From assembly GCF_005222205.1 (NCBI RefSeq), contig NZ_CP032345.1:499001-563000 (forward strand): DNA of 64,000 nt, read 5' to 3'. Positions 1-64,000 of the stretch are shown one piece after another. The position numbers and the translations under genes were made by a program. The first letter of the stretch is position 1. Each line of letters starts with the position of its first letter. The DNA comes from Azospirillum brasilense (GTDB lineage: Bacteria > Pseudomonadota > Alphaproteobacteria > Azospirillales > Azospirillaceae). The notes below the pieces were generated by a model. It was not told the origin of the DNA. It saw only the letters and a list, made by a program, of their open reading frames with translations, and ran no database searches.

Positions 1-624
1 CCATTCCTCGTCGGTGTAGGTGCTGTCGTAGAGCACGAGGTCGGCGCCGTCGATCAGGTCCAGGATGTTGCGGTCGGGGTGGCCCGGCACATGCTCGGTG
101 TCGGTCACATAGGCGAAGGACTTTCCCAGATGCTCGATGCGGTAGCCGGTGGCGCCGTCCGGATGGTTCAGCCGTGCCGTGCGGACCTGAACCCCTTCGC
201 CCAGCGCGAACTGGTCGCCCGCCGTGATCTCGTCGAAGACGATGTTGCTTCCCATGGTGCGCATCGGCACCGGGAACAGCGGGCGCTCCATCTGCCGGGC
301 CATGGCCGCTTCGATGCCGGGGGTGCCGTTCAGATGGCCGGAGACGATGCGCAGGTGGAAGCCCTTGCTGTAGGCCGGGGCGAAGAAGGGAAAGCCGCAG
401 ATGTGGTCGAGGTGGGTGTGGCTCATCAGCAGGGTCGCCTCGCTGGCCCCCTCCTTCAGCAGGCGCTTTCCGAGCATGCGGATGCCGGTGCCGGCGTCGA
501 TGACGATGCGCTGGTCGCCCGCCTGGACCTCCACGCAACTCGTGTTGCCGCCGAAGCCCATATGGGACGGCAGAGGGCAGGAAACCGTGCCCCGCACCCC
601 CCAGAAGGTCACCGAAAAGCCCAT
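1..624 (-). CDS. MBL-fold metallo-hydrolase (3' end outside window)
   Basis: Read on the minus strand from ATG at 624, the frame stays open to base 1, so the C-terminus is missing. The N-terminus (FWGVRGTVSCP) and the motif SHTHLDH at about residues 68-74 are those of metallo-beta-lactamase-fold hydrolases of the RNase Z/phosphoesterase type. H69, H71, D73 and H74 are the expected metal ligands. A further VTDTEH motif lies near the truncated end. The family cleaves phosphodiesters or related substrates with two metal ions in the cytosol; the exact substrate cannot be read from the sequence. The start was chosen because the FWGVRG signature normally sits within the first ten residues. Confidence 0.85.
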   Translation of the reverse strand, partial: MGFSVTFWGVRGTVSCPLPSHMGFGGNTSCVEVQAGDQRIVIDAGTGIRMLGKRLLKEGASEATLLMSHTHLDHICGFPFFAPAYSKGFHLRIVSGHLNGTPGIEAAMARQMERPLFPVPMRTMGSNIVFDEITAGDQFALGEGVQVRTARLNHPDGATGYRIEHLGKSFAYVTDTEHVPGHPDRNILDLIDGADLVLYDSTYTDEEW

Positions 625-818
625 ACCGCCCTCAAGACAACCGATCTCCGGACCACCGCACCGCATCGAGTGGGCTGGCGGGGACCGTTAAGACGGCATT
701 TTAGCATGGTTTTCGGCTTACGCGGTGATCACCGTCACAGCCCCGCCGGTTCCAAAGAGGGAGCCCGCCCCCTTCCGGATTGGACCTGACCGATGGCCTG
801 GGGTCCGTCGGCGTAGGG

Positions 819-1052
819 TCAGCTGGTCCACAGGATGCTTTCGATGAACCGCTCGCAGGATCGGCGATGGAAACACCCGGCGCATCCGGCGTCCGAGCAG
901 GGAAGTCCGGCCTTCAGAACGGTCAGCCCGTCCACCAAACGATCCTTCGTGGCCTGATCGATGACGTCCGCCACCAGCACGTCGCGGATCGCCTCCGCGA
1001 CGAGGTCGTCTTCCTGTTCCGGTACGGTCACGATCTGCCTGAGAGCCTGCAT
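819..1052 (-). CDS. Small cysteine-rich hypothetical protein (77 aa)
   Basis: The ATG at 1052 has an AAAGG Shine-Dalgarno 8 bases upstream; an upstream in-frame start at 1085 would add 11 residues without an obvious ribosome site. The N-terminal two thirds are acidic and predicted helical. The C-terminus carries four cysteines in the spacing C-x4-C-x2-C-x5-C (CSDAGCAGCFHRRSC), which could hold zinc or an iron-sulfur cluster; that is inference. It lies about 100 bases downstream of, and on the same strand as, the chemoreceptor gene, so they may be co-transcribed. I do not recognise the family. Confidence 0.6.
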   Translation of the reverse strand: MQALRQIVTVPEQEDDLVAEAIRDVLVADVIDQATKDRLVDGLTVLKAGLPCSDAGCAGCFHRRSCERFIESILWTS

Positions 1053-1151
1053 GCGAAACACCTTTCCGTGGCTCAACTGCACCACGGCGGTGTTTCGCTA
1101 ACATTTCAGACGCGACCTTCAAAAGATTCGAATTGCTGCAATCCGACACGC

Positions 1152-2186
1152 TTACTCGCAATGACTGACGGAGTCCTGGACGATCACTCCAAACCAGCCG
1201 AGTCCCTTGTAGGTTTCATAGCCCGGCGTCACGGCGAAGCCGACCACGCGCCCCTGGTCATCGGCATAGCTCCCCTGCCCCTGGGCACCGGTGCGCAATG
1301 GGAAGCTCTCCGTCAGGACGCCCCGGCGGTCGGACGCGGCGATCACGCGGTGACGGCTGTCCAGCAGGAGGCAGCGGGTCCGCGAACGCTCCTCGTCGGT
1401 CAGCCGGACGGAGTCGAGCACGCCCTGCGACTGGGGCTGCCAGTCGAAGAAGACGCCCAGGACGCCGATGACGGCGCCGCCCTCCTCCCCGCCGGCCCGG
1501 ATGGCCGTGGCGTAGGTGGCGACGGTGGCGCGGTCCAGAAGCTCGTTGGTGCCGATGTCGGCCACCGCGAATTCGGCGCCGCTGCGGGTCGCCATCGCCT
1601 CGCGGAACCAGGATTCCGACGCGACCGACGCACCCACCGGACGGCGGTAGCGGTCGGGCCGCCCGTTCGCCAGGACCACGCCTTTGGCGTCGACGACCCA
1701 AAGGTCGAGATAGACCGTGTAGGCGCCCAGGATCACGCCCAGCCGCTGCGCGGCATGACGGCGCCCGGCCTCGGACGGATCGGCGGCGCAGTCGACCACG
1801 GCGCGGTCCGTGGCCCACCAGCGCACATCGCAGGACCGCTCGTACAAATTGCGGTCGATGATGTCGATCATGTTGAGCGCCAGATCGGCGAGCCGCCCGC
1901 CGCGCAGCTGAGAGACCAGCCGGTTGCCCAGCGTGTTCAACTCGTCGGTCTGCACCGCCATCTGGGCACGCAGTTCCCCGCCGATGCCGGTGATCCGCTC
2001 CGAGATCGCCTTGACCTCCTGGGCCACCACGGCGAAGCCGCGTCCGGCCTCCCCCGCGCGCGTCGCCTCGATCAGCGCGTTGAGCGCCAGGATCTTGGTC
2101 GTGTTCGTAACGGCCTGGATCTCATCCATCTTGCGCGTGGCGAGATCGGACACGGCACGCGACAAAGCCACGATTCGCTCGGGCAT
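1152..2186 (-). CDS. Soluble methyl-accepting chemotaxis protein, signalling hairpin N-terminal, Cache-like sensor C-terminal
   Basis: The protein of about 344 residues has no membrane segment. The first 60 residues hold a short version of the MCP hairpin tip ([20 protein letters not shown], followed by AVVAQEVKAIS), the part that contacts CheA/CheW. The rest, from about residue 105 to the end, looks like a PAS/Cache sensor fold (LDLWVVDAKGVVLANGR, a WFREAM segment, then a second half ending YKGLGWFGVIVQ). This order is the reverse of classical receptors, and the cytoplasmic hairpin is strongly shortened. GGAGG lies 8 bases before the ATG at 2186, which favours that codon over the GTG/ATG pair at 2195/2192. 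It lies downstream of another receptor of the same order. Confidence 0.85.
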   Translation of the reverse strand: MPERIVALSRAVSDLATRKMDEIQAVTNTTKILALNALIEATRAGEAGRGFAVVAQEVKAISERITGIGGELRAQMAVQTDELNTLGNRLVSQLRGGRLADLALNMIDIIDRNLYERSCDVRWWATDRAVVDCAADPSEAGRRHAAQRLGVILGAYTVYLDLWVVDAKGVVLANGRPDRYRRPVGASVASESWFREAMATRSGAEFAVADIGTNELLDRATVATYATAIRAGGEEGGAVIGVLGVFFDWQPQSQGVLDSVRLTDEERSRTRCLLLDSRHRVIAASDRRGVLTESFPLRTGAQGQGSYADDQGRVVGFAVTPGYETYKGLGWFGVIVQDSVSHCE

Positions 2187-2399
2187 GAACATCACCTCCC
2201 AGGATCATCAGTGATGACGCCCGTGGATGACCGAACGACCATGTTTGTCCGGTTCAGCCGACCATCCGCAACCCACCCCGGCCGCATTCAATGGATGCAA
2301 TCGTGAAACCGCAACACTCAATGGTACCCAATTCAAAACTGTTCAGGCGGCGGCGCCATCGGCCTCACGGCACGCCCCGGACGGCGGGCGTGCCGCCGC

Positions 2400-3791
2400 T
2401 CAGACCTTGTAGGCCAGACGCAGCCCGCCCCAATGGCGGCCGCGCACGGTGATCGGCGCCGACACGTCCTTCATCAGGGTGTATTTCCCGCCGCCCATGT
2501 CGCGCCGGTAGGTCTGGAGCAGGAACGGCTTCATGCTGCGCCCCGCGGCGAGGCCGACCCGGTCGTTGAAGATGCGCCGATTGCGGCAATTGGCCGCGTT
2601 CCAGGTGGGGTCGCTCCCCTGGGGCTGGCTGAACTTACGGTTGTGGGTCGGCAGATAGCCGTTCGAATCGACCGCCACGCAGAAGACGATGCGCTCGCTC
2701 TGCCCCAGCAGCGAATCGAGCACCCTCGGCAGCACGCGGTCGCAGAACTCGGTGAAGCGGGTCATGTGCTGCTGCGGATTGGAGCCGGGAATGGGCTGGT
2801 AATTGCTGTCGAACAGGTCGCCTTCACGCACCTCGCCGCGCGACAGCGCGTCCTCGAAATCGGCGGAAATGCGCGACGCGGCGTCGGTGACCATGCGGAT
2901 GAAGGGGGTGTCGACCGTCTCCACGTCCAACTCGGCGGTGATGCCGATCAGCCGCTCGCTCATCCCGACCAGCGTGTTCACGCGGTCGCGCGCCTGGGCC
3001 AGATTGTCGCTGGACAGCTGCACGCCGACCGCGAGGTCGTCGATCTCGTGCTGAAGCTCGTCGCAATTGGCGCCGATCTCGGAGGAGGCCGCGTCGATCT
3101 TGTCGGTCTCGCCGTTCAGTTCCGACATGGCCCGGCCGACGGTCTCGATGACGGCGCCGATGGCGGTGGTGCCCTCGCTCACCGCCCGGGCCTTGCCGGC
3201 GCTGGACGCGCTTTCAGCCATCAGGCGCTGCGCCTGGTCGTTCAGGTATTTCAGCGTGGCGTCGATCTCCGTCGTCGCCTCGCTGGTCTTCTTCGAGAGG
3301 GCCTTGACCTCGTTCGCCACCACAGCGAAGCCGCGCCCGGCCTCCCCGGCGCGGGCCGCCTCGATGGTGGCGTTGAGCGCCAGCAGGTTGGTCTGCTTGG
3401 CGATGACGAAGATTTCCTTGGCAACCCGCCCGACGCGGTCGAGCGCCTCCTGGAGGCCGGCGATCTGGCCTTCGATGCCCCCCACCGCGGCGACGAGGGC
3501 ATGGATGTCATCCATGGAGCGCTGCACCCGGTCGTGGGAAGATTCGACCTCCTGCCGGGCCTGCTCGGTCACGGAACGCGCCACGGTCGCGGCGGCGGAG
3601 ATGCGCTGCGTGCTCTCCGACATCTTGTTTCCGGTGCCGCGCAACTGCGCGAAAACGTTGGCCTGATGGCCGAGGCGGCCGTTGACCTCCTCCACATGGC
3701 CCGCGATGTCCGCGATCTCGATGCCGAGATTGCCCGCTTCGGTGGCAATGTCCGCGATCAAATGAGAGCGGCCGCCGAACGCACTGTCCAT
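2400..3791 (-). CDS. Soluble methyl-accepting chemotaxis protein with C-terminal sensor domain
   Basis: This is a cytoplasmic receptor of 463 residues with no transmembrane segment. A long helical MCP domain occupies about residues 1-300, with the conserved tip [20 protein letters not shown] followed by [19 protein letters not shown] at about residues 130-170. The C-terminal 140 residues form a separate domain ([47 protein letters not shown], ending [13 protein letters not shown]) that is recurrent in alphaproteobacterial MCPs and probably senses a ligand or redox state. The start ATG at 3791 follows GGCGGAAAA. It is expected to signal through the CheA array from the cytosol. Confidence 0.92.
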
Positions 3792-3953
3792 TTTTCCGCC
3801 ATCCGTTTCACAAGAATGCGCAGAGCGCTAAAATCCAATGCAATTATTACCGAACCCTTACAAATGCGCAACGAAGGAAGGGTCATTCTAAAAGGCAATA
3901 TGCTCAATTATTGCGCTTCGGTAACCCGCTCGCAACCGAAGGCGGAGAAAGCG

Positions 3954-4889
3954 TCAGCCGGCACCGCCCTCGGTGCCCTGGCCCTCGGCAATACGGTGGT
4001 CCAGCCGATCGTCCTGAAGACCGGCGGGCTCCTGGTGGATCAGGACCTCGGCGCCGGGGAAGACGTCCTTCAGGCGGTTTTCCACCCGGTCGGTGATGTC
4101 GTGCGCCTTGGCGACCGACAGCGATGGGTCGAGTTCCAGATGCAGTTCGATGAAGGCGCCGACGCCGGAACTGCGCGTGCGCAGGTCGTGCATCCCCACG
4201 ACGTCCGGCTGTGCCGTCACCAATGCCGCGATGCGCTCCCGCTCCTCCGCCGGAAGCTCCCGGTCCATCAGGACGTTCAGCGCCTCCCTCGCGACCTTGC
4301 GGGCGCCGTAGAGCAGGAAGGCGGCGATGCCCAGACCGAACAGCGGATCGAAGGCGCTGATGCCCGTCCATCCCGTCAGCAGGATCGCCAGGATGACCGC
4401 CGCGTTCATCAGCAGGTCGCCGGAATAATGCAGCCGGTCCGCCCCCACCGCGACCGAGCCGGTGGCCGTCACCACATGGCGCTGGAAGGTGATCAGGCCG
4501 GCGGTCAGCAGGATGGACAGCAGCATCACGGCGATGCCAACCGCCCCCTCGCCCACCGGCTGCGGGGTGATGAGGCGGCGCACCGCCTCGATGGTCAGGA
4601 ACAACGCGGAACCGCCGATGAAGGCGGCCTGCGCCAGCGCGGCCAGCGCCTCCGCCTTGCCGTGGCCGAAGCGGTGCGCCTCGTCCGGCGGGCGCAGCGC
4701 CGTCCGCACCCCCAACAGGGTCACCACCGAGGCCATCATGTCGGTGCTGGAATCGATCAGCGACGACAGGATGCTGACCGAGTCGGTCGCCAGATAGGCC
4801 GCCAGCTTCGCCAGGATCAGCGTGAGGGACACCGACACGCTGGCGTAGGTGGCGTACCGGCGCAGCCGGTGCGAACGCGATTCGCTCAT
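3954..4889 (-). CDS. Cation diffusion facilitator family transporter (FieF-like)
   Basis: The 311-residue protein belongs to the CDF family, which exports Zn2+, Fe2+ or related divalent cations from the cytosol in exchange for protons. It has about six membrane helices in the first 210 residues. The transport-site ligands are visible: DSSTD (D46, D50) in helix II and HYSGD (H154, D158) in helix V. This DD-HD set is of the FieF type. HRFGHGK at 72-78 is the conserved loop signature. The C-terminal ferredoxin-like domain ends in a short unconserved tail. The gene starts 33 bases after the pdxH stop, so the two are probably one transcript. Confidence 0.92.
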   Translation of the reverse strand: MSESRSHRLRRYATYASVSVSLTLILAKLAAYLATDSVSILSSLIDSSTDMMASVVTLLGVRTALRPPDEAHRFGHGKAEALAALAQAAFIGGSALFLTIEAVRRLITPQPVGEGAVGIAVMLLSILLTAGLITFQRHVVTATGSVAVGADRLHYSGDLLMNAAVILAILLTGWTGISAFDPLFGLGIAAFLLYGARKVAREALNVLMDRELPAEERERIAALVTAQPDVVGMHDLRTRSSGVGAFIELHLELDPSLSVAKAHDITDRVENRLKDVFPGAEVLIHQEPAGLQDDRLDHRIAEGQGTEGGAG

Positions 4890-4922
4890 AAGCGTCTTCT
4901 TATGCGGTGACCCTCCGGTCCT

Positions 4923-5534
4923 TTACGGGAAAAGACGCTCCGTCGTCCAGCGCGCCGGCTCCGCCGCCGCCGGGTCGCCCTCGCGCAGGTACAGAATCCG
5001 CTCATGCAGGCGGAAGGGCCGGTCCTGCCAGAACTCGATTCGCCGCGGCAGGATGCGGAAGCCGGTCCAGTGCGGCGGGCGGGGCACGGCGCCCAGGCCG
5101 AACTTGGCGGCGAACTGGGCGACCCGCTTCTCCAGCTCCCACCGGCCCTCCAGGGGGCGCGACTGCTGCGAGGCCCAGGCGCCGATGCGGCTTTCCCGCG
5201 GACGGCTTTCGAAATAGGCGTCGGCTTCGGCGTCGGACACCTGCTCCACCGCGCCCTCGACGCGGATCTGGCGCTTCAGCGTCTTCCAGTGGAAGCACAG
5301 GGCGGCGTTGGCGTTGGCCAGAAGCTGCTCGCCCTTGCGGCTCTCCGTGTTGGTGTAGAAGACGAATCCGCGCGGGTCGATGCCCTTCAGAAGCACCATG
5401 CGCAGCGACGGCGCCCCCTGCGCGTCGGCGGTGGCCAGGGCCATGGCGTTGGGATCGTTGATCTCGCTGCGGGTGGCCTCGTCCATCCAGTCCTGGAACA
5501 GGGCGTACGGGTCCCGGTCGTTGGATTCGCTCAT
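4923..5534 (-). CDS. pdxH: Pyridoxamine 5'-phosphate oxidase
   Basis: This is the FMN-dependent oxidase that converts pyridoxine or pyridoxamine 5'-phosphate to pyridoxal 5'-phosphate in the cytosol. The protein of 203 residues matches family length. It starts with [13 protein letters not shown], contains [16 protein letters not shown] (FMN-binding region) and ends with the signature [19 protein letters not shown]. An in-frame start at 5564 would add ten residues; the ATG at 5534 fits the family N-terminus better. It is upstream of and likely co-transcribed with the CDF exporter gene. The divergent lipoprotein gene begins about 180 bases away, so that gap should contain both promoters. Confidence 0.95.
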
Positions 5535-5715
5535 TGTCCCCTCGTAGCGCGGCCGTCGGCCCATGGTTTCAACGTTGGGTTTCGGCGCCGGTCACAGCGT
5601 CTTCCCAGTTCACAAATATGCCCAATTCACAGATAGGATAGCCTCGCATATATGAGTGTCCACCGGTGCGCCAGTAGCAAGGCATGCCGGCTCCCAACCT
5701 TTCGAGGCAGCATCG

Positions 5716-6171
5716 ATGTTCGTGAAGAAGCTCGTCCCGGCGGCGATGGCGATCGCCCTGCTTGCGGGTTGCGTCAGCACCTCCAAGGAAGCCACCAAGA
5801 ACGCGGAGACCGTCGGCGGCCGGATCTCGTCGACCTATGGCAGCGCGTCGGGCAAGGTCGCCTCCTCGGGCACCGGCCCGCTGCTGGGCGCCTTCATCGG
5901 CGGTGCGGCGATCGAGCCGTCGGACGCCGCCGCCGCCGAGACCGCGGCCAAGCGCGCCTACGCCGCCCCGGTCGGCGAGAAGATCGGTTGGACCAACCCG
6001 GCGACGGGCCATTACGGCTCGCTGACCACGACGCGCGAGGGCTACAACAACGCCGGTCAGTATTGCCGGGAGTTCCACCAAACGGTAACCACAAAGAGCC
6101 AGACCGAATTGGCCTACGGAACCGCTTGCAAACAGGCCGACGGTACGTGGAAGATTGTCGCCAATTCGTAA
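5716..6171 (+). CDS. Small outer-membrane lipoprotein, surface-antigen-like
   Basis: The 151-residue protein begins with a lipoprotein signal (KKLV, a hydrophobic stretch, then LLAGC with the lipidated Cys at residue 19). An Ala/Gly-rich middle contains a glycine-zipper-like run (GPLLGAFIGGAAI). The C-terminal part (YCREFHQTV..., ACKQADGTWKIV) resembles the RT0821/Lpp0805 surface-protein type found in alphaproteobacteria, in which two Cys residues flank a small beta domain. Function is not established; an envelope structural role is inference. The ATG at 5716 was chosen because it places the signal peptide at the N-terminus; the frame opens 60 bases earlier. Confidence 0.8.
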   Translation: MFVKKLVPAAMAIALLAGCVSTSKEATKNAETVGGRISSTYGSASGKVASSGTGPLLGAFIGGAAIEPSDAAAAETAAKRAYAAPVGEKIGWTNPATGHYGSLTTTREGYNNAGQYCREFHQTVTTKSQTELAYGTACKQADGTWKIVANS

Positions 6172-6219
6172 TGCCGTATCCCCGGGCTTCGGGGTGGAAT
6201 AACTCTGTCCGTGGAAAGC

Positions 6220-7179
6220 ATGCGTGACCCTTATCAAATCCTCGGCCTCACCCGCTCCGCGAGCGCCGACGACATCAAGAAGGCGTACCGCAAGCTCGCC
6301 AAGGAGTTCCACCCCGACCTGAAGCCCGGCAACGCCGCGAACGAGGAGCGCTTCAAGGAAATCTCGGCGGCCTACACGCTGCTGTCCGATTCCGACAAGC
6401 GCGCCCGCTTCGACCGCGGCGAGATCGACGCCTCGGGCCAGGAGCGGCATCACGGCTTCGGCGGCCGCTCCCGCGCCAACGCCGGGCGCAGCCGCGCCTA
6501 CAGCGGGGCCGGCGGCGCCGGGGACGATTCCTTCTTCGGCGGCGAGGATTGGTTCTCCGACCTGTTCGGCGGCGGGCGCAAGCGCGGGGGGCCCGGTGGC
6601 GGCGCCGCGGGCGGGGCTGCCGGCGGCGGCTCGCGGTCGCGCGGCAGCGACATCAACTATTCGGTCTCCGTGCCCTTCGTCGAGGCGGCCCAGGGCACCA
6701 AGCGGCGCATCAGTCTGTCCAACGGCAAGAGCATCGACGTCGCCGTTCCGCCGGGGACCGAGGATCAGGCGAAGCTGCGGCTGAAGGGCCAGGGGCTTCC
6801 CGGCGCCGGCGGCTTCGGGGCCGGCGACGCCATCGTCGAGGTCCATGTCGAGGCGCACCCCTTCTTCACCCGCCAGGGCGCCGACATCCATGTCGAGGTG
6901 CCGATCACCCTGAACGAGGCGGTTCTCGGCGCCACCATCCGTGTGCCCACCGTCAGCGGTCCGGTCGCGCTGAAGATCCAGCCGGGGGCCAACACCGGCT
7001 CCACCCTGCGGCTGCGCGGCAAGGGCGTGATGAACCAGGCGACCAAGCAGGCCGGCGACCAGTATGTGAAGCTGAAGGTCGTCCTCCCCGACCCGCCCGA
7101 CGCGGAGTTGGTCAAGTTCATGGAGGAATGGTCGCGGACGCGCAGCTACGACGTGCGCAAGAAGGCCGGGCTGGAGTGA
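6220..7179 (+). CDS. DnaJ-like co-chaperone without zinc finger (CbpA type)
   Basis: The protein has 319 residues. An N-terminal J domain (residues 3-68) carries HPD at 31-33, the motif that stimulates DnaK ATPase. A Gly/Arg/Ser-rich linker runs to about residue 145, and C-terminal substrate-binding beta domains of DnaJ_C type follow (IDVAVPPGTEDQAKLRLKGQ, DIHVEVPITLNEAVLGATI). The CXXCXGXG zinc repeats of true DnaJ are absent, which is the CbpA/DjlA-like layout. GGAAAG just before the ATG at 6220 is a good ribosome site; the GTG at 6211 would sit on it. It precedes an FtsH-type protease by about 140 bases, a plausible proteostasis pairing. Confidence 0.92.
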   Translation: MRDPYQILGLTRSASADDIKKAYRKLAKEFHPDLKPGNAANEERFKEISAAYTLLSDSDKRARFDRGEIDASGQERHHGFGGRSRANAGRSRAYSGAGGAGDDSFFGGEDWFSDLFGGGRKRGGPGGGAAGGAAGGGSRSRGSDINYSVSVPFVEAAQGTKRRISLSNGKSIDVAVPPGTEDQAKLRLKGQGLPGAGGFGAGDAIVEVHVEAHPFFTRQGADIHVEVPITLNEAVLGATIRVPTVSGPVALKIQPGANTGSTLRLRGKGVMNQATKQAGDQYVKLKVVLPDPPDAELVKFMEEWSRTRSYDVRKKAGLE

Positions 7180-7316
7180 CTCCGGGCCATTAACCCTCTC
7201 GTTACTTTTGGGTCAAAGAAAAGTCCTGGACCGAATGCGGTTGATGCGGGGCGGTGGCGCCTTCATCAATGATGGCGATGTGCCGGAAACGGTTTTCGCT
7301 GCTTTCGTAGGACGCC

Positions 7317-9095
7317 ATGCCGCCGATCCCGAAAAAGTACCTGACCGCCCTCGCCGTTGTTGCTGCGCTTCTGCTTGGATGGTTCGCCTTCGCGGCCTGG
7401 ACCGACTACACGCGCGACGGCGCCGAGGAGATCGCGACCTACAGCGACTTGGTGGCGGCGGCCGAACGGGGGGACATCGCCTCGGTCACCTTCCGCGGCG
7501 ACGGGGCGCACGCCGTCACGCCGGACGGCCAGCGGCTGCGCGCCGTCGTTCCGGTCACCGACGACCTGCTGAAGGAGCTGCGCGGGCGCAAGATCGCCAT
7601 CGCCTTCGAGGAGGAGGCCGGCGGGCTGGTCTCCGGCACCGTTTCGGTCCTGGAGAAGCTGGCCCCCTTCCTGGTGATCGGCCTGCTGATCGGCGCGCTG
7701 CTGCTCAGCGGCGGGCAGTTCCTCGGCGGCAACCGGGCCACCCGCGTCCGCCCGCGCGACACCGGCACCGTCTTCGCCGACGTCGCCGGGGTGGACGAGG
7801 CCAAGGACGAGCTTCGCGAGACCGTGGAGTTCCTGCGCGACCCGCGGCGCTTCGCCATGGCCGGCGCCCGCGTGCCCAAGGGCATCCTGCTGGTCGGCCC
7901 GCCGGGCACCGGCAAGACGATGCTGGCGAAGGCCGCGGCCGGCGAGGCCGGGGTGCCCTTCTTCACCGTCTCCGGCTCCGACTTTGTCGAGATGTTCGTC
8001 GGGCTGGGTGCCGCGCGGGTGCGCAGCGTCTTCAAGACGGCGCGGGCCGCCGCCCCCTGTCTGCTGTTCATCGACGAGGTCGACGCCCTGGCCGGCAAGC
8101 GCGGCGAATCCAACTCCCATTCGGAGCGGGAGCAGACCCTGAACCAGCTCCTGGTCGAGATGGACGGCATCGTGAACGGCGGCGAGGTGGTGGTGATCGC
8201 CGCGACCAACCGCGCGGAGATGCTGGACCCCGCCGTGACCCGGCCGGGCCGCTTCGACCGCCACATCCACGTCGCGCTGCCCGACGTGGCGGGGCGCGAG
8301 GCCATCCTGGGCGTCCACACCGGCCGGCTGCACCTCGCCCCTGACGTCTGCGTCCGCACGGTGGCGCGGGGCACGCCCGGCTTCTCCGGAGCCGAGTTGG
8401 CCAACCTGACCAACGAGGCCGCCCTGTCCGCCGCGCGCAACGGGCGCGTCATCGTCGGCATGGCCGATTTCGAGGCGGCGAAGGACCGCGTCCTCATGGG
8501 CAACGAGCGGCGCAGCCTCGCCCTCTCCAGCCACGAGCGGCGCCTGACCGCCTATCACGAGGCCGGTCACGCGCTGGTCTCCATCCGCTGCCCGGAGGCC
8601 GATCCCATCCACAAGGCCACGATCATCCCGCGCGGCCGCGCGCTGGGCATGGTGGTGCGGCTGCCGGAAGGCGACCGCGTGTCGGTGTCGCGCGCCAAGC
8701 TGCTGGCCGACATCGCCGTCGCCATGGCCGGGCGTGCGGCGGAGGATCTGGTCTTCGGCCCGGACGCCGTCACCACCGGGGCGGAGGCCGATTTCCGCGC
8801 CGCCACAGATCTCGCCCGCCGCATGGTCACCGCCTGGGGGATGAGCGACGCCATCGGCTATGTCGCCCACGCCGGCAACGACCCCGCCGTCGTGCGCTCG
8901 GAACGCACCGCCTGGCGCATCGATGAGGAGGTCCGCCGCATCACCGACGAGGGGATGGAGCGCGCCCGCCGCATTCTCGCCGCCGACCGCGCGGCGCTGG
9001 AGCGGATCACCGCCGCCCTGCTGGAGCGCGAGACGCTGAGCGGTGACGAGATCGGCGCGCTGGCCGAGGAAGAACGGGAAACGGAAGCGGCCTGA
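7317..9095 (+). CDS. ftsH: FtsH-type membrane AAA+ zinc metalloprotease
   Basis: The 592-residue protein has two N-terminal membrane helices (about 10-28 and 115-132) around a small periplasmic domain. The AAA module has Walker A GPPGTGKT (194-201), Walker B FIDEVD (251-256), pore loop FVGLGA and the second region of homology ATNRAEMLDPAVTRPGRFDR. The protease has HEAGH at 414-418, with D492 as likely third zinc ligand. The family degrades membrane and short-lived soluble proteins. It is shorter than the usual FtsH of about 640 residues. Some canonical residues vary (FVGLGA for FVGVGA; MAGRAAEDLVFG for the usual GGRAAEE), and no hflKC or tilS neighbours are present. It is probably a paralogue beside a canonical FtsH elsewhere; this is inference. 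Confidence 0.92.
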   Translation: MPPIPKKYLTALAVVAALLLGWFAFAAWTDYTRDGAEEIATYSDLVAAAERGDIASVTFRGDGAHAVTPDGQRLRAVVPVTDDLLKELRGRKIAIAFEEEAGGLVSGTVSVLEKLAPFLVIGLLIGALLLSGGQFLGGNRATRVRPRDTGTVFADVAGVDEAKDELRETVEFLRDPRRFAMAGARVPKGILLVGPPGTGKTMLAKAAAGEAGVPFFTVSGSDFVEMFVGLGAARVRSVFKTARAAAPCLLFIDEVDALAGKRGESNSHSEREQTLNQLLVEMDGIVNGGEVVVIAATNRAEMLDPAVTRPGRFDRHIHVALPDVAGREAILGVHTGRLHLAPDVCVRTVARGTPGFSGAELANLTNEAALSAARNGRVIVGMADFEAAKDRVLMGNERRSLALSSHERRLTAYHEAGHALVSIRCPEADPIHKATIIPRGRALGMVVRLPEGDRVSVSRAKLLADIAVAMAGRAAEDLVFGPDAVTTGAEADFRAATDLARRMVTAWGMSDAIGYVAHAGNDPAVVRSERTAWRIDEEVRRITDEGMERARRILAADRAALERITAALLERETLSGDEIGALAEEERETEAA

Positions 9096-9206
9096 TGGTA
9101 AAATTATTCTTTCACATTCAATGACAAAGATTGCTGCATACGCGCATACATTGGTAAAATGCCGTGGATTTTTCGCACAGCCGTGCGAACAGCATCGGGG
9201 CTGAGG

Positions 9207-10004
9207 ATGGCAGAAGCGGTTGCCCGCCGGACGATACTGGCCTTGGCGCTCGCCGGACTAACGGCGGGCGGCCTTCCGTCGTCCGGCCTTGCGGCAACCG
9301 CCGACTCCGCGACCGCTCCGGTGACCGTCAAGGTCGGCGGCTACGAGTTCCCCCCCTACGTCACCGAGTCCGGCGGCGGCGTCACCCAGGCCCTGCTCGA
9401 CCTTCTGAACGCGGAGCAGAGCGACTTCCGATTCGAACTGGTCCGCACCTCTCCCCAGCGGCGTTACGAGGACATGGAGCGGGGCCGCTTCGATATGATC
9501 GCCTTCGAAAGCCTCGCCTGGGGCTGGAAGGGGCGCCCCGTGGAGGCTTCGCGGGTGTTCCTGCGCGACGCGGAGGTGTTCGTCGCCAAGGCCGGTCCCG
9601 GCATGGACCAGAGCTACTTCGACCGGCTGGACGACAAGACGATCCTCGGTCGGCTCGGCTACCATTACGCCTTCGCCGGCATGACCGCCGACCCGGAGGT
9701 GCTGGAGAAGCGCTTCAACACCCGGCTGACCGTCACGCATGAGGGCAACGTGCGCAGCGTCGCCGCCGGGCGCGCCGCGCTGGCCATCGTCACGCGCTCC
9801 TTCCTGGCGCAGTTCCTGAAGGCCAACCCCGATATGGCCCCGCTGCTTCTGGTGTCCGACCGCACCGATCAGATCTACGAGCACACCATTCTGGTCCGCC
9901 GCGACGGTCCGGTCGGCATCGCCTGGATCAACGGCACGCTCGACCGGCTGGAGCGCAGCGGCGCCCTGCCGGCGCTGTGGGCGCGGCAGGGAATCAGCCC
10001 GTGA
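9207..10004 (+). CDS. Periplasmic solute-binding protein, amino-acid-binding (SBP_bac_3) type
   Basis: The protein of about 265 residues has an N-terminal signal peptide (ARRTILALALAGLTAGG, cleavage near GLAATA). The fold resembles extracellular solute-binding family 3: VKVGGYEFPPYVTE at the start of the mature domain, then GGVTQALLDLLN, RRYEDMERGRFDMIAFES and GRAALAIVTRSFLAQFL. No permease or ATPase gene accompanies it. Its TGA overlaps the GTG start of the HAMP-PP2C phosphatase gene (GTGA), so the two are translationally coupled. It may therefore present a ligand to that sensor rather than feed a transporter (inference). An upstream ATG at 9159 would lengthen the signal region; GGGG before 9207 favours the shorter form. 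Confidence 0.82.
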   Translation: MAEAVARRTILALALAGLTAGGLPSSGLAATADSATAPVTVKVGGYEFPPYVTESGGGVTQALLDLLNAEQSDFRFELVRTSPQRRYEDMERGRFDMIAFESLAWGWKGRPVEASRVFLRDAEVFVAKAGPGMDQSYFDRLDDKTILGRLGYHYAFAGMTADPEVLEKRFNTRLTVTHEGNVRSVAAGRAALAIVTRSFLAQFLKANPDMAPLLLVSDRTDQIYEHTILVRRDGPVGIAWINGTLDRLERSGALPALWARQGISP

Positions 10005-11575
10005 CCGAGCTGCGCTCCCTCGCCGTTGGACGGCACGACCGTTCGCTGCTGACCCGCATCGGCAGCGTCATCCTGGTCACCGCCGCCGCCGTGGGGATGG
10101 TCGCCGTGGCCGTGTCGGCCAACATCGTGGAACACCAGCAGGTCTCGGCTCTGACCAAGCGGGCGCAGCTGGTCGCCGCCATGCAAACGGACGCGCTGGC
10201 CAACCCGATCTGGGAGATCGACGACCGCGCCGTCCGCAACATCATCGATTCGCTGCGCGAGCGCGACCCGGCCATCCTCGCCGTCTCCGTCTTCGAGCCG
10301 GGGCGCAGCGAACCGATGGCGGTGTCCGGCGACCCCAGGACCTCCGCCGATTCCACCACCGTCGAGAAGGTCATCGATCTGCGGGGGCGCGACGGGGTGA
10401 CCCGGCAGGTGGGAACGCTGCGCCTGCTCTATTCGACGGAGGAGGTCCACCGCAACACGCTGGAGGCGCTGCTGCCGGTGGGCGGGCTGCTTCTGCTGTC
10501 CCTGATCACCGCCATCGCCATCATCAGCGTCATGCTGAACCGCGTCGTGCTCCGCCCGCTGCGGCGGCTGACCCAGGCGACCCAGGCGGTGTCCCGGGGC
10601 GACTACGGCGCCCGCCTCGCCACCGAGCGGGAGGATGAGATCGGCGTCCTGACCAAGACCTTCAACCGCATGGCCGAGACCGTCCAGGACTACACCCAGA
10701 CGCTGGAGTTCCGCGTCCAGGAGCGGACGGAGGCGCTGGCCGACATCAACCGCCGCATCATGGACAGCATCAACTACGCCCAGCTGATCCAGTCCTCCAT
10801 CCTGCCGAAGCCGGAGGTTCTGGAGGGCGGGCTGGCCCAGCACTTCGTCCTGTGGCGTCCGCGCGACGTGGTCAGCGGCGACTTCTACTATTACCGCGAG
10901 GTAGAGGACGGCTTCCTCATCGGCGTGGCCGACTGCACGGGCCACGGCGTCCCCGGCGCCTTCATGACCATGACGGCCAGCGCGGTGCTGAACAACGTGG
11001 TGGACGGCATGGGCGCCGCCGATCCCGCGGCGCTGCTCGGCATGGTGGACGGCAAGGTGCGGGCGGCGCTGCATCAGGACGGCGACGCGGCAAGCTGGGA
11101 GGGCGGCTTCGACAACGGGCTGGATCTGGCGCTGTGCTACGTCCAGCCGGCGCGGCGGCGGCTCGTCTATGCCGGCGCCCGCCTGCCCCTGGCCATCGCC
11201 GGGCCGGGCGGGTTGACCGAGATCCGCGCCGAGCGCCGCAGCCTGGGCTACCGCGCGTCCGGCCCCACCCCGGCCTTCACGAATCACAGCCTGGACCTGC
11301 TGCCCGACCAGACCTTCTACATCTGCACCGACGGGCTGACCGACCAGTGCGGCGGGGAACGGGGGCGGAGCTTCGGCAAACGCCGGCTGCACGGCGTGGT
11401 GGAGGAGTGCAGCGCCCTGCCGCTCGACCTGCAGAAGGAGCGCATCGAGGCCTGCCTGTCCGGCTTCCAGGGCGACCGCCCGCAGCGCGACGACATCACC
11501 ATGATCGGCTTCCGGGTCCGGCTGGCCGACGATCCGGCGGCCCCGACGCGGAACACCCTGTGGGAAATCGCGTAA
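10001..11575 (+). CDS. siaA: Membrane sensor HAMP-PP2C (SpoIIE-type) serine/threonine phosphatase, SiaA-like
   Basis: This protein of 524 residues starts at GTG 10001. It has a membrane helix at about 22-42, a periplasmic sensor of about 115 residues, a second helix at 157-178, a HAMP domain at about 178-232, a short coiled coil, and a PP2C/SpoIIE phosphatase from about 285 to the end. VVSGDFYY (290-297) and ADCTGHGVPGAFM (310-322) supply the metal-binding aspartates, and RDDITMIGFRV closes the domain. This is the architecture of SiaA, which dephosphorylates SiaC. SiaB-like and SiaC-like genes lie 2-3 kb downstream on the opposite strand. The start overlaps the stop of the binding-protein gene. 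The symbol reflects architecture and context, not a search. Confidence 0.85.
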   Translation: MTELRSLAVGRHDRSLLTRIGSVILVTAAAVGMVAVAVSANIVEHQQVSALTKRAQLVAAMQTDALANPIWEIDDRAVRNIIDSLRERDPAILAVSVFEPGRSEPMAVSGDPRTSADSTTVEKVIDLRGRDGVTRQVGTLRLLYSTEEVHRNTLEALLPVGGLLLLSLITAIAIISVMLNRVVLRPLRRLTQATQAVSRGDYGARLATEREDEIGVLTKTFNRMAETVQDYTQTLEFRVQERTEALADINRRIMDSINYAQLIQSSILPKPEVLEGGLAQHFVLWRPRDVVSGDFYYYREVEDGFLIGVADCTGHGVPGAFMTMTASAVLNNVVDGMGAADPAALLGMVDGKVRAALHQDGDAASWEGGFDNGLDLALCYVQPARRRLVYAGARLPLAIAGPGGLTEIRAERRSLGYRASGPTPAFTNHSLDLLPDQTFYICTDGLTDQCGGERGRSFGKRRLHGVVEECSALPLDLQKERIEACLSGFQGDRPQRDDITMIGFRVRLADDPAAPTRNTLWEIA

Positions 11576-11712
11576 CTACCCTTCGAAAGATTGCGTAATA
11601 GTGCAGCAGGGGGCCGTTGCGGGCCGAAGTCACTCGATTTACCATTCGACTTCATATAGTTTCCGCGCCGGCCCTATGAACAATAAGCACCGGTAACGGG
11701 GGAGCAGAGGGG

Positions 11713-12444
11713 ATGGCGGCCGTTACGATCGTTGTCGTCGAGGACGAGGCGTCTCTGCGACGTGACATGATCGAGTACCTGCGCAGTTGCGGCTTCGACG
11801 CGATCGGAGCGAAGAATGGACGCGAACTGGACGAGCAGATCGCGTCACGCCCGGTATCCTTGGTTGTTCTGGACGTCAACCTTCCGGGCGAAGACGGGTT
11901 CAAGATCGCCACGCGGCTGCGCGAGAATCCCGCCATCGGAATCATCATGGTGACCGCCCGCGGCTCCACCGTGGACCGGGTGGTCGGGCTGGAACTGGGG
12001 GCCGACGCCTATCTGGTGAAGCCCGTCGAGATGCGCGAGTTGGAAGCCCAGGCCAAAGCCCTGCTTCGCCGTCTGGAGACCAGCAACGGCACCACCGCAC
12101 CGCTGTCTCCGCAGTCCTCCGGCCCGCCCGCAACGGACGAGGCCAGCTGGATCCTGGACGCCACGGCCTGGGCGTTGACCAGCCCGGCGGGCGTTCGCGT
12201 CAGCCTGACGAGCATGGAGATGAAGCTGGTCTCGCTGCTGGCCGGGCAGGCCCGCCAGCCGGCGACCCGCGACCAGATCTCCGTGGCGCTCTACAACCGC
12301 CGCTGGAACCCCGACGACCGTTCGATCGACACGGTGGTCGGGCGTCTGCGCCATAAGGTGGAAAACGCCATCGGCGAAACCGCCCCGGTCAAATCGGTCC
12401 ACGGCGTCGGCTATGTGTTCTCCGCCCCAGTCCGGGTGGTCTGA
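11713..12444 (+). CDS. OmpR/PhoB-family response regulator
   Basis: The 243-residue protein has a receiver domain (acidic pocket E10/D11, phospho-acceptor D54 in VVLDVNLPGEDG, Lys in YLVKPVE). A linker of about 25 residues with Ser/Thr/Pro follows, then a winged-helix DNA-binding domain (LTSMEMKLVSLLAGQ, DDRSIDTVVGRLRHKVE, VHGVGYVFS). It should be a transcription factor switched by histidine phosphorylation. It sits 137 bases after the PP2C gene and converges with the soluble histidine kinase gene, which is its likely partner by proximity. Its stop codon lies inside a 16-base tandem repeat. Confidence 0.93.
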   Translation: MAAVTIVVVEDEASLRRDMIEYLRSCGFDAIGAKNGRELDEQIASRPVSLVVLDVNLPGEDGFKIATRLRENPAIGIIMVTARGSTVDRVVGLELGADAYLVKPVEMRELEAQAKALLRRLETSNGTTAPLSPQSSGPPATDEASWILDATAWALTSPAGVRVSLTSMEMKLVSLLAGQARQPATRDQISVALYNRRWNPDDRSIDTVVGRLRHKVENAIGETAPVKSVHGVGYVFSAPVRVV

Positions 12445-12477
12445 AGTCCGGGTGGTTTGAAATCCGGGTGGTCTGAA
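12430..12477 (+). repeat. Three 16-base tandem repeats at the regulator stop codon
   Basis: The units GTCCGGGTGGTCTGAA, GTCCGGGTGGTTTGAA and ATCCGGGTGGTCTGAA follow one another directly, with a three-base partial fourth. The first contains the coding end and TGA stop of the response regulator. Because 16 is not a multiple of three, gain or loss of a unit would leave the protein end unchanged but shift the downstream spacer. Confidence 0.85.
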
Positions 12478-12498
12478 ATCGGGGCGATCCGGCGCCGC

Positions 12499-13548
12499 TC
12501 AGGCGGGCGCGTCGTCCGGAGGAGTGCTTCTCGGAAAGGTCAGGACGAAGCGCGTTCCCTGCCCCGGCGCGCTGTCCACCGAAATCGTCCCCTTCAGCGC
12601 ACCGACCGCCAGATTGTGCACGATGTGCAGGCCGAGTCCGCTGCCTCCCTCGCCGCGCCGGGTGGTGAAGAAGGGGTCGAAGATGCGGGGCAGGTGGTCG
12701 GCTGGAATGCCCCGGCCATCGTCGGTGTAGACCAGCCGCACGGTGCCGGGCTCCGGCTCCTGCACAGTGATCGACAGGGCGCCGCCCTGCCCCTCCGCGC
12801 CCTGCGCGTCGACGAAGGCGTGGGTGACCGAATTCATCACAAGGTTGGTCAGGATCTGCGACAGCGCACCCGGATAGCTGTCCACCACCAGCCCGTCCGG
12901 GCAGGAGACGGAAATGCCGTGCCGGCCTTGGCGGAGCTTCGGTTCCAGACTGACCAGAGTCTCCTGGATATAACGGTTGAGGTTCACCGCCCGCCGCTCG
13001 GCGCTGGCGCGGTCCACCGCCACCTGCTTGAAGCTGGCGATCAGCTTGGCCGCCCGCTCGCAGTTGGTGAGGATCAGCGCCGTGGTGTCGGTGGCGGTGG
13101 CGAGATAGCGGGAGAAGTCCGCCTTGCTCAGCTCGCCGGACTGGGCGCGCCGGCGCAGCCCGGCGGTGGCGTCGGACAGGTGCGACGCGCAGGACACCGC
13201 GATGCCCACAGGGGTGTTGATCTCATGCGCCACCCCGGCCACCAGGGCGCCCAGGGAGGCCAGCTTCTCGGCGCGGACCATCGCTTCCTGCGCCTCGCGC
13301 AGATCGGCCAGCGCGGTTTCCGCTTCCTGCCGGCGGCGTTCCAGCTCCTGGTTGGCGGAGCCGAGCTGCGCCTGCAGCCGGTCGCTGACCCGGACCAGCC
13401 GGCGTTGCTCGCGCGTGCTGCGCTGGAACGCCTCCACCAGAGCCTCGAAGTCGGCGCGCAGTTCGGGCGCGGCGGCGCCCAGCCTCTCACCCAGAAGGCG
13501 GGCCTGCTCGATGGCCAGCTCCTCAGCGGCGAAGAGGTTGAAGGTCAT
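12499..13548 (-). CDS. Soluble sensor histidine kinase in the SiaBC operon
   Basis: This is a cytosolic kinase of 349 residues without membrane helices. The N-terminal 100 residues are helical and coiled-coil. The HisKA box holds H108 (LGALVAGVAHEINTPVG). The HATPase_c domain has the N box (LTNLVMNSVTHAF), G1 (DDGRGI), F box (DPFFTT) and G2 (GGSGLGLHIV). Its ATG overlaps the SiaC stop by four bases (ATGA), so SiaC and this kinase are made together. In Pseudomonas the SiaC client SiaD is a diguanylate cyclase; here a histidine kinase occupies that place, so SiaC may control it (inference). A longer reading starting at 14028 would only traverse siaC out of frame. Confidence 0.93.
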   Translation of the reverse strand: MTFNLFAAEELAIEQARLLGERLGAAAPELRADFEALVEAFQRSTREQRRLVRVSDRLQAQLGSANQELERRRQEAETALADLREAQEAMVRAEKLASLGALVAGVAHEINTPVGIAVSCASHLSDATAGLRRRAQSGELSKADFSRYLATATDTTALILTNCERAAKLIASFKQVAVDRASAERRAVNLNRYIQETLVSLEPKLRQGRHGISVSCPDGLVVDSYPGALSQILTNLVMNSVTHAFVDAQGAEGQGGALSITVQEPEPGTVRLVYTDDGRGIPADHLPRIFDPFFTTRRGEGGSGLGLHIVHNLAVGALKGTISVDSAPGQGTRFVLTFPRSTPPDDAPA

Positions 13549-13943
13549 GGCGCCCCGTCTGCGGGAATCTGTTTCAGGGTGAAGGCGACGTGGTGCAGAT
13601 CCTCGGCGAAATCCTCGCCCAGCTCCTGCATCGAATCGTCGTTCTCCTCGTAGCACCAGGTGACGGCGATGCTGCGCCCGTTGCCGGCCGCCGTCTCCAG
13701 CATCTGGAAGATGTTCATCAGGGCCTTGGCGCTGGAGCTGTTGAAGTACAGCAGTTCCATGTCGAAGCGGATCGGGTGGCCGCCCGCCTCGGCGAGGAAG
13801 GCGCGGAGAGCGGCGAAGATCGGGCCGAAGAAGGTCGCGACGTCGTCGGGATAGGACTCGCCGCTGAGGCGGAGCACGCCCTGGGCGAAGTCGAAATCGA
13901 CTTCGGGCGTCCGGCCCGTCGCGGGCAATTTCAGGGATTCCAT
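13545..13943 (-). CDS. siaC: SiaC-family (DUF1987) regulatory phosphoprotein
   Basis: This protein of 132 residues has the family features: ATGRTPEVDFDF near the N-terminus, VLRLSGESYPDD, and MELLYFNSSSAKALMNIFQM in the middle. In P. aeruginosa SiaC a threonine at position 68 is phosphorylated by SiaB and released by SiaA. The corresponding segment here is FNSSS with serines at 69-71, so the acceptor is probably Ser. The ATG at 13943 gives the usual N-terminus; a GTG at 13961 would add six residues. It lies 26 bases after siaB and overlaps the downstream histidine kinase gene by four bases. Confidence 0.85.
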   Translation of the reverse strand: MESLKLPATGRTPEVDFDFAQGVLRLSGESYPDDVATFFGPIFAALRAFLAEAGGHPIRFDMELLYFNSSSAKALMNIFQMLETAAGNGRSIAVTWCYEENDDSMQELGEDFAEDLHHVAFTLKQIPADGAP

Positions 13944-13969
13944 GGTCGTCCGGATGTCCACAGCCGCTT

Positions 13970-14533
13970 TCAGATCCGAGCCTTGAGACAGAAGAAGCTT
14001 TTGCCTTCGTCCATTTCGAGGAAATCATACTCGATGGGTTCGCTGGCGCGGCGTGCGATCTCGATCAGCCCGATGTTGGCGCCCCGCGCGCCCTCTTCCG
14101 GGGTTTCGCGCAGCTGCTCCCGGTAATAGGTCTTGATGGCGTCCTTGTCCAAGCCCTTCAGATATTCGAGCCGGTCGCGCAGGCGCGGCACATCGGCGTT
14201 GTACACGGTGTTGCCGCAGACGATGAAGACCTTCCCGCCTTCCATGCCGATGGTGACCATCCCGGCGCTCAGCTCGACCGGCTTCTCGCGCGCGCCGGTC
14301 ATCTTCTCGGCCGAGTAACGGATGATGTTCTGCATCTGCTCGACAAAGACGGCGAAGACCCGGCGGACCGTCGGGCCGTCGGTTTCCTCCAGGGTCATCT
14401 TTTCCCGCAACGCCTCTCCCAGGGAATAGAGTATCCCCTCGGACAGATAGCCGCTGAACGAGAAGATGATGCCTTTTTCGTCGAGGTCCCGTTTGATCCC
14501 GGCATATTGCTGAGCGAGCATAATGGAGTCCAC
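13970..14533 (-). CDS. siaB: SiaB-family protein kinase
   Basis: The 187-residue protein belongs to the SiaB type, an anti-sigma-factor-like (GHKL) serine/threonine kinase fold. FVEQMQNIIRYS at about residues 63-74 resembles the N box, and EGARGANIGLIEIARRA near 150-163 resembles the glycine box. GIIFSFSGYLSEGILYSLGE near the start is typical of the group. It should phosphorylate SiaC. It is the first gene of the SiaB-SiaC-histidine kinase operon, and it faces the SiaA-like phosphatase across the convergent regulator and kinase genes. Confidence 0.85.
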   Translation of the reverse strand: MDSIMLAQQYAGIKRDLDEKGIIFSFSGYLSEGILYSLGEALREKMTLEETDGPTVRRVFAVFVEQMQNIIRYSAEKMTGAREKPVELSAGMVTIGMEGGKVFIVCGNTVYNADVPRLRDRLEYLKGLDKDAIKTYYREQLRETPEEGARGANIGLIEIARRASEPIEYDFLEMDEGKSFFCLKARI

Positions 14534-14688
14534 GGTTCTTCCGTTGGAGTGCGAAAAGGCCGCCCGCCGCGTCAGAAGGGTCCGGAGCGGTTTCCGGCAA
14601 TCGCGTCGGCCTTGTTATGAGCACGTTACATTTCCGTCCGCCGCGCTGGAAGGATTATCAAGGGAAGGCGGCGGCCGACCGGACGCGG

Positions 14689-16464
14689 TCAGCTTTTCAG
14701 CGGGAGACGGACACGGAAGACGCTGCCCTGCCCGACCGTGCTTTCGACGCTGATCGAGCCGCCGTGCAGCAGGATGATCTGCCGCACCGTGTGCAGCCCT
14801 ATGCCCGTCCCCGGCACGCCGGCCGAACCGGTCCCCCGGTAATGCCGCTCGAACAGCAGGGGCAATTCGTGCTGCGGGATGCCGCGCCCCTGGTCGGCCA
14901 CCTCGACCACCGCCATGCTGCCGTCCATCCGACCGCGCACGGCGATCCGGCAGTCGCTGTCCGAATATTTGAAGGCGTTGTTCAGCAGGTTGCTGAACAG
15001 CATGCCCAGCAGATGCCCGTCGGCCATCACCACGGGCGGCAGCGGATCGAGATCCAGGTGGAAGTCGCAGCCGGAATAGGCGGTGCGGAAGGGTTCGGTC
15101 ACCGAGCGCAGCAGCGCCCTCAGATCGACCTCGGCCCGCTGCACCCTCAGCGTCCCGGCCTGAAGGCGCTCGTCAGTCAGATGGGTGTCGATCAACCCGG
15201 TCAGGCGCTGGACGCTGCTGCGGATGACGCGCAGCCGTTCCAGCGAGTCCGGGGTCTCCCGCTCCGCCCGCAGCGTCAGCATCTGGGCGGCGCTGTCGAT
15301 GATGGCCAGCGGCGTGCGGAATTCGTGGCTGACCATGGTGACGAACTGGCGCTGCTGCTCGCGGGCGACCAGTTCGGCCTCCAGCGCCCGCTCCACCCGC
15401 TCCTTGGCGGCGACCAGGGCGGCCTGGTTGGCGGCCAGCTCGGCCGTCCGCTCGCCGACGCGCCGCTCCAGCGACTGGTTCAGCGCCACCAGATCCTCAT
15501 AGAGGCACACATTGTCGAAACCGATGATGACGCGGGCGCAGAACAGCTCCAGCAGACGGTGATCGTCTTCGCGGTAGGGCTCGCTGCGCTCCAGGGCGAA
15601 GACCGTCGTCCCGTGCTCCCGCGTGCGGAAGGCGAGGACGCAGCGGGCCGACCCGAAACTGCTCTGCTGCGTCTCGAAGGCGGCGACCACCTGGGCGGTC
15701 AGATCGGGCTCCAGGGCGTCGGAGGCGGGCCGCCCGACGAACCGCGCGAAGCGGCCGGAACCGGCGACCAGGGCGGCCCGCGTCTTGCCGTCGCCGCGGT
15801 CCACCATGCGGCAGGCCAGAATGGCGCCGCCGCTGTGGTCCACGACCTTGCTGAGCTGGTCCACCAGCTCTTCCACCAGCGTTCGCATGGAGCGGGTTTC
15901 GAACAGCGGGGCGGAGGCGGCGAGGATGCGCTCCAGCCCCTGGCGGTGCCGCTCGATGGTGACGATGTCGCGCCACGCCCGCAGGCCGCTGACCAGCGTG
16001 GTGAACAGGCGCTGGGCGGTGAGTTCGCTCTTGGCCTTGTAGTCGTTGATGTCGTAGGCGACGACCACGTCCCGTTCCGGCGCCTGTCCGGGCTGGCCGG
16101 TGCGCAGGATGATGCGCATGCGATGGTTGTTCAGATCCTCGCGGATGAAGCGGACCAGACGCAGGCCGGCGTCGTCCGTCTCCATCACCACGTCGAGCAG
16201 CGCCACCGGAATGTCCGGGCGGGTCAGCAGGAGCGACCGGGCGGCCGCGGCCGACAGGGCGCTGACCACCTCGAACGGCCGGTCTTCGAACTCGAAATCG
16301 CGCAGCAGCACCTCGGTCATGGTATGGACCTGGGGATCGTCGTCGACCACCAGAACGGGCCACGGGTCCGCCGGCCGGGCGTTGGCCGTGGAGTCGTCGG
16401 CAAAGCCGTCGTCGGGTCCGAACAACGGTTCGTCGTCCAGACCTTCGTCCATATCCTGGCCCAT
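14689..16464 (-). CDS. Receiver-DUF3369-histidine kinase hybrid
   Basis: The protein has 591 residues. A receiver domain (about 36-160) carries acceptor D91 and K143. A DUF3369 domain (about 165-325) follows, a GAF-like partner of receivers known from RpfG-type proteins. Then come a coiled coil, HisKA with H380 (FVTMVSHEFRTPL) and HATPase_c (NLLNNAFKYS, DQGRGI, GTGIGLHTVRQI). There is no membrane segment. GGAGGAGAGC immediately precedes the ATG at 16464, which decides the start; the frame continues open for 111 bases upstream. A receiver at the N-terminus means the kinase can itself be an output of another kinase, perhaps the SiaC-linked one (inference). It is the most upstream gene of the minus-strand group. 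Confidence 0.93.
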   Translation of the reverse strand: MGQDMDEGLDDEPLFGPDDGFADDSTANARPADPWPVLVVDDDPQVHTMTEVLLRDFEFEDRPFEVVSALSAAAARSLLLTRPDIPVALLDVVMETDDAGLRLVRFIREDLNNHRMRIILRTGQPGQAPERDVVVAYDINDYKAKSELTAQRLFTTLVSGLRAWRDIVTIERHRQGLERILAASAPLFETRSMRTLVEELVDQLSKVVDHSGGAILACRMVDRGDGKTRAALVAGSGRFARFVGRPASDALEPDLTAQVVAAFETQQSSFGSARCVLAFRTREHGTTVFALERSEPYREDDHRLLELFCARVIIGFDNVCLYEDLVALNQSLERRVGERTAELAANQAALVAAKERVERALEAELVAREQQRQFVTMVSHEFRTPLAIIDSAAQMLTLRAERETPDSLERLRVIRSSVQRLTGLIDTHLTDERLQAGTLRVQRAEVDLRALLRSVTEPFRTAYSGCDFHLDLDPLPPVVMADGHLLGMLFSNLLNNAFKYSDSDCRIAVRGRMDGSMAVVEVADQGRGIPQHELPLLFERHYRGTGSAGVPGTGIGLHTVRQIILLHGGSISVESTVGQGSVFRVRLPLKS

Positions 16465-16693
16465 GCTCTCCTCCACGCATGACCTACCCAAATGGTTCCG
16501 CATCGACGGACAAGGAAGGCACCAAAGCGGTACGAGACCTAAGCCGACCCGTCCAGGGGTGTAGCAAATTGTCACAAAACGTCATGCATTAGAGGAACCC
16601 AGCACGAATTTGGGCCGATTCTGCCCTTTGATGCATACCCAAGTATTACTGTAATCTTTTATACTCTCCGAAAACGAGGGAGTTTGCCCGCGT

Positions 16694-17809
16694 ATGGACA
16701 TGGACACCAAGGGCGGGGACCTCAAAAATGGGGATTCCAATGGCAGGAGCTTGGACGGCATGACCCCGAGCACCACGACCCTGGACGGCACGAGCCGGGA
16801 CGGCGCACCCGCCGGACGGTACGCGGCGTTCCGCCGGTTCCTGTCGCGCTTCGACCACCGCCCCGGTGCGTCGCGGGCTGCGGACCGGCCGGCCGGGCTG
16901 CCGGTGCGCGCCATGCTCCTTGGCCTGCTGTCCAGCCGGCGGCAGGCGCACACGCGCCGGCTCTGGGCGCGTTGGCTGGAGCCGGTGATGCTGCGCGACC
17001 CGGTCCTGCTGTCGGTCGCGGAGCCGTTGCCCGGCTGCATCCGCGTCCTCGACACCGCCGGCTGGTGGCCGGCCCTGTCGCGGCGCATGGATGACCTGCC
17101 GGCCACCGTGCAGAACCGTCTGGACAACCGGCTGCGCGACGGCGCCCTCGACCGGGTGCTGACCTCGCCGGAGATGGTGGACTGGGCGGACGTTCTGCGC
17201 GACCGCTCGCTGGCCGTCCTGGACGCGCTGCGCACCGACCCCGCCGCGCTCGCCCTGTTCCTGGAGGAGGCCAACAGCCACCGCATGCGCGCCGCCAGCA
17301 CCCTGGCGATTCCCGGCGGAGTGTCCATGCTCCGGCCGCTGGACGGCATGGACGTGGACACGCTGGCCGCCGCGCTGCGCCTGTCCGACGGATGGCGGAC
17401 GCTGGGCCGGCGGGCGCCGGACATGGAGATCGACGAACTGCTGGCCTGCGTGCGCGGCGCGCTGGCCAACGACAGCGTCCCGCCGGAAGCGATGGCCCTG
17501 TTCGCGGTGGCCGGACTCTACACCCGCCGCGACCCGCTGCTCGGCGCGGCGCTTCGCGCGCTGCTGCCCCTGCCTCTGGTCGATGCCGCCGCCGCGTGGT
17601 TGACCGCGCACAGCGAGGAGACGGACGGCGGCGTCTTGGGCCGTCCCGCGCCTGGCGGCGGTCCGGCGCGCGGTTCCGACCGCGGCCTGCGGGAGCTGTT
17701 CGAAGCCGCGCGGCGGACCGGACAATCCCGCAACCCGGCGCCCGCCGAACGGCTGGGGCTTCCCATGGCCGGGTCGGCTGGCGTTCCCGGCGCTCCGGGG
17801 GTGCGCTGA
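16694..17809 (+). CDS. Hypothetical protein, first gene of a three-gene cassette (371 aa)
   Basis: No family is recognised. The first 45 residues are polar and low in complexity. The body (about 50-320) is Leu/Ala/Arg-rich and predicted all-helical, with repeated segments ending in RD or DPVLL, reminiscent of helical scaffold proteins. The last 45 residues are Gly/Pro-rich and probably disordered. No signal peptide or clear membrane helix is seen. The ATG at 16694 follows a GGGAG 14 bases upstream; ATG 16700 is an alternative. The gene is 19 bases upstream of a membrane coiled-coil gene and probably shares its transcript. Confidence 0.65.
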   Translation: MDMDTKGGDLKNGDSNGRSLDGMTPSTTTLDGTSRDGAPAGRYAAFRRFLSRFDHRPGASRAADRPAGLPVRAMLLGLLSSRRQAHTRRLWARWLEPVMLRDPVLLSVAEPLPGCIRVLDTAGWWPALSRRMDDLPATVQNRLDNRLRDGALDRVLTSPEMVDWADVLRDRSLAVLDALRTDPAALALFLEEANSHRMRAASTLAIPGGVSMLRPLDGMDVDTLAAALRLSDGWRTLGRRAPDMEIDELLACVRGALANDSVPPEAMALFAVAGLYTRRDPLLGAALRALLPLPLVDAAAAWLTAHSEETDGGVLGRPAPGGGPARGSDRGLRELFEAARRTGQSRNPAPAERLGLPMAGSAGVPGAPGVR

Positions 17810-17828
17810 TGGTCGGGATGGTGATGCG

Positions 17829-18401
17829 ATGAACATGGACACCTTCGCCCTCGCCGTTCTGGTCCTGTGCATCGGCGCGCTCGGCCTGTCCGTGGTCTAC
17901 GAGGCCTCGCGCCTGACCACCACCGGCAGCCGCAAGGCGCTGGTGCGGCGGAAGCTGGAGGCCCAGGCCGCCGATCTCGCCGCCCTCAACCGCCGGATCG
18001 AGGACGCCCAGGCCGAAAGCGCTTCCCGGCAGGAGTCGCTCGACCGCCTGATCGCCGAGCGCGGGCGCCTGACCGGCCTGATCGCGTCGGTCAAGGCGTC
18101 CAAGATCGCCCTGGTGCATGAGATCGGCGACGCGCAGAGCGGTGCCCAGCGCTATGAGAGCGAATTGCGCACCGTCCCGGATTTCGCCCGGCTCGATCCC
18201 CGGCGCATGCTGTTCGCGCGGGCGATCTGGGACCGCCGGAACATCGCCCGCGTCTGGGCCGACACGCCGGACGCGGCGGCGGCGATGCTCCAGCGCGCCT
18301 TCAGCGCGCGCAACGGCGTCCTGTCCTCGCGGCCCGAGACGATCCCACTGATCCCGGCGGGAAGCGGGGCCAACGACAGCGGGCGGCCGGTGTCCCCATG
18401 A
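17829..18401 (+). CDS. Single-pass membrane coiled-coil protein (190 aa), unknown function
   Basis: An N-terminal membrane helix (about residues 5-24, FALAVLVLCIGALGLSVVY) is followed by a long coiled coil (about 40-100) rich in Ala, Glu, Arg and Leu heptads. A small C-terminal domain (LDPRRMLFARAIWDRRNIARVWAD) and a disordered tail complete it. The topology suggests a bitopic inner-membrane protein. Its end overlaps the next gene by four bases (ATGA). The pairing of two such proteins recalls PilN/PilO-type partners, but no sequence motif confirms this. Confidence 0.75.
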   Translation: MNMDTFALAVLVLCIGALGLSVVYEASRLTTTGSRKALVRRKLEAQAADLAALNRRIEDAQAESASRQESLDRLIAERGRLTGLIASVKASKIALVHEIGDAQSGAQRYESELRTVPDFARLDPRRMLFARAIWDRRNIARVWADTPDAAAAMLQRAFSARNGVLSSRPETIPLIPAGSGANDSGRPVSP

Positions 18402-18943
18402 CGGCGATCATCCTCTACGGGGCGCTGCTGCTGCTGGCGGCCAGCGTCCTGGTGAACCGGATGGGCGAACGCCGCGTCCGCGCGGCGCGCGACGAGATCG
18501 CCACCGTCGAAAAGGACATCCGGACCATGGAGCAGCGCCTCCAGGAGGCCAGGAAGACGCTGGAGACGACACGCGGAGCGCTGGGCGGCCTGGAGGAGGC
18601 GCTGGCGGACGCCAAGCGGCAGGCCGAGGTCCTGGAACGGCAGCTCGACGCGGTCCAGCAGGCGCCGATGGAACTCTTCCACGTCTTCGACCGGCTGGAG
18701 GCTCGGCCCGGAACCATCTGGGAGGTGGCGGTCCGCCGCGCCCCCGACGCGCTCTTCACCAGCGGCGCCATGGCCGCCTCCTGGCGCGACGGGCGGGCCT
18801 ATCTGGTCGTCGCCGCCAACCAGAAGGAGGCGCTGGACCGCATCGCCCAGCGCTTCCCGCGCGTCAACGGCTACGAGATCGGGCCGGTCCTGACCTGCCG
18901 CCTGTTCCTGCCCAAGGACGCGGCGGAGCGCAAGCGGGCCTGA
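18398..18943 (+). CDS. Single-pass membrane coiled-coil protein (181 aa), unknown function
   Basis: A membrane helix at residues 3-20 (AIILYGALLLLAASVLV) precedes a coiled coil of about 75 residues. A compact C-terminal domain of about 80 residues (MELFHVFDRLEARPGTIWEVAVRRAP, YLVVAANQKEALDRIAQRFP) follows; its alternating pattern could be an alpha/beta ferredoxin-like fold. It overlaps the previous gene by four bases and resembles it in layout, so the two are likely interacting partners. The function is unknown. Confidence 0.78.
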   Translation: MTAIILYGALLLLAASVLVNRMGERRVRAARDEIATVEKDIRTMEQRLQEARKTLETTRGALGGLEEALADAKRQAEVLERQLDAVQQAPMELFHVFDRLEARPGTIWEVAVRRAPDALFTSGAMAASWRDGRAYLVVAANQKEALDRIAQRFPRVNGYEIGPVLTCRLFLPKDAAERKRA

Positions 18944-19027
18944 GCCATCCTGTGAGGCCCGCCACAGCGCGGGCGGAACACCACGGCTAGAGTGGAGCGA
19001 ACCACCCTTCCAACCCTGGTGACCGCC

Positions 19028-19201
19028 ATGCCCCGCCGCACCGCAACGCCCTCCCAGCCTTCCTCCCCGTCGCAGCCGGCCACCCGCGAGCGCCCCGCGT
19101 CCGGCTTCACCGTCCTGCCGCTGGACGACCGCCGCTGCCCGCGCCGCGAGGTCGCCATGCTGTGCGAGACCGACAGCGGCCATCGCTGGGACGGCGCCTG
19201 A
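19028..19201 (+). CDS. Small hypothetical protein (57 aa)
   Basis: This is a short frame with a Ser/Pro/Thr-rich start (about 25 residues) and a more ordered end (FTVLPLDDRRCPRREVAMLCETDSGHRWD) holding two cysteines. No convincing Shine-Dalgarno precedes the ATG. Its composition suits a real small protein of this genome, but there is little independent support. It lies between the coiled-coil cassette and the riboswitch leader. Confidence 0.35.
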   Translation: MPRRTATPSQPSSPSQPATRERPASGFTVLPLDDRRCPRREVAMLCETDSGHRWDGA

Positions 19202-19276
19202 CCAAGGGCGTTGACCAGGAGCCTTGACTACGGGCCTTGACCGGACCGCCCGCATCCCTATATCCCGGTCGCCCTC

Positions 19277-19359
19277 CCGTGAGGACGACCTCATCACGGC
19301 ACGCCCCGCCATGTCACATCCATGTCGGGCGTGGGGAGTTCGGCGGGGACGACCCTGCC
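19277..19359 (+). promoter_or_regulatory. Guanidine-II (mini-ykkC) riboswitch
   Basis: Two hairpins with identical ACGA tetraloops lie in the leader of a SugE/Gdx gene. The first is GAGG-ACGA-CCTC at 19281-19292, extended by outer pairing of CCGTG with CACGG to 19277-19299. The second is a perfect seven-pair stem, GGCGGGG-ACGA-CCCTGCC, at 19342-19359. Paired ACGR-loop hairpins define the guanidine-II class, which typically precedes SugE-type guanidinium exporters. The second hairpin ends 11 bases before the GGAGG Shine-Dalgarno (19371-19375), which fits control of translation. The linker of about 42 bases is on the long side. Confidence 0.85.
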
Positions 19360-19381
19360 TCCAATCCATCGGAGGTGTTCC

Positions 19382-19699
19382 GTGTCCTGGGTCATCCTGT
19401 TTTTCGCCGGCCTTTTCGAAATCGGCTGGGCCGTCGGCCTGAAGCAGACGGAGGGGTTCACCCGTCCCATTCCCACCGCCCTGACCGTGGCGTCGATGGT
19501 CATCAGCCTCGCCCTGCTTGGGATGGCGCTGAAGTCCCTGCCGCTCGGCACCGCCTACGCCGTGTGGACCGGCATCGGAACGGTCGGCACGGTCATTCTG
19601 GGCATCCTGCTTTACGGGGAATCCGCCGACATCCTGCGGCTCGGCTGCATCGCGCTGATCGTGGCCGGCATCCTCGGGCTGAAGCTGATCACGCCCTGA
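19382..19699 (+). CDS. sugE: SugE/Gdx-type small multidrug resistance exporter (guanidinium)
   Basis: This is a 105-residue four-helix membrane protein of the SMR family. SWVILFFAGLFEIGWAVGLK places the essential glutamate in helix 1, and SLPLGTAYAVWTGIGTVGTV is the SugE/Gdx signature in helix 3. Gdx proteins exchange guanidinium for two protons as antiparallel dimers. The start is GTG 19382 with GGAGG seven bases upstream; the open frame extends 60 bases further into the riboswitch and is not translated from there. The preceding two-hairpin leader supports guanidine as substrate. Confidence 0.93.
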   Translation: MSWVILFFAGLFEIGWAVGLKQTEGFTRPIPTALTVASMVISLALLGMALKSLPLGTAYAVWTGIGTVGTVILGILLYGESADILRLGCIALIVAGILGLKLITP

Positions 19700-19712
19700 C
19701 CCATCGCCGCCA

Positions 19713-20744
19713 TCAGGCGCGTTCCTTCCGCAGGGCCGCGCGCGCGGCGTAGCCGATCCCTCCGGCCACCACGAGGCCGGCGAGGAAAGCGAAACCGCGG
19801 GCGGCGGTTCCGGTGGTGCTGAGCGACAGGCGCTCCTCCTGCCCGGTGAAGCGCCCGTGCGTGCGGTGCAGGCCCGGCACCGGCTCGAACAGGTTGTCGG
19901 GCCGGCCGGGCGCTTCCGCCTCCTCCGTCTCCTGCCCCTCGAAGGCGGTGAAGGCCACCCGGTAATCGGCGTAGGCGGGCAGCGCCTGCGTGCCGAGGAT
20001 CGCCTCGGCGGTGGTGAAGCCCAGCCAGTGCTCCCGCTTGGGGTCCGCCGCGGCCCGGACGATGGCCCGGCCGATGTCGTCCGGGTCGAAGATGGCGCCG
20101 ACCGGCCGCGCCCGGCGCGGCATGTGGCTGCGCGCCCAGTCGAACTGCGGCGTGTTGACGGCGGGCAGATGGACCATGGTCACTTGCAGGCGGCTGCCGT
20201 CGTGGATGAGTTCGGAGCGCAGGCTGTCGATGAAGCCGCGGATGGCGCTCTTGGCCCCGCAATAGGCGGCCTGGAGCGGGATGGAGCGGTAGGCCAGCGC
20301 CGACCCGACCTGCAGGATGAGGCCGCGGTCGCGCGGCAGCATGCGGCGCAGCGCCGCCAGCGTGCCGTGGACGGAGCCGAGGTAGGTCACCTCGGTCACC
20401 CGCCGGACTTCCTCCGGCGTCAGGTCGCGGATGCGCCCGAACACCGTCACCATGGCGTTGTTCACCCAGACGTCGATGGGGCCGAGCGTGCGTTCGGCCT
20501 GCTCGGCGGCGGCCTCCACCGCCTCGGCGTCGGCGACGTCGGCGGGCAGCACCAGCGCCGTGCCACCGAGCCGCTCGACCTCCGCCGCCACCGCCTCCAG
20601 CGCCACGCGGGAACGGGCGATCAGCCCGACCGCCGCGCCCCATTCCCGCGCGAAGGCGAGCGCCGTCGCCCGCCCGACCCCGGCGGACGCTCCGGTGACG
20701 ACGACGACGGGCCGGGTCCGGCCGGCAACGGGATCGGTGGACAT
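19713..20744 (-). CDS. SDR-family oxidoreductase with C-terminal membrane anchor
   Basis: The 343-residue protein has a classical short-chain dehydrogenase domain: the cofactor loop VVVTGASAGVGRA (about 14-26), WVNNAMV, the catalytic serine in ILQVGSALAYRS, and YCGAK with Tyr/Lys. The core ends near residue 255. The extra 90 residues include a disordered, Glu/Pro-rich stretch and a hydrophobic helix (FAFLAGLVVAGGIGYAARAAL) that probably anchors it to the membrane. The substrate is unknown. It converges with the exporter gene, with only 13 bases between the stops. Confidence 0.88.
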   Translation of the reverse strand: MSTDPVAGRTRPVVVVTGASAGVGRATALAFAREWGAAVGLIARSRVALEAVAAEVERLGGTALVLPADVADAEAVEAAAEQAERTLGPIDVWVNNAMVTVFGRIRDLTPEEVRRVTEVTYLGSVHGTLAALRRMLPRDRGLILQVGSALAYRSIPLQAAYCGAKSAIRGFIDSLRSELIHDGSRLQVTMVHLPAVNTPQFDWARSHMPRRARPVGAIFDPDDIGRAIVRAAADPKREHWLGFTTAEAILGTQALPAYADYRVAFTAFEGQETEEAEAPGRPDNLFEPVPGLHRTHGRFTGQEERLSLSTTGTAARGFAFLAGLVVAGGIGYAARAALRKERA

Positions 20745-20816
20745 GGCGGCAGGGCTCCATGGACGGACATCGACGCTGTCCCAACCCGTCCGAAGCCCGC
20801 CGGTTCCGCTAACGCC

Positions 20817-20951
20817 TAAAGCGAACTTCCGTTCGCTTTAGACTCACATCGCCTCATTCTTAGACTCACATCGCCTTATTGGCTGGCGGGCTCCGGTCGC
20901 ATGTGCGACCGGGACCGCCGTCGCGGTCCAAAGCGGATTGCAATCCGCTTT
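20817..20951. repeat. Cluster of palindromes and a direct repeat between SDR and osmC
   Basis: Four inverted repeats stand almost end to end. TAAAGCGAAC/GTTCGCTTTA (loop TTCC) is at 20817-20840. CCGGTCGCA/TGCGACCGG is at 20893-20912. GGACCGC/GCGGTCC (loop CGTC) is at 20912-20929. The perfect palindrome AAAGCGGATTG/CAATCCGCTTT is at 20930-20951. Between the first two, a 17-base direct repeat (TTAGACTCACATCGCCT) occurs at 20838 and 20860. The last palindrome covers the osmC stop codon. There are no U tracts, so they are not typical intrinsic terminators; a REP-like or MITE-like element is more likely. Confidence 0.8.
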
Positions 20952-21369
20952 AAGGCGCCTCGACAATCTCGAAATCGTGGGTGATTGCGGCCGTGGCGCC
21001 CAGCATGATCGAGGCGGAGCAGTATTTCTCTGCCGACAGGGCGATGGCGCGCTCCACCTTCGCCGGGTCCAGGCCGCGCCCGGTGACCACGAAATGGACG
21101 TGGATCTTCGTGAAGACCTTGGGGTCGGTCTCGGCACGCTCGGCCTCGATCTCGGCCACGCAGTCGGTGATGGCCTGACGGCCCTTCTCCAGGATCATCA
21201 CCACGTCGAAGCCGGTGCAGCCGCCCATGCCGATCAGCAGCATTTCCATGGGACGGATGCCCAGGTTGCGCCCGCCCGCCTCCGGCGCGCCGTCCATGAC
21301 CACGGCGTGGCCGCTGCCGGACTCGCCGACGAACATCCGCCCATCAACCCACTTCACCCGCGCCTTCAT
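20950..21369 (-). CDS. OsmC-family protein (YhfA-like)
   Basis: The 139-residue protein is of the OsmC/Ohr fold, whose members reduce organic hydroperoxides through a pair of cysteines. Both are present: C51 in GMGGCTGFDVV and C117 in SAEKYCSAS. N-terminal MKARVKWVDGRMFVGES and the central NLGIRPMEMLLIGMGG are typical of the YhfA subgroup, whose physiological substrate is less certain than that of Ohr. GGGAG precedes the ATG at 21369. It lies 13 bases downstream of the DUF2948 gene, so probably the same transcript. Its TAA lies inside a perfect palindrome. Confidence 0.9.
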   Translation of the reverse strand: MKARVKWVDGRMFVGESGSGHAVVMDGAPEAGGRNLGIRPMEMLLIGMGGCTGFDVVMILEKGRQAITDCVAEIEAERAETDPKVFTKIHVHFVVTGRGLDPAKVERAIALSAEKYCSASIMLGATAAITHDFEIVEAP

Positions 21370-21382
21370 GGCGGTCTCCCGG

Positions 21383-21847
21383 TTATTGTTCGTCTTCCAA
21401 TGGATGGCAGGGCTTGCAGCCGGTGGGCCAGGGTTCGCCCAGATCCTCCACGAAGCAGGTCCAGGACGGGCTTTCCAGCCGGACGCAGGCGCCGCCGGCA
21501 AAATTCAGGACCAGGGCGCCGTCGGCCGCCTCGACGGAGAGCAGTTCCAGGATCTGCGCACGGTTCCTCACGTCGAGGCCGCGCAGCTTCACGGCCCTCA
21601 CCCCCTCGATCCGCACGCCGCAATTGACGCGCTCGAAGGGGGTCAGATGGTCGTCGTCGGCGGTGGGGCCGGGGCGGCGCTTGTCGGCCGTCTCCCACTT
21701 GAAGCGGTTGGCCACCAGCACGAAGCGCGCCTCTTCGGGCAGGAAGCACATGTCGCCGATCGGCAGGATGGCGTCCTGCAGACAGGCGGAGACGACTTTC
21801 AGATCCTCGGCATCCTGGGCGCGCAGGCGGATCGGCGTGGCGGACAT
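21383..21847 (-). CDS. DUF2948 family protein
   Basis: This 154-residue protein, read from ATG 21847, contains the DUF2948 features LRAQDAEDLKVVSACLQDA, GDMCFLPEEARFVLVANRFKWE and CGVRIEGVRAVKLRGLD. The family is nearly confined to alphaproteobacteria and typically sits next to murA, as here (44 bases downstream of it). Its role is unknown. An extension to 21934 is open but overlaps the murA end and lacks family similarity. Confidence 0.9.
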   Translation of the reverse strand: MSATPIRLRAQDAEDLKVVSACLQDAILPIGDMCFLPEEARFVLVANRFKWETADKRRPGPTADDDHLTPFERVNCGVRIEGVRAVKLRGLDVRNRAQILELLSVEAADGALVLNFAGGACVRLESPSWTCFVEDLGEPWPTGCKPCHPLEDEQ

Positions 21848-21891
21848 GAGCTTCCCTTCGCTGTGGACGGCTGAGCGGGCGCAGGACGCCG

Positions 21892-23196
<1,305 letters not shown>

Positions 23197-23427
23197 GAAG
23201 CTGTCTTGTCCGGTCAGATGCTGTCGAAAAGGCCGAAGCCCGGCGGATTAGGCCATCTTGCGGGTCCGAGGGTCCGCGTGATGCCCATCATCGTCGGACT
23301 CCTCCGGTCTTACGGGGATTGAATCTGTCAGGCGTTGTAGCGGAGCATGCGGGCGCGCTCAAGGGATGGAATTGAGGCTTTTTCTCATGGAAGCCCTTCT
23401 TCCGCCGCAATTGAAAGGACGGACCGC

Positions 23428-23907
23428 GTGACACAGGACAGCGCCCGGCACAGTGCCCGGGACGATTTGATGGCCGGGCTGACCCTCTCCCTCTCCGGGC
23501 GGCTCGACCCGGACGAGGTGAAGCAGATCCACGGCGAACTGCGCGCCTTCAACGAGCGCTTCACCGCCCCCTACGACCTGCGGGACCTCCTGGTGACCGT
23601 CCGCGATGCGGATGGGGCGCTGATGGCCGGGCTGACCGGATACACGAACTGGGAATGGCTGTATGTGGATTACCTGTGGGTCCACGACGGCCGGCGCGGC
23701 GGCGGCCTGGGCGCCCGCCTGCTCGCCGCCGCGGAAGAGGAAGCGGTGAAACGCGGCTGCCGCTGGTCGCGCCTCTACACCTACGATTTCCAGGCGCCGG
23801 GCTTCTACCGCAAGCAGGGCTACGCGGTGTGGGCGGAGATGGAGGGCTACCCGCCGGGGCACACGCAGATCTGGCTCAGGAAGGCTCTGCGGCAGGACGG
23901 GGAATAG
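23428..23907 (+). CDS. GNAT-family N-acetyltransferase
   Basis: The 159-residue protein has the GNAT core: WEWLYVDYLWVHDGRRGGGLGARLLAAAEEEA contains motif A with the acetyl-CoA loop (RRGGGLGARL), and YDFQAPGFYRKQGYAVWAEME is motif B. The acceptor substrate is unknown. The start is GTG 23428 with AAAGGA eight bases upstream; the frame opens at 23347. Its last 32 bases overlap the end of the convergent DMT exporter gene. Confidence 0.9.
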   Translation: MTQDSARHSARDDLMAGLTLSLSGRLDPDEVKQIHGELRAFNERFTAPYDLRDLLVTVRDADGALMAGLTGYTNWEWLYVDYLWVHDGRRGGGLGARLLAAAEEEAVKRGCRWSRLYTYDFQAPGFYRKQGYAVWAEMEGYPPGHTQIWLRKALRQDGE

Positions 23908-24805
23908 CCTGCACGGCGGACTCGTTGCGCTTCAGGAAGACGATCACCGCGCAGACCACCGCCATTCCGACCAGTTGCGGCGGCTCGAAGCTCTCGCCCA
24001 GCAGCAGGAAGGCCGTCACCCCGGCGAAGACGGGATCGAGCATGCCGATCACCGTCGCCGGGAACGGTTCGATCGTCTTCAACCCTTCCAGATAGAGCCA
24101 GTAGGGCGCCACCGTGCCGAAGACACCGATGAACAGGACGAAACCGACCGTCTCCCAGGTCACCTCGACCGCCGCATAATCGATCGCTGGAGTGGTGAGC
24201 AGCCAGAACAGCGCCGACAGGAAGAAGGGCCAGAAGGTCATCGACCAACTGTCCAGCCCCCGCCGGTGGCCGTGGGCGCAGCGGACGTTGTAGGCGGCGA
24301 AGCACACGGCGCAGAGCATGCCCACCGCCGCCCCCAGCGCGTTGCCTGACCACAGGGCCGGGTCGTAGGCGCCGACCAGCAGGAAACAGCCGGCGGCGTT
24401 GCCCGCCAGGATCAGCGCCACCGCCCGGTTCATCCGGTGGGTGCCGAGCAGCAGCCCGGCGGCCACGATCAGCATGGGCGCGGTGTATTCCAGCATCAGC
24501 GCCAGCGCCACGTTGGTCAGGGCGATGGCGTAGAAGAAGGTCAGGTTGACCAGCGTCAGCCAGACCGCCAGCTCCCCCAGGAACGGCAGGTCCGCCCGCC
24601 GCACCCGGATCGGCCGGCCGAGCGCCAGCATGATCAGGGCCAGCACGGCGGCGGACACCATGGCGCGCACCGCGATCATGACCAGCGGCGGCATGGAAGC
24701 GACGAACATCATCTTGGCCGCCGTCCCGGCCACGCCGAACAGCAGGGCGGAGGCGACGATGCAGCCATACCCCCACAGGCGCGCCCGCGCCGAGTCAACC
24801 ACCAT
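23876..24805 (-). CDS. DMT-superfamily EamA-type exporter
   Basis: The 309-residue protein has about ten membrane helices and two EamA repeats, the second visible as FVLFIGVFGTVAPYWLYLEGLKTIEP followed by MLDPVFAGVTAFLLLGE. Members export amino acids or other metabolites. The ATG at 24805 follows a GC-rich AGGG; the open frame reaches 24880 without membrane character. The substrate cannot be told. The gene ends convergently with, and overlapping, the acetyltransferase. Confidence 0.9.
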   Translation of the reverse strand: MVVDSARARLWGYGCIVASALLFGVAGTAAKMMFVASMPPLVMIAVRAMVSAAVLALIMLALGRPIRVRRADLPFLGELAVWLTLVNLTFFYAIALTNVALALMLEYTAPMLIVAAGLLLGTHRMNRAVALILAGNAAGCFLLVGAYDPALWSGNALGAAVGMLCAVCFAAYNVRCAHGHRRGLDSWSMTFWPFFLSALFWLLTTPAIDYAAVEVTWETVGFVLFIGVFGTVAPYWLYLEGLKTIEPFPATVIGMLDPVFAGVTAFLLLGESFEPPQLVGMAVVCAVIVFLKRNESAVQAIPRPAAEPS

Positions 24806-24907
24806 GGCCCTGCCCCGCCGTTTCGCTTTTGCCGTTTTGAAGGACAGCCGACGATAGCGCGGGTGCCGGAGCGAACCCAATGCGGCAAATCGGTCGCCGC
24901 GAAACGG

Positions 24908-26404
24908 TCAGGTTGTAAGGGCTGCCCGCAATCGGCGGGCTGCCCGCCGCAGAAACGACGGCGGTGGAACGGGAGCCGAGGCGTTCCCGGGGCTCGCTGC
25001 CGCTGCCGGCGGCGGCTCGGCCAAGGCGGCGCAAGACTGGGCGATCTGCGGCTGCATGGCCCGCGCCGTCCGGCCATAAATTCCTGCCCCGACCAACCGG
25101 TCGGCCATGCCCCGCAAGGTCTCGAAGATCACACGCGCCCGCGGGATATCTCCATCGTGCATTTGCGCGACCAGCCCCGCCGCGCAGAAGAGTCCGAGCG
25201 GATCGATGGGGATCTCACGCCCGAACCTTCGCCCCCCGGCCTGGACATAGTCGGCGACGGCTTCGACGCTCGTCCCTCGCGGCCCATACTTGCTTTCCAG
25301 CCGCCGCTCCAATTCGGAAAAGGACGCCTTGGCTTCCGCCAGACGCCCACCGATCAAGGCATCGTTGACGAGGGCGAGCAACATGCTCTCCGTCGGGCGG
25401 TCATGCGCGATCAGGTGAGGACCGACGCTCCGCACCGGCACCCCCATCGCCTCGAAAACCGGATTGGCCCGCGCGCACCACTCCGCGTAATCAGCCCGTG
25501 TGAAGATGCGATCGATTCCGCGTGATCCGCAGGATTCGCAAAGCGCACTATCCCGGCGGCGCTGGTTCACCTCCGCCACCGCCAGACCGTCGAAGGCTGG
25601 GGCGACGTTGAACTGACGGTCGTAGCTTGAGCAACACAGCTTCAACGCACCGTCCACATCGATGTCGATCCGCTCTTCGATGAGCGAGCAGGAACCGCCG
25701 GCCGGCGCTGCCGCGGCAATCCGAAGCTGCTCCTCGACCGGCACCACAAGCCGGCTCAGGATCGGGGCGTCGTTGGGGAAGACGCGCCCGCTCGCCATTT
25801 CCACAAGCTTCTCGACCGGAGCAAAGAAGGCCAGGGACGGCACGAACTCGAATCGAAGCTCTTCGCAATAGGCGGCCATGGCGGAGAATTCGTCCGAGCC
25901 GGCATTGTGTCGGTACGTGATGTAATGCACGAGGACACGGGCCGCGCTGCCCGTCCGGTCGATCGCCTCGGACAGCGCCGCCATGTTGCGCTTGACCGTC
26001 TCGATATCCCCGCCGGTATGGCCCTGTTCGTAAACTGGCTGGGAAAAGCCCGACAGGCTGACGACGATCTCGTCCACCCCGGCCTGAAGAACCGCGTCGA
26101 GGTTGCGGACATGGTTGAGATTGCTGGAAATCCCGGCGACATAGCCGCGCCGTTTCACCTCGGCGATCAGATCCGGCAAGGCCGTGTGGATGAAAGGTTC
26201 GCCCCAGCTGTAAAGGCAGACCATAACCTCGGCCGGGTCGCGTTCGATCCAGCCGTCCACCCAGTCGAGGGTCTGCCGGAACCGGTCGAGCGGCATCGTG
26301 CCGCCAATGCTGCCGGTCCGCCGCCCACCGTCAGCGTTGCCGACCGCGCAGGAAGGGCACCGGAGGTTGCAGGTTCCCACCACCTCGATCTGAACTGCGT
26401 ACAT
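24908..26404 (-). CDS. Radical SAM/SPASM-like protein with helical C-terminal extension
   Basis: The 498-residue protein starts immediately with the radical SAM segment: VGTCNLRCPSCAVG gives the CxxxCxxC cluster (Cys 12, 16, 19). YSWGEPF is the GGE-like SAM motif, and a partial TIM barrel runs to about residue 220. Around 270-300, KLCCSSYDR followed by CESCGSRG is a SPASM-like auxiliary cluster region. The last 170 residues are helical, resembling TPR-like packing (LAEAKASFSELERRL, IPRARVIFETL), and end in a Pro/Ala linker and basic helix. It follows a 49-residue gene and asnB on one transcript. The substrate is unknown. Confidence 0.88.
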   Translation of the reverse strand: MYAVQIEVVGTCNLRCPSCAVGNADGGRRTGSIGGTMPLDRFRQTLDWVDGWIERDPAEVMVCLYSWGEPFIHTALPDLIAEVKRRGYVAGISSNLNHVRNLDAVLQAGVDEIVVSLSGFSQPVYEQGHTGGDIETVKRNMAALSEAIDRTGSAARVLVHYITYRHNAGSDEFSAMAAYCEELRFEFVPSLAFFAPVEKLVEMASGRVFPNDAPILSRLVVPVEEQLRIAAAAPAGGSCSLIEERIDIDVDGALKLCCSSYDRQFNVAPAFDGLAVAEVNQRRRDSALCESCGSRGIDRIFTRADYAEWCARANPVFEAMGVPVRSVGPHLIAHDRPTESMLLALVNDALIGGRLAEAKASFSELERRLESKYGPRGTSVEAVADYVQAGGRRFGREIPIDPLGLFCAAGLVAQMHDGDIPRARVIFETLRGMADRLVGAGIYGRTARAMQPQIAQSCAALAEPPPAAAASPGNASAPVPPPSFLRRAARRLRAALTT

Positions 26405-26410
26405 GATGGA

Positions 26411-26560
26411 TCAGGCCTGCTGTCCGTCTTTTTCGCGCCCGCGCGCCTGTTCCTTGCGCTTGCGCAGGTTCTCGCGCAAGCGGGCGGCGAGCCGGTCCTG
26501 CTTGTCGTCCTTTTTCGGTGGGGTGGCGGCGGGAGTCTTGGTCGTCTCGTCGGTCGTCAT
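26411..26560 (-). CDS. Small charged protein (49 aa) between asnB and radical SAM gene
   Basis: The reading frame begins with ATG 26560, overlapping the asnB stop by four bases (ATGA), and ends six bases before the radical SAM start. It is Thr/Lys/Pro-rich at the N-terminus and Arg/Lys/Glu-rich in a predicted helix (RLAARLRENLRKRKEQARGR). It has no Cys and no leader/core division. The tight packing supports a real gene. It is unrecognised; similar short basic proteins are common in Rhodospirillales. A peptide-precursor role was considered but has no support in the sequence. Confidence 0.7.
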   Translation of the reverse strand: MTTDETTKTPAATPPKKDDKQDRLAARLRENLRKRKEQARGREKDGQQA

Positions 26561-28536
26561 GCGGCGCTCGCGGCAAGCGGGGCCGGGGCGGCGGCGCTGC
26601 CCCAGCGGCGGTTCCAGCCCTGGAACATCAGAACGTTCCAGAGCCGGTGCTGGTTGTTGCGGGTCCCGGCCAGATGCTCCGCCCAGCAGGCGCGGATCGG
26701 CACGGGGTCGAAGAAGCCTTCCCGGCGCAGCCGCCCCTCGTCCAGCAAATCCTCCGCCCAGTCGCGCAGCGGGCCGCGCAGCCAGCCGTCCAGCGGGATG
26801 GCGAAGCCGGCCTTCGGCCGCTCCACCAGGGCCGGCGGCACATGGCGGTAGAGCACCTGGCGCAGCAGCCACTTGCCCTTGCCGTCGCGCAGCTTCTGCG
26901 CTTGCGGCACGCGCCAGGCGAACTCCACCACCCGATGGTCGAGCAGCGGCACGCGCGCCTCCAGCGACACGCCCATGCTGGCGCGGTCCACCTTCGCCAG
27001 GATGTCGTCCGGCAGATAGGTCACGCTGTCGAGATGCTGCATCCGTTCGACGAAATCGGGGATGCCCGCCGCCAGCCCATCGTCCCAGGCCGGACCATGC
27101 GGCTCCCGCCCGCCGCGGACCAGCGCGTCGGGGGCCTGCCACTGGCTGACCAGACGGCGGTAGATGGCGTCCGGCCCGGCGGCGTCCAGCACGCCGGCCA
27201 GCTTGTGCAGCTTGTCGCCGGTCTGGCGCGGGCGCCGCCCCTCGGGGATCAGTCCGGCCAGCGCGTCCCAGCCCGCAGGCCGGACGGCGCGGATCAGCCC
27301 GGCGGCGCCCCGGCGCAGCCCGGCGGGCAGCGGCGCCATGCGCCGCCACAAGGCGGGCGCCGTGAGATAGCGGTTGTAGCCGGCGAACAGCTCGTCCCCG
27401 CCGTCGCCGGACAGGGCCACGGTGACGGAGCGCCGGGTCATCTCCGACACCAGCAGCGTCGGGATCTGGGAGCTGTCGGCGAACGGCTCGTCGTACCAGT
27501 CGGCCAGCTTGGGGATGACCTCCAGCGCGTGGCTGGCCTCCACCCGAAGCTCGGTGTGCTCGGTGCCGAGATGGGCGGCGACGGCGCGGGCGTGCACCGC
27601 CTCGTCGTAGCCGTCCTCGCCAAACCCGATGGTGAAGGTGCGCACCGGCCGCGCGCTCTGCGCCTGCATCAGAGCGACGACGGTGGAGCTGTCGATCCCG
27701 CCGGACAGGAAGGCGCCCAGCGGCACGTCGGCCATCATCTGCCGCCCGACCGCGTCCTTGAGCAGGGACTCCAGTGCGTCCGTCGCCTCGGCGTCGGACA
27801 GCGACAGCCGGTCGGCGATGCCGGCCCGCGCCGCGTCGCCGGCGTCCCAATAGACGGTGCGCTCGGGTTCGCGCCCCGGACGGACGGTCAGGATGCTGCC
27901 CGGCTCCAGCTTGTGGACGCCCTGGTAAATGCTGTGCGGCGCCGGGACGTAGCTGAAACGGAGATAGGCGGACAAGGCATCGCGGTCGATCTCCGCCGCG
28001 AAGGCCGGATGGGCGCGCAGCGCCTTGGGCTGGGAGCCGAACAGCAGCGCCCCGCCCATCCGCGCCCAATAGAGCGGCTTCACCCCCAGATGGTCGCGCA
28101 CCAGAAAGAGCGTGCGCTCGCGGCGGTCCCACAGGGCGAAGGCGAAGATGCCGACCAGACGTCGCACAGTGCGCTCGACACCCCAGGCGGCGCAGCCCTC
28201 CAGCAGCACCTCGGTGTCCGAATGGCCGCGGAATTGGTGGCCGGCGGATTCGAGTTCCGCCCGCAGGTCCTGGAAGTTGTAGATTTCGCCGTTGTAGGCG
28301 ATGACCCAGCGCCCGTCCGCCGACTCCATCGGCTGGCGGCCCAGCGGCGACAGCTCCACGATGGCGAGCCGCCGGTGGCCGAGCGCGACCCCGGCCTCCC
28401 CATCGGCCCACACGCCGTCCCCGTCGGGGCCGCGGTGGGCGATGGTGTCGGCCATGCGCCGTGCTGTGGCCTCGAGCCCGGACTCGGAGCCCGGGCCTGA
28501 GCTGGAACCGGCCAGAAAGCCGCAGATGCCGCACAC
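26557..28536 (-). CDS. asnB: Asparagine synthetase (glutamine-hydrolysing) / AsnB-type amidotransferase
   Basis: The 659-residue protein has an N-terminal class II glutaminase domain beginning MCGICGFLAG, with the nucleophilic C2 intact, plus HRRLAIVELSPLGRQPM and AYNGEIYNF. The synthetase domain follows from about 210, with the ATP pyrophosphatase loop FLSGGIDSSTV and VALSGDGGDELFAGYNRY. It makes amide bonds with glutamine nitrogen. In polysaccharide regions like this one, AsnB paralogues often amidate sugars or glycan precursors, so asparagine need not be the product. It lies 17 bases after the preceding small gene and overlaps the next gene. Confidence 0.93.
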   Translation of the reverse strand: MCGICGFLAGSSSGPGSESGLEATARRMADTIAHRGPDGDGVWADGEAGVALGHRRLAIVELSPLGRQPMESADGRWVIAYNGEIYNFQDLRAELESAGHQFRGHSDTEVLLEGCAAWGVERTVRRLVGIFAFALWDRRERTLFLVRDHLGVKPLYWARMGGALLFGSQPKALRAHPAFAAEIDRDALSAYLRFSYVPAPHSIYQGVHKLEPGSILTVRPGREPERTVYWDAGDAARAGIADRLSLSDAEATDALESLLKDAVGRQMMADVPLGAFLSGGIDSSTVVALMQAQSARPVRTFTIGFGEDGYDEAVHARAVAAHLGTEHTELRVEASHALEVIPKLADWYDEPFADSSQIPTLLVSEMTRRSVTVALSGDGGDELFAGYNRYLTAPALWRRMAPLPAGLRRGAAGLIRAVRPAGWDALAGLIPEGRRPRQTGDKLHKLAGVLDAAGPDAIYRRLVSQWQAPDALVRGGREPHGPAWDDGLAAGIPDFVERMQHLDSVTYLPDDILAKVDRASMGVSLEARVPLLDHRVVEFAWRVPQAQKLRDGKGKWLLRQVLYRHVPPALVERPKAGFAIPLDGWLRGPLRDWAEDLLDEGRLRREGFFDPVPIRACWAEHLAGTRNNQHRLWNVLMFQGWNRRWGSAAAPAPLAASAA

Positions 28537-28553
28537 GGCGCGCGCCCTCGCCC

Positions 28554-28892
28554 TTAGTGGTCGGACCGGTGCAGGATGCTGTCGCGCAGGCCGGTGTCAT
28601 AGGCCATGCCCTCGGCGGTCACGACGCCGTAGCCGGCATCGCGGCGCAGCATGCCCTTGCGTTCGAGGATGGTCCAGACGGCCTCGTTGGTCAGGCCAGT
28701 GGCGTCGCGGGAGGCGACGACCGCGCTGCCCAGGTGGAAGTGGTTGCCATGGGCGTGCGGCAGATTGGTGACCTGGAAGGCCCCCTCCTCGCCCTCGACC
28801 GGCTTCTGCTCCAGACGGGCAAGCTCCTGAAGAAGGGTCAGCGTCTTGAGCTGCAGCGGGTTGAGGTTCGCGGGATTCTTTTTCGGCGGCAT
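28554..28892 (-). CDS. Conserved hypothetical protein, possible winged-helix fold (112 aa)
   Basis: It begins MPPKKNPANLNPLQLKTLTLLQELARLEQ. The middle is His-rich (LPHAHGNHFHLGSAVV), and the end, LTNEAVWTILERKGMLRRDAGYGVVTAEGMAY, resembles a winged-helix recognition segment with its wing. The His cluster could bind a metal (inference). The ATG at 28892 fits the compact domain; the open frame up to 29006 is unstructured. It is the first gene of the asnB-49 aa-radical SAM group and is divergent from the epimerase gene. Confidence 0.75.
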   Translation of the reverse strand: MPPKKNPANLNPLQLKTLTLLQELARLEQKPVEGEEGAFQVTNLPHAHGNHFHLGSAVVASRDATGLTNEAVWTILERKGMLRRDAGYGVVTAEGMAYDTGLRDSILHRSDH

Positions 28893-29079
28893 GGATGTCC
28901 GGCTCGGCAACGTGATTAAGGTTGCGGCAGTAGATCGGGTGCGCCCGGCGGCTGTCAAGCGGCGGAGGATGTTTGCGGACTGGCGTCCGATCCCCGGGTC
29001 GGGCATAAGACGGGCTGTTGACGCGCGTTACGTTTGAGGCAAGCGCCAGGCCGGCGCGGGCCGGTCAAGGATGGTGGAT

Positions 29080-30063
29080 ATGACGATCGTGGTCACCGGC
29101 GCGGCCGGTTTCATCGGCTCGCACGTCGCGGCGGCCTTGCTGGATCGCGGCGAGACGGTTTTGGGGATCGACAACCTCAACGACTACTATTCCGTGGCGT
29201 TGAAAGAGGCGCGGCTGGCCCGCCTCGCCGCCCGCCCCGGCTTCCGCTTCGTCAAGGCCGACGTGTCCGACCGCACCGCCATCGAGGCGCTGGCCCCCGA
29301 TTTCGCCGAGGCCACCGGCGTCGTGCATCTGGCCGCCCAGGCCGGCGTGCGCTATTCGCTGGAGAACCCCTACGCCTATGTGGACGCCAACGTCACCGGG
29401 CAGGTGGCGATGCTGGAAGCCGCGCGGCGCATGCCGAAGCTGAAGCATTTCGTCTACGCCTCCACCTCCTCCGTCTACGGCGCCAACAAGAAGATGCCCT
29501 TCTCGGTGGAGGACCGCGTCGACTCCCCCATGTCCATCTACGCCGCGACGAAGAAGGCGGCGGAGATGATGACCTACGCCTACTGCCACCTCTACAAGTT
29601 CCCGGCGACGGGCCTGCGCTTCTTCACCGTCTACGGCCCCTGGGGACGTCCGGACATGGCCGCCTACCTGTTCGCCGACGCGATCATGGCGGGCCGCCCG
29701 ATCCGCGTCTTCAACGAGGGCCGGATGAAGCGCGACTTCACCTTCGTCGAGGACATCGCGGCGGGCGTTCTGGCGGCGCTGGACCGCCCGGCGGCGGCCG
29801 ACGCCAACGGCGCGCCGCACACCGTCTACAACCTCGGCAACAACCGGACCGAGGATCTGATGCGCTTCATCGGCATCATCGAGGAGTCGCTGGGCCGCGA
29901 GGCGGTGAAGGTCATGGAGCCGCTGCAGATGGGCGACGTGCCGGAAACCACCGCCGACATCGAGGCGAGCCGCCGCGACCTGGGCTATGAGCCGAAGACG
30001 CCGATCGACGTCGGCCTGCCCCGCTTCATCGCGTGGTACAAGGACTATCACGGCATTGCCTGA
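29080..30063 (+). CDS. NAD-dependent epimerase, UDP-glucuronate 4-epimerase type
   Basis: The 327-residue extended SDR starts TIVVTGAAGFIGSHV with the NAD loop, followed by IDNLNDYYSVALKEARL, which is characteristic of UDP-glucuronate 4-epimerases (CapI/LpsL group). The active site shows YASTSSVYGANKKMPF and YAATKKAAE (Tyr/Lys). GLRFFTVYGPWGRPDMA is also typical. It would make UDP-galacturonate for surface polysaccharide. The ATG at 29080 has AAGGA at suitable distance; ATG 29071 is crowded by the same site. It leads the plus-strand glycan genes. Confidence 0.92.
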   Translation: MTIVVTGAAGFIGSHVAAALLDRGETVLGIDNLNDYYSVALKEARLARLAARPGFRFVKADVSDRTAIEALAPDFAEATGVVHLAAQAGVRYSLENPYAYVDANVTGQVAMLEAARRMPKLKHFVYASTSSVYGANKKMPFSVEDRVDSPMSIYAATKKAAEMMTYAYCHLYKFPATGLRFFTVYGPWGRPDMAAYLFADAIMAGRPIRVFNEGRMKRDFTFVEDIAAGVLAALDRPAAADANGAPHTVYNLGNNRTEDLMRFIGIIEESLGREAVKVMEPLQMGDVPETTADIEASRRDLGYEPKTPIDVGLPRFIAWYKDYHGIA

Positions 30064-30073
30064 GGCCCGCCCC

Positions 30074-31264
30074 GTGAGCAGCAGACCCGCAAACGCCGGC
30101 CGCAAGCTGATCTATCTGGTGACGGAGGACTGGTATTTCTGGTCCCACCGCCTGCCCATGGCCCGCGCCGCCCGCGAGGCCGGGTTCGAGGTCGCCGTCG
30201 CCACCCGCGTCGACAAGCACGGCCCCCGCATCGAGGCGGAGGGTTTCCGCGTGCTGCCGCTGTCCTGGCAGCGCCGCAGCATCAACCCGGCGGGCGCCCT
30301 GTCCGCCGTGGCGGAGATCGCCGCGCTGTATCGGCGGGAAGCCCCGGATCTGGTCCACCATGTCGCCATGAAGCCGGTGCTGCTGGGCGGGCTGGCCGCC
30401 GGGCTGGCCGGGGTGCCGGCGGTGGTGAACGCGCTGACCGGGCTGGGCTCCGCCTTCCTCGGCACCGGCGGGCTGAAGTCCCGCGTCGCCGGGGCCGCCG
30501 CCCGCCCACTGCTGCGCACCGTGCTGAAGCGCCCGAACAGCCTGACCATCCTGCAGAACGAGGACGACCGCCAGACTCTGGTGGCCGCCGGGCTGCTGCC
30601 CGACGAGCGCGCCTGGATCATCCGCGGCTCGGGCGTCGACACCGCCCATTATCAGGTGCTTCCCGAGCCGCCGGAGCCGCCGGTGACGGTGGGCTGCGTC
30701 GCCCGCCTGCTGGCCGACAAGGGGGTCGGTCCGCTGGTCGAGGCGCAGCAGACCCTGCGGGCCAAGGGGCTGGACGTCCGGCTGCTGCTGGCCGGCACGC
30801 CCGATCCGGAAAACCCGACTTCCGTGACCCAGGCCGAACTGGACCGCTGGGCCGCCCTGCCCGGCGTCGAGCTGCCCGGCCACAGCGCCGACGTGCGGCA
30901 GGTCTGGGCGCGCTGCCACATCGCCGTGCTGGCTTCCCGCCGCGAAGGGCTGCCGAAGAGTCTGCTGGAGGCCGCGGCCTGCGGACGGGCCATCGTCGCC
31001 ACCGACGTGCCGGGCTGCCGCGAGGTGGCGCACGCCGGCGAGAACGCCCTGCTGGTCCCGCCGGACGACGCCGCGGCCCTGGCGGACGCGCTGGAGGTGC
31101 TGGTGCGCGACTCCGCCCTGCGCCGGCGCTTCGGCGCCGCCAGCCGGCGTCTGGTCGAATCCGACATGGCGTCCGACCGGGTGGGCGCGAAGACGGTCGA
31201 GCTGTACCATCGGCTGTTGGCGTCCACCCAGCCCGGCACCGCCCCGGTCGCGGAGGCATCATGA
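30074..31264 (+). CDS. Glycosyltransferase family 4/GT-B type
   Basis: The 396-residue protein has two Rossmann-like domains. The N-terminal half (LIYLVTEDWYFWSHRLPMARAA, MKPVLLGGLAAGLAGVPAVVNALTG) and the C-terminal nucleotide-sugar half (VGCVARLLADKGVGPLVEA, VLASRREGLPKSLLEAAACGRAIVATD) match GT4 enzymes of O-antigen and exopolysaccharide loci. The glutamates in REGLPKSLLEAAA are the EX7E-type motif. The start is GTG 30074, ten bases after the epimerase stop, with GAGG nearby. The four-base overlap with the next gene (ATGA) marks an operon. Confidence 0.92.
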   Translation: MSSRPANAGRKLIYLVTEDWYFWSHRLPMARAAREAGFEVAVATRVDKHGPRIEAEGFRVLPLSWQRRSINPAGALSAVAEIAALYRREAPDLVHHVAMKPVLLGGLAAGLAGVPAVVNALTGLGSAFLGTGGLKSRVAGAAARPLLRTVLKRPNSLTILQNEDDRQTLVAAGLLPDERAWIIRGSGVDTAHYQVLPEPPEPPVTVGCVARLLADKGVGPLVEAQQTLRAKGLDVRLLLAGTPDPENPTSVTQAELDRWAALPGVELPGHSADVRQVWARCHIAVLASRREGLPKSLLEAAACGRAIVATDVPGCREVAHAGENALLVPPDDAAALADALEVLVRDSALRRRFGAASRRLVESDMASDRVGAKTVELYHRLLASTQPGTAPVAEAS

Positions 31265-32292
31265 GCGGCCCCCTGGCCCTGTTCCTCGCCTTGGCCGGCA
31301 GCTTCGCGCTGTCCTGGCTGTTCACCGGGCGCGTGCTCGCCTACCTGCGGCGCAAGGCGATCCTCGACCACCCGAACGACCGCTCCAGCCATTCCATCCC
31401 GACGCCGCGCGGCGGCGGCTGGGGCGTCATGCTGACGCTTCTGCCCGTCTGGACGCTCATCGCAATGACGGCGGACCATCCGCTGCGGGCGCTGCCGATT
31501 CTGGCCGGAACGGTGGCGCTGATGGCGGTGTCCTGGATGGACGACCGGCGCGGGCTGGGTCCGGCGCCGCGGTTCCTCGCACAGATCGCCGCGGTGGTCG
31601 CGGGGCTGACCGCGCTTCCCGGGGGCGCCCTTCCCGGCGGCCCTCTTCCCGGAGACGGTCTGGTTTTCCAGGGACTGCTGCCCTTCTGGGCGGACCGGCT
31701 GGTGGCCGCGATCGGCTGGCTGTGGTTCGTGAACCTGTTCAACTTCATGGACGGCATCGACGGTCTGGCCGGCAGCGAGGCGGCGTCCATCGGCGCGGGA
31801 CTGGCGCTGGTTGCGGCGCTCGGCGCGCTCGACCCGGCGCTGGCCCTCTACGGGCTGGCCGCGGCGGGGGCGGCGCTGGGCTTCCTGGTGTGGAACTGGC
31901 ACCCCGCCAAGCTCTTCATGGGCGATGTCGGCAGCGTGCCGCTGGGCTTCACGCTGGGATGGCTGCTGCTGGTCCTGGCGGCGTCGGGGCTGTGGGTCGC
32001 GGCGCTGCTCATCCCCGCCTATTTCCTGGCCGACGCCACCATCACCCTGCTGCGCCGTCTGGCCGAGGGCAAGAAGGTCTGGCAGGCCCACCGCGAGCAT
32101 TTCTATCAGAAGGCCACCCAGCGCGGGCGCAACCACGCCCAGGTGGTTCGGCTGGTCCTGGCGCTGAACGCCACGCTGCTTCTGCTGGCCGTGGCGTCGC
32201 TGGCGCTCGGCTGGACGGTGCTGCCGGCGGGAGGTGCCGCGGTCGTGCTGCTGCTGGCTGTGCTGGCGCGGCCTGTGCGGGCGGCGGCGTGA
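31261..32292 (+). CDS. WecA/WbpL-like undecaprenyl-phosphate sugar-1-phosphate transferase
   Basis: The 343-residue polytopic protein of the MraY/WecA family has about ten membrane helices. Motifs are DHPNDRSSHSIPTPRGGG (cytosolic loop), WMDDRRGLG with the DD pair, NLFNFMDGIDGLAGSE and AKLFMGDVGSVPLGF, and the late His motif AHREHFYQK. It transfers a HexNAc-1-phosphate to undecaprenyl phosphate and so starts a repeat unit. It overlaps the genes on both sides (ATGA before, TGATG after). Confidence 0.94.
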   Translation: MSGPLALFLALAGSFALSWLFTGRVLAYLRRKAILDHPNDRSSHSIPTPRGGGWGVMLTLLPVWTLIAMTADHPLRALPILAGTVALMAVSWMDDRRGLGPAPRFLAQIAAVVAGLTALPGGALPGGPLPGDGLVFQGLLPFWADRLVAAIGWLWFVNLFNFMDGIDGLAGSEAASIGAGLALVAALGALDPALALYGLAAAGAALGFLVWNWHPAKLFMGDVGSVPLGFTLGWLLLVLAASGLWVAALLIPAYFLADATITLLRRLAEGKKVWQAHREHFYQKATQRGRNHAQVVRLVLALNATLLLLAVASLALGWTVLPAGGAAVVLLLAVLARPVRAAA

Positions 32293-33245
32293 TGCGCGTC
32301 TTGGTCACCGGGGCCACCGGTTTCGTCGCGCGGACGGTCATCCCCCTGCTGGTGGAGCGCGGGCACAGCGTGCGCGCCGTCGTGCGCCGCCCTGACATTC
32401 AGGTTCCGCACGCCGCGGACACCGTCACCATCGGCGACATCGGTCCCGCCACCGCCTGGGGCAACGCGCTCCAGGGCATGGACGCGGTGGTCCATCTGGC
32501 CGCCCGCGTCCATGTCATGCGCGACCGCGAATCCGATCCGCTGGCCGCCTTCCGCCGCGTCAACACCGCCGGGACCCGCGTGCTGGCCGAGGCCGCCGCC
32601 GCCGCGGGCGTCAAGCGGATGGTCTATCTCAGCAGCGTCAAGGCGCTGGCCGACGAGAGCCGCCCCGACGAGCTGAGCGAGGAGACGGAGCCCGATCCGC
32701 ATTCCCCCTACGGCATCTCCAAGCTGGAGGCCGAACGGGCGCTGGCCGAGATCTCGGCCCGCACCGGGCTGGAAGCCGTGGTGATCCGTCCGCCGCTGGT
32801 CTACGGCCCCGGCGTGGGCGGCAACTTCCTGCGGCTGATGCAGGCGGTGGACCGCGGCATCCCCCTGCCGTTGGGCGCCCTGGAGAACCGGCGCAGCCTG
32901 ATCTTCGTGGGCAATCTCGCCGACGCCATCCAGGAGTGCCTGACCCACCCGCAGGCGGCGGGCGGGCGGTTCCTGGTCCATGACGGGCGCCCGATGTCCA
33001 CGGCGGAGCTGGTGCGGGCCATCGCGGAGGCGTTGGACAAACCCGCGCGCCTTCTGCCCGTGCCGCCGTCCCTGCTGGCGCTCGCCGCGCGGCTGGCCCG
33101 GCGGGAGGCCATGCTGGACCGCGTCGCCGGCTCGCTGGTGATCGACGACGGGGCCATCCGCCGCGCGCTGAACTGGCGCCCGCCCTGCTACCCCGCGTAC
33201 GGCTTGCGCCTGACCGCCGAATGGTTCAAAGCTGTGCGCGGCTGA
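32292..33245 (+). CDS. NAD-dependent epimerase/dehydratase (nucleotide-sugar 4-epimerase/reductase type)
   Basis: The 317-residue extended SDR has the N-terminal loop MRVLVTGATGFVARTVIPLL, the segment VVHLAARVHVMRD, and the active site YLSSVKALADES...YGISKLEAE. These are characteristic of the WbpV/WbiG-like epimerases that pair with WbpL-type transferases. It probably supplies the sugar attached by the preceding transferase. Translation starts at the TGATG junction, one base shared with the previous stop. Confidence 0.92.
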   Translation: MRVLVTGATGFVARTVIPLLVERGHSVRAVVRRPDIQVPHAADTVTIGDIGPATAWGNALQGMDAVVHLAARVHVMRDRESDPLAAFRRVNTAGTRVLAEAAAAAGVKRMVYLSSVKALADESRPDELSEETEPDPHSPYGISKLEAERALAEISARTGLEAVVIRPPLVYGPGVGGNFLRLMQAVDRGIPLPLGALENRRSLIFVGNLADAIQECLTHPQAAGGRFLVHDGRPMSTAELVRAIAEALDKPARLLPVPPSLLALAARLARREAMLDRVAGSLVIDDGAIRRALNWRPPCYPAYGLRLTAEWFKAVRG

Positions 33246-33316
33246 ACGGCCAGGATGGGGCTGGGATTTCCCGAAAGGGAACGGCCCCGGCGAAGCGATA
33301 GTCTAAGGTAAAGCGC

Positions 33317-35302
33317 ATGCGTATCCCGTCTCCGCGGGCGTCCCTCGTCTACCTGCACGATCTGACGATGACGGCCGTCGCCCTGGTCGTGGCCCTGTAT
33401 CTGCGCGTGGGCGAGCAGGCATTCCAGGAATACAGAGACCCGCTGCTGACGGGGCTGCCCATCCTGGTGCTGATCGCGGCGGTGGTGTTCCGCTTCTCGG
33501 GCCTGTACCGCGGCATCTGGCGCTACGCCTCCGTCCCCGATCTGGCGCAGCTCCTGCGCGCGGTCACGACGGTCGTGCTCTGCTTCCTGGCGGTCATGTT
33601 CCTGCTGACCCGGCTGGAGGCCTTGCCGCGTTCCCTGCCGGTGATCCTGTGGTTCGTGCAGCTCGTCCTGCTGGGCGGTCCGCGCTTCGCCTACCGCCTT
33701 TTGAAAGACCGCCGTCTCGGCCTCCACGATCGGGACGCGGGAGGCGTGCCGCGCATTCCGGTGCTCCTGCTGGGGGTCAGCGACGCGGCGGAGCTGTTCA
33801 TCCGGTCGCTGGACCAGAACGCCGGCGCCGCCTACCGCGTGGTCGGCCTGCTGGATGACAAGAACCGGCGCATCGGCCACGCCATCCGCGGCGTGCCCGT
33901 GCTGGGCGGCCCCGACGACCTGCCCCGCGTGGTCGAGGATCTGGCGCAACGCGGCGACCGCCCGCAGCGCCTGATCGTCGCCAAGGGTCAGGCCGACGTG
34001 CCCGGCACCGTGCTGCGCGACCTGCTGGAGCAGGCGGAATCGCTGGGCCTGTCCATGGCCCGCCTGCCCAGCCTGACCGAGTTCAAGTCGGCTCTGGGCG
34101 AAGGCAAGATCGAGGTGCGCCCGATCGCGCTGGAGGATCTCCTGGGCCGCCCCCAGGCGGTTCTCGACCGTGGCGCCATCGCCAGCCTCGTCACCGGACG
34201 GCGCGTCGTCGTCACCGGTGCGGGCGGCACCATCGGCAGCGAGCTGGTCCGCCAGATCGCCGCCCTCGAGCCGGAGACGCTGACCCTCGTCGACGCCGGG
34301 GAGTTCAACCTCTACAGCATCGAGATGGAGGTGCGGGAGCGCTTCCCCGCCCTGGCGCTCCAGGCGGTGATCGCCGACGTGCGCGACCGCGACCGCATCT
34401 TCCGCCTGTTCCAGACGCAGCGCCCGCACATGGTCTTCCACGCCGCGGCGCTGAAGCATGTGCCGCTGGTCGAGGCCAACCCGGCGGAAGGCGCGCTGAC
34501 CAACGTCATCGGCACCCGCAACGTCGCCGACGCGGCGCGGGCCAACGGCTGTCAGGCGATGGTCCTGGTGTCCACCGACAAGGCGATCCGCCCGACCAGC
34601 GTGATGGGCGCCACCAAGCGCTTCGCCGAGTGCTACTGCCAGGCGCTCGACATGCTGCCGCCGCGCGACGGCGGCGAGACGGCGACCCGCTACATGACGG
34701 TGCGCTTCGGCAACGTGCTGGGCTCCAGCGGGTCGGTGGTGCCGCTGTTCACCCGCCAACTCGCCAAGGGCGGCCCGCTGACCGTCACCCACCCCGACAT
34801 GCGCCGCTACTTCATGACGGTGCGCGAGGCGGTGGAGCTGGTGCTCCAGGCCTCGGCCCACGGCGTGGCCCGCCTGGAGGATCGCGGCAAGGTGCTGGTG
34901 CTCGACATGGGCGAGCCGGTGAAGATCGTCGACCTCGCCCGGCAGATGATCCGGCTGGCCGGCTACCGGCCCGGCCACGACATCAAGATCGAGTTCACCG
35001 GGCTGCGCCCCGGCGAGAAGCTGTTCGAGGAAATCCTGACCTCGACCGAGGCGCCGACGCGCACGGAGGCCGACGGCGTGTTCCTCGCCTCGCCCCGCGT
35101 GATCGACTACGCCCTCATCAACCGCGCGCTGGGCGAGCTGGAAACGGCCGCGCGGGCCGGCGACGCCGAGCGGGTGATGACGATCCTCACGAACATCGTC
35201 CCCGACTTCCGCGCGGAGGCCGTCCTGCCGCCGCCGAGCGCCTTCGGCACCCCCGCGGCGGGCGGCGGGGCCGGGGCCCTGAACCAGGGCGGCACCGACT
35301 GA
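33317..35302 (+). CDS. Membrane nucleoside-diphosphate-sugar 4,6-dehydratase (CapD/WbpM/FlmA type)
   Basis: The 661-residue protein has four N-terminal membrane helices (about residues 10-130), a CoA-binding-like Rossmann region (about 145-275) and a C-terminal SDR dehydratase. VVVTGAGGTIGSELVRQIAA is the NAD loop, FHAAALKHVPLVE follows, and STDKAIRPTSVMGATKR holds the MxxxK active site that replaces the usual YxxxK in WbpM-type enzymes. It would convert UDP-GlcNAc to the 4-keto-6-deoxy sugar, a branch point for QuiNAc/FucNAc-type sugars, in keeping with the WbpL-like and WbpV-like neighbours. It ends the plus-strand glycan block. Confidence 0.94.
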   Translation: MRIPSPRASLVYLHDLTMTAVALVVALYLRVGEQAFQEYRDPLLTGLPILVLIAAVVFRFSGLYRGIWRYASVPDLAQLLRAVTTVVLCFLAVMFLLTRLEALPRSLPVILWFVQLVLLGGPRFAYRLLKDRRLGLHDRDAGGVPRIPVLLLGVSDAAELFIRSLDQNAGAAYRVVGLLDDKNRRIGHAIRGVPVLGGPDDLPRVVEDLAQRGDRPQRLIVAKGQADVPGTVLRDLLEQAESLGLSMARLPSLTEFKSALGEGKIEVRPIALEDLLGRPQAVLDRGAIASLVTGRRVVVTGAGGTIGSELVRQIAALEPETLTLVDAGEFNLYSIEMEVRERFPALALQAVIADVRDRDRIFRLFQTQRPHMVFHAAALKHVPLVEANPAEGALTNVIGTRNVADAARANGCQAMVLVSTDKAIRPTSVMGATKRFAECYCQALDMLPPRDGGETATRYMTVRFGNVLGSSGSVVPLFTRQLAKGGPLTVTHPDMRRYFMTVREAVELVLQASAHGVARLEDRGKVLVLDMGEPVKIVDLARQMIRLAGYRPGHDIKIEFTGLRPGEKLFEEILTSTEAPTRTEADGVFLASPRVIDYALINRALGELETAARAGDAERVMTILTNIVPDFRAEAVLPPPSAFGTPAAGGGAGALNQGGTD

Positions 35303-35478
35303 TGGACGGGGCGGCGGAAGTGATCATGGGCGGGGATTTTCCCGCCCATTTTTCTTTGCCGCGAAGGCACTTCACCGCTTGCATCGCGGCAAAGCCTGTG
35401 GCATAAACCGCGCCACTTCGACGGTTGGCCGCAAGTTCTTCCCCGCAAGTTCTTCCAGGCCAGCATCACCGTCCCGGC

Positions 35479-35553
<75 letters not shown>

Positions 35554-35674
35554 TCCTCCCCCCTTCTAATTTCTTTGAGAATGCTGAAGCGCAGCCGCAG
35601 GCCGGCTTGCGTGGCTTTTTGCGTTCTGCATTCAGCGTCAGCGATGGATCCGGGCCTTGCCCCGTCCGCGACCC

Positions 35675-35745
35675 TCCCCCGCTTCGCATAAGGCACCCTC
35701 TCCCGCGCGGGGGAAAGCCGAGGTGGGGGCAAAACATCCCTCCCC
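35675..35745. repeat. Degenerate GC-rich palindromic repeat remnant
   Basis: Segments such as ACCCTCCCCCGCTTCGC and CCCTCTCCCGCGCGGGGGA resemble the better-preserved repeats at 42.8, 61.6 and 63.1 kb but lack clean pairing. It lies between tRNA-Thr and the pal terminator, in a stretch with no supported gene. Confidence 0.55.
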
Positions 35746-35761
35746 TCCCAACATCCCCAAA

Positions 35762-35801
35762 GGAAAACGCCGCCCCGGATCGCTCCGGAGCGGCGTTTTC
35801 C
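35762..35801 (-). terminator. Strong hairpin terminator downstream of pal
   Basis: A near-perfect stem of 12 pairs (GGAAAACGCCGC with GCGGCGTTTTCC) is prolonged by an inner five-pair stem (CCGGA/TCCGG) around a TCGC loop. It starts 24 bases after the pal stop. Runs of A on one side and T on the other let it act in both directions, stopping the long tol-pal transcript. Confidence 0.8.
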
Positions 35802-35825
35802 TTGGAACCCGGACGGGCGCCGTCG

Positions 35826-36302
35826 TTAGTCGACGACGGTCACGCCACGGCGGTTCTGCGCCCAGGAGGCCTCGTTCGAGCCGAGGACCGCCGGCTTCTC
35901 CTTGCCGTAGGAGATGACCTTGACGCGCGAGGCGTTGATGCCGCCGGCGACGAGGTAGTTCTTCACCGAGTTGGCGCGACGCTCACCCAGGGCGAGGTTG
36001 TACTCGCGGGTGCCGCGCTCGTCAGCGTGGCCTTCGACGGTCACGGTGACGTTCGGGTACTGCTTCAGCCAGGAAGCCTGACGGTCCAGGGTGGCGCGAG
36101 CCTCCGGAGCCAGGTCGTAGCGGTCGAGACCGAAGAACACGCGGTCGCCGACGTTGACGACCAGGTCTTCCTGCGAGCCCGGACGGATGCTGGACTGGGT
36201 GGCGGCGCCATTGCCCGAAGCGTTGCCGGCATCCTTCGGAGCGGTTTCGCAAGCGGCAACGAGAGCGACGGCGGCGATCAGGCTCAGATACTTGATACGC
36301 AT
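35826..36302 (-). CDS. pal: Peptidoglycan-associated lipoprotein
   Basis: This is the outer-membrane lipoprotein of the Tol-Pal complex, which holds the outer membrane to peptidoglycan at division. The 158-residue product has signal and lipobox (LSLIAAVALVAAC, lipid Cys at 18), a short linker and an OmpA-like domain: VFFGLDRYDLAPEARATLDRQ, VTVEGHADERGTREYNLALGERRA with the diaminopimelate-binding Asp/Arg, and VISYGKEKPAV. AGGGGG precedes the ATG at 36302. It is the last gene before the terminator. Confidence 0.97.
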   Translation of the reverse strand: MRIKYLSLIAAVALVAACETAPKDAGNASGNGAATQSSIRPGSQEDLVVNVGDRVFFGLDRYDLAPEARATLDRQASWLKQYPNVTVTVEGHADERGTREYNLALGERRANSVKNYLVAGGINASRVKVISYGKEKPAVLGSNEASWAQNRRGVTVVD

Positions 36303-36450
36303 GCTAAATGACCCCCTAAGCGACACGATGTGTTTTGACCGGATTGTGGAGGAAGAACGCCGCCGACTTCCGCCAGACCCCGACGGAAGTACCGACCTCC
36401 GGCCTTCGTCTTGAGCGTCGTTCTTGCGCGCGCAAAATAGGGCTACTCCA

Positions 36451-37803
36451 CTAGGGAATCAAGGGCGACCATGCGGGATCGGAGCCGTCGAGCGGAGTGA
36501 TCACACGGCGTTCGTTTGCACCCGTCACGTCGATGGTGTAGAGCTTCGCGCTTCGCCCGCGGCCGTCGCCGGCCGGAACATCGCGGAAGAAGCTCAGCAC
36601 GCGGCCGTTCGGCGCCCAGGTCGGGCCTTCCACGTGGAACGACTCGGTCAGGATGCGCTCGCCGGTGCCGTCCGGACGGATCACGCCGAGCGCGAAGTTG
36701 CTGCCCCGCTGGCGGGTGAAGGCGATTAGGTCGCCGCGCGGCGACCACACCGGCGTGCCGTAGCGGCCCTCGCCGAAGGTCAGGCGCTTCGGTCCCGAGC
36801 CGTCCGCGTTCATGATGTAGAGCTGCTGGCTGCCGCCGCGGTCCGACTCGAAGACGATGCGCTGGCCGTCCGGCGAGTAGCTGGGACCGGTGTCGATGCC
36901 CGGCGAATCGGTGAGCTGGGTCTGGCGGCGGGTGCGCAGGTCCAGGGCGTAGATGTCGGTGTTGCCGTTCTGCGCCATGCTCATGATGACCTTGTTGCCG
37001 TCCGGCGAGAAGCGCGGGGCGAAGGTCATGCCGACGAAGTCGCCGAGGACTTCCTGGCGGCCGCTGTCGATGTTGAACAGGTACACGCGCGGCTTCTTGT
37101 TGAAGTACGACATGTACGTGATTTCCTGGGTCGCCGGCGAGAAGCGCGGCGTCAGGACGAGGTTCTTGCCGTCGGTCAGGAACTGATGGTTCTCACCGTC
37201 CTGGTCCATGATGGCGAGCTGCTTCTTGCGCGCGTTGGCCGGGCCGGATTCGGCCACATAGACGATGCGCGTGTCGAAGTAGCCCTCTTCGCCGGTCAGC
37301 CGCTTGTAGATGGCGTCGGCGACGATGTGGGCGATGCGGCGCCAGCTGTCGGCGGTCGCGGTGTAGCTCAGACCCTGCATGTACTGGCCGGCGGCGACGT
37401 CCCACAGGCGGAAGTCGACCTTCATGCGGCCGTCGCCCATGGCGGTGGTGTTGCCGGCGACCAGCGCCTGGGCGCCGACGGCGCGCCAGTCCTGGTAGCG
37501 CGGTTCGCCGGAGCGGAGCTGGTCGGGGGTCTGCAGGAAGCCCTTGGGGTCGAGCGGACGGAACAGGCCCGACCGCTCCAGGTCGGCGGCGACCACCTTG
37601 GAGATGTCCGAGCCGACCTGCGCCTCGCGCCCGCCGGCACCGGCGAAGCTGGTGATGGCGATCGGCAGCGGCTCGACCACGCCCTTGGTGATGTCGATTC
37701 GCACCTCGGCGCGGGCCGGGGCGGGCGCCGCGACGCCGAGGGCGAGCAGCAGGGCGCCGGCGCAACCGGCGGCCTTCAGCAGGAGCCTCGTCTTCTTCGT
37801 CAT
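36451..37803 (-). CDS. tolB: Tol-Pal system beta-propeller protein
   Basis: This periplasmic protein of 450 residues has a signal peptide ([26 protein letters not shown]), an N-terminal alpha/beta domain and a C-terminal six-blade propeller whose repeats are visible as [49 protein letters not shown] and [16 protein letters not shown]. It connects TolA and Pal. The ATG at 37803 lies three bases after the tolA stop; the upstream frame to 37851 is inside tolA. Confidence 0.97.
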
Positions 37804-37805
37804 CG

Positions 37806-38948
37806 TCAGAACATGTCCCTCGGGTCGAAATTGAACACGAAGTAACGCCACTCTTCATACCGGGCGGGCGTGAAGTCGCCGGAGAACTCGCTGATGGGCA
37901 GGGGGCTGGCCCGCTTCACCGCGCGCAGCGCGGCGTCGGCCGATGCCCGGAAGGCCGCGTCCGACATGTAGCGGGAGCGGTACCTCTCGTTGATCGTCGC
38001 GTTGAGGACCGAACCGTCGCGGCCCAGCTCAACGATGATCTCCACCTGCATGTTCCCGGCGTCCTTGCGGCCCGGGTCGAAGTTCCAGTTCTTGCTCACC
38101 GCACCGCGGATGCCGTCGATGGCGCGCCCGGACGGCTTGAACGGCTTGTCCGGACCGTTCACCGCCTTCGCCGCCCCCGACGGCGCCGACGAGGCGGCGG
38201 CCTGCTGGGTCGGCTTGGCGTCGGCCTTGCTCTCCGAGGCCGCCGGCTTGGCCGGGGCGTTCTTCTGAACGTTCTTCAGAAGGTCGGCCAGCGCGTCGGT
38301 CTTCTCCGGCGGCTTCTCCGGCTTCTTCGGCTCGGCCTTCGGCGTCTCCGGCTTGGCCGGCTCGGGCTTCTTCGGCTCGGGCTTGGGCGGTTCCGGTTTG
38401 GCCGGTTCCGGCTTCGGCGGCTCGGGCTTCTTCGGCTCCGGCTTCGGGGGCTCGGGCTTGGGAGGCTCAGGCTTCGGCGGTTCCGGTTTGGGCGGCTCCG
38501 GCTTCGGAGGCTGCGGCTTCGGCTCCGGCTTGGGCTCGGGCGGCTTGACCACCGGCGCCGGCTCCGGATCGGGCGGCGGCGGGGGCGGTGCCGGCTTGGG
38601 CGGCGGCGGTGGTTCGCGCGCCGGGGGCGGCGGCACCTGGGCGACCTTGGGCGGCTCCGGAACCTTCGGCTCGGGCCGGGGCGGCGGCGGGGGCGGCTCG
38701 CTGGCCGGTTCCGGCGGCGCGGGGGCCGGCGGGCTCGGCTTGGCCTCGGGCACCGGCGGCTTGGGCGCCGATGGCTTGGGCTCGCCCTTGTCGACGCGCG
38801 CGGCCTGGGTCACCTCGCCCATGTCCACGATCTCGATCGGGATGGACTCGGGGATGTCCAGCTTGCGATCGCTGGGCGGCATGCCGAGCACGAACAGCGC
38901 GACCAGCGCGACGTGCAGCGTTGCCGAGGCGATCAGGGGTTTGCGCAT
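37806..38948 (-). CDS. tolA: TolA-like spanning protein with long Pro/Glu/Lys repeat
   Basis: The 380-residue inner-membrane protein begins with an N-terminal helix ([17 protein letters not shown]). From about residue 58 to 220 it has a continuous run of degenerate PEPPKP/PEPKKPE units, which would form an extended rigid rod across the periplasm in place of the Ala-rich helix of E. coli TolA. The C-terminal domain ([51 protein letters not shown]) is TolA/TonB-like. It transmits TolQR energy to TolB and Pal. Confidence 0.93.
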
Positions 38949-38976
38949 GGGTCAGCCTTCAACTCGCCGTGGCGTC

Positions 38977-39459
38977 TCAGCGCTGCGCCGAGCCGCCGAC
39001 GCGCGGCCCGGTGGCGCCCGGCCCGCTGGGCATCTCGGCGACCAGCCCGACCTTCTTGAAGCCGGCGGCGCTCATGGTGCCCATCACCTCCAGCATCTTG
39101 CCGTAGGCGATCTTCGCGTCGCCGCGCACCAGGATGCGGGCGTCTGGGTTGTTGTTGGTGACGGCGATCAGCAGCGGCACCATGTTGGCCGTCTCCACCG
39201 CCGTCTCCTGCACATAGACCCGGCCGTCGGACTGGACGGTCACGAACAGCGGGTCCTTCTGCGCCTCCAGCGGGGCGGCGTTGGTCTTCGGCAGATCGAC
39301 CGGCACGCCGACGGTCAGCAGCGGCGCCGCGACCATGAAGACGATCAGCAGCACCAGCATGACGTCGATGAAGGGCGTCATGTTGATGTCGGCCATCGCG
39401 CGGTATCCGCGGCGGCGGCCCCGACCGTGGCCGCCCTTTCCTGCGAGCTGGGCTCCCAT
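38977..39459 (-). CDS. tolR: Tol-Pal system protein TolR (ExbD family)
   Basis: The 160-residue protein has one membrane helix after [19 protein letters not shown], where the Asp in FIDV is the proton-pathway residue. A periplasmic domain follows, with [19 protein letters not shown] and [20 protein letters not shown]. With TolQ it forms the proton-driven motor. The end is Gly/Pro-rich. It starts one base after the tolQ stop. Confidence 0.97.
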
Positions 39460-39460
39460 G

Positions 39461-40183
39461 TCAGGCGGCTCCCCGCTCCTCGAGGTGGCGCGACAGGATC
39501 GCCGAGAACTCGCCCGAGAAGGTCTCCAGCCGGTCGGCGTAGCGGCCGAGGTCGGTGGTGAACTTGTTGTACGAGATCACGGCGGGAATGGCGGCCACGA
39601 GACCCAGCGCCGTGGCGAACAGCGCCTCGGCGATGCCGGGGGCGACGACGGCGAGGCTGGTGTTGCCCGAGGCGGCGATGGAGGTGAAGGAGTTCATGAT
39701 GCCCCACACCGTGCCGAACAGGCCGATGAAGGGAGCCGTCGAACCGACCGACGCCAGGAAGGTCATGTAGCGTTCGGCGCGCAGCATCTCGCGCCCGATG
39801 GTCACCGACATGACGCGCTCGACCCGCTGCTGCAGCGAGCCCTTCATGGAACCGATGCCGCGGTCGGCGGCGTGGCGCCACTCGCGCATGCCGGCGGCGA
39901 AGGTCGCCGACATCGGATCGCTCGGGTTCTGCCCGATGCGGTCGTACAGCGCGTCCAGCGAGCCGCCGGACCAGAAGCTCTCCTCGAAGGCGTCCGCCTG
40001 CGCGTTCAGGCGGCGGATGCGCATCAGCTTCTCGATGATGATGGCCCAGCACCACACCGAGGCAACCAGCAGCATCAGCATCACGACCTTGACGATCAGG
40101 TCGGCCTGCCAGAACAGGCCCCACATCGTGATGTCGTGAGCCTTCGCCGCGGCCCCGACCACCTGGGCGGAATTCAGATCCAT
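39461..40183 (-). CDS. tolQ: Tol-Pal system proton channel TolQ
   Basis: The 240-residue MotA/TolQ/ExbB protein has three membrane helices. The first is at about 25-50 ([24 protein letters not shown]). The conserved core [25 protein letters not shown] and the [22 protein letters not shown] stretch line the channel. It works with TolR in the inner membrane. It starts five bases after the ybgC stop. Confidence 0.97.
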
Positions 40184-40188
40184 CGCAG

Positions 40189-40668
40189 TCAGTCTCGCTT
40201 CTGCCTTTTGTACAAATCGATGAGCGCCTCGCGGACCGGCGCCGGAAGGCGCGCGGGACGTCCGGCCCGGTTACCGGCCAAATTGATCATCGCCAGCTGA
40301 ATCACCGCCCGCGCGAGGTCACGGCCGTCGCGACGGACAAGTTGTGCAACTGCGAAGGAGGCACCGCCGGTATCGGTGATTCGCGTCACCACTTCAAGCG
40401 TATCCTCGAGCTTTGCGGGAGCGACAAAATCGATCTCCGCCCGTCGTACCGCAAATGACACACCGTCGCTTTCGGCAAGCCCGGCGTTGGTGAATCCGGT
40501 CAGCCGCAGCATCTCGGTGCGCGCCCGCTCGAAGAAGCGCAGGTAGTTGGCGTGATAGACCAGACCCCCGGCGTCCGTGTCCTCGTAGTAGACCCGCAAG
40601 CGCAGCCTGTGCTGCGCGTTCTCGTCAAACCAGCCCGAAAGATTCGCCATCCCGGTACGGTCAGACAT
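40189..40668 (-). CDS. ybgC: Tol-Pal-associated acyl-CoA thioesterase
   Basis: The 159-residue hot-dog-fold thioesterase contains the active-site motif [26 protein letters not shown], split here as YYEDTDAGG and [16 protein letters not shown], at about residues 27-52. It hydrolyses acyl-CoA in the cytosol and is linked genetically with tolQRAB. Its ATG lies within the last eight bases of ruvB, so translation is probably coupled. Confidence 0.94.
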
Positions 40669-41752
40669 CGCCGTCCTCCGGGTCCGGGTTGGCCTCCGAC
40701 AGCCGGTCCAGCAGGTCGAACTGACGGGTCGGCGCCGACGGCGGGTTGAGGCCCAGATAGCGGAAGCCCTGGTCGGTCAGCATGCGCCCGCGCGGGGTGC
40801 GCTGCAGGAAGCCCTGCTGGATCAGGTAGGGTTCCACCACCTCCTCCAGCACGTCGCGCTGCTCGCCGAGTGCCGCGCCCAGCGTGTCCACGCCCACCGG
40901 GCCGCCGCCGTAATTGTTGGCGATGATGCCCAGATAGCGCCGGTCCATGCTGTCGAGGCCGAGCCGGTCGACCTCCAGCCGGGTCAGGGCGGCGTCGGCG
41001 ATCCGGGCGTCCACCTCCGGCACGCCGGCCACCGCGGCGAAATCGCGCACCCGGCGCAGCAGGCGCCCCGACACGCGCGGCGTTCCGCGCGAGCGGTTGG
41101 CGATCTCCCGCGCCCCTTCCGGGGTGATGAGCATGTTGAGCACGCCCGCGGCGCGGCGGACGATCAGCTCCAACTCGTCCGGCTCGTAGAACTGCAGCCG
41201 CACGGGAATGCCGAACCGTTCGCGCAGCGGGCGCGTGATCAGGCCGGACCGGGTGGTGGCGCCGACCAGCGTGAAGGGCGGCAGGTCGATCCGGATGGAC
41301 CGCGCCGACGGGCCTTCGCCGATGATGAGGTCGAGCTGGAAATCCTCCATGGCGGGATAGAGCACCTCTTCCACGGCGGGATTAAGGCGATGGATCTCGT
41401 CGATGAAGAGGACGTCGTGCGGCTGCAGGTTGGTCAGCAGCGCGGCGAGGTCGCCGGCCCGCGCAATGACCGGGCCGGAGGTCGCGCGGAAGCCCACCCC
41501 CAGCTCGCGCGAAACGATCTGGGCCAGCGTCGTCTTGCCCAGGCCGGGCGGGCCGAACAGCAGCACATGGTCCAGCGCCTCCCCGCGCGCGCGGGCGGCC
41601 TGGATGAAGATCGACAGGTTCTCGCGCGCCTGCCGCTGGCCGATGAACTCGGCGAGCGAGAGCGGGCGGATCGAGGCTTCGCCGGAGTCGCCGGCACCCC
41701 GCCCCGGCTGCACCAGCCGGTCGGGATCGGAGCCGTTCTGGTCGGCGGTCAT
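40661..41752 (-). CDS. ruvB: Holliday junction branch migration helicase RuvB
   Basis: The 363-residue AAA+ motor has Walker [16 protein letters not shown], Walker [12 protein letters not shown], sensor 1 [20 protein letters not shown] and a C-terminal winged helix with [14 protein letters not shown] and [15 protein letters not shown]. It drives branch migration with RuvA. It overlaps ruvA by four bases and ybgC by eight. Confidence 0.98.
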
Positions 41753-42378
41753 TGGCTGAGTTCCTTAAGGCCATGGCGGATCAGCTCCGACACGCCGGCC
41801 CCGTCGCCCAGCTTGCGCCCGGCGGCCACGACGGCGCCGAACGCCTCCGACCGCCCGTAGCCGAGGTTGACGAGGGCCGAGACGGCGTCCGCCATGACCA
41901 TGTTGTCGGGGCCGCCCGCCGCCGGCGCCGCCTTGCCGCCCGCCGCCGGAGCGGCGGAGGCCGAGGCGCCGAGGGTGAGGTTGCCCACCTTGTCCTTCAA
42001 CTCGTTGACGATGCGCGCGGCCACCTTCGGCCCCACGCCGTCGGCGCGGGTGAGCGCCGTCTTGTCCTGCGCGGCGATGGCGCGGGTGAGCTGGTCGGGA
42101 TCGAGCACGCCGAGAATCGACAGGGCGAGGCGCGAGCCGACGCCCTGAATGGTGGTCAGCAGCCGGAACCAATCGCGCTCGCCGGCATCGGCGAAGCCGT
42201 AGAGGGTGATCCGGTCGTCGCGAATGAAGGTCTCGACGACCAGCGCCCGCCGCTCCCCCACCGCCATGCGCGACAGCGTGCGGTTGGAGCAGGCGACCTG
42301 ATAGCCGACCCCGTTGACGTCCACCACCACCCAGTCGGTCCCGACCGAATCCACGACACCGGTGAGTTTGGCGATCAT
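41749..42378 (-). CDS. ruvA: Holliday junction DNA helicase subunit RuvA
   Basis: The 209-residue protein has an N-terminal OB fold ([26 protein letters not shown]), tandem helix-hairpin-helix motifs ([42 protein letters not shown]), an Ala/Gly linker and domain III ([21 protein letters not shown]) that binds RuvB. Its start overlaps the DUF559 gene by four bases, so that inserted gene now precedes it in the operon instead of ruvC. Confidence 0.97.
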
Positions 42379-42833
42379 GGAAGTGACTCCCTGCCGGACG
42401 GCTGGCGCCGCAGAATGGTTGTTTCGTCGAGGCGGGCCTTGATCGTTTCAAGGACCCCGTCCAGGTTCTCGTTCAATTCGTTGTTCCAGAAGCGCAGCAC
42501 GCGGAAACCCGCCTGCTCCAGCATGCGGGTCCGGCGCTGGTCCTGTTCGACGCGATCCGCATGCTGTCCACCGTCCAGTTCGATGACCAGACGGTGGTCG
42601 TGGGCCACGAAGTCCACCGTAAAACCCAATATCGGTTCCTGACGGCGGAATTTCGCCCCCATCTGGGCGTTCCGCAGCCGCTGCCACAGCAACTTTTCGA
42701 CGTCCGTGGAATCACGCCGCAACTGACGTGCCCGAACGGTCTGAACCTCGGACGACTTCTTTTGCGCCAGGACTCCCCACTCCCCCTCTCCCCCCAGGGG
42801 AGAGGGTTGGGGTGAGGGGGTAACGCCGCCCAT
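42375..42833 (-). CDS. DUF559 (Vsr/restriction-endonuclease-like) protein inserted between ruvC and ruvA
   Basis: The 152-residue protein has the DUF559 core: [51 protein letters not shown] (the nuclease-like Asp and Glu, DFxxxxxxLVIELDG) and [23 protein letters not shown]. Such genes often travel with GC-rich palindromic repeats. Here the first 20 residues ([16 protein letters not shown]) are translated repeat, so the true start may be further in; ATG 42833 is the only ATG upstream of the core. It overlaps ruvA by four bases and shares over 350 bases, in another frame, with the extended ruvC. The biological role is unknown. Confidence 0.85.
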
Positions 42834-43429
42834 TTTGCCGCGCGCCAGGAGTTGCGCCCCCTCACCCTTCCCTCTCCCCGGGGGGAGAGGGAAGACGCCG
42901 GTGTCCAGGACAGAAGGGACTGTCGGTGATGCGCGTGGCAGATCGCCACGGCGAGCGCGTCCGCGGCGTCCGGGGTGGTGATGGCGCAGCCGGGAAGCAG
43001 CAGGCGCACCATGGCCTGCACCTGAGTCTTGTCGGCCCGGCCCTGCCCCACCACGGCCTTCTTCACCATGTTGTTGGCGTACTCGGCCACCGACAGCCCG
43101 GCCAACGCCGGAACCAGCAGGGCCACCGCCCGCGCCTGCCCCAGCTTCAGCGTGGAGACCGCGTTGCTGTTGACGAAGGTCTCCTCCACCGCCGCCTCGT
43201 CGGGGCGGTAGCGCTCCAGCACTTCGGTCAGCGCCTCGTGAAGCTGGCAGAGCCGCTCGGCGAGCGGACGGCCGTCGTCGGAATGGACGGCGCCGTCCGC
43301 CACATGGGTCAGCCGGTTGCCGGACACGTCGATGACGCCCCAGCCGGTGTGGCGGAGGCCGGGGTCCAGCCCCAACAGGCGTACGGGCGGCTGTTGCGCC
43401 GCCCCGCTCCTTCCGGCCTGCCCAAGCAC
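42473..43429 (-). CDS. ruvC: Crossover junction endodeoxyribonuclease RuvC with out-of-frame C-terminal extension
   Basis: The Holliday junction resolvase core covers residues 16-175. [14 protein letters not shown] has D22, [11 protein letters not shown] has E82/E83, [19 protein letters not shown] is conserved, and [17 protein letters not shown] has D154 and D157, giving the catalytic carboxylates. Normal RuvC ends here (about 170-185 residues). In this genome the frame runs on for about 140 codons through a palindromic repeat (translated [12 protein letters not shown]) and then through the DUF559 gene in a different frame. The tail is therefore a product of insertion and is unlikely to be functional. 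It follows yebC by 29 bases. Confidence 0.9.
42784..42891. repeat. Inverted pair of GC-rich palindromes in ruvC/DUF559
   Basis: CCCTCTCCCC/GGGGAGAGGG hairpins occur at 42784-42806 and 42870-42891. They are flanked inward by GGGGTGAGGG (42810) and CCCCTCACCC (42858), so the two halves mirror one another about a 40-base centre. The element overlaps the end of the ruvC core and the start of the DUF559 frame. It is the same type as those at 61.6 and 63.1 kb. Confidence 0.85.
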
Positions 43430-43458
43430 CCCGGTTCCCTCCGCTCCGCGGCCTGAGA

Positions 43459-44211
43459 TCAGGCCGTCAGCTTCTGCATCAGCTCGTCGGAGATGTCGAA
43501 GTTGCCTTCGACGGTCTGGACGTCGTCGTTGTCCTCCAGCACGTCCAGCAGCTTCAGCAGGCTGGCGGCGGCGTCCTCGGACGGGGCCACGGTGTTCAGC
43601 GGCTTCCAGGTCAGGCGCGCGCTCTCCGCACCGCCGAACTTGGCCTCCAGCGCGTCGCGCACGACCGCGAAGTTCTCCACCGTCGTGGTGACTTCATGGC
43701 CGTTCTCGTCGGACGCCACGTCCTCGGCGCCGGCTTCCAGAGCCACCTCGAACACGGCATCCGCCGCCGCCGCCGCGGCCGGGTAGTAGATGGCGCCGAC
43801 GCGGCTGAACATGAAGCTGACCGAGTTCGTCTCACCCAGCGAGCCGCCGTACTTGGTGAAGGCGGAGCGCACTTCCGAAGCGGTGCGGTTGCGGTTGTCG
43901 GTCAGCGCGTCGACGATCAGCGCGACGCCGCCGGGGCCGTAGCCCTCGTACCGCACCTCTTCGTAGTTCGCGTCATCGCCGCCACCCGGCGTGCCCTGCT
44001 TGATCGCGCGGTCGATGCGGTCGCGCGGCATGTTCTGCGTGCGGGCCGCGGTGATCGCGGCGCGCAGGCGCGGGTTGGCCGCCGGGTCCGGCAGGCCGCC
44101 CTTGGCCGCCACGGTGATCTCGCGGGCGAGCTTGTTGAAGATCTTCGACCGCTTGGCGTCCTGCGCGCCCTTGCGGTGCATGATGTTCTTGAATTGGCTA
44201 TGACCGGCCAT
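43459..44211 (-). CDS. yebC: YebC/PmpR-family transcriptional/translation regulator
   Basis: The 250-residue protein begins [20 protein letters not shown] and has the three-domain YebC layout ([49 protein letters not shown]). Family members act as DNA-binding regulators or, in more recent work, as ribosome-associated factors that relieve stalling. It stands at the head of the ruvC-tol operon, as in many alphaproteobacteria. Confidence 0.97.
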
Positions 44212-44411
44212 GCGTCGAACGAGCCCCAGATGGATTCAAAGATACAAGGTCTTGTGAAACAGCTTAATAAGCGGTGGGACACATGTACCAGCCTTTGTGC
44301 GCCACCGCACGCCTTCGGCGCCGGAGACGACACCTACCCATATAGAAAGTCAATATGGCAGTATTGGGGCGCCCCTTTTGCGCCGCGCGGGGGCCCGACC
44401 GGCGCCGCCGC

Positions 44412-45233
44412 TCAGCCCCGGACCGGCATGGACTGGCTCAGCCGCCCGCCGAGACGCACCGGCTGGATGCTGGTGGCGAGACCGGTGCGGTCGTCCGTCT
44501 CGACATAGCAGCCGCAGACGGTGGCCTCACCTTCCGCCGGGCTCAGCCGCTCGGTGGGCAGCTTGCGGATCAGCTTGGCCATGGCGACTTCCTTCTTCAT
44601 GCCGATGGCGCTGTCGTAGTCGCCGCACATGCCGGCGTCGGTCAGATAGGCGGTGCCACCCTTCATCACCACATGGTCCGCCGTCGGGACATGGCTGTGC
44701 GTGCCGACCACCAGCGAGGCGCGGCCGTCGCAGAAATGGCCCATGATCATCTTCTCGCTGGTCGCCTCGCCATGGACGTCGACCAGGATGGCGTCGGCGC
44801 CGTTGGGACCCAGCCGGTGGGCGCGCAGCACCCGGTCCACCGCGGCGAAGGGGTCGTCCAGCGGGTCCATGAACAGGCGCAGCATCACGTTCATGACCAG
44901 CACCTTGCGTCCGCCCCGCGCCTGCAGCAGCACGAAGCCGCGCCCCGGCGTGCCTTCCGGGTAGTTCAGCGGGCGGATGATGCGCGGCTGCTGGTCGATC
45001 GCCGCCACCAGCTCCTTCTGGTCCCAGCTGTGGTTGCCCAGCGTCACCACGTCCACGCCGGCGGCAAAGAACTCCTCGGCGATCTTCACGGTGATGCCGA
45101 AGCCGCCGGCGGCGTTCTCGCCGTTGACCACGGTCAGGTCGGGGTCCAGCCGGTCGCGCAGCATCGGCATGTGCGCGATCACCGCGTCGCGTCCCGTCCG
45201 CCCCACCACGTCACCGAGAAACAAAAGCCGCAT
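44412..45233 (-). CDS. YmdB-type metallophosphoesterase (TIGR00282 family)
   Basis: The 273-residue protein has the full set of metallophosphoesterase motifs: MRLLFLGDVVGRTGRD, VNGENAAGGFG, TLGNHSWDQKE, LVDVHGEATSEK and VGTHSHVPTADH. The family hydrolyses 2',3'-cyclic nucleotides and is connected with RNA turnover and signalling in Bacillus. The ATG at 45233 gives the canonical start; a frame of three extra codons begins at 45242. It follows the cyclo-ligase by 12 bases. Confidence 0.93.
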   Translation of the reverse strand: MRLLFLGDVVGRTGRDAVIAHMPMLRDRLDPDLTVVNGENAAGGFGITVKIAEEFFAAGVDVVTLGNHSWDQKELVAAIDQQPRIIRPLNYPEGTPGRGFVLLQARGGRKVLVMNVMLRLFMDPLDDPFAAVDRVLRAHRLGPNGADAILVDVHGEATSEKMIMGHFCDGRASLVVGTHSHVPTADHVVMKGGTAYLTDAGMCGDYDSAIGMKKEVAMAKLIRKLPTERLSPAEGEATVCGCYVETDDRTGLATSIQPVRLGGRLSQSMPVRG

Positions 45234-45245
45234 CGTCCCCAACCT

Positions 45246-45839
45246 TCAGTGCGTAAAGCGGAGCGTCTCGCGCTCCGTCAGAATCCAATCCAGCCGCTCG
45301 TCGTGCGCCCCATGGGGCACCGCGTCCATCTCCTGCACGGCGAAGGCCATGCCGACCGCCAGGACGGGACGGATCGCACGCAAAGCGTCCAGCGTCCGGT
45401 CGTAATAGCCGGCGCCGTAGCCCAGCCGGTGCCCGCTGCGGTCGAAGGCCAGCATCGGCACCAGCAGCACCGCCGGAACCACCTCGGGCCGGTCGGCGCC
45501 CGGCTCCTGGATGCCGTAGCGGCCGGCGGCCAGCGGCAGCACGGGGTCCCAGTCGCGGAAGGTCAACGCCTGCCCGCGCGGCCCGGACACCGGAAGCGCG
45601 ATGGAGCGCCCGCCCGTCTTAAGATGGAGCAGCAGAGGCCGCGCGTCGAGTTCCGAACCGAGCGGCCAGTAACCGGCGATCGGGCCATCGGGGACGAGCC
45701 CCGGCCGGACCAGCTCCTCCAGGAAGCGCTCGCGCAGGGCATCCGCGGCAAAAGCGCGCATCTGGTCGTCGCTGAGGGAGTCGCGCCGGGCGCGCGCCTG
45801 GGCTCGGGCGGCGTCCTTGGCCGCGCGCGGGTCGGTCAT
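45246..45839 (-). CDS. fau: 5-formyltetrahydrofolate cyclo-ligase
   Basis: The 197-residue ATP-dependent enzyme converts 5-formyl-THF to 5,10-methenyl-THF. Motifs are IAGYWPLGSELDARPLLLHL, PGADRPEVVPAVLLVPMLAFD and GHRLGYGAGYYDRTLDALR (the conserved GYGxGYYD). The start at ATG 45839 removes a 68-codon upstream extension that is really 6S RNA sequence. The gene is directly downstream of 6S RNA, as in E. coli (ssrS-ygfA). Confidence 0.94.
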   Translation of the reverse strand: MTDPRAAKDAARAQARARRDSLSDDQMRAFAADALRERFLEELVRPGLVPDGPIAGYWPLGSELDARPLLLHLKTGGRSIALPVSGPRGQALTFRDWDPVLPLAAGRYGIQEPGADRPEVVPAVLLVPMLAFDRSGHRLGYGAGYYDRTLDALRAIRPVLAVGMAFAVQEMDAVPHGAHDERLDWILTERETLRFTH

Positions 45840-45877
45840 CGTCGCTTGGGAACGTCGCGGAAAATCAGGGGAGAGGC

Positions 45878-46041
45878 GGAAGGTGCCGCCTTGGCCGTTG
45901 GCATTGCTTATCCTCCATGACCTGCAGAGCAGGTGGGCGCCGTGTAACCGGACCAGGGTCCGGACAGGGACAGCTCCCGAGAGTCTAAGATTATCGGCCC
46001 TGGGGATTATTGCGACCTGACGAACCAGGCAGCGACCTTCC
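45878..46041 (-). ncRNA. ssrS: 6S RNA (SsrS)
   Basis: Between zapA and the formyl-THF cyclo-ligase gene lies the usual 6S locus. On the minus strand the ends pair: GGAAGGT at 46041-46035 with ACCTTCC at 45884-45878, followed by GCCTGG against CCAAGGC. Inside are GTCCGGACCCTGGTCCGG-type helices and the central region CGCCCACCTG...CAGGTCATGGAGG, resembling the bubble that mimics open promoter DNA. 6S RNA binds sigma-70 RNA polymerase in stationary phase. The ends are approximate. Confidence 0.85.
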
Positions 46042-46051
46042 AAGAGCTAAC

Positions 46052-46366
46052 TTAGGCGCGCTCGAGCCGCGCGGCAACCTCTTCGATGCGCAAAGCGACA
46101 TTGTCCACGGCGGCGGCCACCTCGGCCTCGTTGACCGTGGACAGCGGGGCAAGGCCGCGGCCGGCCATCACGTCCTGCATCTCGTCGGCCATGACGATGG
46201 CGGTGAGGACGAGCATCTGCGCCTCCGACCCGGACTTCCCGCCGCCGGTCACCTGCTTCAGCTTGGCGTCCACGAAACCGGCCAGCTCACGCAGGCGGGC
46301 CTCCTGGCCGTCCTGGCAGAAGACGCGATAGGCGCGCCCGTTCACCTCGATGTCCACCTGGGCCAT
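46052..46366 (-). CDS. zapA: Cell division protein ZapA
   Basis: The 104-residue FtsZ-ring-associated protein has [35 protein letters not shown] at the N-terminus (the ZapA signature) and a C-terminal helix. The Met-rich middle ([18 protein letters not shown]) is also usual. It bundles FtsZ filaments. It is three bases downstream of the small coiled-coil gene and just upstream of 6S RNA. Confidence 0.93.
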
Positions 46367-46369
46367 GGC

Positions 46370-46594
46370 TCAATTCTCCAGAACCGCTTCGAGACGGCCG
46401 ATGGCCGCCTCCAGACGCTTCGACACGGTTTCCGCGTTCTCCTGGGCGCGCGCCTGCTCGATGCGGGCCTCGCGCAGGGACTCGCTCAGCTCCTGCTCGC
46501 GCTTGGCCACCCGTTCCTCGCGGGCACACGCGGCATGCTCCAGACGATCCACGGCCTTGGAGAGGCGGTCGAGCGCGGCTTTCAGGGAATCCAT
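46370..46594 (-). CDS. Small coiled-coil protein, DUF4164-like
   Basis: The 74-residue, entirely helical protein ([58 protein letters not shown]) has clear heptads. Proteins of this size upstream of zapA are common in alphaproteobacteria and may assist division as ZapB does; that role is inference. It shares the transcript with zapA. Confidence 0.85.
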
Positions 46595-46927
46595 GGGCGG
46601 GGAACCTTGACGGACGGATGGACGGCTAACGGGTCAGCAGTTCGCACATGCATAAAATGCCGAGCGCTACAGTTGGGCCGACCACGCCGCCCCGTCAACC
46701 GGAATTACGCCGCAGATTGCGCTGGAAACGGCGCCGCCAAAATGCGCGGAAAGCCGGGCCGCCATCCCCATTCCCGTGTTGACCTGCGGACACGGGTTCT
46801 GCATGGTGCGCGCGTCCTGCGGGAACCCCTGGTTTCCCGCCCAATCGGTGTTGCCCGACCCCGTTCGGCCCAACCCCGCTCGACTTGCCCGCCTGCCCAC
46901 GGGAACATTCTTCAGGAACCCTGCCCG

Positions 46928-48940
46928 ATGTCCGCTGCTTCCGCCGCCACCCCGCCCGCCCCCATCACCACCATGGCGAACGCCATCCGCGCGCTGTCCA
47001 TGGACGCGGTGGAGGCCGCGAAGTCCGGTCACCCCGGCATGCCGATGGGCATGGCCGACGTGGCCACGGTGCTGTTCACGCGCTTCCTGAAGTTCAACCC
47101 GAAGCAGCCGGCCTGGGCCGACCGCGACCGTTTCATCCTGTCGGCCGGCCACGGTTCGATGCTGATCTACTCGCTGGGCTACCTGACCGGCTATGAGCGG
47201 ATGACCATCGACGAGCTGAAGCGCTTCCGCCAGCTCGGCAGCCTGACGCCGGGCCATCCGGAGGTCGATCCGTCGCTCGGCATCGAGATGACCACCGGGC
47301 CGCTCGGCCAGGGCGTCTCCACCGCCGTCGGCTTCGCCCTGGCGGAGCGCATCACCAACGCCCGCTTCGGCGACGACCTGATCAACCACTACACCTACGT
47401 CATCGCCTCGGACGGCGACCTGATGGAGGGCGTCAGCCACGAGGCCTGCTCGCTGGCCGGCCATCTCGGGCTGAACCGCCTGATCGTGCTGTGGGACGAC
47501 AACCACATCTCCATCGACGGCTCGACCGACCTCAGCTTCACCGACGACACGCCGGCCCGCTTCCGCTCCTACGGCTGGAACACGGCGACCGTCGACGGCC
47601 ACGATCCGGAAGCCGTCGCCAAGGCCATCGAGGCCGCGCAGACCTCCGACAAGCCGACGCTGATCGCCTGCCGCACCATCATCGGCAAGGGCGCCCCGAA
47701 CAAGGCCAACACCCACGGCTGCCACGGCTCGCCGCTGGGCGCCGACGAGGTGGCCGCCACCCGTGAGAATCTCGGCTGGCCGCACGAGCCCTTCGTCGTC
47801 CCGCAGGATGTGCTGGACGCCTGGCGCGCCGCCGGCACCCGCGCCGACGCCGCCTACGCCGACTGGGCGCAGCGCGTCGCGGCGATGGACCCCTCCGCCC
47901 GCAAGGCCTTCGAGGCGGCCATGGACCGCGGCGTTCCGGCCGGCCTGGACGAGCTGATCGCCGCCTTCAAGAAGAAGGTGTCGGAGGACAAGCCGAGCTG
48001 GGCGACCCGCGTCGCCTCGGGCAACGTGCTCGACGTTCTGGTCCCGGCGGTGCCGGAGATGATCGGCGGCTCCGCCGACCTGACCCCGTCGAACAACACC
48101 AAGGCGAAGAACACCGCCGACGTGAAGGGCCGCGGCGAGTTCAACGGCCGCTACGTCCGCTACGGCGTGCGCGAGCACGGCATGGCCACCGTCATGAACG
48201 GCATGGCGCTGCACGGCGGCGTCATCCCCTACGGCGGCACCTTCATGCAGTTCGCCGACTACTGCCGCCCGTCGATCCGTCTGGCCGCGCTGATGAAGCA
48301 GCGCTCGATCTTCGTGATGACCCACGACTCGATCGGCCTCGGCGAGGACGGCCCGACCCACCAGCCGGTGGAGCATCTGGCCGCTCTGCGCGCCATCCCG
48401 AACCTGCTGACCCTGCGCCCGGCCGACGCCGTGGAGACCGCGGAGTGCTGGCAGATCGCCCTGGAGCGCGTCAACGGCCCGTCCGTCCTGGCGCTGACCC
48501 GCCAGAACGTGCCGACCCTGCGCACCGAGCACGCGGCGGAGAACCGCTCCGCCCGCGGCGGCTACGTGATTCTCGAGGCCGAGGGCGAGCGCAAGGTGAC
48601 GCTGCTCGCCACCGGCTCGGAGGTCTCGCTGGCCGCCGAGGCCCGCAAGGCGCTCCAGGCCGAGGGCATCGGCGCCGCCGTGGTGTCGATCCCGAGCTTC
48701 GAGCTGTTCGAGGCGCAGGACGACGCCTACAAGGCCTCCGTGCTCGGCAGCGGCGTCCGCGTCGCGGTCGAGGCGGCCATCCGCCAGGGCTGGGACCGCT
48801 GGCTCGGCTATCCGGGCGCCACGGCCACCGCCTTCGTCGGCATGAGCGGCTTCGGCGAGTCGGCTCCCTATCAGGAACTCTACAAGCACTTCGGCATTAC
48901 CGCCGAGGCCGTGGTCGCCGCGGCCAAGGCGCGCCTGTAA
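46928..48940 (+). CDS. tkt: Transketolase
   Basis: The 670-residue ThDP enzyme of the pentose phosphate and Calvin-type pathways contains [35 protein letters not shown], the ThDP loop [40 protein letters not shown] with the catalytic Glu, and [16 protein letters not shown]. Its length is standard. The ATG at 46928 was chosen; the open frame extends upstream to 46010 through 6S RNA, zapA and the DUF4164 gene on the other strand and is not coding there. It is followed by gap. Confidence 0.97.
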
Positions 48941-48977
48941 AAGAGCGAGCGTTCGCGGGATCGGGCTCCGGGCCGAC

Positions 48978-49008
48978 GGTCCGGGGCTGACAATCACCGC
49001 CCCGGACC
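48978..49008 (+). terminator. Ten-pair hairpin between tkt and gap
   Basis: GGTCCGGGGC pairs perfectly with GCCCCGGACC across an 11-base loop, 38 bases after the tkt stop. There is no U tract, so it may stabilise the tkt mRNA 3' end or attenuate read-through into gap and not terminate fully. Confidence 0.45.
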
Positions 49009-49083
49009 ACACATCCGGGGCCGGGAGTTACCGCCCCAGGCCGGATGGTTGGGGTCGGGGAATGCCAGACTGGAGGAAAAACA

Positions 49084-50091
49084 ATGGCTGTTCGGGTAGC
49101 GATCAACGGTTTTGGCCGCATCGGCCGTCTGGTTCTGCGGGCCATCTACGAGAGCGGCCGCAACGACGTTGAGGTCGTGGCGATCAACGACCTGGCCGAC
49201 CTCAAGGCCAACGCCCACCTGCTGAAGTACGACAGCGTCCACGGCCGCTTCCCCGGCACCATCGAGACCCGCGACGGCGAGCTGATCGTCAACGGCCACT
49301 CGATCAAGGTCGTGCAGGAGCGTGACCCGGCCAAGCTGCCGTGGAAGGATCTGGGCATCCAGATCGCCATGGAATGCTCGGGCATCTTCACCAAGCGCGC
49401 CGACGCCGCCAAGCATCTGGAGGCGGGTGCGGAGAAGGTGCTGATCTCCGCTCCGGCCACCGACGAGGACATCACGGTGGTCTACGGCGTCAACCACGAC
49501 CAGCTCAAGGCCGAGCACCGCATCGTCTCCAACGCGTCGTGCACGACGAACTGCCTGGCCCCGGTGGCCTTCGTGCTGAACAAGCTGATCGGCATCGAGA
49601 AGGGCTTCATGACGACGATCCACTCCTACACGGGGGATCAGCGCATCGTCGACACCAACCACAAGGACCTGCACCGCGCCCGCGCCGCGGCGCTGAACAT
49701 GATCCCGACCTCGACCGGCGCCGCCAAGGCGGTGGGCAAGGTGCTGCCCGAGCTGAAGGGCAAGCTGGACGGCACCGCCATGCGCGTGCCGACCCCGAAC
49801 GTCTCGGTCGTGGACTTCAAGTTCACCGCCAAGCGCGCCACCTCGGTGGAGGAGATCACCAAGGCGATCAGCGAGGCCGCCAACGGCCCGCTCAAGGGCA
49901 TCCTGGGCGCCTACACCGAGGATCTGGTCTCCACCGACTTCAACCACGACCCGCACAGCTCGATCTTCGCGCTGAACGAGACCAAGGTCATCGACGGCAA
50001 CTTCGTCCGCATCATGACCTGGTACGACAACGAGTGGGGCTTCTCCAACCGCATGAGCGACACCGCCGTCGCCATGGCCAACGCGAAGTAA
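49084..50091 (+). CDS. gap: Glyceraldehyde-3-phosphate dehydrogenase, type I
   Basis: The 335-residue enzyme has the NAD domain VRVAINGFGRIGRLVLRA, the active site IVSNASCTTNCLAP with C153, and GAAKAVGKVLPELKGKLDGTAMRVPTPNVS and WYDNEWGFSNRM at the end. It oxidises glyceraldehyde-3-phosphate in glycolysis and runs in reverse in gluconeogenesis. GGAGG lies eight bases before the ATG. A strong intrinsic terminator follows. Confidence 0.98.
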   Translation: MAVRVAINGFGRIGRLVLRAIYESGRNDVEVVAINDLADLKANAHLLKYDSVHGRFPGTIETRDGELIVNGHSIKVVQERDPAKLPWKDLGIQIAMECSGIFTKRADAAKHLEAGAEKVLISAPATDEDITVVYGVNHDQLKAEHRIVSNASCTTNCLAPVAFVLNKLIGIEKGFMTTIHSYTGDQRIVDTNHKDLHRARAAALNMIPTSTGAAKAVGKVLPELKGKLDGTAMRVPTPNVSVVDFKFTAKRATSVEEITKAISEAANGPLKGILGAYTEDLVSTDFNHDPHSSIFALNETKVIDGNFVRIMTWYDNEWGFSNRMSDTAVAMANAK

Positions 50092-50116
50092 GCCTTCCAC
50101 GGCTTGCTGCCAAAGG

Positions 50117-50147
50117 AAAAGGGCGCCCCGTTCCGGGCGCCCTTTTT
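50117..50147 (+). terminator. Intrinsic terminator of gap
   Basis: GGGCGCCC (50121-50128) pairs with GGGCGCCC (50135-50142) around CGTTCC, is extended by AAAA/TTTT, and is followed by TTTTT. It lies 29 bases after the stop. It is a textbook rho-independent signal. Confidence 0.92.
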
Positions 50148-50177
50148 CATGACCACGCCGCCACGACGGGTGCGCGG

Positions 50178-50522
50178 TCACCCTGCCTTGACGGCGTTGA
50201 TTCCCGTGGCGTGCGTCAGTTGATCGGCGACCCACGCGGCGACGCTCTTGCCCTCGCGCTCGGCGCAGGTGGCGATGGCGCGGTGGAGCATCGGGTTGAC
50301 GCGGATGGCAAGCTTGCCGGAATAGGGCTGCTCGGTGTTGCCGGCCATGTCGCAGGCCATCGCCAGATAGTCGTCCACGGCTTCGCGGAAGGCCCGGCGC
50401 AGCTCATCGACCGAGCGGCCGGTGAAGGTGATGCCGTCGCGCGTGTTGATGACGGCGCCGACGAAGATGCCGGCGTCGTTGTCGAAATCGATCTGGGCCT
50501 TGTAGCCCTTATAGTCCATCAT
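50178..50522 (-). CDS. HicB-family antitoxin-like protein (orphan)
   Basis: The 114-residue protein has the HicB N-terminal fold (YKGYKAQIDFDNDAGIFVGAVINTRDGITFTG, SVDELRRAFREAVDDYL) and a ribbon-helix-helix-like C-terminus (GKLAIRVNPMLHRAIATCAEREGKSVAAWVADQL). HicB normally neutralises the HicA RNase; no HicA-sized frame is seen on either side (gap terminator on one, 118 bases and an unrelated gene on the other). It may serve as a stand-alone regulator. ATG 50522 or the next codon starts it. Confidence 0.88.
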   Translation of the reverse strand: MMDYKGYKAQIDFDNDAGIFVGAVINTRDGITFTGRSVDELRRAFREAVDDYLAMACDMAGNTEQPYSGKLAIRVNPMLHRAIATCAEREGKSVAAWVADQLTHATGINAVKAG

Positions 50523-50640
50523 CGGCGGCGACCCCAGGAGTGCGTGGGATGGAAGGATAGCCCCGCCTCCGTCCCCGCGGTTTGACCTGCCTCAATTCCC
50601 GGAATCGGGTTGAGGGAATGCCTGCCCTGTTTTTCCCGTC

Positions 50641-51084
50641 ATGACCGCCCCGGCCCCACATCCCCGCCCCATCCGCATCCACAGCCTGACCGACGCCGCC
50701 GCCGCCTGCGCCGCGGCGGCGGATCTCGACGTTCCGCTTCTTCTGGTCAGCGCGCCCGGTGCGGCGGCCTTCGCCGGGGCCGGCTGGTTCGGCGCGGTCA
50801 TCGCCCGCGCCGCCGCCCGGCACCCGTCGGTTGCGATGACGGCAGTGCTCGACTGCGCCGACCGCCCCGGCGACGCCCTGGCCGCGCTGACCTCCGGCAT
50901 CGACACGGTCCTGTTCACGGGACGGGCGGACGTCGCCGAACGGCTGGCGGACATTGCCGCGCAGCACGGCGCCCGCCTGCTAAAGGCGCTTCCCGAAGCG
51001 CTCGACCTGCGCAATGCCCGCGATCCCCGGCGCGCCTGCCAGAGTTGGCTAAGCGGGCGAGACGATGGCCATGTCACGGAATAG
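50641..51084 (+). CDS. Conserved hypothetical alpha/beta protein (147 aa)
   Basis: I do not recognise the family. The sequence alternates hydrophobic strands and helices (VPLLLVSAPGAAAFAGAGWFGAVIARAAAR, VAMTAVLDCADRPGDALAALTSGIDTVLFTG, LADIAAQHGARLL), like part of an alpha/beta barrel or Rossmann fold. No signal peptide is seen. It stands alone between gap and the class I aldolase gene, on the same strand as both. Confidence 0.7.
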   Translation: MTAPAPHPRPIRIHSLTDAAAACAAAADLDVPLLLVSAPGAAAFAGAGWFGAVIARAAARHPSVAMTAVLDCADRPGDALAALTSGIDTVLFTGRADVAERLADIAAQHGARLLKALPEALDLRNARDPRRACQSWLSGRDDGHVTE

Positions 51085-51171
51085 TCCCAAGGCGATACCG
51101 CTTTTTCCCCGAATCCGCACGATCAAAAGTGGTGTATGGTGATTTCGTCATCACGATGCGGTACCACCCCC

Positions 51172-51417
51172 ATGACCACGACCACGCCTTTGCGGCCCCA
51201 GGCGGACGCCACACCGCTGAAGGGTGAGGACTCCGCCCTGCTCCATCCGGAGAGGCCGGACGGGCTCCCCCGCGGCTCGCGCTTCCCCGCGCCGCAGGTG
51301 GACAAGATCCGCGGCGCCCGCCTGCTCGTCGTCTGGGCCGGCTTGGCCGCCGGTGCCTGGGCCGTGGCGCTGGGCGCCGGATACGGCCTCTACGTCATCG
51401 TGCAGTCTGTTCTGTGA
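51172..51417 (+). CDS. Small membrane protein (81 aa)
   Basis: The N-terminal 45 residues are polar and Pro-rich, then VDKIRGARLLVVWAGLAAGAWAVALGAGYGLYVIVQSVL forms one long or two short membrane helices at the C-terminus. This suggests a tail-anchored inner-membrane protein. The ATG at 51172 gives the shorter product; the frame opens at 51136. The function is unknown. Confidence 0.65.
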   Translation: MTTTTPLRPQADATPLKGEDSALLHPERPDGLPRGSRFPAPQVDKIRGARLLVVWAGLAAGAWAVALGAGYGLYVIVQSVL

Positions 51418-51585
51418 CATAAATCGGCTGAGGGACGCCCTTCGGCGAGGCCCCTACCTGCCCTCCCGGGTTGGCCCTTTTGGCGCCGCGGATGAGGGCC
51501 TTACACCCCTGCCAGCGTTGCAAAGAGTCCCGCGCTGGGCTATGAGGGCCGCATTTCCGACAGAAACCCCAAGGGGAAGAGCCAG

Positions 51586-52515
51586 ATGAAGCTCACTCGT
51601 CGTGTTAAGGAAATTCTTGCGAACTACGAAAGCGACACCCCGGGCGTCAAGGCCAACCTTGCGCGCATTCTTATGGAAGGCAAGCTGGGCGGCACCGGCA
51701 AGCTGGTGATCCTCCCCGTCGACCAGGGCTTCGAGCACGGCCCGGCGCGCAGCTTCGCGCCGAACGAGCCGGGCTACGACCCGCATTACCATTACCAGCT
51801 CGCCATCGACGCCGGCTGCAACGCCTACGCCGCCCCGCTGGGGTCGCTGGAGGCCGGCGCCTCGACCTTCGCCGGCTCGATTCCGCTGATCCTCAAGATG
51901 AACAGCGCCAACAGCCTGTCGCGCCAGAAGGAGGACGCCGATCAGGCGGTGACCGCCTCGGTGCAGGACGCGCTGCGCCTGGGCTGCTCGGCCATCGGCT
52001 TCACGATCTACCCCGGCTCGGACGCCATGTACGACCAGTACGAGGAGATCCGCGAGCTGTCGAAGGAGGCCAAGTCGGTCGGCCTGCCCACCGTTCTGTG
52101 GTCCTACCCGCGCGGCGGCACCGTCTCCAAGGAGGGCGAGCTGGCCATCGACGTGATCGGCTACGCCGCCCACATGGCCGCGCTGCTCGGCGCCCACATC
52201 ATCAAGGTGAAGCTGCCGTCGGCCCATCTGGAGCAGGCGGAGGCCAAGAAGGTCTACGAGTCCAAGAACATCCCGATCGCCACCCAGGCCGACCGCGTCC
52301 GCCACATCATGCAGTGCGCCTTCAACGGCCGCCGCATCGTGGTCTTCTCGGGCGGCGCCACCAAGGGCGAGGACGCGGTGTTCGAGGACGCCCGCGCGAT
52401 CCGCGACGGCGGCGGCAACGGTTCGATCATCGGCCGCAACGCCTTCCAGCGCCCGCGCGAGGATGCTTTGAAGCTGCTCGACCGGATCATGAAGATCTAC
52501 CAGGGCAAAGAGTAA
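51586..52515 (+). CDS. Class I fructose-bisphosphate aldolase (FbaB/DhnA type)
   Basis: The 309-residue enzyme is of the archaeal-type class I family. KLVILPVDQGFEHGPARSF, LKMNSANSL, GFTIYPGSDAMYDQYEEIRE and LLGAHIIKVKLPS are visible, the last containing the Schiff-base lysine (K207 or K209), and RIVVFSGGATKGED is a phosphate-binding segment. It cleaves fructose-1,6-bisphosphate without metal. It forms a glycolytic group with tkt and gap. The thiE GTG lies 13 bases after it. Confidence 0.95.
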   Translation: MKLTRRVKEILANYESDTPGVKANLARILMEGKLGGTGKLVILPVDQGFEHGPARSFAPNEPGYDPHYHYQLAIDAGCNAYAAPLGSLEAGASTFAGSIPLILKMNSANSLSRQKEDADQAVTASVQDALRLGCSAIGFTIYPGSDAMYDQYEEIRELSKEAKSVGLPTVLWSYPRGGTVSKEGELAIDVIGYAAHMAALLGAHIIKVKLPSAHLEQAEAKKVYESKNIPIATQADRVRHIMQCAFNGRRIVVFSGGATKGEDAVFEDARAIRDGGGNGSIIGRNAFQRPREDALKLLDRIMKIYQGKE

Positions 52516-52527
52516 GGATCGCCTCGG

Positions 52528-53166
52528 GTGACCGAAACCGCCTGCCGGCTCTACCTCGTGACGCCGCCGGCCCTGGAGCCGGCGGCGTTCGCGCCGAAAC
52601 TGACCGAAGCGCTGGACGCGGGCGATGTCGCCTGCGTCCAGTTGCGTTTGAAGGACTGCTCCGACGACGCCGTGCGCCGGGCCTGCGACGCCCTGCGCCC
52701 GATCGCCCAGGACCGCGGGGTGGCCTTCATCCTGAACGACCACCCCGAACTGGCCCGCGAAACCGGCTGCGACGGCGTGCATGTCGGGCAGAAGGACACG
52801 CCCTACGCCCAGGCGCGGCGGATCGTCGGCAACGACGCCATCGTCGGCGTGACCTGCCACGACAGCCGCCATCTCGCCATGGAAGCGGGCGAGGCCGGGG
52901 CCGATTACGTCGCCTTCGGCGCCTTCTTCCCCACCACCACCAAGGACGCCGAATTCAAGGCGGAGCCGGAGCTGCTTCGGTGGTGGTCGGAGCTGATGGA
53001 GGTCCCCTGCGTCGCCATCGGCGGGATCACCCAGGAGAATTGCGGGCCGCTGGTGAGCGCCGGGGCCGACTTCCTGGCCGTGGTCGGCGCCGTGTGGAAC
53101 CACCCCGACGGGCCGGGGGCCGCCGTGAAGGCGCTCAACGCCGCCATCGCCGCGGCCGAAGGGTGA
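52528..53166 (+). CDS. thiE: Thiamine phosphate synthase
   Basis: The 212-residue TIM-barrel enzyme joins the pyrimidine and thiazole phosphates into thiamine phosphate. [75 protein letters not shown] and [25 protein letters not shown] are conserved. The start is GTG 52528. No other thi gene is adjacent, and it is probably read from the aldolase transcript. Confidence 0.93.
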
Positions 53167-53185
53167 CGAAGGCCGCCGCCGGATC

Positions 53186-53992
53186 ATGGACCTCCTTTCC
53201 ATCGAGACGCTGTCCGCGCTGTTCGCGGTCGGCCTTGTCGCGGGCTTCGTCGACGCCATAGCCGGGGGCGGCGGGCTTCTGACCCTCCCCGCCCTGCTCT
53301 GGGCCGGCCTGTCGCCGGCGCAGGCGCTGGCGACGAACAAGCTGCAATCCAGCTTCGGCTCCTTCTCCGCCGCGGTGAAGTTCACCCGCGGCGGCGAGGT
53401 GAAGCCGCGCGACATGGCGGTGATGATCGGCTGCACCTTCGTCGGCTCCGCGGCGGGCGCCGTCATCGTCCAGATGATCGATCCGGGATTCCTGCGCAAC
53501 GTCATCCCGGTGCTGCTGATCGGCATCGCCATCTGGCTGCTCGTCTCGCCGAAGGCCGGCGAGATCGACGCGCAGCAGCGCATCGGGGAGCGCGGATTCG
53601 CCCTGCTCGCCGGGACGGGGATCGGCTTCTACGATGGCTTCTTCGGGCCGGGCACCGGCACCTTCTTCGCCATCGCCTTCGTCTCGCTGCTCGGCTTCAA
53701 CCTGCGCAAGGCGACCGCCCACACCAAGGTGCTGAACTTCACCAGCAACATCGCCGCTCTGCTGTTCTTCCTGGCCGGCGGGCAGATCGCCTGGGTGGCC
53801 GGGCTGCTGATGGGGCTGGGCCAGATGATCGGCGCGCAGATCGGCGCCCACATGGTCATCCGCAACGGCGCCGCCATCGTGCGGCCCATGCTGGTCGTCG
53901 CCTCCATCGCCATCACGGCGAAGCTGATCTGGACCGACGCCCAGGGCGTGATCGGTGCCGGCATGGCCATGGTCGCCGGCTGGCTGGGCTGA
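53186..53992 (+). CDS. TSUP/TauE-SafE family membrane transporter
   Basis: The 268-residue protein has about eight hydrophobic segments. FVDAIAGGGGLLTLPALLWAGLSP and GFYDGFFGPGTGTFFAIAFVSLLGFNLRKATAHTK are the two internal-repeat signatures of the DUF81/TauE family, which moves sulfite, sulfoacetate or other organic anions. It is 19 bases after thiE and followed by a hairpin. The substrate is not determinable here. Confidence 0.92.
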   Translation: MDLLSIETLSALFAVGLVAGFVDAIAGGGGLLTLPALLWAGLSPAQALATNKLQSSFGSFSAAVKFTRGGEVKPRDMAVMIGCTFVGSAAGAVIVQMIDPGFLRNVIPVLLIGIAIWLLVSPKAGEIDAQQRIGERGFALLAGTGIGFYDGFFGPGTGTFFAIAFVSLLGFNLRKATAHTKVLNFTSNIAALLFFLAGGQIAWVAGLLMGLGQMIGAQIGAHMVIRNGAAIVRPMLVVASIAITAKLIWTDAQGVIGAGMAMVAGWLG

Positions 53993-54020
53993 ACGCCCCT
54001 TAGAAACCCTCCGTTTCGGC

Positions 54021-54045
54021 CCCGCGGCGAATCGACCGCCGCGGG
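54021..54045 (+). terminator. Hairpin after the TSUP transporter gene
   Basis: CCCGCGGCG pairs with CGCCGCGGG across a seven-base loop, 29 bases after the stop, followed by ATTTCCC. The poor T tract makes it a weak or factor-assisted terminator. Confidence 0.5.
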
Positions 54046-54114
54046 CATTTCCCTCCCCCACGCACACCATCGGGCGCACAATTTGTTGGCCCAACATTTT
54101 TTCAGCGGGACCAC

Positions 54115-54130
54115 TTTACGTTAACGTCAA
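54115..54130. promoter_or_regulatory. Candidate operator upstream of the FadL-type porin gene
   Basis: TTTACGTTAACGTCAA is a near-perfect inverted repeat centred on GTTAAC, 44 bases before the start codon. A second inverted repeat, TGTTGG-C-CCAACA, is at 54084-54096. Such sequences resemble sites of fatty-acid or branched-chain catabolism repressors, but the regulator cannot be named. Confidence 0.45.
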
Positions 54131-54173
54131 TCTGTGTATCATTGCGTCAAATAACGAAATTGGGGAGAAACGC

Positions 54174-55520
54174 ATGTCCAAAGGGTCTCTGAAGGGGAAT
54201 CTGCTCGCCGCTGCCGCCGCCGTCGCCATCGCGGCACCGCTGCCGGCCGGTGCGGCCGGCTATCTGCTGAAGGAGCAGAGCGCTTCGGGCCAGGGCACCT
54301 CCTTCGCGGGCGCCACCGCCAACGGCATGGGCGACGCCACCGGCCTGTTCTTCAACCCCGCGGCCCTGGGAACCATCGAGGGGAATCAGGCGGTCGGCGT
54401 GCTGAGCGGCGTGTTCCCGACCTCGAAGACCAGCAACGCCCGCGGCACCCGCGCCACGCGGCTGGGCGGCAGCGCCATCCGGGGCACCTCCGACCCGGGC
54501 GACATCGGCATGGACGCGGTGATCCCGTCGGGCTATCTGGCCTACACGGTGTCGCCCGACGTGAAGCTGGGACTCGCCATCACCGCGCCCTGGGGCCTGT
54601 CCACCGACTATCCGGAAAGCTGGACCGGCCGCTACCACGGCATCCATTCCAGCCTGCTGACGATCAACATCTCCCCGACCGTGTCCTACCGGCTGATGCC
54701 GGACCTGACCATCGCCGGCGGCCTGCAGTTCCAGTACGCCAAGGCGCGGCTGAGCCAAGCTGTGGACTTCGGCTCCATCCTGGCCGCCACCGGGGTTCCC
54801 ATCGCGCCGGGCTCGCGCGACGGCGTGGGCGAGGTGAAGGGCGACGACTGGGGCGTCGGCTTCACCGCCGGCATGCTATACGAGCCGGCCAAGGGCACCC
54901 GCTTCGGCGTCTCCTACCGCTCCTCCGTCTTCCACGAGCTGGACGGCGATTCGAAGTTCGAGGCCGTGCCGGCCGTGCCGGCGCTCCAGGCCAGCTTCGC
55001 CGGGTCGCCGGTGCGGGCGAAGGTCGCCACGCCGGACATCATCTCCTTCGGCGCCTACCACGAGCTGACCAGTTCCATCGCCGTGATGGCCGACGCGCAG
55101 TGGACCAACTGGTCGCGCTTCAAGGAGTTGCGCATCCGCTACCGCAACCCGCTGCGCACCGACACGGTGACCGACGAGAACTGGGACGACTCCTGGTTCT
55201 TCGCGCTGGGCGCCGCCTACAAGTGGAACGAGAAGCTGACCCTGCGTTTCGGCGTGGCCTATGACCAGACCCCGGTCAGCGACCAGTACCGCACGCCGCG
55301 CATCCCGGACGAGGACCGCTACTGGGTGTCGATCGGCGCCGGCTACCAGTTCACGGACAGCATCCGGACCGACATCGGCTACAGCCACATCTTCGCCAAC
55401 AAGGCCAAGATCGACCTGCGCGACAACCTGACGGGCAGCGACGCCTTCCGCGGCAATCTGTCCGCCGACTACAAGGCCCATGTGGATGTGATCGCGCTCC
55501 AGACCAAAATCACCTTCTGA
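54174..55520 (+). CDS. Outer-membrane FadL/OmpP1/TodX family transport protein
   Basis: The 448-residue beta barrel has a signal peptide (LLAAAAAVAIAAPLPAGA) and the FadL N-terminal hatch, GYLLKEQSASGQGTSFAGATANGMGDATGLFFNPAAL. Repeated aromatic strand ends follow (MYGVSYRSSVFHE-like, TLRFGVAYDQTPVS, YWVSIGAGYQFTD), ending in F. Family members take up long-chain fatty acids and hydrophobic compounds. GGGGAG lies before the ATG at 54174; the frame opens further upstream inside the intergenic region. The adjacent acuI also acts on CoA derivatives. Confidence 0.93.
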   Translation: MSKGSLKGNLLAAAAAVAIAAPLPAGAAGYLLKEQSASGQGTSFAGATANGMGDATGLFFNPAALGTIEGNQAVGVLSGVFPTSKTSNARGTRATRLGGSAIRGTSDPGDIGMDAVIPSGYLAYTVSPDVKLGLAITAPWGLSTDYPESWTGRYHGIHSSLLTINISPTVSYRLMPDLTIAGGLQFQYAKARLSQAVDFGSILAATGVPIAPGSRDGVGEVKGDDWGVGFTAGMLYEPAKGTRFGVSYRSSVFHELDGDSKFEAVPAVPALQASFAGSPVRAKVATPDIISFGAYHELTSSIAVMADAQWTNWSRFKELRIRYRNPLRTDTVTDENWDDSWFFALGAAYKWNEKLTLRFGVAYDQTPVSDQYRTPRIPDEDRYWVSIGAGYQFTDSIRTDIGYSHIFANKAKIDLRDNLTGSDAFRGNLSADYKAHVDVIALQTKITF

Positions 55521-55530
55521 TCCGCACCCC

Positions 55531-55565
55531 GGTGGAGCGCGCGGGCGCCGCCCGTTCGCTCCACC
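55531..55565 (+). terminator. Hairpin after the FadL-type gene
   Basis: GGTGGAGCG (55531-55539) pairs with CGCTCCACC (55557-55565) around a GC-rich loop that can itself fold. It begins ten bases after the stop and has no U tract, so termination is probable but not certain. Confidence 0.5.
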
Positions 55566-55643
55566 GTCCCCGCCTCTTGCCCGTCGCCGCGTCCGTGCTA
55601 GGCTTTCCCCCAATCAAGAACCCGTCCCGGGAGAGGAATCCGC

Positions 55644-56639
55644 ATGGCCGACACCTTCACCGCCTTCGTCATCGAGGACGCCGACGGCAAGCCCAAAGGG
55701 GGCTTCAAGCCGCTGAGCCTGACCGACCTGCCCGACCATGACGTGCTGGTCGAAGTCGCCTTCTCCACCCTGAACTACAAGGACGGCCTCGCCGTGTCCG
55801 GCAAGGGCCGGATCGCCCGCAAGCTGCCGATGGTCGCCGGCATCGACCTCGCCGGCACGGTCGTGGAATCGCGCTCCGCCGACTGGAAGCCCGGCGACAA
55901 GGTGATCGTCAACGGCTGGGGCCTGTCGGAAACCCAGTGGGGCGGCTACAGCCGGTTCCAGCGCGTGAAGCCGGAATGGCTGACCCGCCTGCCCGACGTC
56001 TTCTCGCCGGAAGAGGCGATGGGCATCGGCACCGCCGGCTACACCGCGGCGCTCTGCGTCGACGCGCTGGAGGATTGGGGCACGATCCAGCCCGGCGGCA
56101 AGGAGGTTCTGGTCACCGGAGCGGCCGGCGGTGTCGGTTCCGTCGCGGTCGCCCTGCTCGCCAAGGCCGGTTATCCGGTCACCGCCTCCACCGGACGGCC
56201 CGAGACCCACGAATATCTGTCCGGCCTCGGCGCCACCGGCTTCATCGACCGCGCCGCCCTTCAGGAGAAAGGCCCGCCGCTCCAGAAGGAGCGCTGGGCC
56301 GGCGGCGTCGATTCGGTGGGCGGCATCACGCTGGTCAACGCCCTGTCGCAGACCGTCTGGGGCGGCGCCATCGCCGCCTGCGGGCTGGCGGGCAGCGCCG
56401 ACCTGCCCGGAACGGTGCTGCCGCACATCCTGCGCAGCGTCACGCTGATCGGCGTCGATTCGGTCGCCGCCCCGGCGTCGCGGCGCGAGCGCGCCTGGGC
56501 GCGGCTGGCCCGCGACCTCGACAAGTCCCACCTGAAGGCGATGTACACGGTGGAGCCGATGTCGAAGCTGCCGGAACTGGCCGGCCAGATACTCGCCGGT
56601 CAGGTGCGCGGCCGCGTGGTGATCGACGTCACCGCCTGA
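55644..56639 (+). CDS. acuI: Acrylyl-CoA reductase (YhdH/AcuI) type quinone oxidoreductase
   Basis: The 331-residue medium-chain dehydrogenase/reductase lacks zinc ligands. FSTLNYKDGLAVSGKGRIARKLPMVAGIDLAGTV and ETQWGGYSRFQRVKPEWLTRLP are YhdH/AcuI signatures, and VLVTGAAGGVGSVAVALLAKAG is the NADPH loop. AcuI reduces acryloyl-CoA to propionyl-CoA, detoxifying the intermediate. GGGAGAGGAA precedes the ATG. It ends convergently with epmA, 27 bases apart. Confidence 0.92.
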   Translation: MADTFTAFVIEDADGKPKGGFKPLSLTDLPDHDVLVEVAFSTLNYKDGLAVSGKGRIARKLPMVAGIDLAGTVVESRSADWKPGDKVIVNGWGLSETQWGGYSRFQRVKPEWLTRLPDVFSPEEAMGIGTAGYTAALCVDALEDWGTIQPGGKEVLVTGAAGGVGSVAVALLAKAGYPVTASTGRPETHEYLSGLGATGFIDRAALQEKGPPLQKERWAGGVDSVGGITLVNALSQTVWGGAIAACGLAGSADLPGTVLPHILRSVTLIGVDSVAAPASRRERAWARLARDLDKSHLKAMYTVEPMSKLPELAGQILAGQVRGRVVIDVTA

Positions 56640-56666
56640 TGATGGTGCCGCCGGTGGCGTGCGGGG

Positions 56667-57719
56667 TCAGCCCCCCGCCACCGGCAGCCACAGCACCTCG
56701 TCGATGCGCTCCGCCCCGCTGCACAGCATGACCAGCCGGTCGAAGCCCAGCGCGATGCCGCTGCACTCCGGCATGCCGTGCTCCAGCGCGGCGAGGAAAT
56801 CCTCGTCCACCGGGAAGCGGTCGCCGTAAATCCGCTCCTTCAGGTCCATATCCGCCTCGAAGCGGGCGCGCTGGGCACGGGCGTCGGTCAGTTCGCCGAA
56901 GGCGTTGGCGAGTTCCAGGCCGCAGGCGTACAGTTCGAACCGCTCGGCCAGCCGCGGGTCCTCCGGCTTGGGGCGCGACAGGGCGGCCATGCAGACGGGA
57001 TAGTCGGTCAGCACGCAGGGCACGCCCGCGCCCAGATGCGGCTCGATCCGCTCGAACATGATGCGGAAGACGATGTCCTCCCAGCGGTCCCCGTCGTGCG
57101 GAGCGATGCCGATGGCCCGCGCCATGGCGGCCAGTGGGGCCGGGTCGGGGTCGTGGCTGCCGTCGAAGGTCTCCAGCAGGTCGATCCCGGCGTATTCCCG
57201 GAAAGCGTCCTGCACGGTCAGCACCCGCCACTCCTTGAAGGGGTCGCAGGTCATGCCGCGGAAGTCGAATCGCGTCCGCCCCGCGGCGACGGCGGCCTCG
57301 CGCACCAGATCCTCGCAGTCGCGGATCAGCGTCCGGTAGCCCTCCCCCGCCCGGTACCACTCGAGCATGGAGAATTCCGGGGCGTGGGTGGCCGACCGCT
57401 CGCCGTTCCGGAAGACGTGGGCGATCTGGTAGATGCGCGGCAGCCCGGCCACCAGCAGCTTCTTCATGGCGAATTCGGGGCTGGTGTGCAGGTGCAGCCG
57501 CAGCCGGTCGTCGGGGTGCGGCCCCACCAGCTCCGTCGCGAAGGCCTGGAGATGCGGCTCCATCCCCGGCGAGACCTGGAGCGCCGGGGTGTCCACCTCC
57601 AGGAAGGCGTTCTCCTCGAAGAAGCGGCGGACGGCGCCCAGCACGCGGCCGCGCACGGCCAGATGAGGGCGGCGGCGGGCGAAGGTCTCGGGAGCCCAGG
57701 ACGGCGTGACGGGGGACAT
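56667..57719 (-). CDS. epmA: Elongation factor P--(R)-beta-lysine ligase
   Basis: The 350-residue class II aminoacyl-tRNA synthetase paralogue lacks the tRNA-binding domain, typical of EpmA/GenX. Class II motifs include YQIAHVFRNGERSATHAPEFSMLEWYRA (motif 2) and IALGFDRLVML (motif 3). It attaches beta-lysine to EF-P. It is divergent from efp across 167 bases. The ATG at 57719 fits the family; the open frame to 57839 is not conserved. No epmB is in the window. Confidence 0.94.
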   Translation of the reverse strand: MSPVTPSWAPETFARRRPHLAVRGRVLGAVRRFFEENAFLEVDTPALQVSPGMEPHLQAFATELVGPHPDDRLRLHLHTSPEFAMKKLLVAGLPRIYQIAHVFRNGERSATHAPEFSMLEWYRAGEGYRTLIRDCEDLVREAAVAAGRTRFDFRGMTCDPFKEWRVLTVQDAFREYAGIDLLETFDGSHDPDPAPLAAMARAIGIAPHDGDRWEDIVFRIMFERIEPHLGAGVPCVLTDYPVCMAALSRPKPEDPRLAERFELYACGLELANAFGELTDARAQRARFEADMDLKERIYGDRFPVDEDFLAALEHGMPECSGIALGFDRLVMLCSGAERIDEVLWLPVAGG

Positions 57720-57886
57720 GATGGCCTTCACTGACGGGGTAATGGTGCTGCTTAGCAGAGTGGCAACGGCGGCGAAAATGGACAAAGAAGGCACGGAACG
57801 CGGATTGAGCCCCGCCCGGCGTTGCCACCGGCCCGGCAAGCTGCTAGGTTCCGCGCCGCCTGTCTCCTGGAAATCACGAGTATGTC

Positions 57887-58453
57887 ATGAAGGTCAACGC
57901 CAACACGATGCGTCCCGGCCATGTGCTGGAGCATAACGGGAAGCTCTGGGTCATCACGAAGACCGCCATCGTCCAGCCCGGCAAGGGCGGCGCCTTCATC
58001 CAGCTTGAAATGAAGGATGTGCGCACCGGCAACAAGTCGATCGAGCGCTTCCGCACCCAGGAGACGGTCGAGCGCGCCCGCCTGGACGAGCACGAGATGA
58101 CCTTCCTGTTTGCCGAAGGCGACAGCTACACCTTCATGGACAAGGAAAGCTACGAGCAGACCGCCATCCCCGGCGAGATCATCGGCGACCAGAAGGTCTT
58201 CCTGCAGGACGGCATGGAAGTCACCGTGCAGTCCTTCGAAGGCGCGCCGCTCGGCGTCGAGATCCCCGGCAAGGTCACCCTGCAGATCACCGAGGCCGAC
58301 CCGGTGGTGAAGGGCCAGACGGCCTCCTCCTCCTACAAGCCGGCGAAGCTGGAGAACGGCGTGTCGATCCTGGTGCCGCCGCACATCGAGTCGGGCACCC
58401 GCGTCGTCGTCGACACCCAGACCGGCGAGTATGTCGAGCGCGCCAAGGACTGA
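57887..58453 (+). CDS. efp: Elongation factor P
   Basis: The 188-residue three-domain factor relieves ribosome stalling at proline runs. The modified lysine is K33 in AIVQPGKGGAF, the site EpmA acts upon, and the partner gene lies divergently next to it. The C-terminal OB domain ends TQTGEYVERAKD. The Pro-rich TolA and other Pro-rich proteins in this window would be natural clients. Confidence 0.98.
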   Translation: MKVNANTMRPGHVLEHNGKLWVITKTAIVQPGKGGAFIQLEMKDVRTGNKSIERFRTQETVERARLDEHEMTFLFAEGDSYTFMDKESYEQTAIPGEIIGDQKVFLQDGMEVTVQSFEGAPLGVEIPGKVTLQITEADPVVKGQTASSSYKPAKLENGVSILVPPHIESGTRVVVDTQTGEYVERAKD

Positions 58454-58475
58454 CCGTCCTGGCTGATTTTCTGCG

Positions 58476-58518
58476 CACCGGCTCTCGCTTAAGGCGGGAG
58501 CCGGTGTATTCTTTTTCC
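58476..58518 (+). terminator. Intrinsic terminator of efp
   Basis: CACCGGCTC pairs with GAGCCGGTG around an inner CGC/GCG stem, followed by TATTCTTTTTCC. It starts 22 bases after the efp stop and ends 26 bases before the next gene. Confidence 0.85.
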
Positions 58519-58544
58519 GGTTCCGCACGAGATAAAGCACGCCC

Positions 58545-59399
58545 ATGGCCACCCGCTCCGCCCTTATCAACGTGATGGTCCGCGCCGCCGAAAAGGCGGC
58601 CCGCGGCCTTGTCCGCGACTTCGGCGAGGTCGAGCACCTCCAGGTGTCGCGCAAGGGCCCGGCGGACTTCGTGTCCGCCGCCGACATGAAGGCGGAAAAG
58701 CTGCTGCGCGAAGAGTTGCAGAAGGCCCGCCCGGACTTCGGCTTCCTCATGGAGGAGACGGGCGCCAGCAAGGGCAGCGACCCGACCGCCCGCTGGATCG
58801 TCGATCCGCTGGACGGCACCACCAACTTCCTGCACGGCATCCCGCACTGGGCGATCTCCATCGCCGCGGAGAAGAACGGCGAGATCGTCGCCGGCGTCGT
58901 GTACGAGCCGGTGCACGACCAGATGTTCTGGGCCGAGAAGGGCCAGGGCGCCTTCCTGAACCACCAGCGCCTGCGCGTGTCGGAGCGCCGCAACCTCGCC
59001 GACGCGGTGATCGCCACCGGCATCCCCTTCAAGGGCCGCGGCGACCATGCCGGTTTCCTGGTGGAGGCCGAGGCCCTGATGAAGGAGGTCGCGGGCATCC
59101 GCCGCTTCGGCGCCGCCTCGCTCGACCTCGCCTACGTCGCGGCGGGCCGCTACGACGGCTATTGGGAGCGCGGGCTCGCCCCCTGGGACGCCGCGGCCGG
59201 CCAGCTTCTGGTCACCGAGGCCGGCGGCTTCGTCGGTGAGATCGGCGGCGGGCGCAACCCGGTGTTCGGCGGCACGATTCTGGCGGCCAACGCCCACTTC
59301 CATCTGCCGATCGCCAAGATCCTGCGCGGTGCTGCGGAACGCAAGGTGCGCTCCGCTCCCGCCGGAGCGGCCGGGGCGGCGGACGCCGGTCAGGGCTGA
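58545..59399 (+). CDS. Inositol monophosphatase family protein (SuhB type)
   Basis: The 284-residue Mg-dependent phosphatase has EETGAS with metal ligand Glu, WIVDPLDGTTNFLHGIPHWAIS with the DPLDGTTN motif, RRFGAASLDLAYVAAGRYDGYWE and APWDAAAGQLLVTEAGG. It hydrolyses myo-inositol-1-phosphate or related sugar phosphates; SuhB also joins rRNA antitermination complexes in E. coli. The last 15 residues are Ala/Gly-rich. Confidence 0.94.
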   Translation: MATRSALINVMVRAAEKAARGLVRDFGEVEHLQVSRKGPADFVSAADMKAEKLLREELQKARPDFGFLMEETGASKGSDPTARWIVDPLDGTTNFLHGIPHWAISIAAEKNGEIVAGVVYEPVHDQMFWAEKGQGAFLNHQRLRVSERRNLADAVIATGIPFKGRGDHAGFLVEAEALMKEVAGIRRFGAASLDLAYVAAGRYDGYWERGLAPWDAAAGQLLVTEAGGFVGEIGGGRNPVFGGTILAANAHFHLPIAKILRGAAERKVRSAPAGAAGAADAGQG

Positions 59400-59578
59400 C
59401 CTCTGGCCGAGCCATAAGCCCTTCATGACGTTGGGGTAGCAAGGGCCGCGCTTTGGTGGGGAAACGCGCCGCGCGGCCCAAAGGGCGTTGTCCCTACGCC
59501 GATCGAAGGGCTATGGTACCAACGCTTTTCCGTGTCACTGGGAACAACGCGCTGGTCACCATGAGGATTGTCGGACGC

Positions 59579-60349
59579 ATGAGCCGTTCTCCGAACGCGC
59601 CCGCCGGGCGGTCGGTACCCCTGCGCGTCCTCCCCGCCGCCGCGGCCGTGGCGCTGTCCCTGGCCGCGACCGCCTGCTCCTCCCCCGGCGGCGCGCCGCC
59701 CCAGACCAGCGCCGCCCCGCCCCAGACCGCCGCCGCCAACACGGGCGGGCTGACGTTGGAGAACGCGCAGCCGCTGCCGATCCCGCCGCGGCCCGACATC
59801 TTCCCGCCGCCGGCCCCGCCGCCGCCGCCCGTCTTCCGGGCGCCGACCCTGATGACGGCGCCGGACCTGCCGCAGATTTCGATCGGTCCCACGCCACCGC
59901 CGCCGGCCCTGCCGGAAGGCGCGCCTCCGGTCCCGGCCGCGAACCGGCCGGCGGCATCGCCGCCGCCCGACCGGACCCAGACCGCCGCCTTGCCGCCGCC
60001 GACTCCGAAGGCGCCCGCAGCACCCGCCCAGCCCCGCATGGAGCCGCTGACCGTTCTGTTCGACGGCACCGCCACCGCTTTGCCCGAACCGGCCCAGACG
60101 CGTCTGAACGCCATCGCGGAGCGCATGAACGCCAACCCGCAGCTTCGCCTGCAGATCCGTTCCTACGCCAGCGGCACGCCGGAGACGGCGCGCGAGGCGC
60201 GGCAGCTGTCGCTCGCCCGCGCGCTGGCCGTGCGCGAACGGCTGGGGACCGCCGGCATCGCCAGCACGCGCGTCGACATCCGCGCCCTGGGTATGGAGGC
60301 GGCGGGCGGCGCGCCGGATCGGCTGGACGTGGAGTTCCTGAACCAGTGA
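59579..60349 (+). CDS. OmpA-like lipoprotein with proline-rich linker
   Basis: The protein of 256 residues has a signal peptide ending in lipobox LAATAC, then a long Pro/Ala-rich stretch (about residues 50-150) with runs such as PPPAPPPPP. The OmpA-type domain, EPLTVLFDGTATALPEPAQTRL followed by REARQLSLARALAVRERL and IRALGMEA, would bind peptidoglycan. GAGGA lies 11 bases before ATG 59579; ATG 59561 would add six residues. The following two genes encode a MotA-like/MotB-like pair, so it may be their outer-membrane partner (inference). Confidence 0.85.
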   Translation: MSRSPNAPAGRSVPLRVLPAAAAVALSLAATACSSPGGAPPQTSAAPPQTAAANTGGLTLENAQPLPIPPRPDIFPPPAPPPPPVFRAPTLMTAPDLPQISIGPTPPPPALPEGAPPVPAANRPAASPPPDRTQTAALPPPTPKAPAAPAQPRMEPLTVLFDGTATALPEPAQTRLNAIAERMNANPQLRLQIRSYASGTPETAREARQLSLARALAVRERLGTAGIASTRVDIRALGMEAAGGAPDRLDVEFLNQ

Positions 60350-60404
60350 GCCGCTCTCTGTAACCTGTACCGACGCCTGCCCCTTCCCCTGGACGAGAGT
60401 GCCC

Positions 60405-61592
60405 ATGGCCGCCATCGCCCCGTCGTCCCACCCTCTTGAGGAGCCTTCCCCGATGACGCGCCCGGAGCGCTTCCTGACACGGATGATCCTCTTCCTGGTG
60501 GTCGTGGGAAGCGTGACGGCCCTGCTGTTCCCGGCCCTGCGCGCCGCCTTCATGAACAACCCGGCGCTGAACGGGCTGATCCTCGGCACGCTGCTCGCCG
60601 GCATCCTGTTCATCTTCCGCCAGGTTCTGATGCTGCGGCCCGAGGTGGCGTGGCTGGAGCATTTCCAGTCCGGCAACCCCGCCGTCGCCGCGCCGGAGCC
60701 GGTGCTGCTCGCCCCGATGGCGCGCATGCTCCGGGAGCGGCGCGGCCGGCTGACCCTGTCGGCGCTGTCGATGCGCTCGCTGCTCGACGGCATCGCCTCG
60801 CGGCTCGACGAGTCGCGGGAGCTGTCGCGCTACCTGATCGGTCTGCTGATCTTCCTCGGCCTGCTCGGCACCTTCTGGGGCCTGCTGCACACGGTGCAGT
60901 CGGTCGGCTCGGTGATCGGCGGGCTGTCGGTGCAGGGCGGCGACGTCGGGGCGATGTTCAGCAACCTCCAGCACGGGCTGGAGGCGCCGCTGACCGGCAT
61001 GGGCACGGCCTTCAGCTCCTCGCTGTTCGGTCTGGCGGGCTCGCTGGTTCTGGGCTTCCTGGAGCTTCAGGCCAGCCAGGCGCACAACCGCTTCTTCCAG
61101 GACGTCGAGGACTGGCTGTCCGGCGCCACCCGCCTCTCCAGCGGGGCCGGCGGCAGCCTGGAGACCGGCGACCAGTCGATGCCCGCCTATCTGACGGCGC
61201 TCCTGGAACAGACGGCGGAAAACCTCGACTCGCTCCAGCGCACCGTCGCCACCGCCGAGGAAGGCCGCCGCTCGGCCAACGCCAACCTGATGGCGCTGAC
61301 CGAACGGCTCACCACGCTGACCGACCAGATGCGCGCCGAACAGCAGCTCCTCCTGCGCCTCGGCGAGAGCCAGCTGGAGATGAAGGGGCTGCTCGACCGG
61401 CTGTCCGACGCGGCCATCGGCGGCTTCGACGACGCCTCGCGCCAGCATCTGCGCAACATGGACATCTACCTCGCCCGCATGGTCGAGGAGTCGTCCACGG
61501 GCCGGGTCCAGGCGGTGCAGGAGATCCGCAGCGAGATCAAGCTGCTGGCCCGCACCATCGCCGCCCTGGCCGAAGAATCGGAACAGCGCTGA
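60405..61592 (+). CDS. MotA/TolQ/ExbB-family proton channel-like protein
   Basis: The 395-residue membrane protein has about four hydrophobic helices (TRMILFLVVVGSVTALLF, LILGTLLAGILFIF, YLIGLLIFLGLLGTFWGLL, FSSSLFGLAGSLVLGFLEL). The core LGLLGTFWGLLHTVQSVGSV and PLTGMGTAFSSSLFGLAGSLV matches the conserved helices of TolQ/ExbB proteins. A C-terminal coiled coil of about 150 residues reaches into the cytosol (TAEEGRRSANANLMALTERLTTLTD). It is not standard MotA, which lacks that tail. GAGAG lies six bases before ATG 60405. Confidence 0.88.
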   Translation: MAAIAPSSHPLEEPSPMTRPERFLTRMILFLVVVGSVTALLFPALRAAFMNNPALNGLILGTLLAGILFIFRQVLMLRPEVAWLEHFQSGNPAVAAPEPVLLAPMARMLRERRGRLTLSALSMRSLLDGIASRLDESRELSRYLIGLLIFLGLLGTFWGLLHTVQSVGSVIGGLSVQGGDVGAMFSNLQHGLEAPLTGMGTAFSSSLFGLAGSLVLGFLELQASQAHNRFFQDVEDWLSGATRLSSGAGGSLETGDQSMPAYLTALLEQTAENLDSLQRTVATAEEGRRSANANLMALTERLTTLTDQMRAEQQLLLRLGESQLEMKGLLDRLSDAAIGGFDDASRQHLRNMDIYLARMVEESSTGRVQAVQEIRSEIKLLARTIAALAEESEQR

Positions 61593-61600
61593 CCTGTCTC

Positions 61601-61740
61601 CCCTCTCCCGTCCCGGGAGAGGGTGGCCGCAAAGCGGCCGGGTGAGGGTACAGGCAAGGATCAGCGCGTCCTCCGTGCCGCACCCTCACCCTCCCGCCGC
61701 ATTGCGGCGGGCCCCTCCCTCTCCCGAGGCGGGAGAGGGG
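61601..61740. repeat. GC-rich palindromic repeat pair between the MotA-like and MotB-like genes
   Basis: CCCTCTCCCG/CGGGAGAGGG is at 61601-61623, GGCCGC/GCGGCC at about 61625-61639, CCCGCCGC/GCGGCGGG at about 61692-61711, and a second CCCTCTCCCG/CGGGAGAGGG near 61717-61739. The two outer hairpins are in mirror orientation with GGGTGAGGG/CCCTCACCC inside, as in the ruvC element. They fill the 175-base gap between the genes. Confidence 0.85.
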
Positions 61741-61767
61741 TTCCAATCGCCGGAGGGACACCCCGCC

Positions 61768-63087
61768 ATGCCCAGCATCAGCCGCCGCAACGGCCACCGC
61801 GAGGCCAGCGCATGGCCCGGATGGGTGGACGCGCTGTCGTCCCTCGTCATGGTGGTCATCTTCCTGCTGATGATCTTCGTCGTCGCCCAGTTCTACATGG
61901 CGACCGCCCTGACCGGGCGTGACGAGCAGCTCGGCAGCCTGAACCGCAAGGTGGCGGAGCTGAACGACCTGCTGGCGCTGGAGCGGGACGCCAACGCCGA
62001 CCTGCGCATCAACGTCGCCCAGCTTTCGGCGGAGCTTCAGGGGTCCGTCGCGGCGCGGGACACCATGACCGGCCGCATCGCCACGCTCCAGGGCGACCTC
62101 GACCACGCCACCCGCGCGGCGGAGGAGTTGCAGCGCACGATCCGCGCCGACAAGGAAACCATCGAGCTGAAACTGGCCGAGGCCGCCAGCCTCCAGGCGG
62201 ACCTGAAGGCGCTGCGCGAGGCCCGGACCAAGTTGGAAGGCGAACTGGCCGCCGCCGCCGCGCAACAGCACCTGACCGAGGAGCAGCGCCAAGCCCTGCT
62301 GGCCGAGCTGGGCGGGGAGCGCGACCGTTCCAAGGCGCTGGAAACGCGGCTCGCCAGCGCCGACGAGAAGACGATGCTCGCGCAGAAGGACATCGAGAAG
62401 CGCGACATCCGAATCACCGAACTGATGGCCTCCCTGTCCACCGAGCAGGGCGCGACCGGCAAGGCGAACGAGCAGGTCGACCTGCTGAACCGGCAGATGG
62501 CCGCCCTGCGCGACCAGCTCGCCCGCATCGGCGCCGCGCTGGAGATCTCGGAGAAGAAGTCGGAGGAGCAGCAGGTCCAGATCGCCGAACTCGGCTCGCG
62601 GCTCAATCAGGCGCTGGCCGCCAAGGTGCAGGACCTCGCCCGCTACCGCTCGGAGTTCTTCGGGCGGGTGCGCGAGGCGCTGGGCAACCGCCCCGACGTG
62701 CGCATCGTCGGCGACCGCTTCGTTTTCCAGTCGGAACTTCTGTTCCCCTCCGGCTCGGCGACTTTGGAGGAGGCCGGCAAGCAACGGCTGGCGGAGCTGG
62801 CGCGCACGCTGATCGCGATCGGCCGGACGATCCCGCCGGACATCAACTGGGTGCTTCGCGTGGACGGCCACACCGACTCGCGCCCGGTGCGCATCCAGTT
62901 CGCCTCGAACTGGGAGCTGTCGGCGGCGCGCGCGATCTCGGTCGTCAAGTTCCTGATCGACCAGGGCATTCCGGCGGACCGTCTGGCCGCCGCCGGTTTT
63001 GGCGAGTATCAGCCGCTCGACCCCGGCACCAGCGACGAAGCGCTCGCCCGGAACCGGCGCATCGAGGTGAAGCTGGATCAGCGGTGA
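61768..63087 (+). CDS. MotB/OmpA-like peptidoglycan-binding membrane protein
   Basis: The protein has 439 residues. A short N-terminus precedes a membrane helix (WVDALSSLVMVVIFLLMIFVVAQFY), in which an aspartate just before the helix is in the MotB-like position. A long coiled coil follows (about 45-285; AELNDLLALERDANADLRI, QADLKALREARTKLEGELAAA). The C-terminus is an OmpA/MotB domain (VLRVDGHTDSRPVRIQFASNWELSAARAISVVKFL, RLAAAGFGEYQPLDP). CGGAGGG lies six bases before the ATG at 61768. It probably anchors the MotA-like channel to the wall. Confidence 0.9.
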   Translation: MPSISRRNGHREASAWPGWVDALSSLVMVVIFLLMIFVVAQFYMATALTGRDEQLGSLNRKVAELNDLLALERDANADLRINVAQLSAELQGSVAARDTMTGRIATLQGDLDHATRAAEELQRTIRADKETIELKLAEAASLQADLKALREARTKLEGELAAAAAQQHLTEEQRQALLAELGGERDRSKALETRLASADEKTMLAQKDIEKRDIRITELMASLSTEQGATGKANEQVDLLNRQMAALRDQLARIGAALEISEKKSEEQQVQIAELGSRLNQALAAKVQDLARYRSEFFGRVREALGNRPDVRIVGDRFVFQSELLFPSGSATLEEAGKQRLAELARTLIAIGRTIPPDINWVLRVDGHTDSRPVRIQFASNWELSAARAISVVKFLIDQGIPADRLAAAGFGEYQPLDPGTSDEALARNRRIEVKLDQR

Positions 63088-63117
63088 GGGGCTTGCCCCC
63101 ACCGCGCTTGCCTGTTG

Positions 63118-63228
63118 CCCCCACCCTTCCCATGCTTCGCATGGGCCCCTTCCCTCCCCCGCTTCGCAGGAGAGGGAGTTTGTCCCCTCCCCTGCGAAGC
63201 GGGGGAGGGTTAGGGAGGGGGCAAGACC
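63118..63228. repeat. Palindromic repeat between the MotB-like gene and gcvPB
   Basis: CCCATGC-TTC-GCATGGG is at about 63130-63146. CTCCCCCGCTTCGCAGG and its mirrored form CCTGCGAAGCGGGGGAG follow at about 63155-63210, flanked by CCCTTCCCTCCC and GGGAGGG runs. It ends at the gcvPB stop. It has the same composition class as the other three repeats. Confidence 0.75.
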
Positions 63229-64000
63229 TTACTCCGCCGCGACCTTCTCCGGCTCCACCGCAGGCGTCCACCGCAGCACCGGCTTGCGCGCCGCGGCGGT
63301 CTCGTCGAGGCGGCGGCGCGGGGTCAGTCGCGGGGCGCCCTGGAAATACGCCACGTCGCCGGACTTGGCCCGCTCCGCCAGGGCGCGCAGGGCGGTGACG
63401 AACTGGTCCAGGCTGGCCTTCGACTCGGTCTCGGTCGGCTCGATCAGCAGGGCGCCGTGCACGACCAGCGGGAAGTACATGGTCATCGGGTGGAAGCCCT
63501 CGTCGATCAGCGCCTTGGCGATGTCGAGCGTGGTCACCCCCGTCCCCTTCAGGAAGCGGTCGTCGAACAGGCATTCGTGCATGCACGGCCCGTCGAAGGA
63601 GGGCGTCATCACGTCCTGCAGGCGGGCCAGCAGGTAGTTCGCGTTGAGCACCGCGTCGTTCGCCACCTGCCGCAGGCCATCGGCGCCATGGCTCATCATG
63701 TAGGCGAGCGCGCGGACGAACATGCCCATCTGGCCGTGGAACGCCTTCATCCGCCCGAAGGCCGGGCCGTCGCCGGCCTGCTCCACCAGACGGAAGGCGC
63801 CGCCCTTGTCCTGCACCACGTAGGGCACCGGAACGTAGGGGGCCAGCGACTCCGCGAAGACCACCGGGCCGGAGCCCGGACCACCGCCGCCGTGCGGGGT
63901 GGAGAAGGTCTTGTGCAGGTTGATGTGCATCACGTCGATGCCGAGGTCGGCCGGGCGCACCCGCCCGACGATGGCGTTGAAGTTGGCGCCGTCGCAGTAG
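63229..64000 (-). CDS. gcvPB: Glycine dehydrogenase (decarboxylating) subunit 2, N-terminus outside window
   Basis: The frame is open to base 64000, so the 5' part is cut. The visible 257 residues hold the PLP-lysine region MHINLHKTFSTPHGGGGPGSGP near the start. They continue with PYVVQDKGGAFRL, SHGADGLRQVANDAVLNANYLLARL, CMHECLFDDRFLKGTGVTTLDIAKALIDEGFHPMTMYFPLVVHGALLIEPTETESK and a Lys/Ala tail. Two-subunit P protein, with H and T proteins, cleaves glycine to CO2, NH3 and methylene-THF. The separate beta subunit is usual in many alphaproteobacteria. Confidence 0.96.
   Translation of the reverse strand, partial: YCDGANFNAIVGRVRPADLGIDVMHINLHKTFSTPHGGGGPGSGPVVFAESLAPYVPVPYVVQDKGGAFRLVEQAGDGPAFGRMKAFHGQMGMFVRALAYMMSHGADGLRQVANDAVLNANYLLARLQDVMTPSFDGPCMHECLFDDRFLKGTGVTTLDIAKALIDEGFHPMTMYFPLVVHGALLIEPTETESKASLDQFVTALRALAERAKSGDVAYFQGAPRLTPRRRLDETAAARKPVLRWTPAVEPEKVAAE

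Follow-up and report, generated by a model that had tools for sequence, protein, structure and literature searches.

A SiaABC partner switch in Azospirillum brasilense with a histidine kinase as its predicted client

Introduction

In Pseudomonas aeruginosa, the SiaC protein of the SiaABCD system activates the diguanylate cyclase SiaD, as described in PMC8457831 and PMC7647112. The window analysed here, a stretch of 64,000 nucleotides from Azospirillum brasilense, contains a locus with SiaA-, SiaB- and SiaC-type genes in which a scan of open reading frames against Pfam found no GGDEF gene, as had been noted in the original prediction. On what, then, might SiaC act? That prediction proposed that the switch is wired to histidine kinases, with a soluble kinase, a receiver-DUF3369 kinase and an OmpR-type regulator completing the set.

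Results

The locus encodes SiaA-, SiaB- and SiaC-type proteins

Open reading frames and searches of Pfam, NCBIfam and the PDB recover every gene type originally named. The genes do lie together, as predicted, but they form two convergent groups rather than one operon. The forward strand carries a periplasmic substrate-binding protein (SBP)-like gene (9207..10004, with a start at 9159 or 9207), a siaA-like gene (10001..11575) and an OmpR-type response regulator with receiver and winged helix (11713..12444; Pfam Response_reg and Trans_reg_C). The reverse strand carries a REC-DUF3369-HisKA-HATPase kinase (14689..16464), a SiaB-family kinase (13970..14533), SiaC (13545..13961, from a GTG start, with an alternative ATG at 13943) and a soluble histidine kinase, HK (12499..13548). 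The siaC stop and the HK start share an ATGA (13545..13548), which is the four-base overlap that had been reported. This gene set is not a chance grouping, since it is kept across loci of the genus.

The SBP-like gene had not been named before. A GTGA (10001-10004) is shared between its stop codon and the probable start of siaA. It scores 23.4 bits for Pfam Phosphonate-bd, under the cut-off of 27, and matches ancestral solute-binding proteins in the PDB weakly (E=5e-4); a relative (L300:9082-9870) is an SBP_bac_3 protein above cut-off and also sits before a SiaA-like gene.

The SiaA-like protein is a membrane PP2C phosphatase of the SiaA type. SpoIIE (70 bits) and HAMP (59 bits) are both above cut-off, CHASE5 is below it (21.8 bits against 27), and the equivalog NF038263 reaches 364 bits, below its cut-off of 700. 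The PP2C part aligns to the SiaA structure 6k4e (1.1e-66), with the catalytic stretches GDFY, DC.GHG, TDG and DDIT conserved.

SiaB belongs to its kinase family by the subfamily model NF038262 (211 bits against a cut-off of 85), PF19788/DUF6272 (150 against 26.6) and PDB chain 6kko_A (2.9e-23), while missing the equivalog NF038264 (112 against 225). That PDB entry contains SiaC as well, and its label for the chain is 'putative serine phosphatase'; we take the chain to be SiaB. SiaC itself scores 140.6 bits for PF09345 (formerly DUF1987; cut-off 24.5) and matches PDB 6k4f and 6kko at about 5e-23; it too misses its NCBIfam equivalog (104.5 against 150). Its N-S-S-S aligns to the N-T-S-S of P. 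aeruginosa SiaC, so that Ser75 (Ser69 from the ATG start; codon 13737..13739) stands at the place of T68 and is the predicted phospho-site, a serine as had been proposed. Ser or Thr occupies this place across 163 unique SiaC-client pairs in weighted tables. Whole-genome searches found a single SiaB and a single SiaC.

The soluble histidine kinase carries a SiaD-type docking motif

HK has an ATPase domain (HATPase_c, 94 bits), and H108, N235, N239, D276 and G278 are invariant in an alignment of 43 sequences (HK and 42 chosen relatives). We take H108-E-x-N-T-P to be the H-box with its phospho-acceptor, N235 and N239 the N-box and D276-x-G278 the G-box; together with the ATPase domain, these make HK a HisKA-type kinase. 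Pfam HisKA itself gives no score for HK and a weak score, below cut-off, for the kinase of L104.

In the SiaC-SiaD crystal structure, P. aeruginosa SiaC binds the SiaD stalk motif R80-I-S82-D83-R84-x-Q86 (PMC8457831). HK carries R53-V-S55-D56-R57-L-Q59 in alignment with it, within residues 46-64 (REQRRLVRVSDRLQAQLGS; 13357..13413, reverse strand), and the S-D at the places of S82 and D83 in its N-terminal stalk puts HK in the client family as we define it. Eight of the 13 SiaD positions named as touching SiaC in PMC8457831 are the same or similar in HK (K77-R50, V78-L51, R80-R53, I81-V54, S82-S55, D83-D56, R84-R57 and Q86-Q59, SiaD residue first). Counting against docking, the other five (R74, Y85, M88, R90 and D91) differ, and SiaD has two docking motifs where we found one in HK. 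D56 is invariant and S55 is kept in at least 90% of 41 client proteins of four output types; among the kinase relatives listed, S-D-R-x-Q is kept in 119 of 120. In the predicted single-chain structure one helix (residues 28-136) bears both the motif and His108, with less certainty between them (pLDDT 74-80 over residues 81-110).

The SiaC side of the interface is also conserved. In kinase-linked SiaC proteins, the mean share of the top residue is 0.85 over 14 SiaD-touching positions against 0.63 elsewhere, and the corresponding values for SiaC proteins linked to GGDEF cyclases are 0.70 and 0.53. The window SiaC differs at four contact positions (Q10G, I71A, D79Q and R103S), which we count against its docking on HK; these places vary among cyclase-linked SiaC proteins too. 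Covariation between the SiaC phospho-site (Ser or Thr) and stalk place 52 looked strong, but it was not used, as the SiaC proteins with Thr seem to be concentrated in a single clade of the tree. Taken as a prediction from motif and profile, HK as a direct client of SiaC is supported.

The docking stalk is found in predicted clients of SiaC

Pfam names no domain for the docking stalk. A profile of it, run against the genome of the window, matched HK at E=3.4e-20 and no other open reading frame at E<=0.001 (116 of 116 candidates scored); the next match, at E=0.21, was an open frame read as a chemotaxis receptor. A SiaD-like protein acting in trans, the alternative named with the original prediction, was thus sought with this profile across the genome and not found. 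Searching the genome with a short DNA pattern that encodes the motif was uninformative, with 10 matches against 7 for a control.

A profile built from only 19 diguanylate cyclases of SiaC loci still finds HK at E=2e-16. All 180 of its matches below 1e-3 lie inside the client set, and no open reading frame outside that set, DUF3369 kinases included, was matched among the 10,313 drawn from SiaC loci. Circularity of the stalk match is made less of a concern by such single-output profiles and by a second, Magnetospirillum-containing family (40 loci of 45 matches), which was not used in building the profile and whose kinases are relatives of HK. There the stalk lies directly downstream of SiaC in 40 of 40.

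Across 187 distinct SiaC genes, the gene directly downstream has a stalk in 163, with 24 counted against, and a stalk gene stands somewhere in the locus for 167. The outputs of these downstream genes are GGDEF, class III cyclase, HD-GYP-type or histidine kinase, and the SiaC tree requires 12 changes of output. Stalk and SiaC also occur together by genome: one set of 398 genomes has SiaC in 67, the stalk in 61 and both in 59, and a set of 385 has 14, 15 and 13, counts which ignore kinship and come from a profile trained partly on the same genomes. Eight of the 67 SiaC genomes have no stalk match, and G103, a genome with an estimated completeness of 100%, has a stalk kinase but gave no match for SiaC; with at most 15 candidates scored per genome and some assemblies incomplete, absences are soft in both directions. 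A word-based search, which is weak evidence, found no natural SiaC fusion among 296 candidates scored, and PADLOC gave no anti-phage defence match for four of the locus proteins.

The kinase pair and the OmpR-type regulator accompany the switch

The REC-DUF3369 kinase scores 129 bits for DUF3369, 88 for HATPase_c and 48 for HisKA, with its receiver at 26 bits, below the cut-off of 30. It has no stalk match. Thus, where two kinases had been offered as possible clients, the stalk points to the soluble HK and not to the DUF3369 kinase, for which the likelier role is to receive phosphate and talk to the OmpR-type regulator.

SiaB, SiaC and HK stay with the regulator and the DUF3369 kinase in 25 of the 26 genus loci examined, and HK is the constant downstream neighbour of SiaC in the genus loci, as it is in 38 of 41 second-family loci. 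The same genes recur reordered in that family, where one locus adds an SBP gene and SiaA; its 38 kinase-type loci have a receiver of the DUF3369-kinase kind in 37 and an OmpR regulator in 33. On this evidence of gene neighbourhood, both kinases and the regulator go together with the switch, as was first proposed.

L325 and L326 lack an OmpR regulator or REC-kinase nearby, and their stalk kinase is followed by a REC-PAS-GGDEF gene (L326 is cut by a contig end). At the kinase-type locus L324, no receiver of the DUF3369-kinase kind lies close by, and six further receivers of that kind elsewhere in the genome share 38-52% identity with the REC-PAS-GGDEF query, where the receiver of the locus itself shares 60%; both observations weaken the step from HK to the DUF3369 receiver. 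For the OmpR-type regulator, the closest other match in the genome is 40% identical (150 of 185 candidates scored), whereas the regulator of a paralogous SiaC module in other Azospirillum is 51% identical. In all six loci of that module examined, an OmpR-like regulator accompanies a single stalk kinase, with no separate DUF3369 kinase within ~5 kb; the core of this stalk kinase shares 41-46% identity with the DUF3369 kinase and ~26% with HK.

A proposed relay and its alternatives

We put the probability at about 0.73 that the locus encodes a SiaABC partner switch with a histidine kinase as client, running from the SBP-like protein and SiaA through SiaB and SiaC to HK, the REC-DUF3369 kinase and the OmpR-type regulator. 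The sequences themselves show the genes, the motif, how specific the stalk is and how far these features are conserved; from them we infer the following events and the sign of SiaC's action. The SBP-like protein and the SiaA receptor would sense a periplasmic cue that sets the phosphatase activity of SiaA. SiaB would phosphorylate SiaC on Ser75, and SiaA would remove the phosphate. Unphosphorylated SiaC would then dock on the HK stalk at R-V-S-D-R-x-Q, as on SiaD, and shift the register of the helix running to His108, most likely switching HK on. HK would phosphorylate the receiver of the REC-DUF3369 kinase, which in turn would control the OmpR-type regulator.

The order of the last two steps could be simpler. 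SiaC may dock on HK while HK phosphorylates the OmpR-type regulator directly, leaving the DUF3369 kinase as a parallel second input. This regulator is the nearest receiver gene, it is present in 25 of the 26 genus loci, and the paralogous module has one stalk kinase and an OmpR-like regulator with no DUF3369 kinase close by. We nevertheless hold this route to be unlikely: the paralogous kinase core resembles the DUF3369 kinase (42%) rather than HK (26%), so that the module speaks for a DUF3369-kinase/OmpR pair, and at L325 and L326 the stalk kinase is retained with no OmpR regulator close by, the next gene having a receiver of the DUF3369-kinase kind. An equally doubtful variant changes the sign, with SiaC inhibiting HK and SiaB rather than SiaA turning the relay on. 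The sequences do not fix the sign. The motif and His108 share one modelled helix, and helix-register changes in histidine kinases can act in either direction. In the one case measured in the papers examined, however, unphosphorylated SiaC activates its client (PMC8457831).

Two further explanations would remove HK as a client, and both are already disfavoured. The true client could be a diguanylate cyclase elsewhere, with HK a bystander: GGDEF matches are numerous in the genome, and one open frame with such a match (838 aa) also has a receiver of the same kind. The best stalk match beyond HK is only the E=0.21 frame, though, and the constancy of HK downstream of SiaC in both families makes this very improbable. 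Slightly more remote still, the stalk could be a generic coiled coil kept by descent, with no role specific to SiaC; it is a helical linker of the sort found in many kinases and cyclases, and most kinase-type clients form a single related group spread over two families. Against this, the residues of the motif hardly vary between clients with four unrelated output domains, nothing outside the client set matches in SiaC loci, and stalk presence tracks SiaC genome by genome.

Discussion

Beyond this locus, SiaC would appear, with somewhat less assurance than the relay itself, to be a general plug-in input: one Ser/Thr-phosphorylated switch protein and one conserved docking stalk serving at least four output classes (diguanylate cyclase, class III nucleotide cyclase, HD-GYP-type and histidine kinase), in which outputs swap and the interface stays fixed. 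It would serve as the input to a His-Asp relay in relatives of Azospirillum and Magnetospirillum, leading from SiaC through the stalk kinase either to the receiver-kinase and OmpR or to REC-PAS-GGDEF. If so, Ser/Thr partner switching meets His-Asp signalling at a defined, mutable helix, with a phosphorylated STAS-like protein setting a histidine kinase. One could then also use the stalk to predict, from sequence, which protein is the client of a given SiaC family member. This extends to class III nucleotide cyclases and HD-GYP-type proteins, for neither of which the parts of the papers examined describe a link to SiaC. PMC8457831 suggests that DUF1987 proteins modulate the proteins next to them, an idea that would become a residue-level prediction. 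Among the literature matches listed, from a set outside which most subscription journals lie, there is no report of SiaC acting on a histidine kinase; in the same set DUF1987 appears in PMC8457831 only and DUF6272 in no paper.

Like SiaABCD of P. aeruginosa, the window has a PP2C membrane phosphatase, a SiaB kinase, a SiaC/DUF1987 protein with Ser/Thr at the same place, and a client that bears a SiaC-binding stalk motif and lies directly downstream of siaC, as in the SiaD-like loci compared. Unlike SiaABCD, its predicted client has a histidine kinase output instead of GGDEF and one docking motif found instead of two, and the locus adds a REC-DUF3369 kinase, an OmpR regulator and, coupled to siaA, an SBP-like gene, with its genes divided between two convergent groups. 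The paralogous module of other Azospirillum (for example L214), not found in this genome with its one SiaC, shares SiaA, SiaB, SiaC, a stalk kinase and an OmpR-like regulator with the window. It differs in having a Thr phospho-site instead of Ser, a second stalk client (GGDEF) and a stalk kinase with a DUF3369-kinase-type core, with no separate DUF3369 kinase nearby. The action proposed for SiaC also recalls Sda and KipI of Bacillus, small proteins that bind a histidine kinase to set its activity; these attach to the core of the kinase rather than to an N-terminal stalk, and they are not known as switch proteins phosphorylated on Ser/Thr. HsbR-HsbA-HsbD and BgrSTUWV are likewise partner switches that act on a client enzyme, but with STAS-domain switch proteins and diguanylate cyclase clients, according to PMC8457831. 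The predicted PP2C-STYK-STAS clusters of Campylobacterota (PMC9239204) are also similar: there, too, gene clusters led to the prediction that Ser/Thr partner-switch parts join other signalling systems, with c-di-GMP enzymes in one case and a histidine kinase assumed upstream in another. As that paper describes it, the histidine kinase is an assumed input to the phosphatase and kinase, whereas in the window HK is predicted to be what the switch protein acts on, as its output.

Organization of the locus

The genome comprises 7.2 Mb in 6 contigs, and the locus, on contig C1 (2.94 Mb), consists of two convergent gene groups. On the plus strand are a gene resembling periplasmic substrate-binding proteins (SBP; 9207-10004), a SiaA-like phosphatase (10001-11575) and an OmpR-type regulator (OmpR; 11713-12444). 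On the minus strand, in order of transcription, are a REC-DUF3369-HisKA-HATPase protein (the DUF3369 kinase; 14689-16464), SiaB (13970-14533), SiaC (13545-13961) and a soluble histidine kinase (12499-13548). The SiaA-like, SiaB, SiaC, DUF3369 kinase and OmpR genes of the original prediction were thus all located, and the four-base overlap that it described between siaC and the soluble kinase gene was read as ATGA at the siaC stop and kinase start. An overlap of the same type, GTGA, joins the SBP gene to siaA. Because this pair (9207-11575) overlaps and is also adjacent in three further loci (L300, L318 and L329), the arrangement suggests that the periplasmic binding protein may be the ligand-sensing part of SiaA.

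PDB 6k4e aligned to the PP2C part of SiaA (1.1e-66), spanning the metal-binding stretches; residues that matter in this part are named in PMC7647112. Solved P. aeruginosa chains were matched by SiaC and SiaB, each present in one copy in the genome. SiaA, SiaB and SiaC missed the NCBIfam equivalog cut-offs while SiaB exceeded the subfamily cut-off, which makes the locus a relative of the P. aeruginosa system, not that system itself.

Recurrence of the partner genes

We fetched about 5 kb on each side of 26 loci of this kinase type in the genus, some of them truncated where a contig stopped. Of these, 25 contained OmpR and the DUF3369 kinase, 25 a SiaA-like phosphatase and 21 the SBP. A further set of 23 named loci, most of them from a single species, gave 23 for OmpR, 23 for the DUF3369 kinase, 22 for SiaA and 22 for the SBP. 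L197 has SiaA, SiaB, SiaC and the kinase, but neither OmpR nor the DUF3369 kinase is close by. The place of SiaA is occupied in L196 and L203 by SpoIIE proteins that differ in their N-terminal part, and the L219 locus is without SBP and SiaA. In a second, Magnetospirillum-containing family, SiaC was matched in 45 of 55 genomes (44 over the cut-off), and 38 of the 41 loci examined were of the kinase type, the other three being SiaD-like. Of these 38, OmpR is present in 33 (in 31 in the same direction as siaC), and 37, all except L324, have a receiver like that of the DUF3369 kinase. SBP and SiaA are nearby in few loci of this family besides L300, whose order, in a single direction, is OmpR, REC-kinase, SiaB, SiaC, kinase, REC-PAS-GGDEF, SBP and SiaA. 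That the same genes recur, differently ordered, in two families is good evidence that they belong to one pathway.

A full-length REC-PAS-GGDEF gene lies behind the kinase in 12 of the 38 loci, with one more ended by a contig end (directly behind it at L300:7549-9024 and L325:7436-8839, for example). L325 and L326 retain it with no OmpR or REC-kinase near SiaC. The cyclase may have moved behind a phosphorelay in this family.

The soluble kinase as a predicted SiaC client

According to PMC8457831, SiaC T68 enters between the helices of the SiaD stalk, which carries the SiaC-docking motif, and bonds S82 and Q86, with further contacts to D83, R80, R84, K77, V78 and I81; once T68 is phosphorylated, SiaC no longer binds. 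The SiaD stretch EKVARISDRYQQMMRD aligned with residues 48-64 of the window kinase, QRRLVRVSDRLQAQLGS. Eight of 13 named SiaD contact positions are the same or similar, the differing ones being R74, Y85, M88, R90 and D91. Among the 120 kinase relatives listed (of 7,399 matches), 119 keep S-D-R-x-Q and one has S-D-R-Q-H.

A stalk profile was drawn from ORFs around SiaC genes found in genus, class and phylum searches and on named contigs. In 154 of 178 loci it matched the gene that directly follows siaC; this set counts some places more than once and leaves out the second family; four other ORFs matched below 0.01, elsewhere in these loci, which supplied all ORFs searched. Counting distinct SiaC genes with the second family included, the stalk is directly downstream in 163 of 187 and within the locus in 167. 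It is so placed in the window, in 57/57 genus loci (the neighbour search that the original prediction called for), in 4/4 named loci, in 40/40 of the second family, and in 61/85 of the class and phylum loci (65 within the locus). To lessen circularity, profiles were also built from single output classes. The window kinase was found by the GGDEF-only (19 sequences; 2e-16), cyclase-only (8 sequences; 4e-12) and HD-only (6 sequences; 9e-9) profiles. Among 10,313 ORFs, matches below 1e-3 numbered 180 for GGDEF, 162 for cyclase, 145 for HD and 180 for kinase, none outside the earlier-found set of 180 clients (stalk-bearing proteins). The prediction that the kinase adjoining siaC is a SiaC client is supported by these sequence comparisons.

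A SiaD-like GGDEF protein elsewhere in the genome, the alternative client considered at the outset, did not emerge: the window kinase is the sole stalk-profile match, the next (E=0.21) being an open frame read as a chemotaxis receptor. With up to 15 stalk candidates scored per genome, 385 genomes of the class gave SiaC in 14 (13 over the cut-off), the stalk in 15 and both in 13 (Fisher p 3e-21, ignoring kinship), and 398 of the phylum gave SiaC in 67 (66 over the cut-off), the stalk in 61 and both in 59 (p 6e-59, likewise ignoring kinship); on the same scoring, the stalk was not matched in eight of the phylum genomes that have SiaC. The stalk occurs without SiaC in G310 as a fragment with a stop, in G491 as a weak match and in G103 as a clear stalk kinase. 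The last (L234, G103:C14:44067-44252), whose genome is 100% complete by estimate and yields no match to SiaC, is possibly an orphan client or one with a different partner.

H108, N235, N239, D276 and G278 are invariant in an alignment of the window kinase with 42 chosen relatives. An AlphaFold2 model (mean pLDDT 85, pTM 0.66) has a short helix (7-26) and a single helix (28-136) bearing both the docking motif and His108; the motif (46-64) has pLDDT above 90, and the intervening residues 81-110 are less certain (74-80). Since one helix carries both, SiaC binding could plausibly reach the active site through a change of helix register. The profile matches once in the window kinase and frequently twice in SiaD-type ORFs, which suggests that a kinase dimer may bind two SiaC instead of four.

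Output classes on one stalk

Pfam assigned 41 clients (40 representatives at 60% identity and the window kinase) to 19 GGDEF proteins, eight class III cyclases, eight histidine kinases (one with receivers) and six GAF-HD_5 proteins, with no named domain over the stalk; all of them have D56, and S55 is kept in at least 90%. HD_5 we take to be of the HD-GYP type. Because some clients bear GAF and HD_5 (L122:2913-4988, L145:5643-7730, L165:2454-4520 and others), SiaC may control c-di-GMP breakdown as well. The cyclase clients are in L107, L111, L140, L169, L173, L175 (also with PilZ), L177 and L194, and in L147 by similarity; a link of SiaC to cAMP/cGMP is possible. A tree of 81 SiaC proteins (thinned at 78% identity; 123 columns, many unresolved forks), linked to 31 kinase, 25 GGDEF, 15 HD and 10 cyclase outputs, needs 12 output changes. 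SiaD-touching positions are conserved at 0.85 vs 0.63 elsewhere in kinase-linked SiaC, and at 0.70 vs 0.53 in GGDEF-linked SiaC.

Proposed wiring of the relay

In the simplest reading, SiaC would act on the stalk kinase, which would signal to the DUF3369 kinase and this in turn to OmpR. Direct phosphate transfer from the stalk kinase to OmpR is a possible alternative. The gene found most regularly with the stalk kinase is a receiver of the DUF3369-kinase kind, and OmpR accompanies the receiver-kinase. What tempers the relay is that the genome has six further receivers of this kind outside the locus, one in an open frame with GGDEF.

In a paralogous module of other Azospirillum genomes, each of the 6/6 loci has a stalk fused to a kinase core that shares 41-46% identity with the core of the DUF3369 kinase and about 26% with the window stalk kinase. 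An OmpR-like regulator nearby is 51% identical to the window OmpR, whose best other match in its own genome is 40% identical. This module (L214-L216, L188, L193, L218) has a Thr phospho-site and tandem stalk clients, a kinase and a GGDEF protein. An 838-aa open frame at G000:C1:1428629-1430119 of the window's own genome (L339, L342) combines GGDEF with a receiver of the DUF3369-kinase kind (47% identical to the REC-PAS-GGDEF protein) and might lead back to c-di-GMP in trans.

Comparison with known systems

The SiaABC switch and the SiaC-SiaD interface, as well as the broader proposal that adjacent proteins are modulated by DUF1987 proteins, are already published (PMC8457831, PMC7647112). In the literature searched, no account was found in which SiaC controls a histidine kinase, a combination that the original prediction did not know as a described system, or in which the stalk belongs to a non-GGDEF output class. 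For Campylobacterota, section 10 of PMC9239204 predicts that PP2C-kinase-STAS parts join signalling systems in other ways; none of the cases described there has a histidine kinase as the SiaC output, whereas the window locus is predicted to. What seems new is not the switch, but the predicted client, a histidine kinase, and the apparent generality of the dock.
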